Shown: positions 1 to 49,451 of the stretch, one piece after another
Layout: each line of letters starts with the position of its first letter
Numbering within the stretch: position 1 is the stretch's first letter
Assembly (NCBI GenBank): GCA_016935665.1
Contig: JAFGQN010000030.1
Span: forward strand, 1-49,451
Direction: 5' to 3'
Length of the DNA stretch: 49,451 nucleotides
Origin: Deltaproteobacteria bacterium
GTDB lineage: Bacteria; Myxococcota_A; Polyangia; JAAYKL01
Position numbers and translations under genes: made by a program
The notes under the pieces: model-generated
What the model was told of the DNA's origin: nothing
Database searches by the model: none
The model's input: the letters and a program-made list of their open reading frames with translations, nothing else

Positions 1-243
1 ATCCCCGGCCGAAAACTGGTTGCGGCGGCAGATAAACTACCGCCCTACAATTTTTTTCTATCAATTTCGACTTTGCGATTGCCCTGAGCCCTTTGTGGCA
101 GATTTGATATTTGCAATCATCGGTGATATAACTTTCAAAGTTTTTCCTCGAGAAACATCAATCCAAATGGGATTCGAAAACGCGATGATTTTTCTTAAGG
201 AGTGAAAACACAGCTACTTTTTCAAACGGAGACTGATCCTGCT

Positions 244-798
244 ATGAACCTGATACTTCGATTACTAAATTGGCAATTACTTGCCGGCATGACATTGATA
301 CCTTTGATGATCACTTTGAGTATTTTCCAGGTGTTTAACATTGAGTCCCATGATTCAAATGCGTTGTTTAGAGTTGTTAGTATTGTGTACTTTTTTACAT
401 ATGTCGCATGGAACCACAGAATTATAAAAGTATTCAATAAAGAGAACGAAATACTCACAGAAAAGCAGCTTAAAAGACTTGGATGGCTGCTGGTGGTCCT
501 AAGCGTTATGGGCGTATTTATGATTTTCTCCAGGGAGCTGTCGGTCTTTGCGTGGTCTCTTCCCAGTCCAGTATCCATCGCGGCGTCGATGGTGATGTTC
601 ATCGCGATGTTCCTTTCATTTTATGCGTACATTTTTATGATCTATTGCACGGCAAAGACCCTGAAATGGATGCAGCTTAAAGAGAACTTAAGAACTGCGG
701 ACATAGTGATCGAGATGATTGCAATTTATTTTTTTCCCATCGGTGTGTGGTGGTTACAAAACAAAGTGAATCGGTTGTACCGGGAAAATATCGATTAG
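244..798 (+). CDS. hypothetical integral membrane protein
   Basis: I do not recognise a family. The 184-residue product has four or five hydrophobic segments (about residues 10-30, 42-58, 81-98, 110-135 and 155-172) joined by short charged loops, so it should sit in the cytoplasmic membrane. The frame also extends to a GTG at 202, but there the AAGGAG would abut the start codon. ATG 244, with ACGGAG about 12 bases upstream, gives a protein that begins directly with a membrane segment, so I prefer it. The gene stands alone and converges on the ferritin-like gene 28 bases downstream. No catalytic motif is visible. Confidence 0.6.
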   Translation: MNLILRLLNWQLLAGMTLIPLMITLSIFQVFNIESHDSNALFRVVSIVYFFTYVAWNHRIIKVFNKENEILTEKQLKRLGWLLVVLSVMGVFMIFSRELSVFAWSLPSPVSIAASMVMFIAMFLSFYAYIFMIYCTAKTLKWMQLKENLRTADIVIEMIAIYFFPIGVWWLQNKVNRLYRENID

Positions 799-826
799 AT
801 TCAGCGCAAATTCCATCGCAACGGGT

Positions 827-1306
827 TCAGGCGGGCCTTCGGTTGAGGTAGCGTTCGCGCATTTCCTTTAATCTTATCAGGTGCTGTTCGTCACCGGCGG
901 TGATGGCTTTGGCCAGTTTGGCAAGGTTGCTGTTTTGCATGCTCAGCAGGCCGCGGTATGCGGACTCGATTCCCTTGCCTTCGAGCAAAATGGCGAAATC
1001 GAGTGCCTTTTCGATATCGGTGCTTTCTTTCTCGATGTACTTTTCAATGGCATGAGTTGTGGCATCAACGACCTTTAAATCAATGGGTTTTATTAGTGGG
1101 TCAAACTGCGAGGGTCCGAGCAGGCGCTTTTGAAGCAATACCTGTGATTTGTGATTGACCTCTTCGCGTTTCATCCGCAAAAAAAGCGCGTGCAGCTCCG
1201 CATCGTTTTCAAACATGGTGGCGTAGTGCGCATACAGGTCTGCGGCTTTCTGTTCGAGCTGAGCCACTCGATCCATAACTTTTCCCAGTGTGATTTGGTT
1301 GGTCAT
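827..1306 (-). CDS. ferritin-like / rubrerythrin-type protein
   Basis: A 159-residue, all-helical protein that looks like a ferritin-like four-helix bundle. The first helix carries an LEQKAADLY stretch and the second an EEVNH (ExxH) motif. Later helices contain LLEGKGIES and GDEQH, so Glu and His residues occur at the spacing used for di-iron sites in rubrerythrin-like proteins. There is no C-terminal rubredoxin CxxC pair, so this is the short form. Likely roles are iron handling or peroxide defence, which is an inference. TTG 1315 is possible, but ATG 1306 is the first normal start. The gene is monocistronic or lies at the end of the mgl/ppx run, about 100 bases after the phosphatase stop. 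Confidence 0.62.
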   Translation of the reverse strand: MTNQITLGKVMDRVAQLEQKAADLYAHYATMFENDAELHALFLRMKREEVNHKSQVLLQKRLLGPSQFDPLIKPIDLKVVDATTHAIEKYIEKESTDIEKALDFAILLEGKGIESAYRGLLSMQNSNLAKLAKAITAGDEQHLIRLKEMRERYLNRRPA

Positions 1307-1409
1307 GGGGGACAATATAACGCCGGTTCAACCACTACGCACTAAACCCCAAAACAGCCAGGCAATTGCCAACAGAATTTTTGCCGTGGAGGCTGCGCCC
1401 AAGCGTCGC

Positions 1410-2330
1410 TCACAAATCCAACAACGTTAATGCAAGCCCCACGCGCAATCCATTGGCGGAGACGGTGAACGAATCCATATTCAGGTGTTGGAGGATTTGG
1501 TCCAGGATGAGGGCGCCTGCGGGGAAGACGTCGGCGCGCATCGGTTTCATGCCGTACTCTTTGATGCGGGTGGGTACATCGACGGAAGCCGAAATATCCA
1601 TCCACTTTTGGGTATCGGCGAGGGTAACCACGCTGCCATGGACCATTTCGCGGTCCCATTTTTCCATGCGGTGCACCAGTTTGCCCAATGTGGTGGGGGT
1701 ACCACCCACACATACCAGACGGCCGTATATGGTTTTGGGCACGTGTTCCTCAAGCAGTCTTTGCACTGCCGCCCTGGCCAGGTCCTGTTCGACGGCAGAG
1801 GGCGTTTCTGAGTTGAAAAACTGCTCAGTAATCTGCACCACCCCAAGAGGCATACTCACCGACTGCCACGCGCCGTCAACGCTGCCGCTGGATATTTCGG
1901 TGGACTGACCGCCAATATCGAGAATAACCCAGTCATCCCGTTTGGGCAGTCCAAATACAGCGCCAATGGACGTGTACCGGGCTTCCTCAATCCCATCGAT
2001 GACCTCTACCGGCGTGCCCAGTATTTTGGACGCCGGCTCGGTGAACACCTGGGGATTGCTGGCCATACGCAACACAGCGGTGGCCACTGCACGGGACTTC
2101 GCTTTGTGATAATCAAACTTCCGCGCAATCCGTTCGATGGCTTCCAGACCGCGTTTTACCGCCTCGGCGTTCAAAGGTCCGTTAGGTATAAGCCCTTCGG
2201 AGAGTCGCACCGGGAATGATTTGTCTCGCCGTATCCGGATAAGGCCATTTGCATAAAGTTGAAGCTGGGTACAGCTCACAGTGTTGCTGCCAATATCGAG
2301 ACCGACAGAAATAGAGATGGGTTTCTTCAA
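1410..2330 (-). CDS. Ppx/GppA-family phosphatase
   Basis: A member of the exopolyphosphatase / guanosine pentaphosphate phosphohydrolase family with the ASKHA fold. The N-terminal phosphate-binding motif DIGSNT is at residues 12-17. The GIEEARYT stretch near 113-120 carries the family's catalytic Glu, and the second glycine loop DIGGQST is at 138-144. At 306 residues it holds only the two-lobed catalytic core, without the extra C-terminal HD-like domains of Escherichia coli Ppx. The substrate could be polyphosphate or pppGpp and cannot be told from sequence. It starts 15 bases after the OmpA-like gene and is probably cotranscribed with mglBA, tying a stringent-response or phosphate enzyme to the polarity GTPase locus. 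Confidence 0.85.
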   Translation of the reverse strand: MKKPISISVGLDIGSNTVSCTQLQLYANGLIRIRRDKSFPVRLSEGLIPNGPLNAEAVKRGLEAIERIARKFDYHKAKSRAVATAVLRMASNPQVFTEPASKILGTPVEVIDGIEEARYTSIGAVFGLPKRDDWVILDIGGQSTEISSGSVDGAWQSVSMPLGVVQITEQFFNSETPSAVEQDLARAAVQRLLEEHVPKTIYGRLVCVGGTPTTLGKLVHRMEKWDREMVHGSVVTLADTQKWMDISASVDVPTRIKEYGMKPMRADVFPAGALILDQILQHLNMDSFTVSANGLRVGLALTLLDL

Positions 2331-2345
2331 GGACTGACTCGCCTG

Positions 2346-3164
2346 TTATTTATTGAGATCTTTCTCCAGATCGGAGAGGTCAGGCAATTCGTTGAGGTTG
2401 GGCAGCAGGGTAATTTCGATGCGGCGGTTGGCTGCCTGGCCTTCTTTGGTGTCGTTGGACTCCGAGGGACGGAACTCCGCATAACCGGCTGCGGATACGT
2501 TGCGTGGATCCACCCCGTTTTCCTGCAGAAACTTAACAACATTTACCGCACGCGCCGAAGACAGTTCCCAGTTGGAGGGGAACTTTTTGGAGCTGATTGG
2601 AACGTTGTCGGTGTGACCGGCCACCTGGAATTTGCGATCGGGAATGCTGGCGAGAATGGCCGCAAGGTCGGTCAATGCAGCTTCACCTTCTTCGCTCAGT
2701 TTGGCTTTACCGGTTTCAAACAGAATGCTGGACGCCATTTGAACCACCATCTGGCCATCGACAATTCTGATTTTCAATTTGCCCGAATTGACCAGTTCTT
2801 TGAATTGCTCAATTACCTTGCGGTACTGAGCCATTCGTTTTTTCTGAGCTTCCTGCTCGGCGCGCAGACGCGCTTCGCGGGCTTTGGTGGCTTCGAGGTC
2901 AGATGCCAGTTCGCTCTTTTGTCCAAGCAGTGCCTGAACGTTTTGTCCCAGTGCCGCGAGGCGGTCGGACATTTTCTTGTTTTCGACACCCATTTTGTCG
3001 AGTTTCTGCTGCATCTCCTCGTACGCCTGAGTTGCCGCGGCTAAATCTTCAGCCAGTTTGTTTGCTTCGTTTACCTTGGCCTGGTATTCTTCTTCGGAAT
3101 ATCCGCATGCCACAACGGCAAGACAAAGCGAGATCAGTATTGACACTTTGAAAATGGACTTCAT
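2346..3164 (-). CDS. OmpA-family peptidoglycan-binding lipoprotein
   Basis: A 272-residue outer-membrane lipoprotein. A signal peptide ends in a lipobox with Cys20 (AVVAC). Residues about 25-130 form a long heptad-rich coiled coil full of Glu, Lys, Gln and Ala. The C-terminal half is an OmpA/MotB-like domain with VAGHTDNVPI, SSARAVNVV and AGYAEFRPS, the core that binds diaminopimelate in peptidoglycan. It probably tethers the outer membrane to the wall, with the coiled coil as a periplasmic spacer. AAGGAG sits six bases before the ATG. It lies 66 bases downstream of mglA and 15 bases upstream of the Ppx/GppA gene on the same strand, so an operon is likely. Confidence 0.85.
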   Translation of the reverse strand: MKSIFKVSILISLCLAVVACGYSEEEYQAKVNEANKLAEDLAAATQAYEEMQQKLDKMGVENKKMSDRLAALGQNVQALLGQKSELASDLEATKAREARLRAEQEAQKKRMAQYRKVIEQFKELVNSGKLKIRIVDGQMVVQMASSILFETGKAKLSEEGEAALTDLAAILASIPDRKFQVAGHTDNVPISSKKFPSNWELSSARAVNVVKFLQENGVDPRNVSAAGYAEFRPSESNDTKEGQAANRRIEITLLPNLNELPDLSDLEKDLNK

Positions 3165-3230
3165 CGTAAACTCCTTGCAATTTGTTTTTGTTAATTCGTT
3201 TTAGGAATGTACGCCCGTATGGCCAAATGA

Positions 3231-3818
3231 TCAACTGCCCTTTTTCAGTTCTGTAAGAACGAGTTTGGCAGTTGCCTTTAATGTATCGAAAACGCCATTC
3301 CCTTTAGTAGCCACCGCCTCAAAATCCGGCACATTGGTTGTATTGAGGACAGATCGCAATTCACTGACATCAGCCACATTTGGAAGATCGCGTTTGTTAT
3401 ATTGTATGACATAGGGCAGTTTGTCCAGGTCGTACCCCTGCTCCGCCAGGTTGTCTCTAAGGTTCTCCACGGATTCGATATTGGCTTCCATTCGTTCAAT
3501 CTGGGAATCTGCCACAAAAACGACGCCATCCACGCCTTTTAAAATCAATTTGCGGGACGCATCGTAAAAAACCTGACCAGGAACCGTGTAGAGGTGAAAC
3601 CGCGTTTTGAACCCGCGAATCTCACCCAGCGACAATGGCAGAAAATCGAAAAATAATGTTCGCTCAGTCTCAGTCGCCAAAGAGATCATCTTACCCTTGG
3701 CGTCGGGATTGGTCCGGTTATACACATATTGCAGGTTGGTGGTTTTTCCACACAAACCCGGTCCATAATAGACGATCTTGCAGTTAATCTCGCGGGACGA
3801 ATAGTTGATAAACGACAT
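3231..3818 (-). CDS. mglA: gliding-motility Ras-like GTPase MglA
   Basis: A small Ras-superfamily GTPase that sets cell polarity in Myxococcus and relatives. At 195 residues it is the usual length. The P-loop GPGLCGKTT is at 19-27, the switch region TVPGQ at 78-82 (keeping the Thr78 and Gln82 found in Myxococcus MglA), and the guanine-specificity motif NKRD at 141-144. Long stretches such as [20 protein letters not shown] and the C-terminal [10 protein letters not shown] are those of the Myxococcus-type protein. It follows mglB by 12 bases, the standard order for the GTPase and its activating protein. No gliding-engine (Agl/Glt) genes are in the window, so the output may be polarity of another machine such as type IV pili. 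Confidence 0.97.
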
Positions 3819-3830
3819 TCGAAAGCACCT

Positions 3831-4313
3831 CTAATCGTTGAACAGGTTGTCAATATCGTCATCAGTGATTTCTTCAAGGGGTGACGATGCGTTTGGATCA
3901 TTTGCCTTTTGAACCAATGTCTCAAAAATAGTATTCAGCGCCTGATTCGCTTTGCGGACCCGCAGACGGACCAGACCGAGCGAAGAGCGTTCATCGAAAA
4001 TCACAACGAGAATCACTCGCTGCCCAACTATCTGAATGTGTACATTCTGATGCTCGCCCTCATGAAACTGTGTGGCGAATTCATTTTCTTTCAACACCTT
4101 CGCCATTCCGCCGGTTGCAGCAATATTTCCAGCAGTCAGAGAAGCCAGCGAGGTAGTGTCCAGATTTTCGTATTCCCCCGCCGTGGCAATCAGCTGTCCA
4201 TTTTTATCCACAATAAAAACAACAATTGCATTGGCATCCCGCACGAGTTTTTCACAGACGTCCTGTATCTGATTAAACTCCTCTTCATACATCACAATTT
4301 GAGGTCGAACCAT
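3831..4313 (-). CDS. mglB: MglB, roadblock/LC7-domain GTPase-activating protein
   Basis: A 160-residue roadblock/LC7 protein with the characteristic segments IVVFIVDKNGQLIATAGEYE (about 30-50) and VILVVIFDERSSLGLVRLRV (about 103-122). A flexible acidic tail ends in DDDIDNLFND. MglB proteins dimerise and activate GTP hydrolysis by MglA, confining MglA-GTP to one cell pole. The ATG follows AGGAG by seven bases (AGGAGAAGTTAAATG). It is the first gene of a probable minus-strand operon mglB-mglA-ompA-like-ppx/gppA. The 257 bases to the divergent HD gene should hold the promoter, though I could not fix convincing -35/-10 boxes there. Confidence 0.95.
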   Translation of the reverse strand: MVRPQIVMYEEEFNQIQDVCEKLVRDANAIVVFIVDKNGQLIATAGEYENLDTTSLASLTAGNIAATGGMAKVLKENEFATQFHEGEHQNVHIQIVGQRVILVVIFDERSSLGLVRLRVRKANQALNTIFETLVQKANDPNASSPLEEITDDDIDNLFND

Positions 4314-4570
4314 TTAACTTCTCCTGAAAGGATGCGTCACCGAGCCTGTATTCTGCGCATCATATTGTTTTTAACAGTGTAAATCTCTAACAAACCTGAA
4401 TTGCTGATTCAAGTAACTATCAGCATAATATGGATTATTGGCACGTCAATTTCAAATTATTGGCGAAAAACCGTGTGGCGTCAGCAATTATATAAACGAT
4501 ACAATCGCTGACTTGCCACCTTGAAACGTATGTGGTAGATGGTCGCCAGGACAAGCAATACCGGCCGCTC

Positions 4571-5509
4571 ATGCGCGACAACCAAATAGATATGACACCA
4601 GAATTTTTTAACAGTTTGCCGGCCGAAGAGTTTGTTGCCGCACTGGAAGCCGCTACCGCACAGGAAAAGCGGAACGTATTTTCAGATCCCATGACACCTC
4701 AGTTGGTTCTTGCCGCCTGCGATCTCATTCTTGAGAGTCCCCGGCCCGACCGAGGTCTTGACATCCTGGAGCGTACGGGAATCCTCCAGCAAATCCTCCC
4801 CGAAGTGACAGCGATGGTCAATTTTGGAGACAGCGTCAAACACAAGGACGTTTGGGTGCACACCCTGCAGGTAGTACGTCAAACCCCCAATCGCCGTGTG
4901 GTGCGCTGGGCCGCGCTGCTCCACGACATAGGCAAAGTGTCCACCCGCAAGTTCACCAGAGACGGCCAGGTGACATTTATTGGACACCCTGAAGTGGGCG
5001 CCCGAATGTTTGAAAGAATTGCACGGCGACTCCCCTTTGACCCCAATATCGCAAAGGAGATTCGGTTTCTCATTGCCGCCCATCTGCGCGCATCGGCCTA
5101 CGAGGAAGACTGGACCGATTCGGCAGTGCGGCGATTTGCAAAAGATGCGGGGGCGCAATTGCTCGATTTACTCGACTTGTGCCGTGCGGATATAACGAGC
5201 AAGTACGAGGAAAAAGTACGGCGCGGATTGCGACAAATCAACCTGCTGGCGACGCGATTGACCCGAATTCTGGCCGAAGACGCCAAACCCAAAGCGCTGC
5301 CCAAAGGGCTTGGGGAAGTGTTGATTCAGCGATTGCACATTATCCCTGGAAAGAGGCTGGGAGATTTGATGAAAAAGCTGACAGAGGCGGTGGATTCCGG
5401 TGTCCTGCCTCCATCCGCTGAGTACGATATATATGTGACCTATGTGCAGGCCCATCCCGATTTGTTGCCGCCTTCTCATTGCCCAAAAGAACGCAGTAAA
5501 AACTTGTAA
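4571..5509 (+). CDS. HD-domain protein resembling the C-terminal half of CCA-adding enzymes
   Basis: A 312-residue HD phosphohydrolase-type protein. The N-terminal part (TPQLVLAACDLILESP, GLDILERTGILQQILPEV) resembles the RNA/substrate-binding helical region of class II tRNA nucleotidyltransferases. The HD core follows with VWVHTLQVV, ALLHDIGKVST and GHPEVGARMFERI, then IAAHLRAS. The nucleotidyltransferase head domain (GGxVRD, DxD) is absent and no neighbouring fragment carries it. It may therefore be a stand-alone phosphodiesterase or 2',3'-cyclic phosphatase-like enzyme rather than a CCA enzyme. The frame extends to GTG 4532, but no ribosome-binding site supports it. ATG 4571 or 4592 is more plausible. 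The pgk start lies about 100 bases downstream. Confidence 0.72.
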   Translation: MRDNQIDMTPEFFNSLPAEEFVAALEAATAQEKRNVFSDPMTPQLVLAACDLILESPRPDRGLDILERTGILQQILPEVTAMVNFGDSVKHKDVWVHTLQVVRQTPNRRVVRWAALLHDIGKVSTRKFTRDGQVTFIGHPEVGARMFERIARRLPFDPNIAKEIRFLIAAHLRASAYEEDWTDSAVRRFAKDAGAQLLDLLDLCRADITSKYEEKVRRGLRQINLLATRLTRILAEDAKPKALPKGLGEVLIQRLHIIPGKRLGDLMKKLTEAVDSGVLPPSAEYDIYVTYVQAHPDLLPPSHCPKERSKNL

Positions 5510-5610
5510 TTTTGGTACAGTTTGCCTACGCTGCCCTCGTTTTTAAAGGATACGCCTCAAATACGCGCGCTTTGACTATCAAAGCGTCTTTACGGAAAAA
5601 GGAATACGCC

Positions 5611-6846
5611 ATGGCAAAACTATTTGTTGAAGATTTGGATTTAAAGGGCAAAAAAGTCATCTCCCGCGTGGACTTCAATGTTCCGATTAAGGACGGCAAG
5701 GTTGATAACGACAAACGAATTCGCGCGTCGTTACCCACAATAAACTACATTCTGGAACAGGGCGCCAGCCTGATTCTGATGAGCCATCTGGGTCGTCCCG
5801 ACGGACAGGTGAAGCCCGAATTCAGTCTGAAACCCGCTGCTGACCGTTTGGGTGAACTGCTGGGCAAAGAAGTCAAATTCGTCACAGATTGTGTGGGCGC
5901 CGACGTTGAAGCCGCTGCCGCCGCACTTCAGCCCGGCGAAGTTCTGGTACTTGAAAACCTCCGTTTTCACATCGAGGAAACCGGAAAAGGCGTTGATGCC
6001 GACGGCAATAAGATCAAAGCCGATGACGCGAAAGTGGCCGAATTCAGCGCTGCACTGACCAAACTGGCTGACGTATACGTAAACGACGCTTTTGGCACCG
6101 CCCATCGCGCCCACAGCTCCATGGTGGGTGTGGCATTGCCCCGCGCCTGCGGATACCTGCTCAAAAAGGAAATCGATTTTCTGGGCGACGCTCTGGCAGC
6201 CCCTGAAAAACCATTCGTAGCCGTAATTGGCGGCGCCAAAATCTCGGGTAAAATCGATGTGATCGAAGCACTTCTGCCCAAAGTGGACAAGCTGATCATC
6301 GGCGGCGCCATGGCCAATACATTTTTCAAAGCACAGGGCAAAGAAGTGGGCAAATCGCTGGTCGAAGACGAAAGAATTGAAATGGCCAAAGATCTGCTGA
6401 CCAAAGGGGGCGACAAAATTCAGTTGCCGGTGGATTGCGGCGTCGTATCCGAAATGGATTTCGGCGCGCGTACCTGTAGTGAAGTGACCTACGTGGACGC
6501 GGATGCGGTTCCCGCCGATCAGATGATTATCGATGCCGGTCCCAAATCCGTTGAGGTATTTTCCAGGCTCGTTAAAGGCGCCAAAACAGTGGTATGGAAT
6601 GGCCCCATGGGTGTTTTCGAAATCGCTGACAGTGCCAAAGGCACCTTTGGCGTGGCCGAGGCGCTGGCGGATGCCACGGCCAACAACGGCGCAGTGACCA
6701 TCATTGGCGGTGGCGATTCAGTAAGCGCTATCGAGAAAGCCAATCTGTCTGAGAAAGTTTCCCACGTCTCCACCGGTGGCGGCGCATCCCTGGAATACCT
6801 GGAAGGTAAGGAACTGCCTGGCGTTGTTGCCCTGTCCGATAAATAG
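5611..6846 (+). CDS. pgk: phosphoglycerate kinase
   Basis: Glycolytic and gluconeogenic kinase interconverting 1,3-bisphosphoglycerate plus ADP and 3-phosphoglycerate plus ATP in the cytosol. The 411 residues match the family's length. Near the N terminus it has VDFNVPIKDGK and, further on, the substrate-binding SHLGRP. DAFGTAHRAHSS, KPFVAVIGGAKISGK and the nucleotide-binding GGGDSV follow, with STGGGASLEYLEGKELPGV near the end. The frame is open back to 5512, but the true start is ATG 5611, preceded by AAAAAGGAA; the upstream 33 codons do not resemble the family. It is preceded closely by the HD gene on the same strand. No other glycolytic gene is linked. Confidence 0.97.
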   Translation: MAKLFVEDLDLKGKKVISRVDFNVPIKDGKVDNDKRIRASLPTINYILEQGASLILMSHLGRPDGQVKPEFSLKPAADRLGELLGKEVKFVTDCVGADVEAAAAALQPGEVLVLENLRFHIEETGKGVDADGNKIKADDAKVAEFSAALTKLADVYVNDAFGTAHRAHSSMVGVALPRACGYLLKKEIDFLGDALAAPEKPFVAVIGGAKISGKIDVIEALLPKVDKLIIGGAMANTFFKAQGKEVGKSLVEDERIEMAKDLLTKGGDKIQLPVDCGVVSEMDFGARTCSEVTYVDADAVPADQMIIDAGPKSVEVFSRLVKGAKTVVWNGPMGVFEIADSAKGTFGVAEALADATANNGAVTIIGGGDSVSAIEKANLSEKVSHVSTGGGASLEYLEGKELPGVVALSDK

Positions 6847-7002
6847 CCCCCGATATTGAGCCACTCCTGGCACTTTTCCCGTCCCCTGTAAAATTCTGCT
6901 TTTGTCTGTCCACTGATTAATTGTTTTGGAGAGTGTCCGTTATTTCAAAACAATTGGACTAAAAAGAAACAATTGATATTTCCCACTAAACAAAAAATCA
7001 GC

Positions 7003-8460
7003 ATGTCTGGCAACACAATATTGGAACATCGAAAGCAGGCCGTCGTCGAAAGCATCCGCTATCATCACAAGCTTCGAGCCTTTATATTGGGGCCAGTCAT
7101 GCTTGTCATTTGTGTCGTCATGTTTTTTACCCTCGGGCAATCGCTCATTTTACTTGCTTTGCTCGCGCTCATTCTGGCGATGAACCTCTTTTTTTTCATT
7201 GGTATATCCGTGTCCTCGCGAAATTCCGAACTTTCACTTCTTATTTCAAATATTCCCGCCTATTTTATCATGCTGGCTACATCTTTTGTAGTGAAGGATT
7301 GTATCGCTCTGTGTGTTATGCTGGCGTTCACCATGATCGCCCAGGGGTTGGTGGCGTCCCGGAAATTTTTTATTGTGAATATTATCTTTGCCAGTCTTGT
7401 TTACGGCGGTCACGAGGCGCTCCGGACGATTGTCATCCTGCAGCCTATCGTGCTACCAGACAATGGTCGGCTGTGGATATATTTGACCATGAGCATTGTC
7501 ATTACCATACTCCTTGGGTCGCTGCTGCGAAAAGAAAAAAGCGTACAGGATGAGTACTTGCACAAGGCGGCCCACACGATGGAAAAACAGGGTCGGATGT
7601 TGACGGAAATCAGACACGCCGTTCATAAGATTCGCGATGTTTCACGATCGCTCAAAACCATCACCGACACACTGGTGCAAAGTTCTGGCAGGCAGGATCA
7701 AACCGTGTCGGAAATCAGCGCTTCGGTCGAAGAAATTTCCATGGCTGCCAACGAAGTGGGCAATATAACCGATCGCGCCCGGCAGATCTCTGAGATAACC
7801 CGACAGAGCCTATACACCAACACAGAAAAACTATCTGAAATGGAAAAGAGTTTTGATCCTATTTCGGAACAGATGGCGCTTTTTCATAACCTGCTCATGG
7901 GCCTTGTGAAAAACATGTCGGAAATAGAAGATGTTCTGTCGTTCAATGAGTCCATTGGCGACAAAATCAAGGTGTTATCTGTCAACGCAGCCATCGAAGC
8001 ATCCAAAGCCGGGGCCGCAGGACAGGGGTTTTCGGTGGTGTCACAAGAAATGCAGGAGCTGGTTTCCAGTACAGAATCCAGTCTGGAAAAAGGTCACTCC
8101 ATCCTCAATCAAATCAAGTCCCAATCGGACAGCAGCACTCGCAATCTGGACGACGTTCAGCAGAAGATTGCCGAGTATCAGCGATCGCTCTCTGCCATTC
8201 GATTGGAAATTGCAGACACCGTTCGAAAATATGATGCGGTCTCCATGAAAATTTCGGAAATGACAACAGCCTCTGACCAGCAGCGTATAGGAATGTCCGA
8301 AATCAATTCCCGAATTGGCTCGGTACGCGACGTGGCCGCCGAAATGCAGGAAATGGCCAGACATATCCAGTCGGCTATCGATATAGTTGACACGCACCAG
8401 GAAACGCTGGAACAACTGATGTCCAGCACAGATGCGACACAGGTGGAAATGGGGAATTGA
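7003..8460 (+). CDS. membrane-anchored methyl-accepting chemotaxis-type protein
   Basis: A 485-residue signalling protein. The first 190 residues hold about six membrane-spanning segments with very short loops, so there is no large periplasmic ligand-binding domain. From about residue 210 to 480 lies a long coiled-coil MCP signalling domain. Its hairpin tip is recognisable in LSVNAAIEASKAGAAGQGF followed by VVSQEMQELV, where CheA and CheW would dock. A compact multi-pass sensor suggests detection of a membrane-borne or intracellular cue. No che genes are in the window. TTG 6973 is also in frame, but ATG 7003 is preferred; neither has a clear ribosome-binding site. Confidence 0.85.
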   Translation: MSGNTILEHRKQAVVESIRYHHKLRAFILGPVMLVICVVMFFTLGQSLILLALLALILAMNLFFFIGISVSSRNSELSLLISNIPAYFIMLATSFVVKDCIALCVMLAFTMIAQGLVASRKFFIVNIIFASLVYGGHEALRTIVILQPIVLPDNGRLWIYLTMSIVITILLGSLLRKEKSVQDEYLHKAAHTMEKQGRMLTEIRHAVHKIRDVSRSLKTITDTLVQSSGRQDQTVSEISASVEEISMAANEVGNITDRARQISEITRQSLYTNTEKLSEMEKSFDPISEQMALFHNLLMGLVKNMSEIEDVLSFNESIGDKIKVLSVNAAIEASKAGAAGQGFSVVSQEMQELVSSTESSLEKGHSILNQIKSQSDSSTRNLDDVQQKIAEYQRSLSAIRLEIADTVRKYDAVSMKISEMTTASDQQRIGMSEINSRIGSVRDVAAEMQEMARHIQSAIDIVDTHQETLEQLMSSTDATQVEMGN

Positions 8461-8533
8461 GATTATCCGCCCGGTTTTAAAGATGCCCACTCATTTAACG
8501 TATCGTGTTGGATAGCCATATCCATTCTATCAT

Positions 8534-9850
8534 TTAACATCCGACTACCCTTCTACGCTTAATATCATTGCGATACGGCCAGTCTGAAATCCATCGCACC
8601 AGGGGCAGCGTGCCACCTTTTTGGGAGAACAACGCGTCCAGGCCAGCCATCACTTTGTGTTTCGTTGATTCAATGTCACTAACATCGCCCGTCTCCAGAT
8701 ATACGTGCAACTCCTCCCCCTGCTGTGTCGCCCCGTAGTCTAAAAGGTTTGGCGCAGCAGACGCAATCGCATCCGCGACGTCGCCAGGGTAAAGGGTCTG
8801 TTTCACGCCGGTTCCGGGATCGGTGAACTTTAATATATCCCGTTCCCGTCCTTCCACTGCCGCGACTGCGGTCATTGGTGACCCACATGGACATGGCTTT
8901 GTTGCGCATCTGAGAACATCGTCCAGCCGATAACGCAAAATGGGCTGACTTGTGCGGGTGAAGTCCGTGATTACCGGGGCGAAGTGGGTGTGTGTGTTGT
9001 CCAGGTACTCCCTTTGGAATGCGATACAATTCTCGTTCAAGTGAAGTGTTCCATGGCTGCAGGTTGTGGCCAGGAGTCCCTCCGTTGCCTGGTAGATTTG
9101 ATGCACGGACCTGGCAAACCCGCGTTCGAGTTTGTCGCGGGTGAAGGTATCCAGTACTTCTGCTACTGAAATGACCTTCTTTGGACGAATGCCAGGGCCT
9201 CCGGTTTCCATCCTCAGCGCCAGCTGCTCCAGCACAGATGGTGGCGCGACGAGGACTGTGGGATTCAGGCGATTCAGCCGCTCCACCTGCTTTTCGAGGG
9301 GGGTGACCAGGTTGAAAAAATGGAATCGGATGCGCCTGGAACCCAGCTGCTCGTAAAGGGCATTGTTGCTCCGGAGGAACAGCGCGATGGTTTCACCCCC
9401 AATCAGGGGTCCAAAGCCAGGCAACATCTTTGCGATAATTGTGCCTCCCCACATGGCGCGCTCTTTTGCGGATGTAACGAATATACCCCGCTCGCCGGAA
9501 GTGCCGGTGGAGAATCCAACGCAAATGCCCTCCCTGTAATGAGGCAAGTGGTCGCCCGTCTCTGCGGCGATGGCAATTTTTTTTGCCTGCTCAAACGTCA
9601 GCCCAACCGTATTTTGCGCATCGAAATGGGTCATCATCTCCCTGCGGGTAACAACCGGAAAATTCCGCCAGTTTTCAATGGATAGCCCCGCATACAGCTC
9701 CCTGTAATAAGCGGACCGCGCCATCACCCACCGGATGTGCCGTTTCACCTGCCGGTCCTGCCAGTCTTCCAGCGATTCCCTGGAGGAGAAGCGGCCCCCA
9801 TAGCCAGCCTTCCACCAGGCGCGCAGAGTGGTTGAAATTTGGATACTCAT
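8534..9850 (-). CDS. F390-synthetase-related adenylate-forming enzyme
   Basis: A 438-residue member of the acyl/aryl-adenylating (ANL) superfamily, in the branch containing phenylacetate-CoA ligase and coenzyme F390 synthetase. The phosphate-binding loop FSTGTSGERG is at about 113-122. Further on are VISVAEVLD, a YQATEG motif (A5-like) and LRYRLDD (A7/A8 region), followed by a CPCG pair often seen in this branch. It would activate a carboxylate with ATP. It overlaps the epimerase gene by four bases (ATGA), which fixes ATG 9850 rather than the longer start at 9895. It is the last gene of the ketosynthase cluster, so the activated acid is probably the cluster's product or intermediate. The real substrate is unknown. 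Confidence 0.8.
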   Translation of the reverse strand: MSIQISTTLRAWWKAGYGGRFSSRESLEDWQDRQVKRHIRWVMARSAYYRELYAGLSIENWRNFPVVTRREMMTHFDAQNTVGLTFEQAKKIAIAAETGDHLPHYREGICVGFSTGTSGERGIFVTSAKERAMWGGTIIAKMLPGFGPLIGGETIALFLRSNNALYEQLGSRRIRFHFFNLVTPLEKQVERLNRLNPTVLVAPPSVLEQLALRMETGGPGIRPKKVISVAEVLDTFTRDKLERGFARSVHQIYQATEGLLATTCSHGTLHLNENCIAFQREYLDNTHTHFAPVITDFTRTSQPILRYRLDDVLRCATKPCPCGSPMTAVAAVEGRERDILKFTDPGTGVKQTLYPGDVADAIASAAPNLLDYGATQQGEELHVYLETGDVSDIESTKHKVMAGLDALFSQKGGTLPLVRWISDWPYRNDIKRRRVVGC

Positions 9851-10845
9851 CGATTTGTGAATTCCTGCAATATGGACTCTATCCCCTCTTTCCACGAAAC
9901 GCGGGGGTAAAATCCAAGTTTTTCTCGTGCGGAATCAATGTTGTACGTCTGCGAATACGCCAGGATACCGGCCGTGTACCTGGTGAGCGGCGGTTCTCCT
10001 TTCAGTCCCAACGCATTCAGGGCTTTCCAAATGTTTTCCAGTAGACCTGCGACGGCCATTGCTTTTGACGTGGTCACTACCCTGCCTGGCCGCGGGACAG
10101 ATAAACGGTCGGCAAGGAAATCTATCACTTCCCACAAATCCACAACCTCCCCGCCGGTAATAAAGAACGTCTCACCATCGAGGTGCCCGCGCTGCAATGC
10201 CAGGCAGATGGCTTCCACAACATCCGACACATGGGTGATATTGGTGTGGGTAGGTGTACCGCTTATTCGGGGCAATCTTTTCTTCAGGAGCGATGCTGCA
10301 ATCCGAGGAAAAATCGACGTATCCCCTGGCCCATATATAGCCTTCGGGCGAAGGGTGGCAGTGGTCATGGCTCCCACATGCGCATCCGCCAGCTCCATCT
10401 CGGCGAGCGCCTTTGTGTGGGAATACGGAGAGACAAACTGCTTTGGGATGGGGACCTGCTCGTCCAGGTCAAACTGGTCTTTGGGTCTGGACACGACGCT
10501 GGGGGAGGATATGTGAACAAACCGCTTCACACCAGCTTTGACCGCGCGGTTCACGAGATGACGAGTGCCCAATACATTGGTATCGTAAAAATCCCGATAT
10601 TTCCCAAAGGGGCTGCATAGGGCAGCGGCATGCACCACCATGTCCACATCTTCCACCGCTCCTTCCAGACTGGCAACGTCTCGCAGGTCACCCATCACGG
10701 CAACAGCGCCTTTGGCCTGAAGCCTGTGAGCAAACGCAGGTGTGCGAACCAGTACTTTGACCCGATACCCGTCATCCAGAAGACGCCTCATCACGTGGCC
10801 TCCAAGAAACCCTGTGGCACCGGTCACCAGAATACAATCGGTCAT
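9847..10845 (-). CDS. NAD(P)-dependent epimerase/dehydratase, 3-beta-HSD/OleD-like
   Basis: A 332-residue extended short-chain dehydrogenase/reductase. The Rossmann glycine motif TGATGFLGG is at 8-16 and DLRD at 53-56. VHAAA is at 71-75 and the catalytic YSHTK (Tyr141, Lys145) is at 141-145. RPKAIYGPGD follows, typical of 3-beta-hydroxysteroid-dehydrogenase-like and OleD-like reductases. In olefin pathways OleD reduces the beta-keto acid made by OleA to a beta-hydroxy acid. Here the ketosynthase is two genes upstream, so the same step is plausible. The gene overlaps its neighbours by four bases on each side, implying coupled translation. Sugar-nucleotide epimerase activity is less likely in this setting. 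Confidence 0.87.
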   Translation of the reverse strand: MTDCILVTGATGFLGGHVMRRLLDDGYRVKVLVRTPAFAHRLQAKGAVAVMGDLRDVASLEGAVEDVDMVVHAAALCSPFGKYRDFYDTNVLGTRHLVNRAVKAGVKRFVHISSPSVVSRPKDQFDLDEQVPIPKQFVSPYSHTKALAEMELADAHVGAMTTATLRPKAIYGPGDTSIFPRIAASLLKKRLPRISGTPTHTNITHVSDVVEAICLALQRGHLDGETFFITGGEVVDLWEVIDFLADRLSVPRPGRVVTTSKAMAVAGLLENIWKALNALGLKGEPPLTRYTAGILAYSQTYNIDSAREKLGFYPRVSWKEGIESILQEFTNR

Positions 10846-12458
10846 GTTGCAGTGCGCTGCGGAAGCGGCGAATCCGCCGAGACATGCGGTGGGGTTAACG
10901 ACTGGACATTCGGGTGTTTTTCAGTTGCAGGAAAAGAGCGTTCCACAGAAATCCGATGGTTCATAATCTGGATAAATGCTCCAACGGTAATCGCCATGCG
11001 CTGGGGGTGAGAGGAGCGCCTAACGGTTTTCATCAGGCGGAAAAATGCCTTTCTGGTGCGTGACGGCGCTTTGAACAACAGATACCAGAAGAAACGTCGC
11101 GCCACATGCAACGACCCCATGTCAGTGAATCCACCGGGTATATGGAGAGTATTCTTAACTGGCGCCCGCTCATACATCTCAAGGAAATTCTGCAGACGCT
11201 CACACACTGCCACAGGATCCGCCAGCTGCCACAGCAGCCAGTACAATCCCTGTTGCTGCATTTCCACTGTCATATTTTTGGGGATCACCGTGGTGGAATT
11301 CCAGTAATTGGCACGGCCCTCGTCTTTCACCGGGCACGCCCAATCCACATATCGGCCCTCTTTTACCATGCGTTCTTTAATGGGGGCGCCGTCCGGGGCA
11401 TGCAGGGGCCAGACAGCCGCATGGCCAACACCGGTATGCACAAAGAAGTCCCGCATGCGCTCAAACACCGTTACATCATCCCGGTCGAGGCCCACGATTA
11501 CCGAGGTGGAGACCAGGATGCCGTACTCTGCGAATTTCCGCAGGTCCGCTTCCATATTCCGGCCAATATTGGACCGCTTCCCCACATCTGCCAGACAGTC
11601 GGCGTCCAGGCTCTCGATTCCCACCAGGACACGTGTCAATCCAGCTTCGGCGGCCAGTTTGAGAAACTCCTCATCGTCCGCGGTGTTCAGTGAGAGTTCC
11701 GTATAGAAACTCACCGGCCTTTTTTGAGCCCGATTCCACTCCCCGAGGGCCCGCAGCAGCGCCTTTGCATGCTTTGGGTCCGCGGAAAAATTGTCTGCAC
11801 CCAAAAGAATTAAACTGGCGAGGCTGTCTGCCAGGGTTTGCACCTGAGCAACGACATCATGGATGGGGACGTGCCGAATCCTGCGCCCGGAAAATTCCAC
11901 AGAGGAGCAGAACTCGCACTTGTGCGGGCACCCGCGACCGGTAAGCACAACTCCACCGTAGTACCTGGCTTTGGCCGCCGGGGACAACAGATGATACGCC
12001 GGAGTTACGCCATTGGCGAGACTGATGACCCCGTGCTCCTGATATTTGTTCCGATACGCCCCTTTTTGGAAATCCCGGCAGAACTGCGGCCACACATTTT
12101 CCGCTTCACCCATGATCAAAACGTCACTGAAATCCTCCCAGCGTTCGGGGCTCTGGGTGACCGAAGGGCCTCCGCAAACCACCGGAATACCCATCTGCCC
12201 AAATCGCGTGGCGATGACGCGCGCCTGATCTATGTGATTGTGGAAACCGGTAATGCCCACAAGGTCAAACCTGGTGTCGTAGGGAACAGGCTCCAGGTTC
12301 TCATCCACAATCGTAATATCAAAGCCATCGGGAGTGAGCGCAGCGACCGTGGGCAAATGCACAACCATCATGTGGGAACGCTTTGTGATATGCGATACGA
12401 AACTGAGGTCCCCCGTTGAGTAGGTATCCCTGGGCTGGACAAGTAGTAATCGTTTCAC
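10842..12458 (-). CDS. B12-binding-type radical SAM enzyme
   Basis: A 538-residue radical SAM protein of the class that carries an N-terminal cobalamin-binding-like Rossmann domain (about residues 1-150; LVGITGFHNH, GIPVVCGGPS, LIMGEAE). The 4Fe-4S cluster motif CPHKCEFC has Cys177, Cys181 and Cys184, preceded by GRG. A TIM-barrel core follows with LLGADNFSADP and LVGIESLDADCLADVGKR. The C-terminal 180 residues are helical and unassigned. Such enzymes methylate unactivated carbons or make C-C and C-S changes on lipids and natural products. It starts 10 bases after the ketosynthase stop and overlaps the epimerase start by four bases, so it belongs to the same pathway. The substrate is not readable. 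Confidence 0.85.
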   Translation of the reverse strand: MKRLLLVQPRDTYSTGDLSFVSHITKRSHMMVVHLPTVAALTPDGFDITIVDENLEPVPYDTRFDLVGITGFHNHIDQARVIATRFGQMGIPVVCGGPSVTQSPERWEDFSDVLIMGEAENVWPQFCRDFQKGAYRNKYQEHGVISLANGVTPAYHLLSPAAKARYYGGVVLTGRGCPHKCEFCSSVEFSGRRIRHVPIHDVVAQVQTLADSLASLILLGADNFSADPKHAKALLRALGEWNRAQKRPVSFYTELSLNTADDEEFLKLAAEAGLTRVLVGIESLDADCLADVGKRSNIGRNMEADLRKFAEYGILVSTSVIVGLDRDDVTVFERMRDFFVHTGVGHAAVWPLHAPDGAPIKERMVKEGRYVDWACPVKDEGRANYWNSTTVIPKNMTVEMQQQGLYWLLWQLADPVAVCERLQNFLEMYERAPVKNTLHIPGGFTDMGSLHVARRFFWYLLFKAPSRTRKAFFRLMKTVRRSSHPQRMAITVGAFIQIMNHRISVERSFPATEKHPNVQSLTPPHVSADSPLPQRTAT

Positions 12459-12468
12459 TCATCCTCCT

Positions 12469-13485
12469 TCAGTAGGTCAGCAGCGCACCACCATAAGTGA
12501 CGCCGGCCGCCGTCCCGATCATCAGGCACTTCTGACCACGGCGCAGTTTTCCTGTACGAATGGCCTTGTGCAGGGTCAGGGGCAGAGATGCACCGATACA
12601 GTTGCCGTACTCGGTCAGCGTGCGTACTGTGCGTTCCGGTGCCAACCCAAGCCGCTCCACCAGCCGGAAACCTGCGGCACTGGCCTGGTGGAGTACGTAT
12701 ACCGTATCCTTCTCCGCCTCGGTTCCCAATTCCGGATACAGCTTCTGCAAGAAGCGGGGCAGTGTCTTTGTGGCACGCTTGAGCAAGCCACCACCATTCA
12801 TACGAAAGACCCCGTCGCTCCTTTTCACGTCCGAATCGGCCAATGGCAACCGAGTGCCTCCCCCTGGAACGCCGGACAGTTTGGCATCGTCTCCATACGT
12901 CTCAAAGCGCATCGCGTGAATCGCTGCAAATGGACTTACCGGATCGTCAGTCTGACGCAACCGTACCACCGCCGCCGCTGCACCGTCCCCGAATAAAGGC
13001 CCGGTTTCCCTGTCCGCATAGTTGAGGCCGGCAGACGCGATTTCGGCGGTCACAATAAGGATTCGCCGATACCGCGCCGTTGCCAGGAAACTGGCGGCCG
13101 CATCCATTGCTGTCAGGAAACTGAGGCAGCTGGTATGCATGCCAAAGCAGGGAATTCCGGAACGTCCGGCCCCCAGCTCTGCCTGTATAAAAGTTGCGGT
13201 GTCAGGGATGGACTCGTAGTGTGTGCCCGATGCGCTGATGATCAGGTCCACATCCTCCACCGTACACCCGGCTTCTTCAAACGCCTCCCTTGCCGCCTGG
13301 GCTGCCAGATAAGGGGTGCTTTCGCCGTTCTTCCGGTCTGCCCGGTGACGTGTGTGCACACCACTGCTTTGTGCTATCCAGTCCGAATCAATCCCGGTTT
13401 CGGCGCTCAGCTCCGCGTTGGTCACCTTCCGTTGTGGCAGATAGTGACCGATTCCCTCGATAAGCACATTCCTGGTTTTATCCAT
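12469..13485 (-). CDS. FabH/OleA-like 3-oxoacyl-ACP synthase III homologue
   Basis: A 338-residue thiolase-fold condensing enzyme. The catalytic triad of the KAS III class is visible: Cys120 in MHTSCLSFL, His266 in VLHQASAAG and Asn295 in YGNCIGASLP. The N terminus has the family's GIGHYLPQRKVTN, and LFGDGAAAAVV precedes the C-terminal half. It should condense an acyl-CoA or acyl-ACP with a malonyl or second acyl unit. OleA-type head-to-head Claisen condensation is one option; priming with malonyl-ACP as in FabH is the other. It is the first gene of a block with a B12 radical SAM enzyme, a reductase and an adenylating enzyme, so it probably belongs to specialised lipid or polyketide synthesis rather than housekeeping FabH. 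Confidence 0.88.
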   Translation of the reverse strand: MDKTRNVLIEGIGHYLPQRKVTNAELSAETGIDSDWIAQSSGVHTRHRADRKNGESTPYLAAQAAREAFEEAGCTVEDVDLIISASGTHYESIPDTATFIQAELGAGRSGIPCFGMHTSCLSFLTAMDAAASFLATARYRRILIVTAEIASAGLNYADRETGPLFGDGAAAAVVRLRQTDDPVSPFAAIHAMRFETYGDDAKLSGVPGGGTRLPLADSDVKRSDGVFRMNGGGLLKRATKTLPRFLQKLYPELGTEAEKDTVYVLHQASAAGFRLVERLGLAPERTVRTLTEYGNCIGASLPLTLHKAIRTGKLRRGQKCLMIGTAAGVTYGGALLTY

Positions 13486-13587
13486 TTTTCATTCCTGTTT
13501 TCCGGTTTTGCTTCGAGAATCGCCGCACGTCGCACACCAATAACCTGTTGGCATCAGGGACATTTACCATACCTGCTTACGCGGCCA

Positions 13588-13604
13588 CAGGAAAGCGTTT
13601 CCTG
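13588..13604. repeat. perfect inverted repeat in the gap between acyltransferase and ketosynthase genes
   Basis: CAGGAAA-GCG-TTTCCTG forms a seven-pair stem with a three-base loop in the 180-base gap between the acyltransferase and ketosynthase genes. Read on the minus strand it lies downstream of the acyltransferase stop, but no U-tract follows. It could be a weak or factor-assisted terminator, an operator, or chance. The remainder of the gap shows no open frame worth calling. Confidence 0.4.
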
Positions 13605-13665
13605 ATCAAATAACCGAAGTGACAATTGTGCCGTATTTGGGGGAGGCCTTTCCTTTGCAGTTGCA

Positions 13666-14718
13666 TTATTGCACCTTTTTGATGAAGGCACCGGTAATCC
13701 ACTTGCATAGTGCAAAATACGGCGTGTTGAGGAAAGCGGAAAGGGCGTACACGCTGCCAATACTCAGCAGGACGACGGCGACTGGCGCCATCACCGATTG
13801 CACACCGAGCAAGTGGAAGCCGAACTGAATCGCCACCGCGATGGGCAGGTGAAACAAGTAGGTAAAATAATTCCCGGCAAGCATCCACTTTGGCGGGCGC
13901 CACAAGAGTTGTCCAAATCCCTGGAGCAAGGCTGTGCATCCGAACAGGGGCGTCCCAAGGGCGCTGAGCTTGAACAGGAGCAGATGAATCCCCGACAGTT
14001 CGGAGTCCAGCCGCAGCTTCATGTAGAGGCCACACACAATAAAGCAGACGGCAAATAACACGACCTGGACGCGAATCGCCAGAGGTGGAATTGTATTGAG
14101 AGGTGTGTTGATGTTTCCAAGCGCCCTGCCCAGGAGGAACCACCCGGCGAAGTAAATGAACCCGGGCAGCTCAATGCCGACGTATTTGGGGGTACGAATC
14201 ACCATCTCATCATTAAGGGCCCATCCCACCGCCATCAGAAGCAGTCCCCACCACCATTGAGGGGTTTTTATTTTGTACAGAAGCACCGTGAACAGAACCA
14301 GGTACTCCAGGTACCAGAATTGAAGCAGATGAATGCGCCGGCTGGACAAATCCCCAATAAACAGCCGCCACCCGCCTGTCCCCGTCTCAACACCATTAAG
14401 GTAATACAGAAACGGCATGGTGATGCACCAGGCAAATAGCCATGGAAAAAGGAGGTCTCGCCACAATCGTCCGGCCATGGGCTTACCATCCCCTGAAACC
14501 GGGCTGAGATATCCGCTCACCAGCATAAAAATTTCCATGATAAGTGCGTGCATTACGTACGTGATGTAATCGGCGCCCAGATGCTGATACCCGCTTTTAA
14601 AAAACCAGAATCCGTGGTTCGTGACCATGTACGGCACCATGCAGTGCAGCACCATCCGCATCAGGTTCGCCAATACCCTCACACTGTCGAATTCATGGAT
14701 TCGTTTCATGGATTTCAT
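13666..14718 (-). CDS. acyltransferase-3 family membrane protein
   Basis: A 350-residue, about ten-helix membrane protein of the OafA/WecH (acyltransferase 3) family. The first helix has the family pattern with Asp, Arg and His (FDSVRVLANLMRMVLHC), followed by a short loop and evenly spaced hydrophobic segments to the C terminus. Members O-acylate sugars or lipids across the cytoplasmic membrane. It lies 180 bases upstream of the ketosynthase gene on the same strand, so it may decorate or export the cluster's product. The gap and its inverted repeat leave room for separate transcription. ATG 14718 is taken; ATG 14709 is an in-frame alternative. Confidence 0.82.
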   Translation of the reverse strand: MKSMKRIHEFDSVRVLANLMRMVLHCMVPYMVTNHGFWFFKSGYQHLGADYITYVMHALIMEIFMLVSGYLSPVSGDGKPMAGRLWRDLLFPWLFAWCITMPFLYYLNGVETGTGGWRLFIGDLSSRRIHLLQFWYLEYLVLFTVLLYKIKTPQWWWGLLLMAVGWALNDEMVIRTPKYVGIELPGFIYFAGWFLLGRALGNINTPLNTIPPLAIRVQVVLFAVCFIVCGLYMKLRLDSELSGIHLLLFKLSALGTPLFGCTALLQGFGQLLWRPPKWMLAGNYFTYLFHLPIAVAIQFGFHLLGVQSVMAPVAVVLLSIGSVYALSAFLNTPYFALCKWITGAFIKKVQ

Positions 14719-14869
14719 CTATGCCACTTTAAAGGTGGACCGTCGCCGATAATTATCGAATTCTCGTTTGATACATTCTTTCAGGCGCAAGTTGGCACAG
14801 GGTGTTTCCCTTTGCGCTTCTTTGGGCGGAAGGACAAATAAAAAGGAAGATATGGTCCCCGGTCCCACC

Positions 14870-15904
14870 TCACGGCGACGGTGAGAGGTCGTTGATGCAG
14901 TAGTCGAAGAAAACCTGTCTATCCAGGACCCCCACCGCATATACCTGAACCATAATGATTCCAGTGCTGCCGTTATAAGCGGCGCCGCCCCCCATCCAGC
15001 AATTCTGGCGGAACGAGCCCCACGGAAGGGTGATGGCGCCACTGGTGAATTCATAACAATAGGACACATCGTTCTCATCACGAAATTCCACGCGTAACGT
15101 CTCGCTGCTCGCCTGATTTATGTCCACAATCATACCGGTATAGGTTCCCCCGGGATACCACGGGCTGGCGACCTTTGTGTCCAAATCCTGGTCCACATTA
15201 AATCCCACCAGACCAATTGAATTGTAATCCTGCACCAGTGTTCCGTTGACACAAATCGAATCGGTACTCAAATCATACGCGCCTTCCAGGGGGGTAATCG
15301 TACCGCCCTGGGCCGTCCCAATATCAGCCCAGGCATAGCCCTGCCAAATTCCCGAGGTAACATGCGCCTGCTGAGGCGCCGTATCCGTGCCTGTTCCGGT
15401 ATCGGAATCTGTATCTGAGTCTGTCCCGGCGAAGGTGTCCGTATCCGGTTCCGTACCCGTTGCCGTATCTGTATCAACCGCGACTCCTGTTCCCGTATCT
15501 GAATCGGTGTCAGGATTGAATCCAGTCTCTGTGACAGTATCCCACGCGGTATCTAAACCAGCAGTGTCTGTATCAGAGTCCGAATCAACACGGGAGGTGT
15601 CGGAGTCAAACACTGTAGCCGTGTCATCATTGACATTTGAGTCCATTCCAGTGTCCACGTGGCTATCCGTATCTTCAGTGGTATCGCAGTCGGTATCTGC
15701 ATGTGTGTCAGAATCGATTTCAATATCAGAATCCACGTCAGAGACTGTACCCCCATTGGAATCCGTCTCAACGTCTGCTGAGTCGTCACCGTCAGATGGA
15801 AAATCGATGAAATAATACGGGTCATCTTCATAACCGATTCGACCGCATCCGAAGAACAGGAGGAACAATAGAAGAAGTAGTGCATGCTTGAAAAAACGCT
15901 GCAT
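14870..15904 (-). CDS. SDT-rich lipoprotein with C-terminal Myxococcota-type beta domain
   Basis: A 344-residue lipoprotein. A signal peptide with a run of Leu ends in a lipobox at Cys20 (LLFFGC). Residues about 33-190 are almost entirely Asp, Ser, Thr, Gly and Val in SDTDT-like units, an unfolded acidic linker. The last 150 residues are a folded domain (TSGIWQGYAWADIG, CVNGTL, YCYEFTSGAITLPW, FRQNCWMGG, VQVYAVGV). This resembles domains I associate with secreted Myxococcota lipoproteins and probably forms a beta-sandwich that may bind carbohydrate. The frame opens at 15994, but the signal peptide begins at Met 15904, so that start is used. The protein is probably surface exposed. Its closest analogues in the window are the lipoproteins at 29907 and 46542. 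Confidence 0.8.
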   Translation of the reverse strand: MQRFFKHALLLLLFLLFFGCGRIGYEDDPYYFIDFPSDGDDSADVETDSNGGTVSDVDSDIEIDSDTHADTDCDTTEDTDSHVDTGMDSNVNDDTATVFDSDTSRVDSDSDTDTAGLDTAWDTVTETGFNPDTDSDTGTGVAVDTDTATGTEPDTDTFAGTDSDTDSDTGTGTDTAPQQAHVTSGIWQGYAWADIGTAQGGTITPLEGAYDLSTDSICVNGTLVQDYNSIGLVGFNVDQDLDTKVASPWYPGGTYTGMIVDINQASSETLRVEFRDENDVSYCYEFTSGAITLPWGSFRQNCWMGGGAAYNGSTGIIMVQVYAVGVLDRQVFFDYCINDLSPSP

Positions 15905-16116
15905 AGGTGCAATTGTACAGTATAATGGAAATATCCCAAAACCATTTTTTCCAGTTTTTCGACCATTTTCAGCATATGACACATTTGAATTCAATACTTA
16001 ATTACATGTGATATAAGAGCAACTTTTGCACAATCGCAGACCAGCATCTCCCAGGTGTGCGATTCGCCACGGGTTTTGCGAAGAGGTCCAGGCCTGGTCC
16101 TGCATCGATGATCCTG

Positions 16117-16824
16117 TCAGCGCTTTTCGTCCTGCCGATTCCCCTGGGGCTGTGACTTCGCCGACTTGAGTTCTAAAATATTTCCAACCAATTGCAAAGC
16201 GATGGCAACCACCCAGGCGCCAATCACCTGATAGGAAATTACGGTTCCGTATTCCTGCCGTGTGACCTTCTGGGCAGTGGCAGTGGATTCACTGTTCACC
16301 AGGGCTATTACTTTACTGGTCATGGTAGTGACGCCGATCGTATCCGACGACAGCGCACCGAGACTGCATGTCAATGTTGCGGCCAATGCAAACAACACCA
16401 GAGACGCCAGCTGCAGTTCCACCCCCAATCTGGCGGCGCCTTCTTTACCCGCGAGCTTTTGGGCCATAAACCAAAACGACGTTAGAATGCCGGCAATAAT
16501 GAGCAGCGCCACGGCTCCAAAAAAAGGCGGCCATACATTCGTACTGTTTTCCCCTCCTCGAAACAGAATGGCATAGTTTCGAACCGCCAAAATCAAAACA
16601 ACCAACAGAATTCCCAGTTTCAATCCATGTGATTTTGGTGTACCCGCGGGTCGCTGGAATAGCGCCCCAAATAAGGCAATCAAAAATCCAGACATGTATC
16701 CAAACGTTGAAAGCAAATACATCGGTCTTGTGAGCTTCAAATCCAGCGCAACCACCATCACATTTCCAAGGAACAATGAAATTGCGATAGCCACGCCAAT
16801 TCCATAAACGATTCGGCTTGTCAT
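16117..16824 (-). CDS. hypothetical six-helix membrane protein
   Basis: A 235-residue protein of no family I recognise. About six hydrophobic segments lie near residues 8-28, 36-57, 70-88, 101-121, 135-158 and 198-216, and the Gln/Arg/Lys-rich C-terminal tail should be cytoplasmic. A soluble loop of about 40 residues between the fifth and sixth segments (LSSDTIGVTTMTSKV onwards) is the only sizeable extramembrane region. No active-site motif or transporter signature is visible. It is separated by 212 bases from the SDT-rich lipoprotein and by about 160 bases from the next upstream gene, so it is probably transcribed alone. Confidence 0.65.
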   Translation of the reverse strand: MTSRIVYGIGVAIAISLFLGNVMVVALDLKLTRPMYLLSTFGYMSGFLIALFGALFQRPAGTPKSHGLKLGILLVVLILAVRNYAILFRGGENSTNVWPPFFGAVALLIIAGILTSFWFMAQKLAGKEGAARLGVELQLASLVLFALAATLTCSLGALSSDTIGVTTMTSKVIALVNSESTATAQKVTRQEYGTVISYQVIGAWVVAIALQLVGNILELKSAKSQPQGNRQDEKR

Positions 16825-16983
16825 TTTTGCACCTCGTTTTCTCCTAATCTCCTTAGAAAATGTGGAAAGTACTTTGGAACGAAACGGAATAGAACTTCTA
16901 ATTTTAGATTATAAAAAGCCGGATGCGGTGAATTTCAGCGACACCCCTGGACTGTATGGTCCAGGATAAGCTCAGGAACAGGC

Positions 16984-17862
16984 TTAGAATGATACGTTGA
17001 GAATGAAACCGTTGGTCCGCCCGGCCAGAATCGGTGAGATGTTCAGTTGGGCGCCTGCGGTGTTGGCCATGCTTTTTTGAGCGGCCGAAATCTCCATGTG
17101 CGGCGGAATACCCAGTTCCCTTCTGAGGCCCTGATTGTATTCCTCGGCAATGCGTCGCGCTTCCGACGCCCCAATAGGGTGCGACTTCTTCATCAGGCCA
17201 ATCATGGCAAACACTACCCCGGCTGTACTGATGACGCCGCCAGTGATCATCACTATTTTTGCCTTGCGCTGTTCCTCTTCCCAATCATCCATCCGGGCGT
17301 TGAATTCGTCCATTGCGGCTTCATACTCCGCCATTCCTGCCGCTTCACATTCCTCGGATTCTTGGTTGCTCATAGATGGCCCATCACAATCATCCGTATA
17401 ATCCCATTTCCAGGGTTCATCTGCTTCAGGACTGGTATCAGACGTTTTGGCCGCTCCCACCAGGGTAAGGACGCCGCCGGTAATCATGAGCCCGGCACCA
17501 ATGAGGCCCAGTTTCAGTTTTTTGCGGCGGTTGACACGGTACTGTTCCGCCAGATCCGGACGTCCGGCGTACTCGTAGAAGTCAGCACCTTTGAGCTGTT
17601 CCTTGAACTGTCCTTTGTAGGGCACAGACCAGCTATTCACGTAGGCGCCGGTATTGGCGTTCACCGCCACCCAATCTTCAAACCAGATGTAGCGCTGTCG
17701 GTACTGTTCTATCTGTCCGCCACTGACATCCGCTTCCGTCGGTGCATTTTGCTGCAAGCGATCGGCAAAAACGCTGTCGTTGTCGGTGACCTGAGAAAAG
17801 ACGGTGGTCGGTAAAATTGTTAAAAGCAGCGTGAGTATCAACATTCCAGTGGTTCGCATCAT
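16984..17862 (-). CDS. hypothetical exported protein with two membrane hairpins
   Basis: A 292-residue protein with a cleavable-looking signal peptide (ILTLLLTILPTTVFSQ). A soluble region of about 80 residues follows, then a Gly-rich hydrophobic helix (LGLIGAGLMITGGVLTLVGA). Next are an acidic linker with two Cys residues (DDCDG, EECEA) and a second Gly-rich helix (IVMITGGVISTAGVVFAMIG). The C terminus ends in LNISPILAGRTNGFILNVSF, a beta-strand-like tail finishing in Phe. The order of signal peptide, two Gly/Ala helices and aromatic-ended tail recurs in the caspase-like protein at 44936. GGAGGA precedes the ATG-ATG pair at 17862/17859; the TTG at 17874 would overlap that site. Function unknown. 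Confidence 0.62.
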   Translation of the reverse strand: MMRTTGMLILTLLLTILPTTVFSQVTDNDSVFADRLQQNAPTEADVSGGQIEQYRQRYIWFEDWVAVNANTGAYVNSWSVPYKGQFKEQLKGADFYEYAGRPDLAEQYRVNRRKKLKLGLIGAGLMITGGVLTLVGAAKTSDTSPEADEPWKWDYTDDCDGPSMSNQESEECEAAGMAEYEAAMDEFNARMDDWEEEQRKAKIVMITGGVISTAGVVFAMIGLMKKSHPIGASEARRIAEEYNQGLRRELGIPPHMEISAAQKSMANTAGAQLNISPILAGRTNGFILNVSF

Positions 17863-18108
17863 ACATTCCTCCAATATGAGATTTCGCGGTTGAAAAAGAG
17901 GGGAAAATTCAGCCCCCGTGACACTGTAACATTAAAAAACAGTTTAAATCAAACAACGAAATTTGTCCACTTTCTTTGTGTCAATCTCAGCTTGGCGGAA
18001 CAGGGGACGTTGAATAATTTTCGTTAATTTTCATTTAATTGATGGTTGTTTCAGTGTGGTTGAGGGGAGTGTGACGCGGGTGAAAAGGACTTGTCATGAA
18101 TGAAGCAA

Positions 18109-19530
18109 TCACCGCCACAGCAGCAAATGCCCCGCTCCCACGGCGATGGTGGCGCCTGCCGGGGACTGGGCCACGTGCCATTGGTCCTGGGTGCTTTTAA
18201 TTTTTAAAAGGGACTTTTTCTTTCCATCGGCGGTGAGCATAAGGATGCCGCCCGAGATGGAACAGCCAGGGCCGTCCTGCTGGGGGGCCCAGAATAGTGC
18301 GCTTTGACACTGGGCCGCGTCCTTTCCCAGGGCTGTGGGCTCGGCGCCTTTGCGGGTGGCCAGTGATACCAGTCCGTTGACGTTGTGGGTGAAGAGAAGA
18401 TGTCTGCCATCGGGACTTAACACCATATCTTCGTAGTCTGTGTCGGGTAAATCAAACTGCAGGCCTCTGCCGCGGGATTTTACCGGCCAGACGCGTACAA
18501 CTGTTTGAGTCGCGGTATACTCCAGCGTGGCCAGAGTGCGGCCGTCTGTGCTCACTGCAATTTTGTCCACATCGCCGCGAAATGCCCTGGCGTCGATTTT
18601 CCACTCGATAGTACCATCGGACAACCGCCACAATATGAGTTCGCCACTTTTTCCACCCACCGCCACAACATCTCCTGGAGGCACTATCTGAGCCGTGAGC
18701 CCGGCCGACGGAATCCCCAGGTGGCGACCGCCACTTGCGGCATCAAACCGGTGAACTGCACCATTTCCCAGTAAGGCGGCTACATACGTGCCATCCGCCG
18801 AGAACGTCACGTCGATGGCCCCCCCAGAGTCAGTGGGAAACATGGCCTGCCAGATGCGCGTTGGGGTGTTGGAGATGCGATATACCTGAATGCCGGGTTT
18901 CAGACCGGTGGTGGCCACAGCTGCCAAATCCCCCAGCGGACTAATGGCCACCGCTTGAGATTCCATGCTCACTCCCGGCAGGTCACATGCCGGATAACCT
19001 TCAGCAACGGTAGAGGCGCATACCTTTGGCGGCGCCGGTTTCTGCCAGTAAAACAGTATCTCGGCGGTTTCTGTGGAAAACACTTCGGCGCCCACCGCCT
19101 GCAGACGAAAGACGGGCTCATTGGAAAAGTCCTGTCCTTTGGCTTTGAGCAGCCAGCGAATGGCAAACCCTTTATCGAGGGCCTGGTCCGTGACCGAATC
19201 GCTGTTGGGAATCAGTTTCAAATCCAGCGTTTCCACCAGCATGGGCACACCGCCGACAGGAGGCCACTCAATACGTTCGGGATACACCTGCGCAAACGGC
19301 TTTTTCGCACTGAGGCTGGAATCCAGGCAAAACTGGGCCTCCGCCCCTTCGCTGGTGTACACAAATCGCTCGTCACTGTGCTCACCGGGATACAGCAGCG
19401 CTTCCACCAGCGCCTCGGATGGCTGTCCCTCCCCGTTGAGCAACGAAAGGGCATCGCCGGCAACCGCACGAAAGGAAAGGAAAACCATCAGCGCACAAAG
19501 GCCGATGGGGATGTGTGGGTTTGGCTTCAA
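18109..19530 (-). CDS. exported WD40-like beta-propeller protein
   Basis: A 473-residue protein with a signal peptide (IGLCALMVFLSFRAVAGDA) and an N-terminal domain of about 170 residues of unknown type. From about residue 195 the C-terminal half repeats a beta-propeller pattern: AISPLGDLAAVATTG, VTFSADGTYVAALLGNG, VVAVGGKSGELILWRL, AVSTDGRTLATLEY, VLSPDGRHLLFTHN and AQSPAGATIAVGAGHLLLWR. Each unit has the S-x-D-G-x-x-L-A form and some close with LWR/VWP. Propellers of this sort are scaffolds for protein contacts. The HAD phosphatase gene upstream ends inside this gene's start (ATGA, 19527-19530), so the two are co-translated. The biochemical link between them is not obvious. Confidence 0.72.
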   Translation of the reverse strand: MKPNPHIPIGLCALMVFLSFRAVAGDALSLLNGEGQPSEALVEALLYPGEHSDERFVYTSEGAEAQFCLDSSLSAKKPFAQVYPERIEWPPVGGVPMLVETLDLKLIPNSDSVTDQALDKGFAIRWLLKAKGQDFSNEPVFRLQAVGAEVFSTETAEILFYWQKPAPPKVCASTVAEGYPACDLPGVSMESQAVAISPLGDLAAVATTGLKPGIQVYRISNTPTRIWQAMFPTDSGGAIDVTFSADGTYVAALLGNGAVHRFDAASGGRHLGIPSAGLTAQIVPPGDVVAVGGKSGELILWRLSDGTIEWKIDARAFRGDVDKIAVSTDGRTLATLEYTATQTVVRVWPVKSRGRGLQFDLPDTDYEDMVLSPDGRHLLFTHNVNGLVSLATRKGAEPTALGKDAAQCQSALFWAPQQDGPGCSISGGILMLTADGKKKSLLKIKSTQDQWHVAQSPAGATIAVGAGHLLLWR

Positions 19531-20204
19531 AGAAGAATATCCTTCAATTCCACAGTTCGCTTCAGCACCATCTTTGCGCCGGCGTCGAGCATGGCCTGTC
19601 GGGCTTCATCGGGATCGTCAGCTGGGGCAATCACTCCAATGGCCACAATACCGGCCCCCACAGCGCTGCGAATATCATCGGGGGTATCGCCAATCATCCA
19701 GGCATCGGTTTCGCCCATGGCTTCAAGCGCTTTTTGCACGGGAAAGGGATTGGGTTTGAGGGGACCATCGTCCATGGTGACCATCACTTCAAATACGTCA
19801 CCAAGCTGATGCTGCACCAGAAAATCCTCTGCGTCCCTGCGCGGCCGTCCGGTGACCACGCCCAGACGGTACATGGTTTTCAGCAGAAGAATGGTATCCC
19901 TCTCCAAAAGCAGCGTCTCCCGCCGCTTCAGTCCGGGTATGTTGCCTTTGCCCTGGTACAAATCTTCAAAAACCCGGGTCACTTCGTCCAGGGGCACGTC
20001 AATCCCCTGGTCCGCCAATAAATCTTTGGTCAGCACCCAGTCGTTGTTGGCGTCCCCTTCGGCTTTGGCTCTGGCGATGTCCGCCATATTGACCGTACCG
20101 CCAAAATGGCGCGCTGTCTGGATAATGGAGCCCCGATACGAAGGCGTTGTGTCTACCAGCGTGTCGTCAATATCGAAAATAAGTACTTTGGGTTTCGTCA
20201 TCAT
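19527..20204 (-). CDS. HAD-superfamily hydrolase
   Basis: A 225-residue HAD phosphatase of the phosphoglycolate-phosphatase-like type. Motif I is IFDIDDTLVDTT with nucleophile Asp11 and Asp13. A helical cap follows. Motif II is in GVVTGRPRRDAE and motifs III/IV in MDDGPLKPNPFPV and WMIGDTPDDIRSAVGAGI. It should act on small phosphorylated metabolites in the cytosol; the substrate is not predictable. It sits between the methyltransferase (86 bases upstream) and the beta-propeller gene, with which it overlaps by four bases. ATG 20204 is followed by a second ATG at 20201. Confidence 0.88.
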   Translation of the reverse strand: MMTKPKVLIFDIDDTLVDTTPSYRGSIIQTARHFGGTVNMADIARAKAEGDANNDWVLTKDLLADQGIDVPLDEVTRVFEDLYQGKGNIPGLKRRETLLLERDTILLLKTMYRLGVVTGRPRRDAEDFLVQHQLGDVFEVMVTMDDGPLKPNPFPVQKALEAMGETDAWMIGDTPDDIRSAVGAGIVAIGVIAPADDPDEARQAMLDAGAKMVLKRTVELKDILL

Positions 20205-20289
20205 GTTGTTTTTCCCGATCTGCTGCGCCTGTTGCCTGGCGGCGCAATAATTCTAATGCACATTGCAGTTTAAACGAAATAACCGGCGT

Positions 20290-21234
20290 TTACCTTTGGA
20301 TGGCGATGGGACGTCCCACCACAAACAGATAGTACCGGCCAAAAATGGTGACCTGGAATTTGTGTTGCTGCAGATATTTTTTAATAAAATACGTGTCTTT
20401 AATGACCAGCGACATATCGGTCTCCCTTCGGTTTCGGGTGCGGGCGCCATACACCGGCTCGCCATCCACCCAGCGACAATTGGGAAATCCCACAATCACC
20501 GATGCCCCTTTAGCCAAAAGATGCTGCATGCACCACATAAAGACGCGCTTGCTGTCCACCCCTGGACTGTGAAGAGTCCCAAGGCTCATGAAAATATCGT
20601 AGCGGTGATGATGCCTCTCATCCAGGGTGGTGATATTATTGATATCCAATTCCAGAAAATCAACGGGCTGTCCCGCAAAGCGCGCTTTGGCGGCGGCAAT
20701 GGCAGAGGGACTGTGGTCGATACCCAAACAGCGGGTTTTGGCGTTCAATCGCTGCACCAGTGTCAGTTCGTCGCCGGTATTTACACCAAGGTTCATCAGA
20801 TATTGACACCCTTCAATTCCCGCTTCAACCAAACTGCGACGCAAATCATGCAAAAATGACGGGTCTTCCAGCTTTTGAATACGCTGGTAGGGAGAATCGG
20901 CGCCGTACTTTTCCACCCCGTTTTCAGTATGGTGCCAGCTGTTTTGAGGATTGCGGGGACAAAACCGTGCCGTTACCCAGCCATCGCCCATGGCTTGCGG
21001 CACGAGATGACACCCCAGCACATCCGCCAAATCCACCATGTTCTGCATGCTGCGATGGCGCACCTGGATGTTGCCCCCATCGGCGAACTCCCCGGGCATC
21101 AGGTCTTTTTTAGTAGTACCGATATACAGTTCAATATCCACCGGTGTCCTGGGCGACTCTGTGAACTTTGAGTGCAGCCAGTCCGTGATGTCCAGCATAG
21201 TTTCGGTGGTAAATCGTCTGGGCCCGGTGGTCAT
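20290..21234 (-). CDS. class I SAM-dependent methyltransferase
   Basis: A 314-residue protein. An unusual N-terminal region of about 130 residues (DIELYIGTTKKDLMPGEFAD, VRHRSMQNMVDLADVLGC) precedes a Rossmann-type methyltransferase domain. That domain has CQYLMNLGVNTGDE (motif I variant), CLGIDHSPSAIAAAKARF (motif II) and DIFMSLGTLHSPG. Motif I reads NLGVNTG rather than the common DxGxGxG, so activity should be tested, although SAM binding is plausible. The gene's ATG overlaps the stop of the cysteine synthase gene (TGATG at 21236-21232), which selects this start over the in-frame codon 12 bases upstream. That coupling suggests a sulfur- or SAM-linked pathway. Confidence 0.75.
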   Translation of the reverse strand: MTTGPRRFTTETMLDITDWLHSKFTESPRTPVDIELYIGTTKKDLMPGEFADGGNIQVRHRSMQNMVDLADVLGCHLVPQAMGDGWVTARFCPRNPQNSWHHTENGVEKYGADSPYQRIQKLEDPSFLHDLRRSLVEAGIEGCQYLMNLGVNTGDELTLVQRLNAKTRCLGIDHSPSAIAAAKARFAGQPVDFLELDINNITTLDERHHHRYDIFMSLGTLHSPGVDSKRVFMWCMQHLLAKGASVIVGFPNCRWVDGEPVYGARTRNRRETDMSLVIKDTYFIKKYLQQHKFQVTIFGRYYLFVVGRPIAIQR

Positions 21235-22205
21235 CAGGGGGGACATTCCGCGCAGATGGAGCGGAAGAGACTGGTGGACAGATATCGGTCGCCGCGATCG
21301 GGCAAAATGGTCACCACCGTATCTGCGGGGGTGAGCTGTTTGGCCACCTCAATGGCTGCCCACACCGCTGCACCACTGCTCATGCCGCAAAACAGTCCCT
21401 CTTTTTCGGCCAGCTGCTGACAGGTGCCGTAGGCAGGGATGTCTTTAACGATTAGCGTTTCGTCGATATGGCGGGCATCGTAAATCTTTGGCACAATCGC
21501 CTCTTTCAGGCTTTTAAGCCCCTGGATGGCGTGTCCGCAGGGCGGCTCGGCGGCAATAATTTTGATACCCGGGTTAAATTGTTTAAGGCCCCTGGACACC
21601 CCCATCAGCGTCCCCGACGTGCCAAGTCCCGCCACGAATGCCGTAATATCGCCACCGGTCTGCGCCCAGATTTCCGGAGCAGTGGACTCCACATGACTGC
21701 GCCAGTTGGCTTCGTTGGAAAACTGGTTGGGCATGAAGTATTCGTCCCCGTGCTCTTCCATTATCTGGTGTGCTCTGCGGATGGCGCCATCCGTTTTTTC
21801 GTCGTGGGGCGTAAGTATCAGCTTGGCGCCGTAAGCGATCAGAGTCTGTCGGCGCTCAATGCTGACGCACTCGGGCAGCGTGAGCGTGACTTTGTATCCC
21901 ATGCTGGCGCCCACCATGGCCAGACCAATTCCTGTATTTCCGGAAGTGGGTTCCAGTATCCGCTGTCCCGGTCTGAGCAGTCCTTTTTCAACCGCCTCTC
22001 GAATCATCCACAGCGCCGGACGATCTTTCACCGACCCGCCGGGATTGCAGCCTTCGAGCTTGGCCAGAATTCGCGCGCCATTGGCGGGTTGCAGGTTGGT
22101 CAGCTCCACCAGAGGCGTATTGCCAATGCATTGCAGCAGATGGGATCTGGCGGTGGCTGGAATGATGGAACTCAATTTTTCAGCGTTGTTGCCCATTATT
22201 GACAT
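21234..22205 (-). CDS. cysteine synthase family PLP enzyme
   Basis: A 323-residue pyridoxal-phosphate enzyme of the CysK/CysM family, making L-cysteine from an activated serine and a sulfide donor. The PLP lysine is Lys60 in GGSVKDRPAL, and substrate and phosphate loops are PTSGNTG (86-92) and GTSGTLMG (195-202). The C-terminal PDRGDRYLST is typical of CysK/CysM-type enzymes. The donor could be O-acetylserine or O-phosphoserine. AGGAGC lies five bases before ATG 22205, a good ribosome-binding site. It leads a minus-strand run with a methyltransferase, a HAD hydrolase and a propeller protein. No serine acetyltransferase gene is in the window. Confidence 0.9.
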   Translation of the reverse strand: MSIMGNNAEKLSSIIPATARSHLLQCIGNTPLVELTNLQPANGARILAKLEGCNPGGSVKDRPALWMIREAVEKGLLRPGQRILEPTSGNTGIGLAMVGASMGYKVTLTLPECVSIERRQTLIAYGAKLILTPHDEKTDGAIRRAHQIMEEHGDEYFMPNQFSNEANWRSHVESTAPEIWAQTGGDITAFVAGLGTSGTLMGVSRGLKQFNPGIKIIAAEPPCGHAIQGLKSLKEAIVPKIYDARHIDETLIVKDIPAYGTCQQLAEKEGLFCGMSSGAAVWAAIEVAKQLTPADTVVTILPDRGDRYLSTSLFRSICAECPP

Positions 22206-22344
22206 TTTAAGCTCCTGACATGAACGTATCCGGGTAGCCTAAGGATTCAAAATCGGAATCCCCCGGAAAATGATGCGTTTTCTCTAGCAGAAATCCCTGC
22301 CAAAATAAATTGTTTTGCACCAAAACGTGTTATAAAAAGGCTCA

Positions 22345-23145
22345 ATGACCCAGGATTTAATGCCCAAAGGACTTATCAACGCGCTAACCACGCCTTTTAA
22401 CTCGGACAATACCATTGACGAAGGTGCATTCGTGGCGCATTTTCAATGGCTCTATAAAAATGGTGTCCAGCGGATTCTGGTGGGCGGCACCACCGGCGAA
22501 TTTTTTTCACTGGCACTGGAAGAGCGCAGGCGACTGCTTAAGCTGGTCACCAAACATTTCAAAGGGTATGTGATGTTTCACGCCGGCGCCGGTTCTCTGG
22601 TGGATACTGTTGATCTGGCTGCATTTGCCGCCAGTGAGGGCGCCCATTCCGTGGCGGTCATGCTGCCATGGTTTCTGGCCAGTGTGGAACATCGGGGATT
22701 GGTGGATTACCTTAATCGCGTGTCCGAAGCCGTGGCGGTGCCATTTGTCATTTACAATTTTCCCAAACACACCCAGGTGCGGGTTACTCCCAAAATCCTG
22801 TCGGAAGTGCAGCACGCCGGTCTTAAAGACTCCAGCGGGGATATGTCGCTCATATCCCATACCCCCAACTACTATATTGGCAGCGATCGCAAACTGCTGG
22901 AGGCCTATGCGCTGGGCGCCCGCGGATTTATCTCCGCCCGGTCCAACGCCCATCCCGATTTGTACGCCAACATGGATGCCGCTGCACTGGCGGACCACAA
23001 CAGCCCGCAATCCCTGGCTCTCCATGAAGAAGTCTGCAGCATTTGCGACTCCTTAAGCGGCCCTGGCCAGATTCACATTGTCAAAGAAGCCATCCAGAAA
23101 GAACTGCCGGATTACCCCACCGCCGTGCGCCTGCCGTTGCTTTAA
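22345..23145 (+). CDS. dihydrodipicolinate synthase / aldolase family protein
   Basis: A 266-residue member of the DapA/NAL aldolase superfamily, somewhat shorter than the usual 290-300. The pyruvate-activating motif GGTTGEFFSL starts at 47, the catalytic tyrosine is Tyr137 in VIYNFPKHTQ, and the Schiff-base lysine is Lys161 in GLKDSSGD. In Escherichia coli DapA the motif reads YNVPSRT, with Arg138 binding the aldehyde's carboxylate; here that position is His142. It may therefore use another aldehyde, such as in 2-keto-3-deoxy-sugar-acid or other aldol cleavage, rather than aspartate semialdehyde. A lysA homologue lies 900 bases downstream on the same strand, which keeps the lysine role possible. 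Confidence 0.85.
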   Translation: MTQDLMPKGLINALTTPFNSDNTIDEGAFVAHFQWLYKNGVQRILVGGTTGEFFSLALEERRRLLKLVTKHFKGYVMFHAGAGSLVDTVDLAAFAASEGAHSVAVMLPWFLASVEHRGLVDYLNRVSEAVAVPFVIYNFPKHTQVRVTPKILSEVQHAGLKDSSGDMSLISHTPNYYIGSDRKLLEAYALGARGFISARSNAHPDLYANMDAAALADHNSPQSLALHEEVCSICDSLSGPGQIHIVKEAIQKELPDYPTAVRLPLL

Positions 23146-23167
23146 GAAATTTGCTCTTCATCAAAAA

Positions 23168-23800
23168 TCAGGCGGATTTAAGCTGTTTGACGAGGGGTTC
23201 GAGTTTAGCGCGGTCGAAACCGACGATGAACTCGATTTCGTTGTTGTCATAGGTGACTTCGGTGATGGGTACGCCCCGTTGCCCCGAACGCTGCATCAGA
23301 GAAAGGGCGGCCTGCTGATCTTCGTCCACATAAATGAGTTTGTAGTCCACTTCGTTTTCATCCAGCCATTTTTTTTCCATCACGCAGTAGGGACAGGTAT
23401 GACTGGAATATAGAATAAGCGCTTTGGGTTTCAGCGGTTCAACCCCCGAGGCATGTTCCACAATACCGCGAAGCGCTGCATCGGCGTCTTCCACCAGTTG
23501 AAAAATTTCATCGGTGCGCACCACCTGACCCAGGAGAGTGGGCGTGCCCGCGCCGACTCTGATTTTGCCATCCTTTTCAATGACTGTGACAGAACAGGGC
23601 AGCAGGCCAAGCAGATTGGGATCCACGTCCACCACTGCCTGGGCCCAGTCCCCTCGGCAAATGGTGATTACTGTAGCGTCGCCTCCCGGCAGCTCGGATT
23701 GTCCAACAATGGTAAATCCCCGCGCAGTGGCTTCATCCTTCAATCTGCTGATGGTTTCCAAAGCATTAAAATTACTTTCACGAAAATATGCAATATTCAT
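23168..23800 (-). CDS. DUF302-glutaredoxin fusion protein
   Basis: A 210-residue two-domain protein. Residues 1-100 look like a DUF302 domain (NALETISRLKDEATARGFTI, GLLPCSVTVIEKDGKIRVGA, TPTLLGQVV). Residues 125-210 form a glutaredoxin/thioredoxin fold with the redox pair CPYC at 136-139, LIYVDED and the cis-proline loop RGVPITEV. Glutaredoxins reduce disulfides or glutathione mixed disulfides. The DUF302 partner may bind a ligand or present a substrate; its function is unknown. Frame-opening ATG 23830 is possible, but Met 23800 begins the recognisable domain. The gene converges on the DapA-family gene with 22 bases between stops. Confidence 0.75.
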   Translation of the reverse strand: MNIAYFRESNFNALETISRLKDEATARGFTIVGQSELPGGDATVITICRGDWAQAVVDVDPNLLGLLPCSVTVIEKDGKIRVGAGTPTLLGQVVRTDEIFQLVEDADAALRGIVEHASGVEPLKPKALILYSSHTCPYCVMEKKWLDENEVDYKLIYVDEDQQAALSLMQRSGQRGVPITEVTYDNNEIEFIVGFDRAKLEPLVKQLKSA

Positions 23801-24054
23801 GGTACGCCCCCTTGAATCGGTGATTTCCATATCACTCGCGATTTCTATCTGCTTGATTCAGTGAGTGTAGCACGCGGAAGAAAAATGCAAACGGGCGATG
23901 CTCTTTTGAAACAAAGAAAAATGCGGTTCAGGCGCTGATCGCGTCAATTTCAGTGATCACCACCAATTGGGTCTTCTATTTCGAAGCCGAAAACGGTACA
24001 AGGAGCCGAATGACTGTTGCAGCCATAGCGACTTGAATCAACAAGGATTTACAT

Positions 24055-25299
24055 ATGAAAAAGACACTTCCATTCGATAAGGCAAAAATTGAAGAGATTG
24101 TTCAGACGTACCCGACGCCCTTTCACATTTACGATGAAAAGGGCATTCGAGAGAATATTCGCACGTTTTTAAAGGCGTTCGAGTGGGCGGATTTCAAGGA
24201 ATATTTTGCGGTCAAAGCCACGCCCAATCCCTACCTGATGAAAATACTGAAAGAAGAGGGATGCGGCATGGACTGCAGTTCGTTTCCGGAATTGCTATTG
24301 TCTGAAAAAGTGGGAATCACCGGAGAGGAAATCATGTTTTCCTCCAACGAAACACCGGCCTACGAATATAAAGAGGCAGTGCGCCTGGGCGCCATCATTA
24401 ACCTGGATGACATTACCCATATTCCATATCTGGAAAAACACTGCGGCATTCCAGAAGTGGTTTCCATTCGGTACAATCCCGGCCCGGAACGCACCGGCAA
24501 CGCCATTATTGGCAACCCCGTGGAATCCAAGTACGGATTTACCAAAGCGCAGGTGTTTGAGGGACTGGAATTATTGAAGGAAAAGGGCGCGAAGCGGTTT
24601 GGCATTCACTGCTTTGTGATTTCCAACGAACTGAACCGGGAATCCTACGTGGAAACAGCACGGATGCTCTTTTTGCTGGTTAAAGAAGTAAAAGAGAGAT
24701 TGAATATCCGCATTGAGTTTGTCAATCTGAGCGGTGGAATCGGCGTCGCGTACCGTCCGGATCAAACACCGGTGGATTTGATGGCCCTGGGTGCCGAAAT
24801 CAAGGACGCCTACGACGAACTCGTTGTTGCAAACGGCCTGCATCCACTGGGAATCCGTTCCGAGTGCGGCCGCATGGTCACCGGTCCGTTTGGCTATCTG
24901 ATTACCGAAGCGATTCACGAAAAGCATATCTACCGGGATTATATTGGTGTGGATGCCTCCATGGCCAACCTGATGCGTCCGGGACTGTATGGCGCCTACC
25001 ATCACATCACCGTGTTGGGCAAGGAAGACGCGCCCAGCGATCACACCTACGATGTGGTGGGGTCCCTTTGCGAAAACAACGATAAATTCGCCATCAACCG
25101 AGAACTCCCCCAGATAGTTCCGGGGGATTTGCTGGCCATCCACGACGCCGGCGCCCACGGTCATGCCATGGGATTCAACTACAACGGCAAACTGCGAAGT
25201 GCGGAACTGCTGCTTGGGGAAGATGGCACGGTCACCCAAATTCGTCGTTCCGAAACAGTGGATGATTACTTCGCCACACTGGATTTTTCAAATCTCTGA
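24055..25299 (+). CDS. lysA: diaminopimelate decarboxylase
   Basis: A 414-residue fold-type III PLP decarboxylase that converts meso-diaminopimelate to lysine. The PLP lysine is Lys54 in YFAVKATPNP. GMDCSSFPELLL, IRYNPGPERTGN and FVNLSGGIGVAYRPDQ (glycine loop) follow, and the phosphate-binding SECGRMVTGPFG replaces the commoner EPGRxxxG. GSLCENNDKFAINRELP and IHDAGAHGHAMGFNYNG carry the substrate-contact Cys, Arg and Tyr segments. The sequence therefore belongs to a divergent LysA branch. AAGGA is placed well ahead of ATG 24055. The upstream 224 bases contain no lysine-riboswitch fold I could build by eye. The ferredoxin gene begins 81 bases downstream. Confidence 0.9.
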   Translation: MKKTLPFDKAKIEEIVQTYPTPFHIYDEKGIRENIRTFLKAFEWADFKEYFAVKATPNPYLMKILKEEGCGMDCSSFPELLLSEKVGITGEEIMFSSNETPAYEYKEAVRLGAIINLDDITHIPYLEKHCGIPEVVSIRYNPGPERTGNAIIGNPVESKYGFTKAQVFEGLELLKEKGAKRFGIHCFVISNELNRESYVETARMLFLLVKEVKERLNIRIEFVNLSGGIGVAYRPDQTPVDLMALGAEIKDAYDELVVANGLHPLGIRSECGRMVTGPFGYLITEAIHEKHIYRDYIGVDASMANLMRPGLYGAYHHITVLGKEDAPSDHTYDVVGSLCENNDKFAINRELPQIVPGDLLAIHDAGAHGHAMGFNYNGKLRSAELLLGEDGTVTQIRRSETVDDYFATLDFSNL

Positions 25300-25380
25300 T
25301 TCCCCAGCCTTTTTCGAGTCTTTCCAATTGATTTGTTTCGTGCCATTGGCGACCGTTCAACTTATCTGCTACAGTATTTT

Positions 25381-25728
25381 ATGATGTTCGTTGTTAAGGT
25401 GATAAATGCGTCGGGCGCCGTCACCGAATACCAGCTGGCGGAGGCCCCATCCATCCTCAATGCGTTTGAAGATGCGGGATATCAGTATCCCCATGGGTGT
25501 CGGGTGGGTGTTTGCGGCAGTTGCATCTCCGAAGTGGTTGATGGGATTGAGCAATTGCCACAGCGGGATTTCATTGAGCAGCGGCGTCTGGAGGAATTGC
25601 GGCACGAGGAACAGAAAAGCGGCAGCTGCGCCCTCGATCATACCCACATCCGCTTTTGTTGTCGCACCGCCCTGACCGGAGACATCACTCTGCGCCCATT
25701 GTCCGGATCTGTAAAAAAAATGAAATAG
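25381..25728 (+). CDS. 2Fe-2S plant-type ferredoxin
   Basis: A 115-residue small electron carrier. The [2Fe-2S] ligands follow the plant-type pattern: Cys40-x4-Cys45-x2-Cys48 in HGCRVGVCGSC, with the fourth ligand in RFCCRT (Cys93 or Cys94). Between them is a 35-residue Gln/Arg/Glu-rich insertion (LPQRDFIEQRRLEEL), longer than in most ferredoxins. The frame opens at 25333, but the fold begins at Met 25381. It would transfer electrons to an oxidoreductase in the cytosol; no obvious partner is adjacent. The gene converges on the Na/Pi transporter gene with 15 bases between stops. Confidence 0.85.
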   Translation: MMFVVKVINASGAVTEYQLAEAPSILNAFEDAGYQYPHGCRVGVCGSCISEVVDGIEQLPQRDFIEQRRLEELRHEEQKSGSCALDHTHIRFCCRTALTGDITLRPLSGSVKKMK

Positions 25729-25743
25729 AAAAAGCGACAGCGG

Positions 25744-27474
25744 TTACCGCTCGCCGGAGAGCACCTGAGCCACGTTGAAGGCGTGATCACCGATTTTTTC
25801 GAAACTGGTGAGCATATCAATATAAATGAGCCCCTGCTGCACGGTGCATTCCTGATTATTGAGCCGCTGCACATGGTCTTTGCGGATTTTTTTGCGCAAT
25901 CGGTTGATATTACTCTCGTATTCGTTGGCTTTGGCCATGATGTTGGGCGCCGCTTCCTGAGCGTGGGCTTTCAGTAGAGTGAGGAATTTTTGTACCAGTT
26001 CGCCAATTTCCATAATATCGGCCATGGCTTCCTCGCCAAACGGCAATTTCCGCTCGTAGCGTTTTCGCGCAAGGCGCAACAGCGATTCGCAGTGGTCGCC
26101 AATGCGTTCAATATCGCTCACACTGTGCAAGAGTCCCCCTACCTCATGACTCTGGTCTTTTGACAATTCCAGCTGAGCCACCGGCACCAGATACTCGGTG
26201 ATTTCTTTTTCGAGCACATCCACTATCGTTTCGCGGCGATGAATATCGTCTGCCACTGCACCCATTTTTTCGTTGGGATGAGACACCAGTTTAAGCACCT
26301 GATCAAACATGGTTCCCACTTCTGTGAGCATGCGATTGAGTTCTCCCCGCGCCGCGTGCAACGCCATTGGGGCAGACTCCATCACCTTGGGATCGAGAAA
26401 GCGCAGATGTGTGTCTGTTTGTCGCTGGCCCATCACCAGTTTGGTGGAAAGCCACGCCAACTGTTTGGAAAACGGTAAAAAGAGCACCGTATTGATTACA
26501 TTGAAAAGCGTGTGAAAAATAGCCAGGAAAATAGTAATCGGAAACTGTGCTTCTCTGGCCGCCGCAGCGAGCTTTTCGGGGTCACTGATAGTGCGTATGG
26601 TTTGAAAATCAATTTTCGAAGCCGCTGGATAAATAATATCGATCAGCGCCAAAAACGGCGTAAACAGCAATATGGGCCAAATAGAGCCGATTAAATTAAA
26701 CAGAAAGTGTGCCCTGGCCGCCTGCTTGGCTGCAGTACCGGTACCAATGGCGGCCAGATTGGCGGTGATGGTGGTGCCGATATTCTGTCCGAGCGCCAGC
26801 GCACAGGCGGTGGGCAGATCAATCAGTCCCTGAGCCGCCATGGTCATGGTCACCGCCATCGCCGCAGATGACGACTGGACAATGAACGTAAAAACCATCC
26901 CGGCAAACACCGGGATAAAGCGGGACCACACCGATGATGCACTGCAATAATCGCGTATCCAGTCCGCCACCTGAGGCGCGGACTTAAGGACACTCACCGC
27001 GTCTTTCATAAACCCAAGACCGATAAACAGGATGCCGAATCCAATGAGGACTTCTCCCCAGTCCGCCAGTCGACGATGGCCGGTGAACCTGGGTATAAAC
27101 CCGATGGCAATGGCCGGTAACGCCATGACGGCGATTTTCACCTTGAAACCAAAGACCGCCACCAGCCAGGCGGTGGCCGTGGTACCGATATTGGCGCCCA
27201 TGATAACACCAATGGATTGATTCAATGTCAGAAGGCCGGCGTTCACAAAACCCACCAGCATCACCGTTGTGGCGCTGGAGGATTGGATAACGCTGGTCAC
27301 CAGAAATCCGGTGCCCACTCCCGCCAGCCGATTTGTGGTCATGGCGGACAGGACGGTACGCATCTTGTCTCCCGCCACTTTCTGCAATCCGTCACTCATC
27401 ACTTTCATGCCATAAAGAAACAGGGCCAGGCCACCAAATATCCCAACAAGCATATCGAAGTAGTTAATATTCAT
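25744..27474 (-). CDS. Na/Pi-cotransporter family protein with C-terminal PhoU-like domain
   Basis: A 576-residue inner-membrane transporter. Two inverted repeats of the Na/Pi-cotransporter II type are visible, with QSSSATTVMLVGF plus GANIGTTATA in the first half and QSSSAAMAVTM plus GQNIGTTITA in the second. Eight to ten hydrophobic segments span residues 8-350. From about 360 to 576 is a helical cytoplasmic PhoU-like domain (LLHSVSDIERIGDHCE, SFEKIGDHAFNVAQ) with the characteristic metal-binding E/D-x-x-GDH motifs. It should take up phosphate with sodium, with PhoU-type gating. With the alkaline phosphatase lipoprotein at 41071 it points to active phosphate scavenging. Confidence 0.92.
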   Translation of the reverse strand: MNINYFDMLVGIFGGLALFLYGMKVMSDGLQKVAGDKMRTVLSAMTTNRLAGVGTGFLVTSVIQSSSATTVMLVGFVNAGLLTLNQSIGVIMGANIGTTATAWLVAVFGFKVKIAVMALPAIAIGFIPRFTGHRRLADWGEVLIGFGILFIGLGFMKDAVSVLKSAPQVADWIRDYCSASSVWSRFIPVFAGMVFTFIVQSSSAAMAVTMTMAAQGLIDLPTACALALGQNIGTTITANLAAIGTGTAAKQAARAHFLFNLIGSIWPILLFTPFLALIDIIYPAASKIDFQTIRTISDPEKLAAAAREAQFPITIFLAIFHTLFNVINTVLFLPFSKQLAWLSTKLVMGQRQTDTHLRFLDPKVMESAPMALHAARGELNRMLTEVGTMFDQVLKLVSHPNEKMGAVADDIHRRETIVDVLEKEITEYLVPVAQLELSKDQSHEVGGLLHSVSDIERIGDHCESLLRLARKRYERKLPFGEEAMADIMEIGELVQKFLTLLKAHAQEAAPNIMAKANEYESNINRLRKKIRKDHVQRLNNQECTVQQGLIYIDMLTSFEKIGDHAFNVAQVLSGER

Positions 27475-27724
27475 GAATCTGCTCTCTCGTTGTTCGGTTC
27501 ATCTTGTTGTCACATTGCTGTCACAGGGTAGTCGTAGTTCAAAAAGTGGAATACCTGTTAATGGCCTCGGAAACAAGGCCAAGGTGTCCGTTTTATCGCG
27601 AAAAACGCTCAGTTGAGCCCGATCTGATGGTTATGTTTGGTATTTGTGGCCAACGATGAGGCCTGATGAATTGGAGCACGTCCCAATATCTGCTCTTGCC
27701 CGAATATCACAGCAAGGGAATACC

Positions 27725-29320
27725 TCATGCGGGCGGGATGGAACGACGGAAACAATCTCGAAAGGGCAGCACGATGCGCACACAGGCGCCGCCCAGTTCC
27801 TCTGATGTGTCGAGTGTGATGGCGCCGCCCACCCGTTTTACCATATCTTTTGCCATGGACAGTCCCAGGCCGATGGAACTGCCCAGCGGCTTAGTGGTGA
27901 AAAACGGCATAAACGCTCTGTTTCGGTGGTCGCCGGGGATACCGGGACCATTATCTTCAACCGCCATGATCACCTGATTTTCAACCACTTGTCCGGTGAT
28001 CAGAATGTTCCGTTCGTCGCGAACCACTGATTCAAGGGCCTCGGCAGCGTTTTTCACCACCGCCCCAAACACTTCGGCCAGATGAAGAGGTGGCGCCTCA
28101 ATAAGGGGCAGATTTTCCAATCTCTGGGAAATGTGAATTTGACCATGCTCCTGTTCCAGAGCGCTGATGGCCAGTCCCAGCTCAAATACGATATCCACGG
28201 GTCTTGGGTCAGTGAGCGTCCGTTTCAAATTCACTGCACGGAGCATTTTCATGGCCTCATGAATGCGATTACCGGATTTTTTGGCGCTGCCCAGCAAACG
28301 CTCCTCCATGGACAAATGTGCATTTATGTCATGAAGCCACTCGGTATCTAACCCGCTGTCATCGCCACCGACCGCCAGAGACTCTTTCGCGGCGTCCAAT
28401 CGCTGCTGCAGACGATTGGATTTGCGAATCACCGTGGAAACACTGGAAATCAAAGCGCCCAGCGGATTGTTCACTTCGTGCAGCACGTAATCAATGGTCT
28501 GCGCCATCAACGTGGCCCGTTCCGACCGTCGCAGCGCCAGCTGAGCCTGGCGTTCGGTGGTAATATCCCGTCCCACCATCAGAAACTGGGGCGTGCTGTT
28601 TTCCTGGGTGACGCTGGAGACAGAAAAGGACACGAGCCGACGTCCCTGCGGTCCAATCAGCTCCAACTCAAATTTGTCACCATTTTGACTTCGCTCCAGC
28701 AGTTCTTCATAGGACAGGTCCCCAAGGTATGCGCATACATCCGCACCTTTGAGAGACTCCACCGGAGTGTTGAATAATTCCGCGGCCTTCTGATTGGCCA
28801 TTTGGAATCGGTTTTCAGCGCCGATGACAAAAATGATGTCCGGCGCATATAGCAACATTTCTTCCGATTCATTTTCCAGGGCCTCCAGCTCTTCCCCCTG
28901 CCGGAGGGACAAAAATGAAATTCCTATGATATCGGCCAGTTCCTGGATGTATTCCCGATCAACATCGGTGTGCAGCAGCTTTTTTTTGTCCACCAGCAAA
29001 CTGCCGATGGATTTGTTTTGGGCGGCCACCAGAAAGGACTCGGTATGGGTGTGGGTAACGGCGTCTTTTTCATCCACAAAAAGGACGGTGGTGGCAAGAG
29101 CGCTGGAGACCAGCTGGAGTGAATGATGTAAAAAACGCTGTGATTCGGTTTCTGCAAGAGCGAGTTTCAACAATTCTCTGCGAAGTGCGCCAAGGAGGCA
29201 ACGGTGCGTATTCTGACTGGGATGAGGGTTGTTGTGATGGTGCATATCCAAAGGAACAGTGATTTTGGACAAGAGATCCCCCCGCTGAGTTGCACAGCGA
29301 TTACATGTATTCCTGAACAC
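27725..29320 (-). CDS. PAS-domain sensor histidine kinase
   Basis: A 531-residue kinase without clear membrane segments. A GAF-like region lies at about 60-165. A PAS domain follows at about 170-275 (DIIFVIGAENRFQMANQKAAELF, FLMVGRDITTERQAQ). The H-box is HEVNNPLGALISS, and an HATPase domain carries AVVKNAAEALESV (N box), VEDNGPGIPG (G1), FMPFFTTKPLGSSIGLGLSM (F/G2) and GGAITLD. There is no receiver domain, so a separate response regulator is needed; none is adjacent. The GTG at 29320 is the longest start, and a TTG inside (LLSKITV) or ATG 29245 are alternatives. The small ORF at 29337 lies directly upstream on the same strand. Confidence 0.88.
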   Translation of the reverse strand: MFRNTCNRCATQRGDLLSKITVPLDMHHHNNPHPSQNTHRCLLGALRRELLKLALAETESQRFLHHSLQLVSSALATTVLFVDEKDAVTHTHTESFLVAAQNKSIGSLLVDKKKLLHTDVDREYIQELADIIGISFLSLRQGEELEALENESEEMLLYAPDIIFVIGAENRFQMANQKAAELFNTPVESLKGADVCAYLGDLSYEELLERSQNGDKFELELIGPQGRRLVSFSVSSVTQENSTPQFLMVGRDITTERQAQLALRRSERATLMAQTIDYVLHEVNNPLGALISSVSTVIRKSNRLQQRLDAAKESLAVGGDDSGLDTEWLHDINAHLSMEERLLGSAKKSGNRIHEAMKMLRAVNLKRTLTDPRPVDIVFELGLAISALEQEHGQIHISQRLENLPLIEAPPLHLAEVFGAVVKNAAEALESVVRDERNILITGQVVENQVIMAVEDNGPGIPGDHRNRAFMPFFTTKPLGSSIGLGLSMAKDMVKRVGGAITLDTSEELGGACVRIVLPFRDCFRRSIPPA

Positions 29321-29336
29321 TGCAATAATCAGGATT

Positions 29337-29549
29337 TCAATTCGCGGTGTCCTGGTTTTCCCTGTCCGAAGATTTCTCTGAAGCCGCCAGCTTCACTGCT
29401 TCTTCCGAAAGGGATACCTGTTCGTACCCTTTTCTCATGTGCAGCACTTCCGACCTTTCTTCGTCTTTCGACGGTTCAGTCTTCAGCTGCCTGGTGTACG
29501 CGCGAAAAACCTGCCGCAATTCTGTTGACAACACGCGCAATGCGTTCAC
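29337..29549 (-). CDS. small hypothetical protein, weakly FlgM-like
   Basis: A 70-residue hydrophilic protein. The N-terminal half (VLSTELRQVFRAYTRQLK) looks like an amphipathic helix, and the C-terminal half has YEQVSLSEEAVKLAASEK, reminiscent of the V-x-LS-x-EA-x-x-L segment of FlgM-type and related small regulatory proteins. That resemblance is weak. A GTG at 29549 with AAAGGA five bases upstream gives a well-formed start; TTG 29564 is also in frame. It ends 16 bases before the histidine kinase start and may be its first operon partner. Two overlapping frames exist here, but only this one has a convincing ribosome-binding site. Confidence 0.45.
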   Translation of the reverse strand: MNALRVLSTELRQVFRAYTRQLKTEPSKDEERSEVLHMRKGYEQVSLSEEAVKLAASEKSSDRENQDTAN

Positions 29550-29906
29550 CGGATTCCTTTCCAAAGAACAGAACCGTTCGTGGTTCTGCGCTCATGAAGG
29601 ACATCGGCAAAAAACGGAAAAGATTTAGAAAAAAAATGAAAAAACAAATGTTTGGGGATTGCACCGCCTCAATTTTGGCAATCTGCTTTTGTGGATACAC
29701 CTCGCATACATCGGCTCGAATGCTCGCAAAGAATGATGTCTCATTTAAATTTCCTGTTGTTTCCCATAAAAATTTCATCTACCCCCGTCGAATAGTTCCC
29801 ATTTTTCATCCCAAAGGGGTTTTTTTCGCAAAACAGCGATACGCTGTGGTATTCTGACATAATCTTCACAGTATCAAAGATCGCTTTAGGTATAAGGAAT
29901 AATGTC
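29550..29906. other. intergenic region between divergent kinase operon and Tat lipoprotein
   Basis: This 357-base gap contains no frame I would call. A 100-codon minus-strand frame (29476-29778) overlaps it but is rich in Phe and Cys, lacks a ribosome-binding site and overlaps the small ORF. The gap should hold the two divergent promoters. Close to the lipoprotein gene are AT-rich stretches and a TAAGGAATAATGTC-ATG ribosome-binding site. No riboswitch or RNA gene was recognised. Confidence 0.5.
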
Positions 29907-30500
29907 ATGACAAAATCAAAAAAACCGTTCAGGAAAGCGCTTTCGCCCAGGTATCCACAGAAAAGTGAATTGGCGAACAGACGTGCATTTTTAAAGCGCG
30001 TGGGAAAAGCAGGCGTGCTGGGAGCCGCCGGAATGCTGCTTCTGGGATGCGACGACGTGGGTGATACCTTTAATGGAACGGGGGACAGTGACACCGCAGT
30101 GGATACAGGATACCTGGCGGGCGACATCGAAATGACCACAGACAGTGGAAAAATCACCGGTGTGGATTCCGAAACAGAAACGGCCTCTGAAAAGGTGGTG
30201 GAGACCGATGAGGGCATTTTGATGGGGGATATTGCGCAGGAGGAAACCGATTCCGACACGGTCATCGACACCGACCGTGACACCGCCATTGACACCGATG
30301 AAGGCGTACTGGCGGGAATGGAAGCTGTGGAGGAAGAATCCGATTCCGATACAGGTAGCGATACAGATGAAGGGATTCTGGCCGGCGATATTGCGCAGGA
30401 GGAAACCGATTCGGACGATACCGAGACCTCAGAGCGCGACAGCGATACCGCTGATGACTCTGACTCCGACGAGGGCCTTTTGATGGGAATCATCGAGTAA
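29907..30500 (+). CDS. Tat-exported lipoprotein with five DEGxLxG repeats, candidate modified precursor
   Basis: A 197-residue protein. A twin-arginine signal (NRRAFLKR, Arg25-Arg26) and a lipobox (LLLGC, Cys48) lie in one leader, so it should be exported by Tat and lipidated. The mature part is a series of acidic Ser/Thr/Asp linkers separating five copies of a ten-residue motif: DTGYLAGDIE (66-75), DEGILMGDIA (101-110), DEGVLAGMEA (131-140), DEGILAGDIA (154-163) and DEGLLMGIIE (188-197, the exact C terminus). Nothing else in it looks folded. The radical SAM/SPASM gene begins 12 bases after its stop. The repeats are the likely modification sites, as in multi-core ribosomally made peptides; this is inference. 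AAGGA eight bases upstream supports ATG 29907. Confidence 0.82.
   Translation: MTKSKKPFRKALSPRYPQKSELANRRAFLKRVGKAGVLGAAGMLLLGCDDVGDTFNGTGDSDTAVDTGYLAGDIEMTTDSGKITGVDSETETASEKVVETDEGILMGDIAQEETDSDTVIDTDRDTAIDTDEGVLAGMEAVEEESDSDTGSDTDEGILAGDIAQEETDSDDTETSERDSDTADDSDSDEGLLMGIIE
30228..30412 (+). repeat. 26-bp direct repeats within the Tat lipoprotein gene
   Basis: An identical 26-base segment, beginning GATATTGCGCAGGAGG, occurs at 30228-30253 and again at 30387-30412. It encodes the DIAQEETDS part following the second and fourth core motifs. Exact identity at DNA level, including third positions, points to recent internal duplication of a repeat unit rather than selection on protein alone. Confidence 0.85.
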
Positions 30501-30512
30501 TCCGCGTTACCT

Positions 30513-31592
30513 ATGCACGTCATCTTATTTTTGAATCACAGTTGCAATCTGGCTTGTCGATACTGTTATAACGGGCAAAAGTTTCACCGGCCCATGTCCC
30601 TGGAAATGATCGAGAAAGGAATCGACTTCGCATTTTCGGCCGGTGATGTCCGCATCACGTTTTTTGGCGGTGAACCCCTGCTCGAATTTGAGAGTATCCG
30701 TCACGCCGTGGCCTATGCCCAAAAAAAATCCAAAGAGACGCAAAAAAAGCTGCTGCGCTTTTCGCTCACTGTGAATGGCACACTGCTCGACGACAAAAAA
30801 CTTGCGTATTTTAAAGAGGAAAATTTCTTTGTGGCAGTAAGCCTCGATGGCATTCCGGAAGCCAACGACTTTCACCGCGTATACACCGACGGAAGTCCCA
30901 GCTACACCGATGTTGTCCGCGGCCTTGACCTGGTAAAGAAGTATTACGGGAAAACCGCCACGTCATCCACGGTGGATCCGGGAACAGTGCAGTGGCTGTC
31001 CCAATCCTTTTTACACATCGTTGAACTGGGTGTTTCCCGATTCAGTTTTAATTTCAATTATGACGCACCCTGGAATGAGGACACTCTTGATGTTTACAAA
31101 CACCAAATGGCGCTGGTGACCGAGCACTATATCAACGCGTTTCGCGCCGGCAATGCCATCAATTACACCACGTTCACTTCCAAAATCAGAGGCCACCTCA
31201 ACGGCCGATTGCGCTCCAAATGTCTGTTTGGTGAAGGGGAAGTGACCCTTGCGCCTTCGGGACGACTGTATCCGTGCGAGCGGTTGGTGGGAGAGGATAT
31301 GGGGGGCGAACTGTGCATTGGGGATATTGACAAAGGAATTGATTTGCACAAGGTGCTTGCATTCAAAAAGGCCCGGTTGCATACAGACGTGGAGTGCAGC
31401 GCCTGCCAGGTGGAATCCCGCTGTATTCATTTTTGCGGATGCGTCAACTGGTCCACCACCGGCACCATCGGTAACGTGTCCAGTCTGCTGTGCGACGTGG
31501 AACAAACCACCATTCAATGCGCAGACCGTGCCGCCAGTGTACTGTACGAAGAAAAAAACCCCGCTTTTCTTAAAATGTTCTACGGTGTGTAA
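30513..31592 (+). CDS. radical SAM/SPASM-domain peptide maturase candidate
   Basis: A 359-residue radical SAM enzyme. The SAM-cluster motif CNLACRYC has Cys11, Cys15 and Cys18, followed by Tyr19 as in many SPASM proteins. FFGGEPLLE is at 50-58, and TVNGTLL and VSLDGIPEANDFHR follow. The C-terminal SPASM region binds auxiliary Fe-S clusters through Cys237, Cys255 (GRLYPCERL), Cys295, Cys298, Cys304, Cys308, Cys310 and Cys327. Such enzymes install thioether, C-C or other crosslinks in peptides or activate sulfatases by formylglycine formation. No sulfatase is in the window, whereas a repeat-bearing lipoprotein precedes it by 12 bases with no strong ribosome-binding site between, suggesting coupled translation. 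That protein is the probable substrate. Confidence 0.9.
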   Translation: MHVILFLNHSCNLACRYCYNGQKFHRPMSLEMIEKGIDFAFSAGDVRITFFGGEPLLEFESIRHAVAYAQKKSKETQKKLLRFSLTVNGTLLDDKKLAYFKEENFFVAVSLDGIPEANDFHRVYTDGSPSYTDVVRGLDLVKKYYGKTATSSTVDPGTVQWLSQSFLHIVELGVSRFSFNFNYDAPWNEDTLDVYKHQMALVTEHYINAFRAGNAINYTTFTSKIRGHLNGRLRSKCLFGEGEVTLAPSGRLYPCERLVGEDMGGELCIGDIDKGIDLHKVLAFKKARLHTDVECSACQVESRCIHFCGCVNWSTTGTIGNVSSLLCDVEQTTIQCADRAASVLYEEKNPAFLKMFYGV

Positions 31593-31593
31593 C

Positions 31594-31614
31594 GCGTTTG
31601 CCAAACGCTTTTTT
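31594..31614 (+). terminator. rho-independent terminator after the radical SAM gene
   Basis: GCGTTT-GCC-AAACGC forms a six-pair stem with a three-base loop, followed directly by six T. It starts two bases after the radical SAM stop codon and closes the lipoprotein/radical-SAM unit, separating it from the convergent hybrid kinase gene. Confidence 0.8.
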
Positions 31615-31629
31615 AAATATAAGCTTTGT

Positions 31630-33393
31630 CTATTTTGCCAGCGCTTCCTTGACCACTTTCAGCATGGCGGCCGCACGGAATGGTTTGTGAATGAAGGCAT
31701 CTGCGCCTTCGTTTAACAGCGCTTGAATATTGCCATCCTGGGCGTATCCCGAAATTAAAACAACCCGCACGTCTGGGGCGATTTCCTTTATGGCGCGGAA
31801 CGCTTCCGCTCCGCTCATTTGCGGCATGACCATGTCGAGCATTATCAGTGAAATTCGATTGTGAGAGTCTCTGAAAAACTGCAGCGCCTTTTCCGGATTG
31901 GTGTAAAAATGTGCCACATATCCGGCGCCCTTGAGCTGTGCCTCCAGCACTTCGCAAACGGGGCCTTCATCATCAATGATAAGCACTTCGTGGCGACGCT
32001 GAAGCGCTTTGGGTGCTGTCTCCTCAATCCTGTGCGTTGTCCGAGGCTCAATCTGCGCCGGAAAGTACAAATGAAAAGTGGTGCCCGCACCTTCGACGCT
32101 GCTCACTTCAATGGCGCCACCATGCATCTTCATGGTACCAAACACGGCAGCCAGCCCCATGCCGGTGCCCTTGCCCTGTTCCTTGGTGGTAAAGAACGGT
32201 TCAAACATGTGGTGCATGGTTTCCGCATTCATCCCGCAACCCGTGTCAGTCACCGACACGCGAACGTAATCACCGCTTCCCAGTTCGAAGGGTCCCACTT
32301 CATTGTGTTCGGCCGCCAGTTGAATCAGTGATGTTTTATACGTCAGGGTTCCACCCTGCTCCATGGCATCTCTGGCATTGAGTCCCAGGTTGAGCAATGC
32401 GTTTTGAATCTGCGTTGGGTCACCGATGGTCTTTGATTTTGGGGAACCCAGCTCCTGACCAATCGTTATTTTTTTCGAGATGGTATGCGAGAGAATACTG
32501 GTCACTTCGTCCACGATTGGGTGAATATCCACATCTTCGGTGCGCCGCTGTCCTTTGCGCGAAAACGCCAGCAGCTTTGTGTTCAGTTCAGCAGAACGCT
32601 GTGCCAGCGTAATGATTTTTTCGGCGTAACTTTTCATCCGTCCCTCTTCGAGTTTGTGATGCAGCAATTCCGCATATCCCAGAATGCCGCCCAGCTGATT
32701 GTTGAAATCATGGGCCACACCGCCGGCCAGCTGTCCAATGGCGTCCAGCTTTTGCACATGCAACAGTTCGTTTTCGAGCTTTTGCCGCTCGAGCTTTTCC
32801 GAATCCAGCGCAGCGATAGTCGCTTCCAGTTCTGTAATACTGATCTGCTGTTGCTCAAAAAGACGCGCGTTGTTGATGGACAGAGCGGCAAAATTGGCCA
32901 GCGTATTGTACAGGTCCATCAACTGCTCCGAGATGGTGATGCATTGCCCCGTGGATCCCACAATAAACGCGCCCAGAGCAAAATTCTTAAGTATCAGTGG
33001 AACAAACAGCATCGTGCGCAGATTTCGCTGTCGAACAACATTTTCTTCAAGGGGCGACAGCGTCACTTCGCCCACGTCAGGCAGGTACAACGGACTACTC
33101 GATTGAACCGCCCTTGCCATATGCGGGTAATCCGCCAGCTTTGCCACTCTGAAATGTTCTGGAAATATTTCGGGTAAAGGGGGCGCGGTGGCGTACAGGC
33201 GGACGGTTGTGGCATCCTCCAGCAGATACATGGCCGCGGAGCCACTGCCCAGCAAACGAGCGGCGCCATCCACTGTTTCCTGCAGAATGCGATTCAACTC
33301 CAGCGTGCTCACTACGTTGCGGCTGATGCCGATTAAAGTGGCCAGCAAATCACAATCTACTAATGTTTTATCTATCTGATGCGCTTTGGGCAT
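31630..33393 (-). CDS. hybrid GAF sensor histidine kinase / receiver protein
   Basis: A 587-residue soluble hybrid kinase. A GAF domain spans about 15-185 (LNRILQETVDGAARLLGSGS, NLRTMLFVPLIL). A short coiled coil (LEATIAALDSEKLERQKLE) leads to the HisKA H-box VAHDFNNQLGGILGYAELL. The HATPase has NLGLNARDAMEQGG, VTDTGCGMN and FFTTKEQGKGTGMGLAAV. The receiver domain at about 470-587 has the acidic pair IIDDE, phosphoacceptor Asp in MLDMVMPQMSG, switch ISGYA and Lys in HKPF. Phosphate would pass from His to the attached receiver; no output domain follows. It converges on the radical SAM gene. The start at 33393 has no clear ribosome-binding site. Confidence 0.9.
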   Translation of the reverse strand: MPKAHQIDKTLVDCDLLATLIGISRNVVSTLELNRILQETVDGAARLLGSGSAAMYLLEDATTVRLYATAPPLPEIFPEHFRVAKLADYPHMARAVQSSSPLYLPDVGEVTLSPLEENVVRQRNLRTMLFVPLILKNFALGAFIVGSTGQCITISEQLMDLYNTLANFAALSINNARLFEQQQISITELEATIAALDSEKLERQKLENELLHVQKLDAIGQLAGGVAHDFNNQLGGILGYAELLHHKLEEGRMKSYAEKIITLAQRSAELNTKLLAFSRKGQRRTEDVDIHPIVDEVTSILSHTISKKITIGQELGSPKSKTIGDPTQIQNALLNLGLNARDAMEQGGTLTYKTSLIQLAAEHNEVGPFELGSGDYVRVSVTDTGCGMNAETMHHMFEPFFTTKEQGKGTGMGLAAVFGTMKMHGGAIEVSSVEGAGTTFHLYFPAQIEPRTTHRIEETAPKALQRRHEVLIIDDEGPVCEVLEAQLKGAGYVAHFYTNPEKALQFFRDSHNRISLIMLDMVMPQMSGAEAFRAIKEIAPDVRVVLISGYAQDGNIQALLNEGADAFIHKPFRAAAMLKVVKEALAK

Positions 33394-33573
33394 AACATTT
33401 TTTTTCTATGGATATTTACATTGTAGCCCAAAACCGTCGGACGCCCAGGAATCCGCTGCATCGAGAATGAAAAACAGGGAACCTGGAGCATTTCCCGAAC
33501 AAAGCGACCAACAATGTGTACAAGGAACCACCTGGAGGCCTGCTTTTACCTGACAATTCACCAAAATTACGTT

Positions 33574-34575
33574 ATGAATTCCGCCATGAGTACACTGTCG
33601 GAAAGGATGCTCCTGCAGAAGACCGCATCCATACAGCAAAAAATCACCGGGGAATTGGCCGGGCGCATCATCGGTCAAAAAGATGTTATCGAACAGCTGC
33701 TGACGGCACTGCTGGCGGGCGGACACGTCCTGCTGGTGGGCGTTCCCGGGCTGGCCAAAACGCTGATAGTAAAAACGCTGGCAGATGCATTGTCCCTAAC
33801 GTTCGGGCGCATCCAGTTTACGCCGGATTTGATGCCCACAGATATTACGGGGACAGATATTCTGGACACCAGCAGTACCGGTGGCGCCAGAGAGTTTCGG
33901 TTTGTGAAAGGACCCATTTTCTGTAATCTGCTGCTGGCCGATGAATTAAATCGCACGCCCCCCAAAACACAGGCGGCGCTGCTGCAGGCCATGCAGGAAC
34001 ACGCCATTACCGCCGGGGGCAAAACCTATACACTGCCGGCGCCGTTTCTGGTATTCGCCACTCAAAACCCCATTGAGCAGGCGGGCACGTACCCGCTGCC
34101 CGAAGCACAATTGGATCGGTTCATGTTCCAGGTGTCGGTCAATTATCCCAGTCGCAACGAAGAATTCGAAATTGTGCGTCAAACCACCGTGGGTCTGGAA
34201 AAACCGGTATCCAAACTGGTCAGTCCCGCCGAAATTCTTGAGTTGCAGCATCTGGTGCCCTCGGTGCCCTGTGCAGACCACGTCATTGCCGCTGCCGTGG
34301 ACCTGGTGCGACAGACCCGACCCCACGAAAGTGGCATCGCCGAAATTCGCGATAATATTTCATTTGGCGCCGGCCCCCGCGCTGCTCAAATGCTGGTTTT
34401 GGCCGCCAAGGCCAGAACACTGCTTCATGGCCGATTTGCGGTGGATATGACAGACATTCAGGCGCTGGCCCACTCGGTGCTGCGACATCGGCTGGTATTG
34501 AGTTTTGAGGCCGAAGCGCGCGGATACAGTCCCGACCGACTGATTGATACCATCCTCTCCGCCCTCTGGCCATGA
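33574..34575 (+). CDS. MoxR-family AAA+ ATPase
   Basis: A 333-residue AAA+ ATPase. Walker A is GVPGLAKT at 56-63, Walker B LLLADE at 119-124, and sensor 1 is in FATQNPIEQAGTYPLPEAQLDRF. The C-terminal lid (SFGAGPRAAQMLVLAAKARTLL) is that of the MoxR class. MoxR proteins act as chaperones that mature or activate partner VWA-domain proteins, here the next two genes. The frame extends to 33514, but family homology begins near Met 33574; ATG 33586 is an alternative. The stop overlaps the DUF58 start by four bases (ATGA), so translation is coupled. Confidence 0.93.
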   Translation: MNSAMSTLSERMLLQKTASIQQKITGELAGRIIGQKDVIEQLLTALLAGGHVLLVGVPGLAKTLIVKTLADALSLTFGRIQFTPDLMPTDITGTDILDTSSTGGAREFRFVKGPIFCNLLLADELNRTPPKTQAALLQAMQEHAITAGGKTYTLPAPFLVFATQNPIEQAGTYPLPEAQLDRFMFQVSVNYPSRNEEFEIVRQTTVGLEKPVSKLVSPAEILELQHLVPSVPCADHVIAAAVDLVRQTRPHESGIAEIRDNISFGAGPRAAQMLVLAAKARTLLHGRFAVDMTDIQALAHSVLRHRLVLSFEAEARGYSPDRLIDTILSALWP

Positions 34576-35489
34576 CACAGGATCCCGGCACACTTCTCGA
34601 TGTGGAGCCCGGCACCTACGATGCCATTTCTCACCTGAAAATTCAGGTGGTTGCCGCCATCGAGGGATTTCTGGGCGGCGCGCACCGTTCCCTGCATCTG
34701 GGTCCGTCGGTGGAGTTTTCGGAACACAATCGCTATTCTCCCGGTGACGATATCCGCAACATTGACTGGAAAGCCCTGGCCCGAACCGATCGCTATTTTG
34801 TCAAAGCCCACGAACGGGATGCCCAGCTCACTTGTCTCATGCTGCTGGATTGCTCCGGATCCATGGCGTACCAGGGCAGTCGCACCCGGTTCACCAAATT
34901 TGATTTTGCCAAAATCCTGTTGGGCGCACTGAGTCATCTGCTGGTAAAACAGGGCGATTCCGTGGGCGTTTTGGGGTTTGCCGAAGAGTTAACGGTGATG
35001 CTGCCGCCAAGAAGTCATCCTGGCCATCTGCCAGTGGTGCTGGAACGTTTGGCATCCGCCAGTGTGCGCGCCAACAGTCAAACCCGTTTTGCCCATGTCC
35101 TAAAGCACGCTCAGGCCCGACTGGGACAGCGGGGAATGCTGGTTTTGGCCAGCGATATGTGGCAACTCGACAACGAGGCGGAAATCATTCTCAAAGGTCT
35201 GGCCCACAAAGGTCACGATATAACAATCTTCCAGGTGCACAGTCCCGACGAATTGGATTTACCGTTTGACCAGACTGTGGCGTTTAAAGGTCTGGAACGG
35301 GAAACCGGCGTGGTGGCCGAACCGGCTCTGTTGCGTCACGAATATATGAACGCCCTCAAAGCGGAGCAGGCCAGGTTGTCGCTGCTGACGCGGGAGGCCA
35401 AAGTGGATTTGGTGGGCGCGGGAACAGCGAAGCAGCCGTATGAGGTGTTGGTGGAATTTGCCACCCGTCGCAGTCGGAGCCGTAAATGA
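34572..35489 (+). CDS. DUF58-family VWA-like protein
   Basis: A 305-residue cytoplasmic protein of the DUF58 family that routinely follows MoxR ATPases. Hallmarks are EFSEHNRYSPGDDIRNIDWKALARTDRYFVK near residues 50-80 and the von Willebrand A-like LLDCSGSMAY (DxSGS metal-site motif) near 95. GMLVLASDMWQ lies in the second half. It has no membrane segment. Family members are thought to work with MoxR and membrane Bat proteins in envelope stress or in maturing respiratory or metal-containing complexes; the specific client here is unknown. It overlaps both neighbours by four bases, so the three genes are a strict operon. Confidence 0.92.
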   Translation: MTQDPGTLLDVEPGTYDAISHLKIQVVAAIEGFLGGAHRSLHLGPSVEFSEHNRYSPGDDIRNIDWKALARTDRYFVKAHERDAQLTCLMLLDCSGSMAYQGSRTRFTKFDFAKILLGALSHLLVKQGDSVGVLGFAEELTVMLPPRSHPGHLPVVLERLASASVRANSQTRFAHVLKHAQARLGQRGMLVLASDMWQLDNEAEIILKGLAHKGHDITIFQVHSPDELDLPFDQTVAFKGLERETGVVAEPALLRHEYMNALKAEQARLSLLTREAKVDLVGAGTAKQPYEVLVEFATRRSRSRK

Positions 35490-37639
35490 GTTTTGCCGCG
35501 CCGCTCATGCTGCTGGGACTGGGGCTTCTGGGACCATTGTTCTGGCTGCATCTTAAACGCCGACCCACGCGAACAGTGGCCTTTCCCACGCTGTTCATTT
35601 TGCAGCGGGTACTGAAGCGTCAGCAGAAAAAGTCACGGGTGCGCGAATGGGTGATTCTGATTATTCGCGCCCTTTTGGTGGTGACCTTCTCAGTAGCCCT
35701 GGCAAGGCCTGCACTGACGGTGTGGCGTCCGGGTGGTATTCGTTCGGGGCTGCCACTGTCCCAGGTGATTCTGCTGGACGATTCGGCCAGTATGCAGCGC
35801 AGGATCCCCACTCCCGGGCAGGACGAAACCACCGCATTTGAACGGGCCCGACAAATGGCCATTACAGAGCTGGGGCGATTGAGACCACAGGATTCGGTGG
35901 CCGTTATACTGGCAGGTAAACCACCACGTCTGATTACCGATGGGCTCACCACCGATAAAGAGCAGGTGTCCATGCGCCTGTATGGCCTGCACGCGGGATA
36001 TGCAGCCGATGCCATCGACGACGCGATTTACAAGGCAGAGCACCTGCTGGCCAAATCGTCATCGGCGCAAAAGGAAATCCTGCTGATCACCGATTTGGCC
36101 GGTACTCCGGTCCATCCGGAAACCATGAAGCAAATGCAAACGGTTTTTCGCGTGGTGGGCGTGACTCCGGCCACTCAGAAGCTGGAAAATATAGCCATAT
36201 CCGATGTAGCAGTGCTGCCCGCCGGGGGCCCGGAGGCGCGGGAAGTGACCATTCGGGCGGAAATCATCAACTACAGCAGCAGTCGGCAAAATGTGGATGT
36301 CTCGCTGTCACTGGACGGGAAGCCCGTGGCCAGGGGACTGCTGAAAGTGGCGCCCTGGCAAACGGGTATCAAGGATTTTCATCACCGCTTCGACGAAAAA
36401 GGCATTCATTTTGGACAGGTGGAAGTTGGCGCCAATGTTGGTCCCATCCAAAGGGGGAAACGCGATGCCGTGGGGGCCGCTGCGGTGAACGATGTGTTTG
36501 CGGTGGACAATATTCGCTACCTGGCCACCAACGTGCGCCGATCTATCAATGTACTGGTGATCAACGGTGATGCCCGACCGGGCTCATACCTGGACGAGGC
36601 GTTTTATCTGCAAAAAGCGCTGGAAACCCCTATTCCGGGCGAGGTGCCCATTCATATTCAGATAATGGAACCAGACATGGCCCGGGTGACGCCCCTGGAA
36701 AGTTACGATGTGATTTTTCTGGCGGGGGTGACCACACTTTCTTCAGGCCTTTGGGAGCGGCTGGTGCGATATGTGGAGGAGGGAGGAGGGCTGTTTGTGT
36801 CCGCCGGAAAGGGTAAACCGGACGAGAATCTGCAGTCCGTGATGCCAGGGGAAGTGGACGGCATCCGCAAAAGTGATCGTCGCAGTCATCTAAAAGTTGG
36901 CGCCGTAAAGCTGTCCCATCCCATTTTTCATACACTTGGAGAACAAAGTACCGGTCTTGAAAACGTGAAAATTAAAAATCATCTGCTGCTGAAGCCCAAC
37001 CCTGCGGTGGAGCGGGAGGTACTGGTTCAGCTGGCGGACGGATTGCCTCTGTTGCTGGAGCGTAAAATCGGCAAGGGAACCACATTGTTGCTGACCACCA
37101 CCATCGACAGAGATTGGAGCGATTTGCCCATTCGACCTGGATTTTTACCACTGATTCAACGCAGCACACGCTATCTGTCCCGCAGTCTGGCATTCCGGGA
37201 ACCGCGCACCATTGACGTGGGCAAAACCGTATCGCTGCCCGTGGTGGAAGGGATGCAAAAACTGATTGTACTCTCGCCCTCCAAAAAACGAACCGTTTTC
37301 AGCGCCAACCGACTCACCGGACAGGCGAATATCTGGTTTCGTCAGACCAATCGGCCCGGCCCCTGGCGTGTCTTTGCAGAAATGCCGGAATCCGGCGGTT
37401 TGACGGAGCTTCAATCGTCGGCCTTTGTGACAAATGTGGCGTCATCCGAATCGGATTTGTCCCGCAAAATGAAAGAGTCCGGTGATTTGTCCCGGGATGA
37501 TCGGGACCGGTATACTGCACTGGAAGGAAAACTGCCCGTCTGGTCTCATTTGCTGATGGTGGCGCTTTTTCTGTTGTTTGTTGAAACGATACTGGTGGGT
37601 ATGGGGCTACGCAAATCCCATCGAAAACCCATTGAGTAA
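35486..37639 (+). CDS. BatA-like membrane protein with VWA and amidotransferase-like domains
   Basis: A 717-residue inner-membrane protein. It begins with the BatA-type N terminus (FAAPLMLLGLGLLGPLFWLHLKRR) and has a second helix at about 55-72. A periplasmic-facing VWA domain follows with the DxSxS metal motif LLDDSASM near 98-103. A beta-rich middle section (LENIAISDVAVLPAGG) leads to a class I glutamine-amidotransferase-like fold (YDVIFLAGVTTLSSGLWERLVRYVEEGGG), as in other long Bat proteins. A final helix at about 688-708 and a short basic tail close it. It is the third gene of the MoxR-DUF58-Bat operon and probably the membrane effector acted on by MoxR. BatB, BatC, BatD and BatE homologues are not present. 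Confidence 0.88.
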   Translation: MSFAAPLMLLGLGLLGPLFWLHLKRRPTRTVAFPTLFILQRVLKRQQKKSRVREWVILIIRALLVVTFSVALARPALTVWRPGGIRSGLPLSQVILLDDSASMQRRIPTPGQDETTAFERARQMAITELGRLRPQDSVAVILAGKPPRLITDGLTTDKEQVSMRLYGLHAGYAADAIDDAIYKAEHLLAKSSSAQKEILLITDLAGTPVHPETMKQMQTVFRVVGVTPATQKLENIAISDVAVLPAGGPEAREVTIRAEIINYSSSRQNVDVSLSLDGKPVARGLLKVAPWQTGIKDFHHRFDEKGIHFGQVEVGANVGPIQRGKRDAVGAAAVNDVFAVDNIRYLATNVRRSINVLVINGDARPGSYLDEAFYLQKALETPIPGEVPIHIQIMEPDMARVTPLESYDVIFLAGVTTLSSGLWERLVRYVEEGGGLFVSAGKGKPDENLQSVMPGEVDGIRKSDRRSHLKVGAVKLSHPIFHTLGEQSTGLENVKIKNHLLLKPNPAVEREVLVQLADGLPLLLERKIGKGTTLLLTTTIDRDWSDLPIRPGFLPLIQRSTRYLSRSLAFREPRTIDVGKTVSLPVVEGMQKLIVLSPSKKRTVFSANRLTGQANIWFRQTNRPGPWRVFAEMPESGGLTELQSSAFVTNVASSESDLSRKMKESGDLSRDDRDRYTALEGKLPVWSHLLMVALFLLFVETILVGMGLRKSHRKPIE

Positions 37640-37646
37640 GCGTTCG

Positions 37647-38285
37647 TTATTGGGCCCGCCAACGCAATACCTGCGTTTTGGCGATAATTTCCCATTTTAG
37701 CTCGGCATCGAGTTCTTTGGCTACCGCGTGCCATTCCGTATTTATAAAATCGGTATAATGACTGCCTTCCAGCCATTCCATCACGGCGATGAGCCATTGC
37801 CATTGGGGCGGATGCTCAATGATGACCACCTCGCGACTTACAACGCGCAGGAGCTGTTTGAGAATCTGTTTTCGGTCATCGGGACCAAACAGATGCAGGC
37901 CGAACGAGATAAATGCAAAATCGAAAGAATCGGGCGGGTCTGTGATGTTGAGGACGTTTCCTGTTTCGAATGTGATATTGGTGTGGTTTTGCGCCAGCCG
38001 CGTGGCGCGTTGCAGCATCTTTTCGGAGAGGTCGCGCCCGGTGACGTGGAAGAAACGGGTGGCCAACTGCATACTCAAAAGACCGGACCCACAGCAGTAT
38101 TCCAGTACTGTGGGGGCGCCACTCATATCCAGCTTTCCATCCAGTGTTGAAAGCACATCCACCAGACCGGGACGAATGTGACGCTCCACAAACCAGTACA
38201 TCTGGTGAATTCGGTCGTAAAACGCCTGCATTTCTTCGGTGGAGCGATGGAAATCGGCCGCCTTCTTCTGAATCCATTTTTTCAT
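37647..38285 (-). CDS. class I SAM-dependent methyltransferase, UbiE-like
   Basis: A 212-residue methyltransferase. Motif I is VLEYCCGSGLLSMQLA, motif II is in VTGRDLSEKMLQRA, and post-motif GNVLNITDPPDSFDFAFISFGLHLF gives the acidic and hydrophobic strand 4. The N-terminal helix (WIQKKAADFHRSTEEMQAFYDRIHQMYWFVERH) is typical of small-molecule or lipid/quinone methyltransferases. The substrate is unknown. The frame opens at 38369, but ATG 38285, preceded by AAAAGAGATGTT, starts the folded part. It converges on the Bat operon with seven bases between stops, so it is an independent unit. Confidence 0.83.
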   Translation of the reverse strand: MKKWIQKKAADFHRSTEEMQAFYDRIHQMYWFVERHIRPGLVDVLSTLDGKLDMSGAPTVLEYCCGSGLLSMQLATRFFHVTGRDLSEKMLQRATRLAQNHTNITFETGNVLNITDPPDSFDFAFISFGLHLFGPDDRKQILKQLLRVVSREVVIIEHPPQWQWLIAVMEWLEGSHYTDFINTEWHAVAKELDAELKWEIIAKTQVLRWRAQ

Positions 38286-38499
38286 AACATCTCTTTTCTG
38301 TTTTCCCTGCAACCGAAGGTGACCGATGTTTATTTCAACAAATGGCGCATTTGGCAAAAATATTTTCAATTAATCCATGGCGATGATAACTGTGAATTGC
38401 AATGCGAACGTAAATGACTGCCAGAGAGGGACACTTTACTGAGCTGTTCATTTCTCTCCTGAACACCAGAACTCTCAACTGCGCAACGAAAGGAATGCC

Positions 38500-40476
38500 A
38501 TGTTATCAACTGCGTTAAAAACTGTCTGTCTGATTGCCGCCCCTCTGGTGTGGTTGAGTTGCTCATCCGCCCGGCCAAAGCCAAAAGAGGCGCCGTCTCA
38601 ATCGCTCGATATTCCCGTAATGGGTGCGGCCACCGCGCCGACGTTTCAAGTGGGAAAGGAAATCGAACCACCGGCAGACGTAACCATCTCCCCATGGCAG
38701 CCATCCGAGAAATGCCGCGCGCTGGCAAATGAGTACGTGGCCAAAATGTCGATGGCCCAAAAGGCGGGGCAGATGGCCCAGGTGGCCATGCGGTACATGC
38801 CCAACAAAACCGATATTGCCACCTATGGCATTGGGTCCATGCTGGCCGGGGGGTCCGACGTTCCCGAGGGCGGTCTTTCCGCGCAGAACTGGGTGGATTA
38901 CATCGATTCAGTGAAGGCCGAGGCGTTGAAAAGTGAGCTGGGCATCCCGCTCCTGTTTGGTATTGATGCAGTTCACGGCAACGCAAAAACAAAAGACGCC
39001 GTGGTATTTCCTCATAATGTGGGATTGGGGTGTACCCGCGACGAAGCGCTGGTACGGGAAATAGGCCGCGTCACCGCAAAGGAAACACGGGGCAGCGGCG
39101 TGGACTGGGCGTTTTCTCCTGTACTGGCCGCGGCAAGAGATGAGCGGTGGGGACGAACCTATGAGGCGTTTGGCGAAACGCCAACGCTTGCCGGACAATT
39201 TGGCGCCGCTCTGGTTCGGGGACTTCAGGCAGATGCGCCATCGGGAGCGGCCATCAATGTACTGGCATGCGCCAAACACTTTGCCGGTGACGGCGCCACC
39301 CTGTATGGCACATCGCACATGGAGGCAGCTTTTCTTGATCGGGGAAATACCGCCCTGGATGACGCCGCATTCTGGCAGCTGGCCGTGTCCCAGTACATCC
39401 CTGCCATTGAAGCGGGAGTGGGTTCCATCATGATTTCCTACAGCAGCGTCAACGGGCGAAAAATGCACGGGGAGAAAAATCTGATTGCCCACATCCTTAA
39501 AGGCACCCTGGGGTTCAATGGCATCGTGATTTCGGACTGGAAAGGCATCGACGACATTGAAGGCGATTTTGAAACCGATGTCATCACAGCGGTGAACGCC
39601 GGAATTGATGTGGTGATGATTCCCGATGCGTATAAAGCATTTATCGACGTGGTGCAAAGAGCAGTCCCCGCACGCATCGCCGCCGAACGGGTGGACGACG
39701 CCACACGGCGCATTCTCACCATCAAGTGCGAGATGGGGCTTTTTGACGAGTCCTATACGCCCCGGACAGATCCAGCCCTCATCAAATCCGTTGGGGCGCC
39801 CGCTCATCGCGAGCTGGCCCGAAAGGCGGTGGCCAAATCACTGGTGCTGTTGAAAAATGAAGGCGATTTCTTACCATTGAAAAAGAATGTATCAATTCAC
39901 GTGGCCGGTTCCGGCGCCGATAATCTGGACAAACAGTGCGGCGGCTGGACCATCACCTGGAGCGGCGCGGGAAGCAGAACCAGGGGCACCACTGTGCTCG
40001 ACGCAGTTACCAGCGCGGTGGGAGAGGACAAAGTATCGTACTCGATGGATGCAGCCAATATCCCGAAGGACGCCGAGTTGGGAATCCTGGTACTGGGCGA
40101 ATATCCGTATTCGGAGTGGCGTGGGGACAGGGAATGGCTGAATCTGGATGATGCGGACAAGGCCGCTTTGGCCAACATGCAAAACGCGGGTATTCCCTTT
40201 GTGGTGGTCCTGTTTTCCGGTCGACCGATGTTTGTCACCGAAGAACTGAACGCAGCCACCGCGTTTGTTGCGGCATGGTTGCCCGGTTCCGAAGGGGACG
40301 GCATCGCCGATGCGCTGTTTGGAGACGTGCCCTTTACCGGAAAACTCTCGCACACCTGGCCTAAATCCATGGACCAGGTTCCCATCAATAAGGGAGATAC
40401 CCCTTACGAACCGCTGTTCCCTAACGGATTTGGCCTGACAACCCGGACGGCATCCGCATCATCGGCAGACCACTGA
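38500..40476 (+). CDS. glycoside hydrolase family 3 lipoprotein (beta-glucosidase type)
   Basis: A 658-residue secreted glycosidase. The signal peptide ends in a lipobox with Cys21 (VWLSCSS), so it is anchored in the outer membrane or on the surface. The GH3 barrel carries IPLLFGIDAVHGNAK, FSPVLAAARDERWGRTYEAFGE, ACAKHFAGDG and the nucleophile region GIVISDWKGIDD with Asp346. The second domain (SLVLLKNEGDFLPLKK, WTITWSGAG, LGEYPYSEWRGDREW, VAAWLPGSEGDGIADALFG) supplies the acid/base side. It resembles beta-glucosidases acting on cello- or laminari-oligosaccharides from the non-reducing end. It stands alone; no polysaccharide-uptake genes adjoin it. Confidence 0.94.
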   Translation: MLSTALKTVCLIAAPLVWLSCSSARPKPKEAPSQSLDIPVMGAATAPTFQVGKEIEPPADVTISPWQPSEKCRALANEYVAKMSMAQKAGQMAQVAMRYMPNKTDIATYGIGSMLAGGSDVPEGGLSAQNWVDYIDSVKAEALKSELGIPLLFGIDAVHGNAKTKDAVVFPHNVGLGCTRDEALVREIGRVTAKETRGSGVDWAFSPVLAAARDERWGRTYEAFGETPTLAGQFGAALVRGLQADAPSGAAINVLACAKHFAGDGATLYGTSHMEAAFLDRGNTALDDAAFWQLAVSQYIPAIEAGVGSIMISYSSVNGRKMHGEKNLIAHILKGTLGFNGIVISDWKGIDDIEGDFETDVITAVNAGIDVVMIPDAYKAFIDVVQRAVPARIAAERVDDATRRILTIKCEMGLFDESYTPRTDPALIKSVGAPAHRELARKAVAKSLVLLKNEGDFLPLKKNVSIHVAGSGADNLDKQCGGWTITWSGAGSRTRGTTVLDAVTSAVGEDKVSYSMDAANIPKDAELGILVLGEYPYSEWRGDREWLNLDDADKAALANMQNAGIPFVVVLFSGRPMFVTEELNAATAFVAAWLPGSEGDGIADALFGDVPFTGKLSHTWPKSMDQVPINKGDTPYEPLFPNGFGLTTRTASASSADH

Positions 40477-40519
40477 CGTCGGTGCACCCTGAGGCCCGAC
40501 AACGTCATTATCACTTAAC

Positions 40520-40957
40520 TCATTTAAGATAATTGATTTTTGGTGGCGCAGGCATTCCAGTCCCATGGGGCAGTTCACATCGGTCGGACGCGCCAAACCA
40601 GGCTGTGCGATGACGGGCCACCCAGTCGTAAACGGCGTCGCGGATGGGGCGGGGAATCCATCGCAAAATCATTGCGAGGCGCCATAATCCGCCAAACTGA
40701 CTGGCAATCCGCAGCGCTGCATCTGATTTGATGAACGTGCTGTTGTTCTGTATGACCACCACCGTGGAGGGCGAGGAATTGGTTACTGGGTTCAGACCAA
40801 CCGAATCGCCGGCCGTCAGGTGCGCTTTGCCTCTGGGGCTTTGAATGGGCAACAGTACAAATTGACCGCGATGATTGCGCCGGTCAATCCAGCGGGCCAG
40901 GCCATTGCACATCACACAGTCACCATCAAAAAGTACCGTGGTTTTTATCGTTTCCAT
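40520..40957 (-). CDS. DUF393 / DCC-family thiol-disulfide oxidoreductase-like protein
   Basis: A 145-residue protein with the family signature VLFDGDCVMCNG (DGDC..C, Cys14 and Cys17) at the N terminus, then FVLLPIQSPRGKAHL and SFIKSDAALRIASQFGG. The C-terminal PRPIRDAVYDWVARHR is also typical. The fold is predicted to be thioredoxin-like, and the CxxC pair suggests redox chemistry, though family members have few proven activities. The start is ATG 40957. The gene is divergent from the alkaline phosphatase gene with a 113-base gap and convergent with the GH3 gene. Confidence 0.85.
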   Translation of the reverse strand: METIKTTVLFDGDCVMCNGLARWIDRRNHRGQFVLLPIQSPRGKAHLTAGDSVGLNPVTNSSPSTVVVIQNNSTFIKSDAALRIASQFGGLWRLAMILRWIPRPIRDAVYDWVARHRTAWFGASDRCELPHGTGMPAPPKINYLK

Positions 40958-41070
40958 TGCTGCAAACGTAATGATCCCAGCAATCTGTGCAAAGGGCTGG
41001 TTGGCAAAAAATACCGCAATCCGCGAAAATTAGTCGCCAAAGTTCTTTATTTTTTTTTTTAAACCTTAAA

Positions 41071-42621
41071 ATGTTGGGCATGACTAACTCAACAACGACA
41101 CCATCGCGATTCCGTTTTGGATTTATGGTGCCTCTGCTCGGGATTGCATTGGTTCTGGCCCTGGCGTGCAATACCGCCAAACCCCGTGCCGCCGCCGATG
41201 ACAATTTTCGAGGCATTGCCAATGTCCACGACGCACCAAAGCAAATCGACGTCCCAAAGGCCACACCACGGGCGAAATATGTTTTTCTTTTTATTGGCGA
41301 TGGGATGGGGGCCAATCACGTGCGGCTGGCGGAGCTGTATCAGCAACAGACAGTGCCTTCGATGCGCGAGGCGCAAATGGTGTTTTCCACTTTTCCGATA
41401 CGCACCTTTGCAACCACTCACTCTTTGAACAGCGACATTACCGACTCCGCCGCCGCAGGAACCGCGCTGGCAACGGGACACAAAGTCGATAACGGCGTTG
41501 TTGGCAAGGACATGCAAACAGATACACCCCTGACGACCATAGCCGAAAAGGCGCACAGGCGGGGCATGAAAGTGGGCATCTTATCCAGTGTGTCCATCGA
41601 CCATGCCACCCCCGCGTGTTTTTTTGCCCATCAGAACAATCGCAGCATGTACTACGAAATCGCCATGTCCCTCGGTAAAAGCGGCTTTGCTTTTTTTGGC
41701 GGCGGCGGCTTCAAGTTTCCCAGGGGACCCAACGGCATTTCCGCCGATGCATTTGACGCCGCACGCAGCGACGGCTACACACTGATACAATCCGCAGAGG
41801 CGTTGCAGGCGTTGCCAGGCCATGTGGATAAACTGTTCGTAATGCATCCCGCGCTGCAAAGCGAAGGGGAAATGCCCTGGGCCATGGAGGCCGATACATA
41901 TCTCAGGATGCCCCTTGCGGACATTGTGGCCAAAGCCATTGAACAGCTGGATGGCAAAAACGGTTTTTTTATGATGGTGGAAGCGGGCAAAATCGACTGG
42001 GCCAGCCACGAAAACGACGGCGCCGCAGCATTGCACGAGGTATTGGCGTTCAACAACGCCATTCAACAGGCCGTTGCTTTTTACCGCAGGCACACAGACG
42101 AAACGCTGATTGTGGTCACCGCCGATCACGAAACCGGGGGCCTTGGGCTGGGCAACAATACCATCCCCATGACGCTTCGGGTACCACTGCTGAAATACCA
42201 GAAACTGGCGCTGGGAACACTGGCGGCTGCCATTGACGACCAACTGGGGTCCGGCGCATCCTTCGAAAAGGCAATGGCGTTTATCACCCGGGTCACCGGA
42301 CTTGGGGATAAGCAAAAGGGCCTGGGCCTGACAGCTGCGGAACAGCAGCGGCTGGAACTGGCATACCAGGCCATGACCCGGGCCAATCTGGCCGTGCCCA
42401 CCCCACTTTTGGGATACGGCAACACCAAAGGCCGATTTGGCAACCTCGCAGCGGTGGCAGTGGATTTGCTCAACCAAAAAGCGGGCATCGGCTGGAGCTC
42501 CCTTTCCCACACTGCGGCGCCCGTCCCAGTATATGCCATCGGCGCCGCCTCAAACCGCTTTGATACCCCCCTCGACAACACCGATATTCCCAAACAGATG
42601 GCAAAGGCAATGGGCTGGTAA
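41071..42621 (+). CDS. alkaline phosphatase, lipoprotein
   Basis: A 516-residue phosphomonoesterase of the PhoA superfamily. A hydrophobic leader ends in a lipobox-like LALAC, giving a lipid-anchored periplasmic or surface enzyme. Metal and catalytic motifs are FLFIGDGMGANH (first metal Asp) and TDSAAAGTALATG with nucleophile Ser126. MMVEAGKIDWASHENDG (second site) and VTADHETGGLG complete the set. It would release phosphate from organic esters, and the Na/Pi transporter at 25744 could import it. The frame opens at 40987, but ATG 41071 (or 41080) precedes the signal peptide. An 11-T run at 41050-41060 lies just upstream. A MITE-like element begins nine bases after the stop. Confidence 0.92.
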   Translation: MLGMTNSTTTPSRFRFGFMVPLLGIALVLALACNTAKPRAAADDNFRGIANVHDAPKQIDVPKATPRAKYVFLFIGDGMGANHVRLAELYQQQTVPSMREAQMVFSTFPIRTFATTHSLNSDITDSAAAGTALATGHKVDNGVVGKDMQTDTPLTTIAEKAHRRGMKVGILSSVSIDHATPACFFAHQNNRSMYYEIAMSLGKSGFAFFGGGGFKFPRGPNGISADAFDAARSDGYTLIQSAEALQALPGHVDKLFVMHPALQSEGEMPWAMEADTYLRMPLADIVAKAIEQLDGKNGFFMMVEAGKIDWASHENDGAAALHEVLAFNNAIQQAVAFYRRHTDETLIVVTADHETGGLGLGNNTIPMTLRVPLLKYQKLALGTLAAAIDDQLGSGASFEKAMAFITRVTGLGDKQKGLGLTAAEQQRLELAYQAMTRANLAVPTPLLGYGNTKGRFGNLAAVAVDLLNQKAGIGWSSLSHTAAPVPVYAIGAASNRFDTPLDNTDIPKQMAKAMGW

Positions 42622-42630
42622 ACGATGCCG

Positions 42631-42779
42631 GTAGCTTCTCAAAAAGTGCTGGTAAAGACAGTGTAAAACGTCACCCCCGCAGGGGTCCAGGTTGCTTACA
42701 TTTTCAGTGCTTTCCGGATTCCCGCTTTCGCGGGAATGACGATCTTTAACAAGTTCACCAGTAGTCTTTGAGAAGCTAC
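42631..42779. mobile_element. MITE-like element with imperfect terminal inverted repeats
   Basis: A 149-base element with no coding frame. The left end (GTAGCTTCTCAAA, then GTGCTGGT) and the inverted right end (GTAGCTTCTCAAA, then CTACTGGT) match over 13 perfect bases and then imperfectly to about 25. Inside is a palindrome of dRS3 type at 42718-42737 and a small GC-rich stem (ACCCC-CGCA-GGGGT). It lies between the alkaline phosphatase stop and the next gene. It looks like a non-autonomous inverted-repeat element; target-site duplications are not obvious. It could also fold as a bidirectional terminator. Confidence 0.7.
42718..42737. repeat. dRS3-type palindromic repeat
   Basis: ATTCCC-GCTTTCGC-GGGAAT fits exactly the ATTCCC-N8-GGGAAT pattern known as dRS3 in Neisseria and also met in other proteobacteria. 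The middle eight bases extend the palindrome (GC...GC). It sits inside the MITE-like element, which suggests the repeat spreads as part of larger cassettes. Confidence 0.8.
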
Positions 42780-42854
42780 GACTGTGATACCGAAACAGAT
42801 GCGGATACAGTATGAAGTTTTGCCTTTCGGTAAAACTGCCGGCGTAGTGCCGAC

Positions 42855-43400
42855 ATGACACATCCGAAACTAAAAATTGCAGGGACACTGTGGTCGGTTG
42901 CATTGGGCGTGATGCTGGGCTGGCTCACCCTTGAATGGTTGCTTAACACAGTGGAAGGCGATAAAGTTCGGCTGGTTTCAGAACATCTGGGAACCAAACT
43001 GTGGATGCAGCTGAAGTTCGCCTTGCTGTCGGCGCTGGTGGGCGCATCGGCCTTCTGGGGCGCCGTTGTCGGTCGGCGCTGGAACGTGCTGGTGAGGCTG
43101 ATGGTTCTTTTCCTTCTGGCAATTGGCATTCAATGGGCGGTGGCGGTATTCAGGTGGATGCAGATTGCCGCCACCATTCCCGAAGGCACCGAAGATATGC
43201 CCGCCACTGTTTACCTTGGAAATCTCGGCACTGGCTGGGTTCCGATTGTCACTGCAATCGCCGTGTGGGTTTGTGTTGTGCCGCTGCTGTTCGGCGGTCG
43301 AAAACCAGATGATTCCGCAAAGAATTCGACAGAGGAAGCCATCGATAGTCGTGCCGATGATTCCGACCAGCCTCGTTCAGACGATCGCAGCGATTTGTAA
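42855..43400 (+). CDS. hypothetical membrane protein with three or four helices
   Basis: A 181-residue protein of no recognised family. Hydrophobic segments lie at about residues 10-30, 52-72, 79-97 and 119-142, and a Ser/Asp/Arg-rich C-terminal tail of about 40 residues (DDSAKNSTEEAIDSRADDSD) is probably cytoplasmic and disordered. ATG 42855 begins the first helix shortly after a basic stretch (MTHPKLKIAG). It lies 75 bases downstream of the MITE-like element and 120 bases upstream of the sigma-factor gene. No motif suggests an enzymatic role. Confidence 0.62.
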   Translation: MTHPKLKIAGTLWSVALGVMLGWLTLEWLLNTVEGDKVRLVSEHLGTKLWMQLKFALLSALVGASAFWGAVVGRRWNVLVRLMVLFLLAIGIQWAVAVFRWMQIAATIPEGTEDMPATVYLGNLGTGWVPIVTAIAVWVCVVPLLFGGRKPDDSAKNSTEEAIDSRADDSDQPRSDDRSDL

Positions 43401-43538
43401 CCGCATTTTTATTCCTCCACCAGATTACTTCTTGTTGGATACAAAAGTTTTTGATACAACAGGCGAAAGGTCAAAATTTGTTTATTGTCGATTTCTCTTT
43501 GAAATAAGGCTGAGCATCGGATGCGAGGATTGATTTCC

Positions 43539-44237
43539 ATGACTATTTTTTTAAAGAACAGACAGCTGCTGGAAGATTTTAGAGAAGGCAAAAAAGATGC
43601 GCTGCAATCCGTTTATCAAAGCTACCGTCAGGATGTGGAACGGTTTGTCTCATGTGGATGGATTAGTAAAAAGACGAAAATGAGATCCCGTGTGAATTTC
43701 AGCGGCGATAACGATTTGCGAATTGAGCTGATTCAGGAAGTATTTTTAAGGGCGTTTTCAAAGAATGCACGAGTTTCCTATGATGGTGTTCGGCTGTATC
43801 GGAACTATTTGCTGACGCTGGCGCGCAATGTTGTTGTTGATTATGTCAACGCTCATCCGGATGAGTCGAACACACATGTCAGTGTGGACATGGAGATTGA
43901 TCGGGTCGGGTCAATCCAGATCCTTTCTGCTGAAGATGATCCATACGTCTCTCCCGAGGAGTCGCTTAACTGGCAGCGGTGTGTCAGAGCAATGCGCGAA
44001 TATGTCGCCGCCCTCGACGACACGATGCAGCAGTTCGTACAATTGAGATTCAGACAGGAACTGACGTTGCTGGAAGTCGCGCGGCGCCTGAACATTTCAA
44101 GAGGAAAGGCGCGCCATATGGAGAAGCAGCTGGGACGAGAGCTTAAAAGCTATCTTGAAGAGCGACACCTGATTTCTTCAAAAGAAATACAACAGCTTAC
44201 AGCCAAACTGAATAATATTTCAGTATCTACACCATAG
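43539..44237 (+). CDS. sigma-70 family RNA polymerase sigma factor (ECF-like)
   Basis: A 232-residue two-domain sigma factor. Region 2 covers about residues 12-105, with LEDFREGKKDALQSVYQSYR, LIQEVFLRAFS (the E-V-F-L-R-A-F pattern of region 2) and YLLTLARNVVVDYV. After a 45-residue linker, region 4 covers about 148-207, with the helix-turn-helix TLLEVARRLNISRGKARHMEKQL that would read the -35 box. Region 3 is missing, as in extracytoplasmic-function sigmas, though a 25-residue C-terminal tail is extra. ATG 43539 has AGGA upstream; ATG 43521 is in frame. A single-pass membrane protein and a secreted caspase-like protein follow, so the sigma factor probably controls this module. Confidence 0.85.
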   Translation: MTIFLKNRQLLEDFREGKKDALQSVYQSYRQDVERFVSCGWISKKTKMRSRVNFSGDNDLRIELIQEVFLRAFSKNARVSYDGVRLYRNYLLTLARNVVVDYVNAHPDESNTHVSVDMEIDRVGSIQILSAEDDPYVSPEESLNWQRCVRAMREYVAALDDTMQQFVQLRFRQELTLLEVARRLNISRGKARHMEKQLGRELKSYLEERHLISSKEIQQLTAKLNNISVSTP

Positions 44238-44249
44238 AAGGAAATTGTT

Positions 44250-44939
44250 TTGTCAAAGAAGAATTATCAGGACTGTTTTAGAGTGTTTTCTGAAAGACAG
44301 GGGGTATCGGTTCAGGAGCACGAGCAAATCTTTGAAACAGTTTATAAAAAGACGTCTCAGGCAGAGTCTCCCTATGGGGTAAATCGCGTGCGGCTGACCA
44401 CCTTTTCAAGGTGGGCGGTACCAGTTTTGGCTGGGTGCCTGATTGTCGCCGCTGCGCTCTGGTTCGAATTCCCATATGGCAGTTCGCATTCGAATCGCGA
44501 TGTGACAGATGAATACACGGCAAAGGGAAACAGCTCCGGTCCGCTGGTAATGTTTCAGTGCGCGGACCGCACGACGCCACATACCTGCCACAGAAACGAT
44601 ACGATGATATTTAAAGTGCTTCCGCCAAAGGCACAGCCATACTTCGCATCGTTTGCGCGTCATGTGAAAAGCAACTCTGTGGTGTGGTACTATCCGTCAA
44701 ACGAAAAAGAGAAAAGTGAATTCATCGACGATACCAATTCCGTAACGGCGTTTAGAGAAGGCATTTATATTGGCGATGAACATGTAGCCGGAGATTACGA
44801 ACTGATATCCATTTTTTCCGATCATCCCCTTGCGCTTGACGATATTCGCCAATTGTTTGAAGCGGAACGCAAAATCACTCAGAACGAAATGACCGTTGTA
44901 AAATCTGCCATGACAGTGGCAGGCCAGAAGATTGAATGA
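44250..44939 (+). CDS. single-pass membrane protein, candidate anti-sigma regulator
   Basis: A 229-residue protein with an N-terminal cytoplasmic part of about 52 residues, one membrane helix (WAVPVLAGCLIVAAALWF, about 55-72) and a periplasmic domain of about 155 residues. The topology and position directly after a sigma-factor gene suit an anti-sigma factor, but no zinc-binding HxxxCxxC motif is present, so this is inference from place and shape. The periplasmic part has two Cys (MFQCADRTTPHTCHR) that could pair. It starts at TTG 44250 with AAGGA about eight bases upstream. Its stop overlaps the caspase gene start by four bases (ATGA), so the two products are made together. Confidence 0.65.
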   Translation: MSKKNYQDCFRVFSERQGVSVQEHEQIFETVYKKTSQAESPYGVNRVRLTTFSRWAVPVLAGCLIVAAALWFEFPYGSSHSNRDVTDEYTAKGNSSGPLVMFQCADRTTPHTCHRNDTMIFKVLPPKAQPYFASFARHVKSNSVVWYYPSNEKEKSEFIDDTNSVTAFREGIYIGDEHVAGDYELISIFSDHPLALDDIRQLFEAERKITQNEMTVVKSAMTVAGQKIE

Positions 44940-46540
44940 AGCCTAATTATACATATTTGATACTCTGCATGGTATTGCTTTTTGTTTCAGCACCGGCGGT
45001 GGCCAAAACGAAGGCGTTCGCTCTGGTTGTGGGCAATAACACCGCGCCTCAGGAATCCTCACTTGATACGCTTAAATTCGCTGATGATGATGCGGTGCGG
45101 TTTTATCGTTTTTTTTTGAAATTTGCTGACACCGCTGTGCTCATGACGGTGCCGGATGAGAAAACGCAGGCCCGATATCATGGGATTTCATCCATCGCAA
45201 TGATACCGGATTTGGCGAGGTTTCAGCAGACGTTCAGGAAAATTACACAGAAGATGCAGAAAGCCAGAAACAGCGGATTCGAGACCGTTCTGTATATTAC
45301 ATACAGCGGGCATGGCGCCTATGACGAATCTGGCAATGCCTATCTGACGCTGGTCAGTGGCCGCGTCACGCATCAGATGCTATTTGATGCGATTAAAAAG
45401 GCAAATGCAGATTATACCCATCTGTTTATCGACGCCTGTTATGCGGGAGACATGGTGCACTCCAGGGGTCCGTTCAGTAAAGAAACCAGTGGCCGGCGGG
45501 TGACAGTTCCCGACGAAATGATGGATTCGCTGACTGATGAGACCCGAACGTCGCTGCCCGGACTCGGCGTACTCATTGCCGCATCGGAGAATGGCATGAC
45601 TCATGAATGGTCTGCGATTGAATCCGGAGTGTTTACCCATGAACTTCTTTCGGGCCTGTCGGGTCCTGCGGATATCAATCTCGATGGCAGGATTGAATAC
45701 AGTGAAATTGTTGCGTTTGTTTCCGTTGCGAATCGTAATGTGGAAGACATCCGGGGGAAGATCCGAATCATTGGTGAACCGCCAGGACGAAATCAGAACG
45801 CTCCCATTGTGGATTTGGCGACGCTATCCAATGTGGCGTATCTGGTGGGCAACCCATCACATCTGGGGCATTTTCACGTTGAACTGGATGGTGGTGAGCG
45901 CTATCTGGATGCCAATCTTGGAGATATGATGTGGATGCATGTGGTGCTTCCCGCAAATCGTACTGCATACCTTTATGTGCATGATAAATTTGTGGCAATG
46001 ACACCGCATGACGATGAGGTCATCAGGCTAAAAAATCTAGAATACAGCGGAAATGCGTTCTTACCCAAAGGTCAACTGGACAGGGCGCTGATGGAAGGTT
46101 TGTTTTCAAGCGAATATGGCAGGCGTTACTACACCGGTTTTATTGACAGCGCTCAGCTCACTGGCGTTCGATTTGATACACCTGAATTTCACATGCCCTC
46201 AGCCGGGCCTTTTGATCTGTTTGGGAAGAGACGTAATCAGAGGAAAACTGCCGCCATTGTGAGTTTGAGTATTGCAAGTGTTGCAGCCGCCACCGCGATA
46301 GTGCTGGGGGCGCTCACGATTAATGCCAAAAAGGATTTTGACAATACGGATTATCATAAGCCATCAGTGGATGCCGACGAGCGATATTACCGTTACAGTG
46401 GTGCATTCTGGGGGGTGACAGGCGTGATGGTACTGGGAACGGCGGTTGGTATTGCGTTGATGCCAAAGAAGAAAAGGGTGAACAGTCATGGGCTGTCAAT
46501 TGGAGAGTCCAATGCATTGTCACTGACCTGCAGGTTCTAA
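44936..46540 (+). CDS. exported caspase-family (peptidase C14) protein
   Basis: A 534-residue protein with a signal peptide (LILCMVLLFVSAPAVAK). The caspase-like p20 domain at about 25-240 has KAFALVVGNN, LKFADDDAV, the catalytic His126 in LYITYSGHGAYDESG and Cys168 in HLFIDACYAGDM, so the dyad is intact. A middle domain follows at about 280-430. Then come two Ala/Gly-rich helices (AAIVSLSIASVAAATAIVLGAL and FWGVTGVMVLGTAVGIALMP). The tail ends in SLTCRF, an aromatic-terminated strand. The protease would therefore act outside the cytoplasm. It is translationally coupled to the preceding membrane protein, and the lectin lipoprotein begins one base after its stop. Substrate unknown. Confidence 0.88.
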   Translation: MKPNYTYLILCMVLLFVSAPAVAKTKAFALVVGNNTAPQESSLDTLKFADDDAVRFYRFFLKFADTAVLMTVPDEKTQARYHGISSIAMIPDLARFQQTFRKITQKMQKARNSGFETVLYITYSGHGAYDESGNAYLTLVSGRVTHQMLFDAIKKANADYTHLFIDACYAGDMVHSRGPFSKETSGRRVTVPDEMMDSLTDETRTSLPGLGVLIAASENGMTHEWSAIESGVFTHELLSGLSGPADINLDGRIEYSEIVAFVSVANRNVEDIRGKIRIIGEPPGRNQNAPIVDLATLSNVAYLVGNPSHLGHFHVELDGGERYLDANLGDMMWMHVVLPANRTAYLYVHDKFVAMTPHDDEVIRLKNLEYSGNAFLPKGQLDRALMEGLFSSEYGRRYYTGFIDSAQLTGVRFDTPEFHMPSAGPFDLFGKRRNQRKTAAIVSLSIASVAAATAIVLGALTINAKKDFDNTDYHKPSVDADERYYRYSGAFWGVTGVMVLGTAVGIALMPKKKRVNSHGLSIGESNALSLTCRF

Positions 46541-46541
46541 T

Positions 46542-47483
46542 ATGAAAAAAATAATTCCATTTACGGTGTGGATGTTGCAGGTTTCCTGCAGTCTGGACAT
46601 GTCTGAGCATTACAGATGCGATGACAATTCTGATTGTGGGAAAGGATATTTGTGCGCTGCCGACAACGTATGTGTTGGTGATGAACAGACTATTCCGCGG
46701 AACGGGAATCAACAGATGGCGTCAGATAATGGGATGGATTCGTGTACCGGATCAGAAGGCGATACTGCGACGGGCAATCGCGACGACAGCGGACTGGAAC
46801 CGGAAAATGGCAACACCACCGAAGAGGGAGTCGATCATGATACTCAAAATGTGCCGGTCAACAATTCCGATATGAGAGACAGTTCCGGAAACAATTTCGA
46901 CACTGATACCGGAACTGACATAAGCATCTCAACGGATCAGTCAACCGATGCGGGCAATCCTGATGATACTGCAACCATTTCAACCATCGATTCTGACACA
47001 TTTACCGATGAGGAATCCGATTCATATCTGAACAACACTGCCGATTCGGGTGAAGACAATGATACAGATGTCATCGTTGACGTTTCTGCCAGAGTCACTT
47101 TTGTCAATCTGAAGGGATATTCCCTGAATCGACACTTTGATGATAACGTGAATGGTTCGGCCGTTAATCTTTGGACATCCAATAACAGTCCAAGCCAGGA
47201 CTGGTATTTTGCGACAGACGGTTCCATTCGCAGCGCTTCAGACATCCGTTATTGTCTGAACGTTCAGAACAGCAATTTTTCCGCATGGGCAGTTGTCAAT
47301 CTCTGGGAATGCCAGGGGAGCGCTGCACAAAAGTGGGTGCTGTCAGCAGATACGCTCAGGCCGTCGGAAGATACCGATTTGTGTGTGAACCTGCATAACG
47401 ATGACAACCGAAACGGGGCCACTATTAATTTATGGGATTGCACTGGTCACGACAGTCAGAAATGGCAGGTTGTGCGTCACTGA
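46542..47483 (+). CDS. lipoprotein with acidic linker and ricin-type beta-trefoil lectin domain
   Basis: A 313-residue lipoprotein. A short leader ends in a lipobox at Cys16 (LQVSC). A Cys-rich patch follows (YRCDDNSDCGKGYLCAADNVC), as in small disulfide-bonded myxobacterial lipoprotein motifs. Residues about 65-180 are an Asp/Asn/Ser/Thr linker. The last 130 residues form a ricin-B-type beta-trefoil with QxW repeats in SPSQDWYF, AAQKWVL and DSQKWQVV, with VNLW/INLW strands before them. Such domains bind galactose- or xylose-containing glycans. The gene starts one base after the caspase stop and is the likely surface adhesin of the module. Its lectin domain is a close paralogue of the protein at 47799. 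Confidence 0.87.
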   Translation: MKKIIPFTVWMLQVSCSLDMSEHYRCDDNSDCGKGYLCAADNVCVGDEQTIPRNGNQQMASDNGMDSCTGSEGDTATGNRDDSGLEPENGNTTEEGVDHDTQNVPVNNSDMRDSSGNNFDTDTGTDISISTDQSTDAGNPDDTATISTIDSDTFTDEESDSYLNNTADSGEDNDTDVIVDVSARVTFVNLKGYSLNRHFDDNVNGSAVNLWTSNNSPSQDWYFATDGSIRSASDIRYCLNVQNSNFSAWAVVNLWECQGSAAQKWVLSADTLRPSEDTDLCVNLHNDDNRNGATINLWDCTGHDSQKWQVVRH

Positions 47484-47798
47484 TTTTTTTGTCATTAAAA
47501 ATTTAATTTGCACAACCAAAAACCATTTCTCCCCGGTAATAATTAAACGAATACAAAAAATTCAGCGGTCGTAATGTGAACCGCAGACGGTTTATCTGCG
47601 GTGGCGGAGGCATGTGTTTATGCAGGGCGACTATCTGCAGCACAAGTGTCGCCAGTGACATCCGTCATGTGTGTTGAAAAAAAAATAAAGAAGCCGTGCG
47701 CGGCATCTTGATGATTATTGGGACAATGGTGTCCTGCAATTGCGACACAGGATGGTCCTGATTCGCAACCTGTATTGAAAACTCGGAAAGGAAAAGTC
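47484..47798. other. intergenic region between the two lectin genes
   Basis: This 315-base gap is AT-rich and contains no convincing frame. It holds a stem at 47581-47601 and, further on, short GC-rich pairings (GGCGAC with GTCGCC near 47624-47655 and GCCG-TGCG-CGGC near 47693). The ribosome-binding site of the second lectin gene, AAAGGAAAAGTC, lies at its right edge. The second lectin gene probably has its own promoter here. Confidence 0.5.
47581..47601 (+). terminator. hairpin downstream of the lectin lipoprotein gene
   Basis: CCGCAGA-CGGTTTA-TCTGCGG forms a seven-pair stem with a seven-base loop about 100 bases after the lipoprotein stop. No T-tract follows, so intrinsic termination is uncertain; it may stabilise the 3' end of the mRNA or act with Rho. 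Confidence 0.4.
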
Positions 47799-48278
47799 AT
47801 GTCTTTAAAGAAAAAATTATTAGCAGCCTGTTTGTTTTTGTTACTGGCCAGTTTGGCATTTGGCGTGTTTGCAGATATTCCCGCCTCTTCAACTTTCGTC
47901 AACAAAATGAATTTTACCGTGAATCGGCATAACAATCTGCATCAGAATGGCGCCCTGATAAATTTGTGGCAGCTGAATCATAATCCGAGTCAGGATTGGT
48001 ATATGATGGCCGACGGGACGATTCGCAGCGCTTCAAATCCTAACTACTGTTTGAATATTCACAACTATAGTCTGAAAGATGGCGCTGTCATTAATCTTTG
48101 GCAATGCAATGGCAATGACAGCCAGAAATGGTCGCGTGTGGGCACTACACTCAGACCGCAGAAAAATACCAAATACTGTCTGAATCTGCATAATTACGAC
48201 AACAAAAATAATGCCACCATCAATCTGTGGAGCTGCAATGGCCACGATAGCCAGTATTGGAAAATCATTACGCACTGA
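47799..48278 (+). CDS. secreted ricin-type beta-trefoil lectin
   Basis: A 159-residue secreted protein that is only a signal peptide (LLAACLFLLLASLAFGVFA, cleavage after about residue 25) and one beta-trefoil. Three QxW units are visible at Gln65-Trp67, Gln109-Trp111 and Gln152-Trp154, each after an INLW strand, together with YCLNIHNY and YCLNLHNY glycan-site segments. It matches the lectin domain of the lipoprotein at 46542 along its whole length, so the two arose by duplication; this copy has no lipobox and is released. AAAGGA supports ATG 47799. The frame runs open to 47718, but that part shows no homology. Its 3' end overlaps the convergent IS66-like gene by 11 bases. Confidence 0.9.
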   Translation: MSLKKKLLAACLFLLLASLAFGVFADIPASSTFVNKMNFTVNRHNNLHQNGALINLWQLNHNPSQDWYMMADGTIRSASNPNYCLNIHNYSLKDGAVINLWQCNGNDSQKWSRVGTTLRPQKNTKYCLNLHNYDNKNNATINLWSCNGHDSQYWKIITH

Positions 48279-48759
48279 TGACGTCTCTCGGAAATCCGCA
48301 GCTATCCATCCTGTTGTCTGGAGAAATTAAGGCAAAGATTCTGTTGTCCTTCCCAGGGACATCAAACAGCATCTGTCCCAACGGGGCCACATGCGATTTC
48401 AGCCATAATTCAGTCTCTGCTCCGTCATAAACGCCTCTCTCATGAAGGAGTCCTGACAGGAATTCTCCCTCAAAAAGCTCGGGTGAATCCGGCAACTCAA
48501 CAATCGACCGTTTATCGTCGGAGTATATTATAGACTGTTCTTCGACCGTAGGCTCGGACGCCTCTGCCTTTGGTGCCGCCTTCTGAGCCGTTTGGGATAT
48601 TAGCCCATCCTGTCTGAATTTACTGCGCCAATTGAAAAATAACTGAAATCTCACACCACGCTCTTTGCAAAAATCCACTATACTCCGACCACTTGATTCC
48701 CATTCTTCATGCAGATCCGCCCACCATTGCCTGGACCTGCCCGATTTGTACTTTTTCAT
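48268..48759 (-). CDS. IS66-type TnpA-like helix-turn-helix protein, orphan
   Basis: A 163-residue protein. The N-terminal 50 residues (RSRQWWADLHEEWESSGRSIVDFCKERGVRFQLFFNWRSKF) match the helix-turn-helix of IS66-family accessory proteins. The C-terminal 90 residues (VELPDSPELFEGEFLSGLL and onward) are unlike the usual TnpA tail and unrecognised. No TnpB or TnpC transposase gene adjoins it, so it is either an IS remnant or a domesticated DNA-binding protein. GGAGGT lies five bases before ATG 48759, a strong ribosome-binding site that argues it is expressed; GTG 48765 is less likely. The stop lies inside the 3' end of the lectin gene. Confidence 0.7.
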   Translation of the reverse strand: MKKYKSGRSRQWWADLHEEWESSGRSIVDFCKERGVRFQLFFNWRSKFRQDGLISQTAQKAAPKAEASEPTVEEQSIIYSDDKRSIVELPDSPELFEGEFLSGLLHERGVYDGAETELWLKSHVAPLGQMLFDVPGKDNRIFALISPDNRMDSCGFPRDVISA

Positions 48760-48962
48760 TGTCACACCTCCATTTCGGGCGTGACTCTACACCATCAAAA
48801 AATAGTATCGTAGGCGTGTTCACAGGACGGATGCGGTGGAGGCGTATATGCCATATCTCTGCGGGATAGTCCCTCCCGGGGTGCAGCCGACAATGGCGCG
48901 CGTTGTTGTACGAATCGATAGTGAACCGTCTGAAAATACGATTAGACTATGAAATCAACTCT

Positions 48963-48989
48963 GTCTATTTATGTAATAGACGGTTTTTT
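48963..48989 (+). terminator. terminator-like hairpin with no gene directly upstream
   Basis: GTCTATT-TATGT-AATAGAC is a perfect seven-pair stem followed by GG and six T, a good intrinsic terminator on the plus strand. The nearest plus-strand gene ends almost 700 bases upstream, so it either ends a long 3' region or belongs to a small transcript or a lost gene. Confidence 0.65.
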
Positions 48990-49030
48990 GGGTAAAAAAA
49001 AAAAATCAGCACAATTTTTCCGCCAACAAA

Positions 49031-49159
49031 ACCCATCGGGGACGCAGACCCATCGGGGACGCAGACCCATCGGGGACGCAGACCCATCGGGGACGCAGGA
49101 CCCATCGGGGACGCAGCGCAACAAAACCCATCGGGGACGCAGACCCATCGGGAACGCAG
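49031..49159. repeat. 17-bp tandem repeat array with spacer
   Basis: Seven copies of ACCCATCGGGGACGCAG. Copies 1-4 (49031-49098) are perfect and contiguous, one extra G follows, and copy 5 is at 49100-49116. The spacer CGCAACAAA is at 49117-49125, copy 6 at 49126-49142 and copy 7 (one G to A change) at 49143-49159. CGCAACAAA recurs after copy 7 and, as CCAACAAA, before copy 1, giving a higher-order pattern. There are no unique spacers, so it is not CRISPR. The array is likely to vary in copy number. Confidence 0.9.
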
Positions 49160-49379
49160 CGCAACAAATGGGAGCACCTCACCGCGAGTAATTCGGGTAT
49201 TTTTTGGCAGCCAATTAATCCCTCAAAAAACACGATTGCAGCTCACAACATACGCCCAATAGCCGGCCGATGGTGGCCATTTGTGACCGTTGGCCAAATG
49301 CTTCTCAGCCATATGGTTGAAATTATTGGAAATATAAAATGGCCCGATTTCTGCAAAGCTGCGCGCCGAAAGGACGCGT

Positions 49380-49451
49380 ATGCGAAAATCAAGACAGCTT
49401 CAGTTGGCCGATACCGGCATCTTTCATAAATTCTTCAGAGGACACAACGGG
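49380..49451 (+). CDS. probable REP-associated (IS200-like) tyrosine transposase, 5' end only
   Basis: A frame from ATG 49380 runs to the window edge in phase, giving 24 residues: MRKSRQLQLADTGIFHKFFR, then GHNG. The arrangement of basic start, L-x-L, G-x-x-x-x-H and RGHNG resembles the first strand of Y1-type REP-associated transposases, whose usual text is G-x-x-Y-H-V-x-x-R-G-N. Only the N terminus is present, so the catalytic His-x-His and Tyr cannot be checked. There is no strong ribosome-binding site. The adjacent repeat-rich region suits such an element. Confidence 0.55.
   Translation, partial: MRKSRQLQLADTGIFHKFFRGHNG

Follow-up and report, generated by a model that had tools for sequence, protein, structure and literature searches.

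We propose that two adjacent genes in the window, a stretch of 49,451 nucleotides from a Deltaproteobacteria bacterium, encode a system for producing a surface lipoprotein with post-translational modifications. We consider it probable that a radical SAM enzyme, guided by a Tyr-Pro (YP) segment, modifies the cores of the lipoprotein, which would then be exported by the Tat route, lipidated and cleaved by LspA. The observations that carry this hypothesis are the anatomy of the pair, its conserved pairing, the leader and core shared with relatives, the co-diversification of enzyme and substrate, and the predicted fold of the enzyme.

The proposed substrate is a Tat-type lipoprotein of 197 amino acids (29907–30500, + strand), preceded by a Shine-Dalgarno-like AAGGA 8 bases 5' of its ATG (29894–29898, +). 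Its stop is followed after 12 bases by the gene for a 359-aa radical SAM/SPASM enzyme (30513–31592, +; PF04055, 75.4 bits), and an intrinsic terminator, GCGTTTGCCAAACGC followed by T6 (TTTTTT), lies 3' of the enzyme gene (31594–31614, +). An earlier note on this DNA had claimed both the 12-base gap and the closing terminator, which the coordinates bear out, and the pair that it observed is confirmed as real. None of the ten window neighbours scanned is a sulfatase. A 260-aa open frame runs antisense to the lipoprotein gene (29741–30523, −) and is probably a by-product of that gene's codon make-up. Elsewhere in the window (43521–46540), a gene for a sigma-70 region 4 protein has a gene for a caspase-domain (C14) protein slightly downstream.

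The lipoprotein reads MTKSKKPFRKALSPRYPQKSELANRRAFLK...LLLGC, then 149 residues. It begins with a K/R-rich pre-signal segment, MTKSKKPFRKALSPRYP (29907–29957, +), that ends in [YF]P at residues 16–17 and is the proposed recognition element. This is followed by the twin-arginine motif RRAFLK (residues 25–30; 29979–29996, +) and by a lipobox, LLLGC (30036–30050, +), read like the Shine-Dalgarno element from the sequence, whose Cys48 is the predicted lipidation site. No Pfam or NCBIfam family reaches its cut-off on the lipoprotein, the Tat-signal model TIGR01409 falling just short (14.1 bits vs 16.7). The motif, in full NRRAFLK, and a TatC in the genome (PF00902, above cut-off) mark the protein as a predicted Tat substrate, and the same genome carries two LspA genes. 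The latter lie in tandem at G000:C82:106270-107525, apart from contig G000:C249, on which the TatC matches (G000:C249:21868-23304) form two halves about 258 codons apart in one 527-aa frame; this suggests a TatC that may contain a large insertion. When the genome was scanned with a leader profile there was a single further significant match, on contig C224, which was rejected as a further substrate, being a molybdopterin-oxidoreductase-like Tat lipoprotein that has no YP.

The mature part of the lipoprotein is organized around a repeat, D[ETS]G.[LIV][AMT]G, at residues 66, 79, 101, 131, 154 and 188. The six cores, all on the + strand, are DTGYLAGDIE (core 1, 30102–30131), DSGKITGVDS (core 2, 30141–30170), DEGILMGDIA (core 3, 30207–30236), DEGVLAGMEA (core 4, 30297–30326), DEGILAGDIA (core 5, 30366–30395) and DEGLLMGIIE (core 6, 30468–30497), the last of which is the exact C terminus. 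The earlier note had described five copies spaced 23 to 35 residues apart, the last at the exact C terminus; those five stand, at spacings of 35, 30, 23 and 34 residues, but the actual number is six, because the degenerate copy at residue 79 had gone unlisted. In 20,000 shuffles of the mature region, one repeat match appeared in 100 runs and two in none. The mature protein is 35% D/E and 2.7% K/R, and the cores hold 6/6 of its Leu, 12/16 of its Gly and 8/10 of its Ile. Synonymous codons vary among the cores (Gly is GGC, GGG or GGA), and copies 3 and 5 have a 26-base identical stretch in common. There is no Cys, Trp, His or Phe in any core, Ser occurs in copy 2 alone and Tyr in one of the six; the lipobox Cys48 is the sole Cys of the substrate. 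Because D/T-rich linkers that hold no cores are frequent in other lipoproteins of this genome and its relatives, we regard the cores as the special part of the protein and the linkers as ordinary. Weak matches to the lipoprotein elsewhere were set aside as plain D/T or S/T linkers devoid of cores.

The enzyme has the SAM-cluster motif CNLACRYC (Cys 11, 15 and 18; 30543–30566, +) and seven SPASM cysteines (C237, C255, C295, C298, C304, C308 and C327; 31221–31493, +) for two auxiliary clusters, in the pattern C237-X12-G-X4-C255, C295-X2-C-X5-C-X3-C308, C327. The CX3CX2C motif, this cysteine pattern and a predicted CteB/anSME-type fold place it in the radical SAM/SPASM superfamily. Its AlphaFold model (pLDDT 94) is closest to CteB (PDB 5wgg; Z 38.4 over 333 residues, 28% identity), followed by anSME (Z 33) and ChlB (Z 32.5). 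The model aligns with CteB residues 94–450, so that the enzyme starts at the equivalent of CteB residue 94–99 and is predicted to lack the N-terminal RRE of CteB, which we take to be the approximately 94 extra residues of the latter. It follows that leader binding would have to use another surface. PDB entry 9gm3, ChlB with a leader, is a possible guide to leader binding; we found no publication on this entry.

No NCBIfam or Pfam family puts a name on either partner of the pair. Among the matches listed, the top NCBIfam model for the enzyme is PapB (NF047865; 213.4 bits vs a cut-off of 340), which is also the best model in the 22 family members scanned. Identity with PapB was rejected on this score and on the lack of a core Cys to pair with Asp or Glu. 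The SCIFF maturase CteB (151 bits vs 425; N-terminal RRE region missing) and QhpD (TIGR03906; 142 bits vs 453) were likewise rejected, as were a sulfatase maturase (97 bits vs 349, no sulfatase neighbour and no C/S-x-P/A-x-R in the cores) and CcpM, whose cut-off is missed like that of every model listed and whose Cys chemistry the cores exclude.

Relatives of the window enzyme occur in 24 of 59 sampled genomes, many of the matches being weak. Among 318 genomes from the class, a profile of the family (A1) finds a family enzyme in 80, and it also matches GTDB contigs from other phyla. Homologues of the enzyme adjoin same-leader exported proteins in Myxococcota, Planctomycetota, Verrucomicrobiota (Akkermansia), Lentisphaerota, Kiritimatiellota, Bacteroidota, Bacillota and Fibrobacterota, and the family is thus present in at least eight bacterial phyla. 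The co-occurrence that the earlier note had wanted searched for does recur in relatives, and the consistent pairing with a sulfatase that it held would count against its proposal was not seen, no sulfatase being among the neighbours scanned. Its interpretation is partly supported: the points that could be checked stood, but it missed the wider family defined by the YP segment, many members of which have a Sec rather than a Tat signal.

Apart from the Tat-signal model, no NCBIfam or Pfam family was found in ten partner proteins. The partners, labelled by hand, are of a core type and of a domain type, the latter with a folded domain that comes after the sequence G[DE]GRGxxGCxxxxPPVxLSEDEA. A model of a domain-type partner is of modest confidence (pLDDT 68) and has no PDB match with E < 0.001. 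Repeats are not needed, as the folded-domain partners show. A strict adjacency rule failed at 39–41 of the 83 family loci; at five of these (L185, L042, L045, L053 and L065) a partner was seen by eye, at L054 it was recognized by its domain, and contig ends account for others, some of the genomes being fragmentary. No partner was found at L171–L173, L160, L186, L190 or L192. A universal third gene (protease or transporter) was sought at the family loci, and none was found.

Several loci have features of their own. An M50-like membrane metalloprotease is encoded downstream of a short YP lipoprotein at four related Myxococcota loci (L146, L147, L150 and L164). In gut Akkermansia spp. (L042 and L045), the enzyme has short exported YP proteins as neighbours; two of the three have a lipobox, and their core-like motifs, LGGVVMIEP and LSGIPLPP, are single. 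At L199 (the same locus as L023) a distant radical SAM homologue runs in frame into a YP, a hydrophobic stretch and a 'GEMAGP' region, possibly a fusion of enzyme and substrate, or else read-through of an overlap in a GC-rich frame. At L022, in a relative of the same family, a CxxC-repeat protein (GCTSCTYCNRCDSCENCVTCQSCQKC; approximately 2654–3196 on the reoriented strand) comes after a different radical SAM gene, and this pair is likely a separate peptide system. Three tandem radical SAM homologues lie on one contig at G105:C254:32498-36527.

What unites the partners is their N terminus: a K/R-rich segment of about 10–40 residues that ends in Tyr-Pro or Phe-Pro, then a Tat or Sec signal and often a lipobox. 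Across nine aligned Tat-type leaders, YP and RRxFL are invariant. We scored a locus as having this leader if, within 300 bases of the enzyme gene and on the same strand, an ATG was followed by at least three K/R/H, [YF]P, K/R and a hydrophobic stretch. Of the 83 family loci, 42 passed the test, and 2 passed it in antisense; of 48 control loci, which belong to more distant radical SAM enzymes, none did. Related genomes inflate these counts, although the partners are spread over many families and phyla. Replacing [YF]P with other dipeptides gave 2 to 18. We therefore propose the YP segment as a putative recognition element for the enzyme.

The second shared element is the core. An EM motif from all partners was discarded because it was contaminated by the homologous domain of the folded partners (EDEAxxIIxEEL), and the search was therefore repeated on the 33 core-type partners alone. 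With the window motif not supplied, it returned [L]-[AD]-G-[D]-[IV]-[A]-x-[P] at a log-likelihood of 154.9, compared with 108.6 ± 4.3 (maximum 115.2) for 12 shuffled sets, and the family consensus is Phi-[ADSM]-G-[DG]-[IV]-x-x-P. When the window and its two closest relatives were held out, the profile still picked core 5, DEGILAGDIA, as the top site of the window lipoprotein (p=0.001). In a leave-clade-out test the best site had p<0.05 in 19 of 33 partners and was not significant in 14. The motif is centred on one Gly, not on 'DEGxLxG' as the earlier note had it; only this Gly is near-invariant and the cores are otherwise loose, as in LAGDVEQPD, LSGDIAVVDPP, LRGDIAVEP, AGDIAYPYED, LDGMIAECTPG, MIAGDIEEPGYP and, in Fibrobacter, LAGVIAAP set in Ser-rich linkers. 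Many relatives have a single core. In its linked precursor, its leader conserved across homologues (YP) and its separate Gly-centred core, the pair has the genetic layout expected of a RiPP system.

The closest relatives bear out the conservation of the repeats. Congeners G002 and G005 retain both genes, and their lipoproteins (L004 and L005) have 3 and 4–5 cores, of which the last is always C-terminal (DVMAGAIEK-stop and YLAGIEKK-stop). Neither gene was found in the incomplete assembly of a third congener, G001. A maximum-likelihood tree built from 115 enzymes places the window enzyme in a supported group with its G002 and G005 counterparts, and the hand-assigned substrate type changes 2 times on this tree compared with 17 on average when labels are shuffled. 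In other words, enzyme and substrate type co-diversify.

We hypothesize that the cytoplasmic SPASM enzyme, which would have no RRE, grips its substrate through the K/R-rich Tyr-Pro segment ahead of the signal peptide, and may oxidatively or stereochemically alter one residue per core (Phi-x-G-x-Phi) in the unfolded acidic chain. The modified protein would then take the Tat route and be lipidated at Cys48 after export, and the LspA cut at Cys48 would take off the YP segment along with the signal peptide. We infer binding through YP, modification of the cores and this order of events; carrying them from the family to the window pair would rely on homology. Modification should precede export because no export signal is present in the enzyme sequence and its clusters depend on the cytoplasm. 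A dedicated protease or transporter would be unnecessary, since LspA would remove the YP segment with the signal peptide. The residue make-up of the cores speaks against products of the thioether, formylglycine, cyclophane or XYG-splicing kind. The candidates that remain are reactions at Gly or at the aliphatic or acidic residues that flank it, such as epimerisation, a TvgB-like C-C bond or desaturation, and we know of no SPASM chemistry that explains the core motifs of the family.

Three other explanations have to be weighed against such a maturation system. The enzyme might modify one site alone, in the C-terminal core or outside the repeats, with the other repeats being decayed copies, spacers or ligand-binding units. 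The C-terminal position of the last core in all three multi-core orthologues, the many single-core relatives and the degenerate copy 2 of the window would fit this, but the synonymous codon differences among five near-perfect copies imply that several of them are under selection, and core number varies between orthologues whereas core form does not; we think this explanation unlikely. Still less likely is that the two genes are mere co-transcribed neighbours, that the enzyme matures a sulfatase or an unlinked protein, and that the repeats are acidic, perhaps Ca-binding, surface units. Same-leader partners recur across phyla and occur at 0/48 control loci, enzyme and substrate type diversify together, the sulfatase-maturase model scores 97 vs 349 bits, and the cores of relatives stand in non-acidic contexts (GGAPMPP, LAGVIAAP), all of which outweighs the second-best fold being that of anSME (Z 33) and the slight resemblance of DTDEG to Ca-binding acidic loops.

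We give the least credence, very little indeed, to the enzyme being a thioether maturase of the ranthipeptide type that, like PapB or CteB, acts on Cys. Although PapB is the closest NCBIfam model (213 bits), CteB is the closest structure and some relatives have Cys in their cores (ECTPGD, TGC), the lone Cys of the window substrate is the lipobox Cys48, which is required for lipidation; the cores have none, and the PapB cut-off of 340 is missed.

If the maturation of a surface lipoprotein by these two genes is correct, radical SAM enzymes modify surface lipoproteins too, beyond small secreted peptides, and the ordinary lipoprotein pathway handles both export and leader removal. The family would be a large radical SAM case beyond the MNIOs, spread over at least eight phyla and represented in gut Akkermansia and in rumen bacteria. 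Two genes with a defined tag (YP) and core also make a tractable test system. A broader claim seems to us plausible, if just short of likely: that there is, across phyla, a class of exported and mostly lipidated proteins matured by radical SAM enzymes, in which the pre-signal YP is the recognition element, signal peptidase removes the leader, and C-H chemistry at Gly or at a residue that flanks it lies outside the known thioether, cyclophane, ether, splicing and formylglycine products, the window branch being its first Tat-exported multi-core member.

Among known systems, the SCIFF maturase CteB has the same radical SAM and SPASM fold, but it has approximately 94 extra N-terminal residues, and the substrates of SCIFF maturases are small peptides rich in Cys instead of exported lipoproteins. 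QhpD resembles the window enzyme as a SPASM enzyme that matures an exported protein instead of a small peptide; its chemistry is a Cys-Asp/Glu thioether, and we know of no YP leader for it. PapB, the top NCBIfam match, makes Cys-Asp/Glu thioethers (PMC9413430), for which the window cores have no Cys. TvgB acts on the TVGG repeats of TvgA to give cyclopropylglycine, a C-C bond formed on Val with a loss of 2 Da each, and shares with the window pair a radical SAM enzyme and a short repeated Gly-containing core that has no Cys or aromatics (PMC9062424). However, TvgA is not described as a lipoprotein there, its cluster has an extra putative dioxygenase and two membrane transporters (PMC9062424), and Val precedes its Gly where the window family usually has Ala, Asp or Met.

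Sec signals in RiPP precursors have been described as rare (PMC12452194). The earlier note knew of no described family with its motif on a Tat lipoprotein. In the open-access literature searched, with subscription journals outside its scope, we found no description of a radical SAM-lipoprotein family or of a Tat version, and this much of that statement holds; 'new' needs qualifying, however, because RiPP-lipoprotein hybrids made by MNIO enzymes, the DAG-RiPPs, were described in 2025, by authors who suggest that non-MNIO cases may exist (PMC12636315). A RiPP-like maturation of lipoproteins through this new lineage of enzymes, with a leader and a core of its own, appears undescribed in the literature searched. 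The DAG-RiPPs (DybA/DybH, NedA/NedBC) have a precursor with a lipoprotein signal that is modified in the cytoplasm before Lgt and LspA act, and can have repeated cores, EGKCG in NedA (PMC12636315); the window precursor has such a signal in its LLLGC lipobox. They differ in using a multinuclear iron oxidase instead of a radical SAM enzyme and Cys-based motifs, in that DybH reportedly reads a C-terminal motif, and in that Tat and radical SAM go unmentioned in their description (PMC12636315). The best reading of the window system is that it is a radical SAM counterpart of the MNIO DAG-RiPPs.
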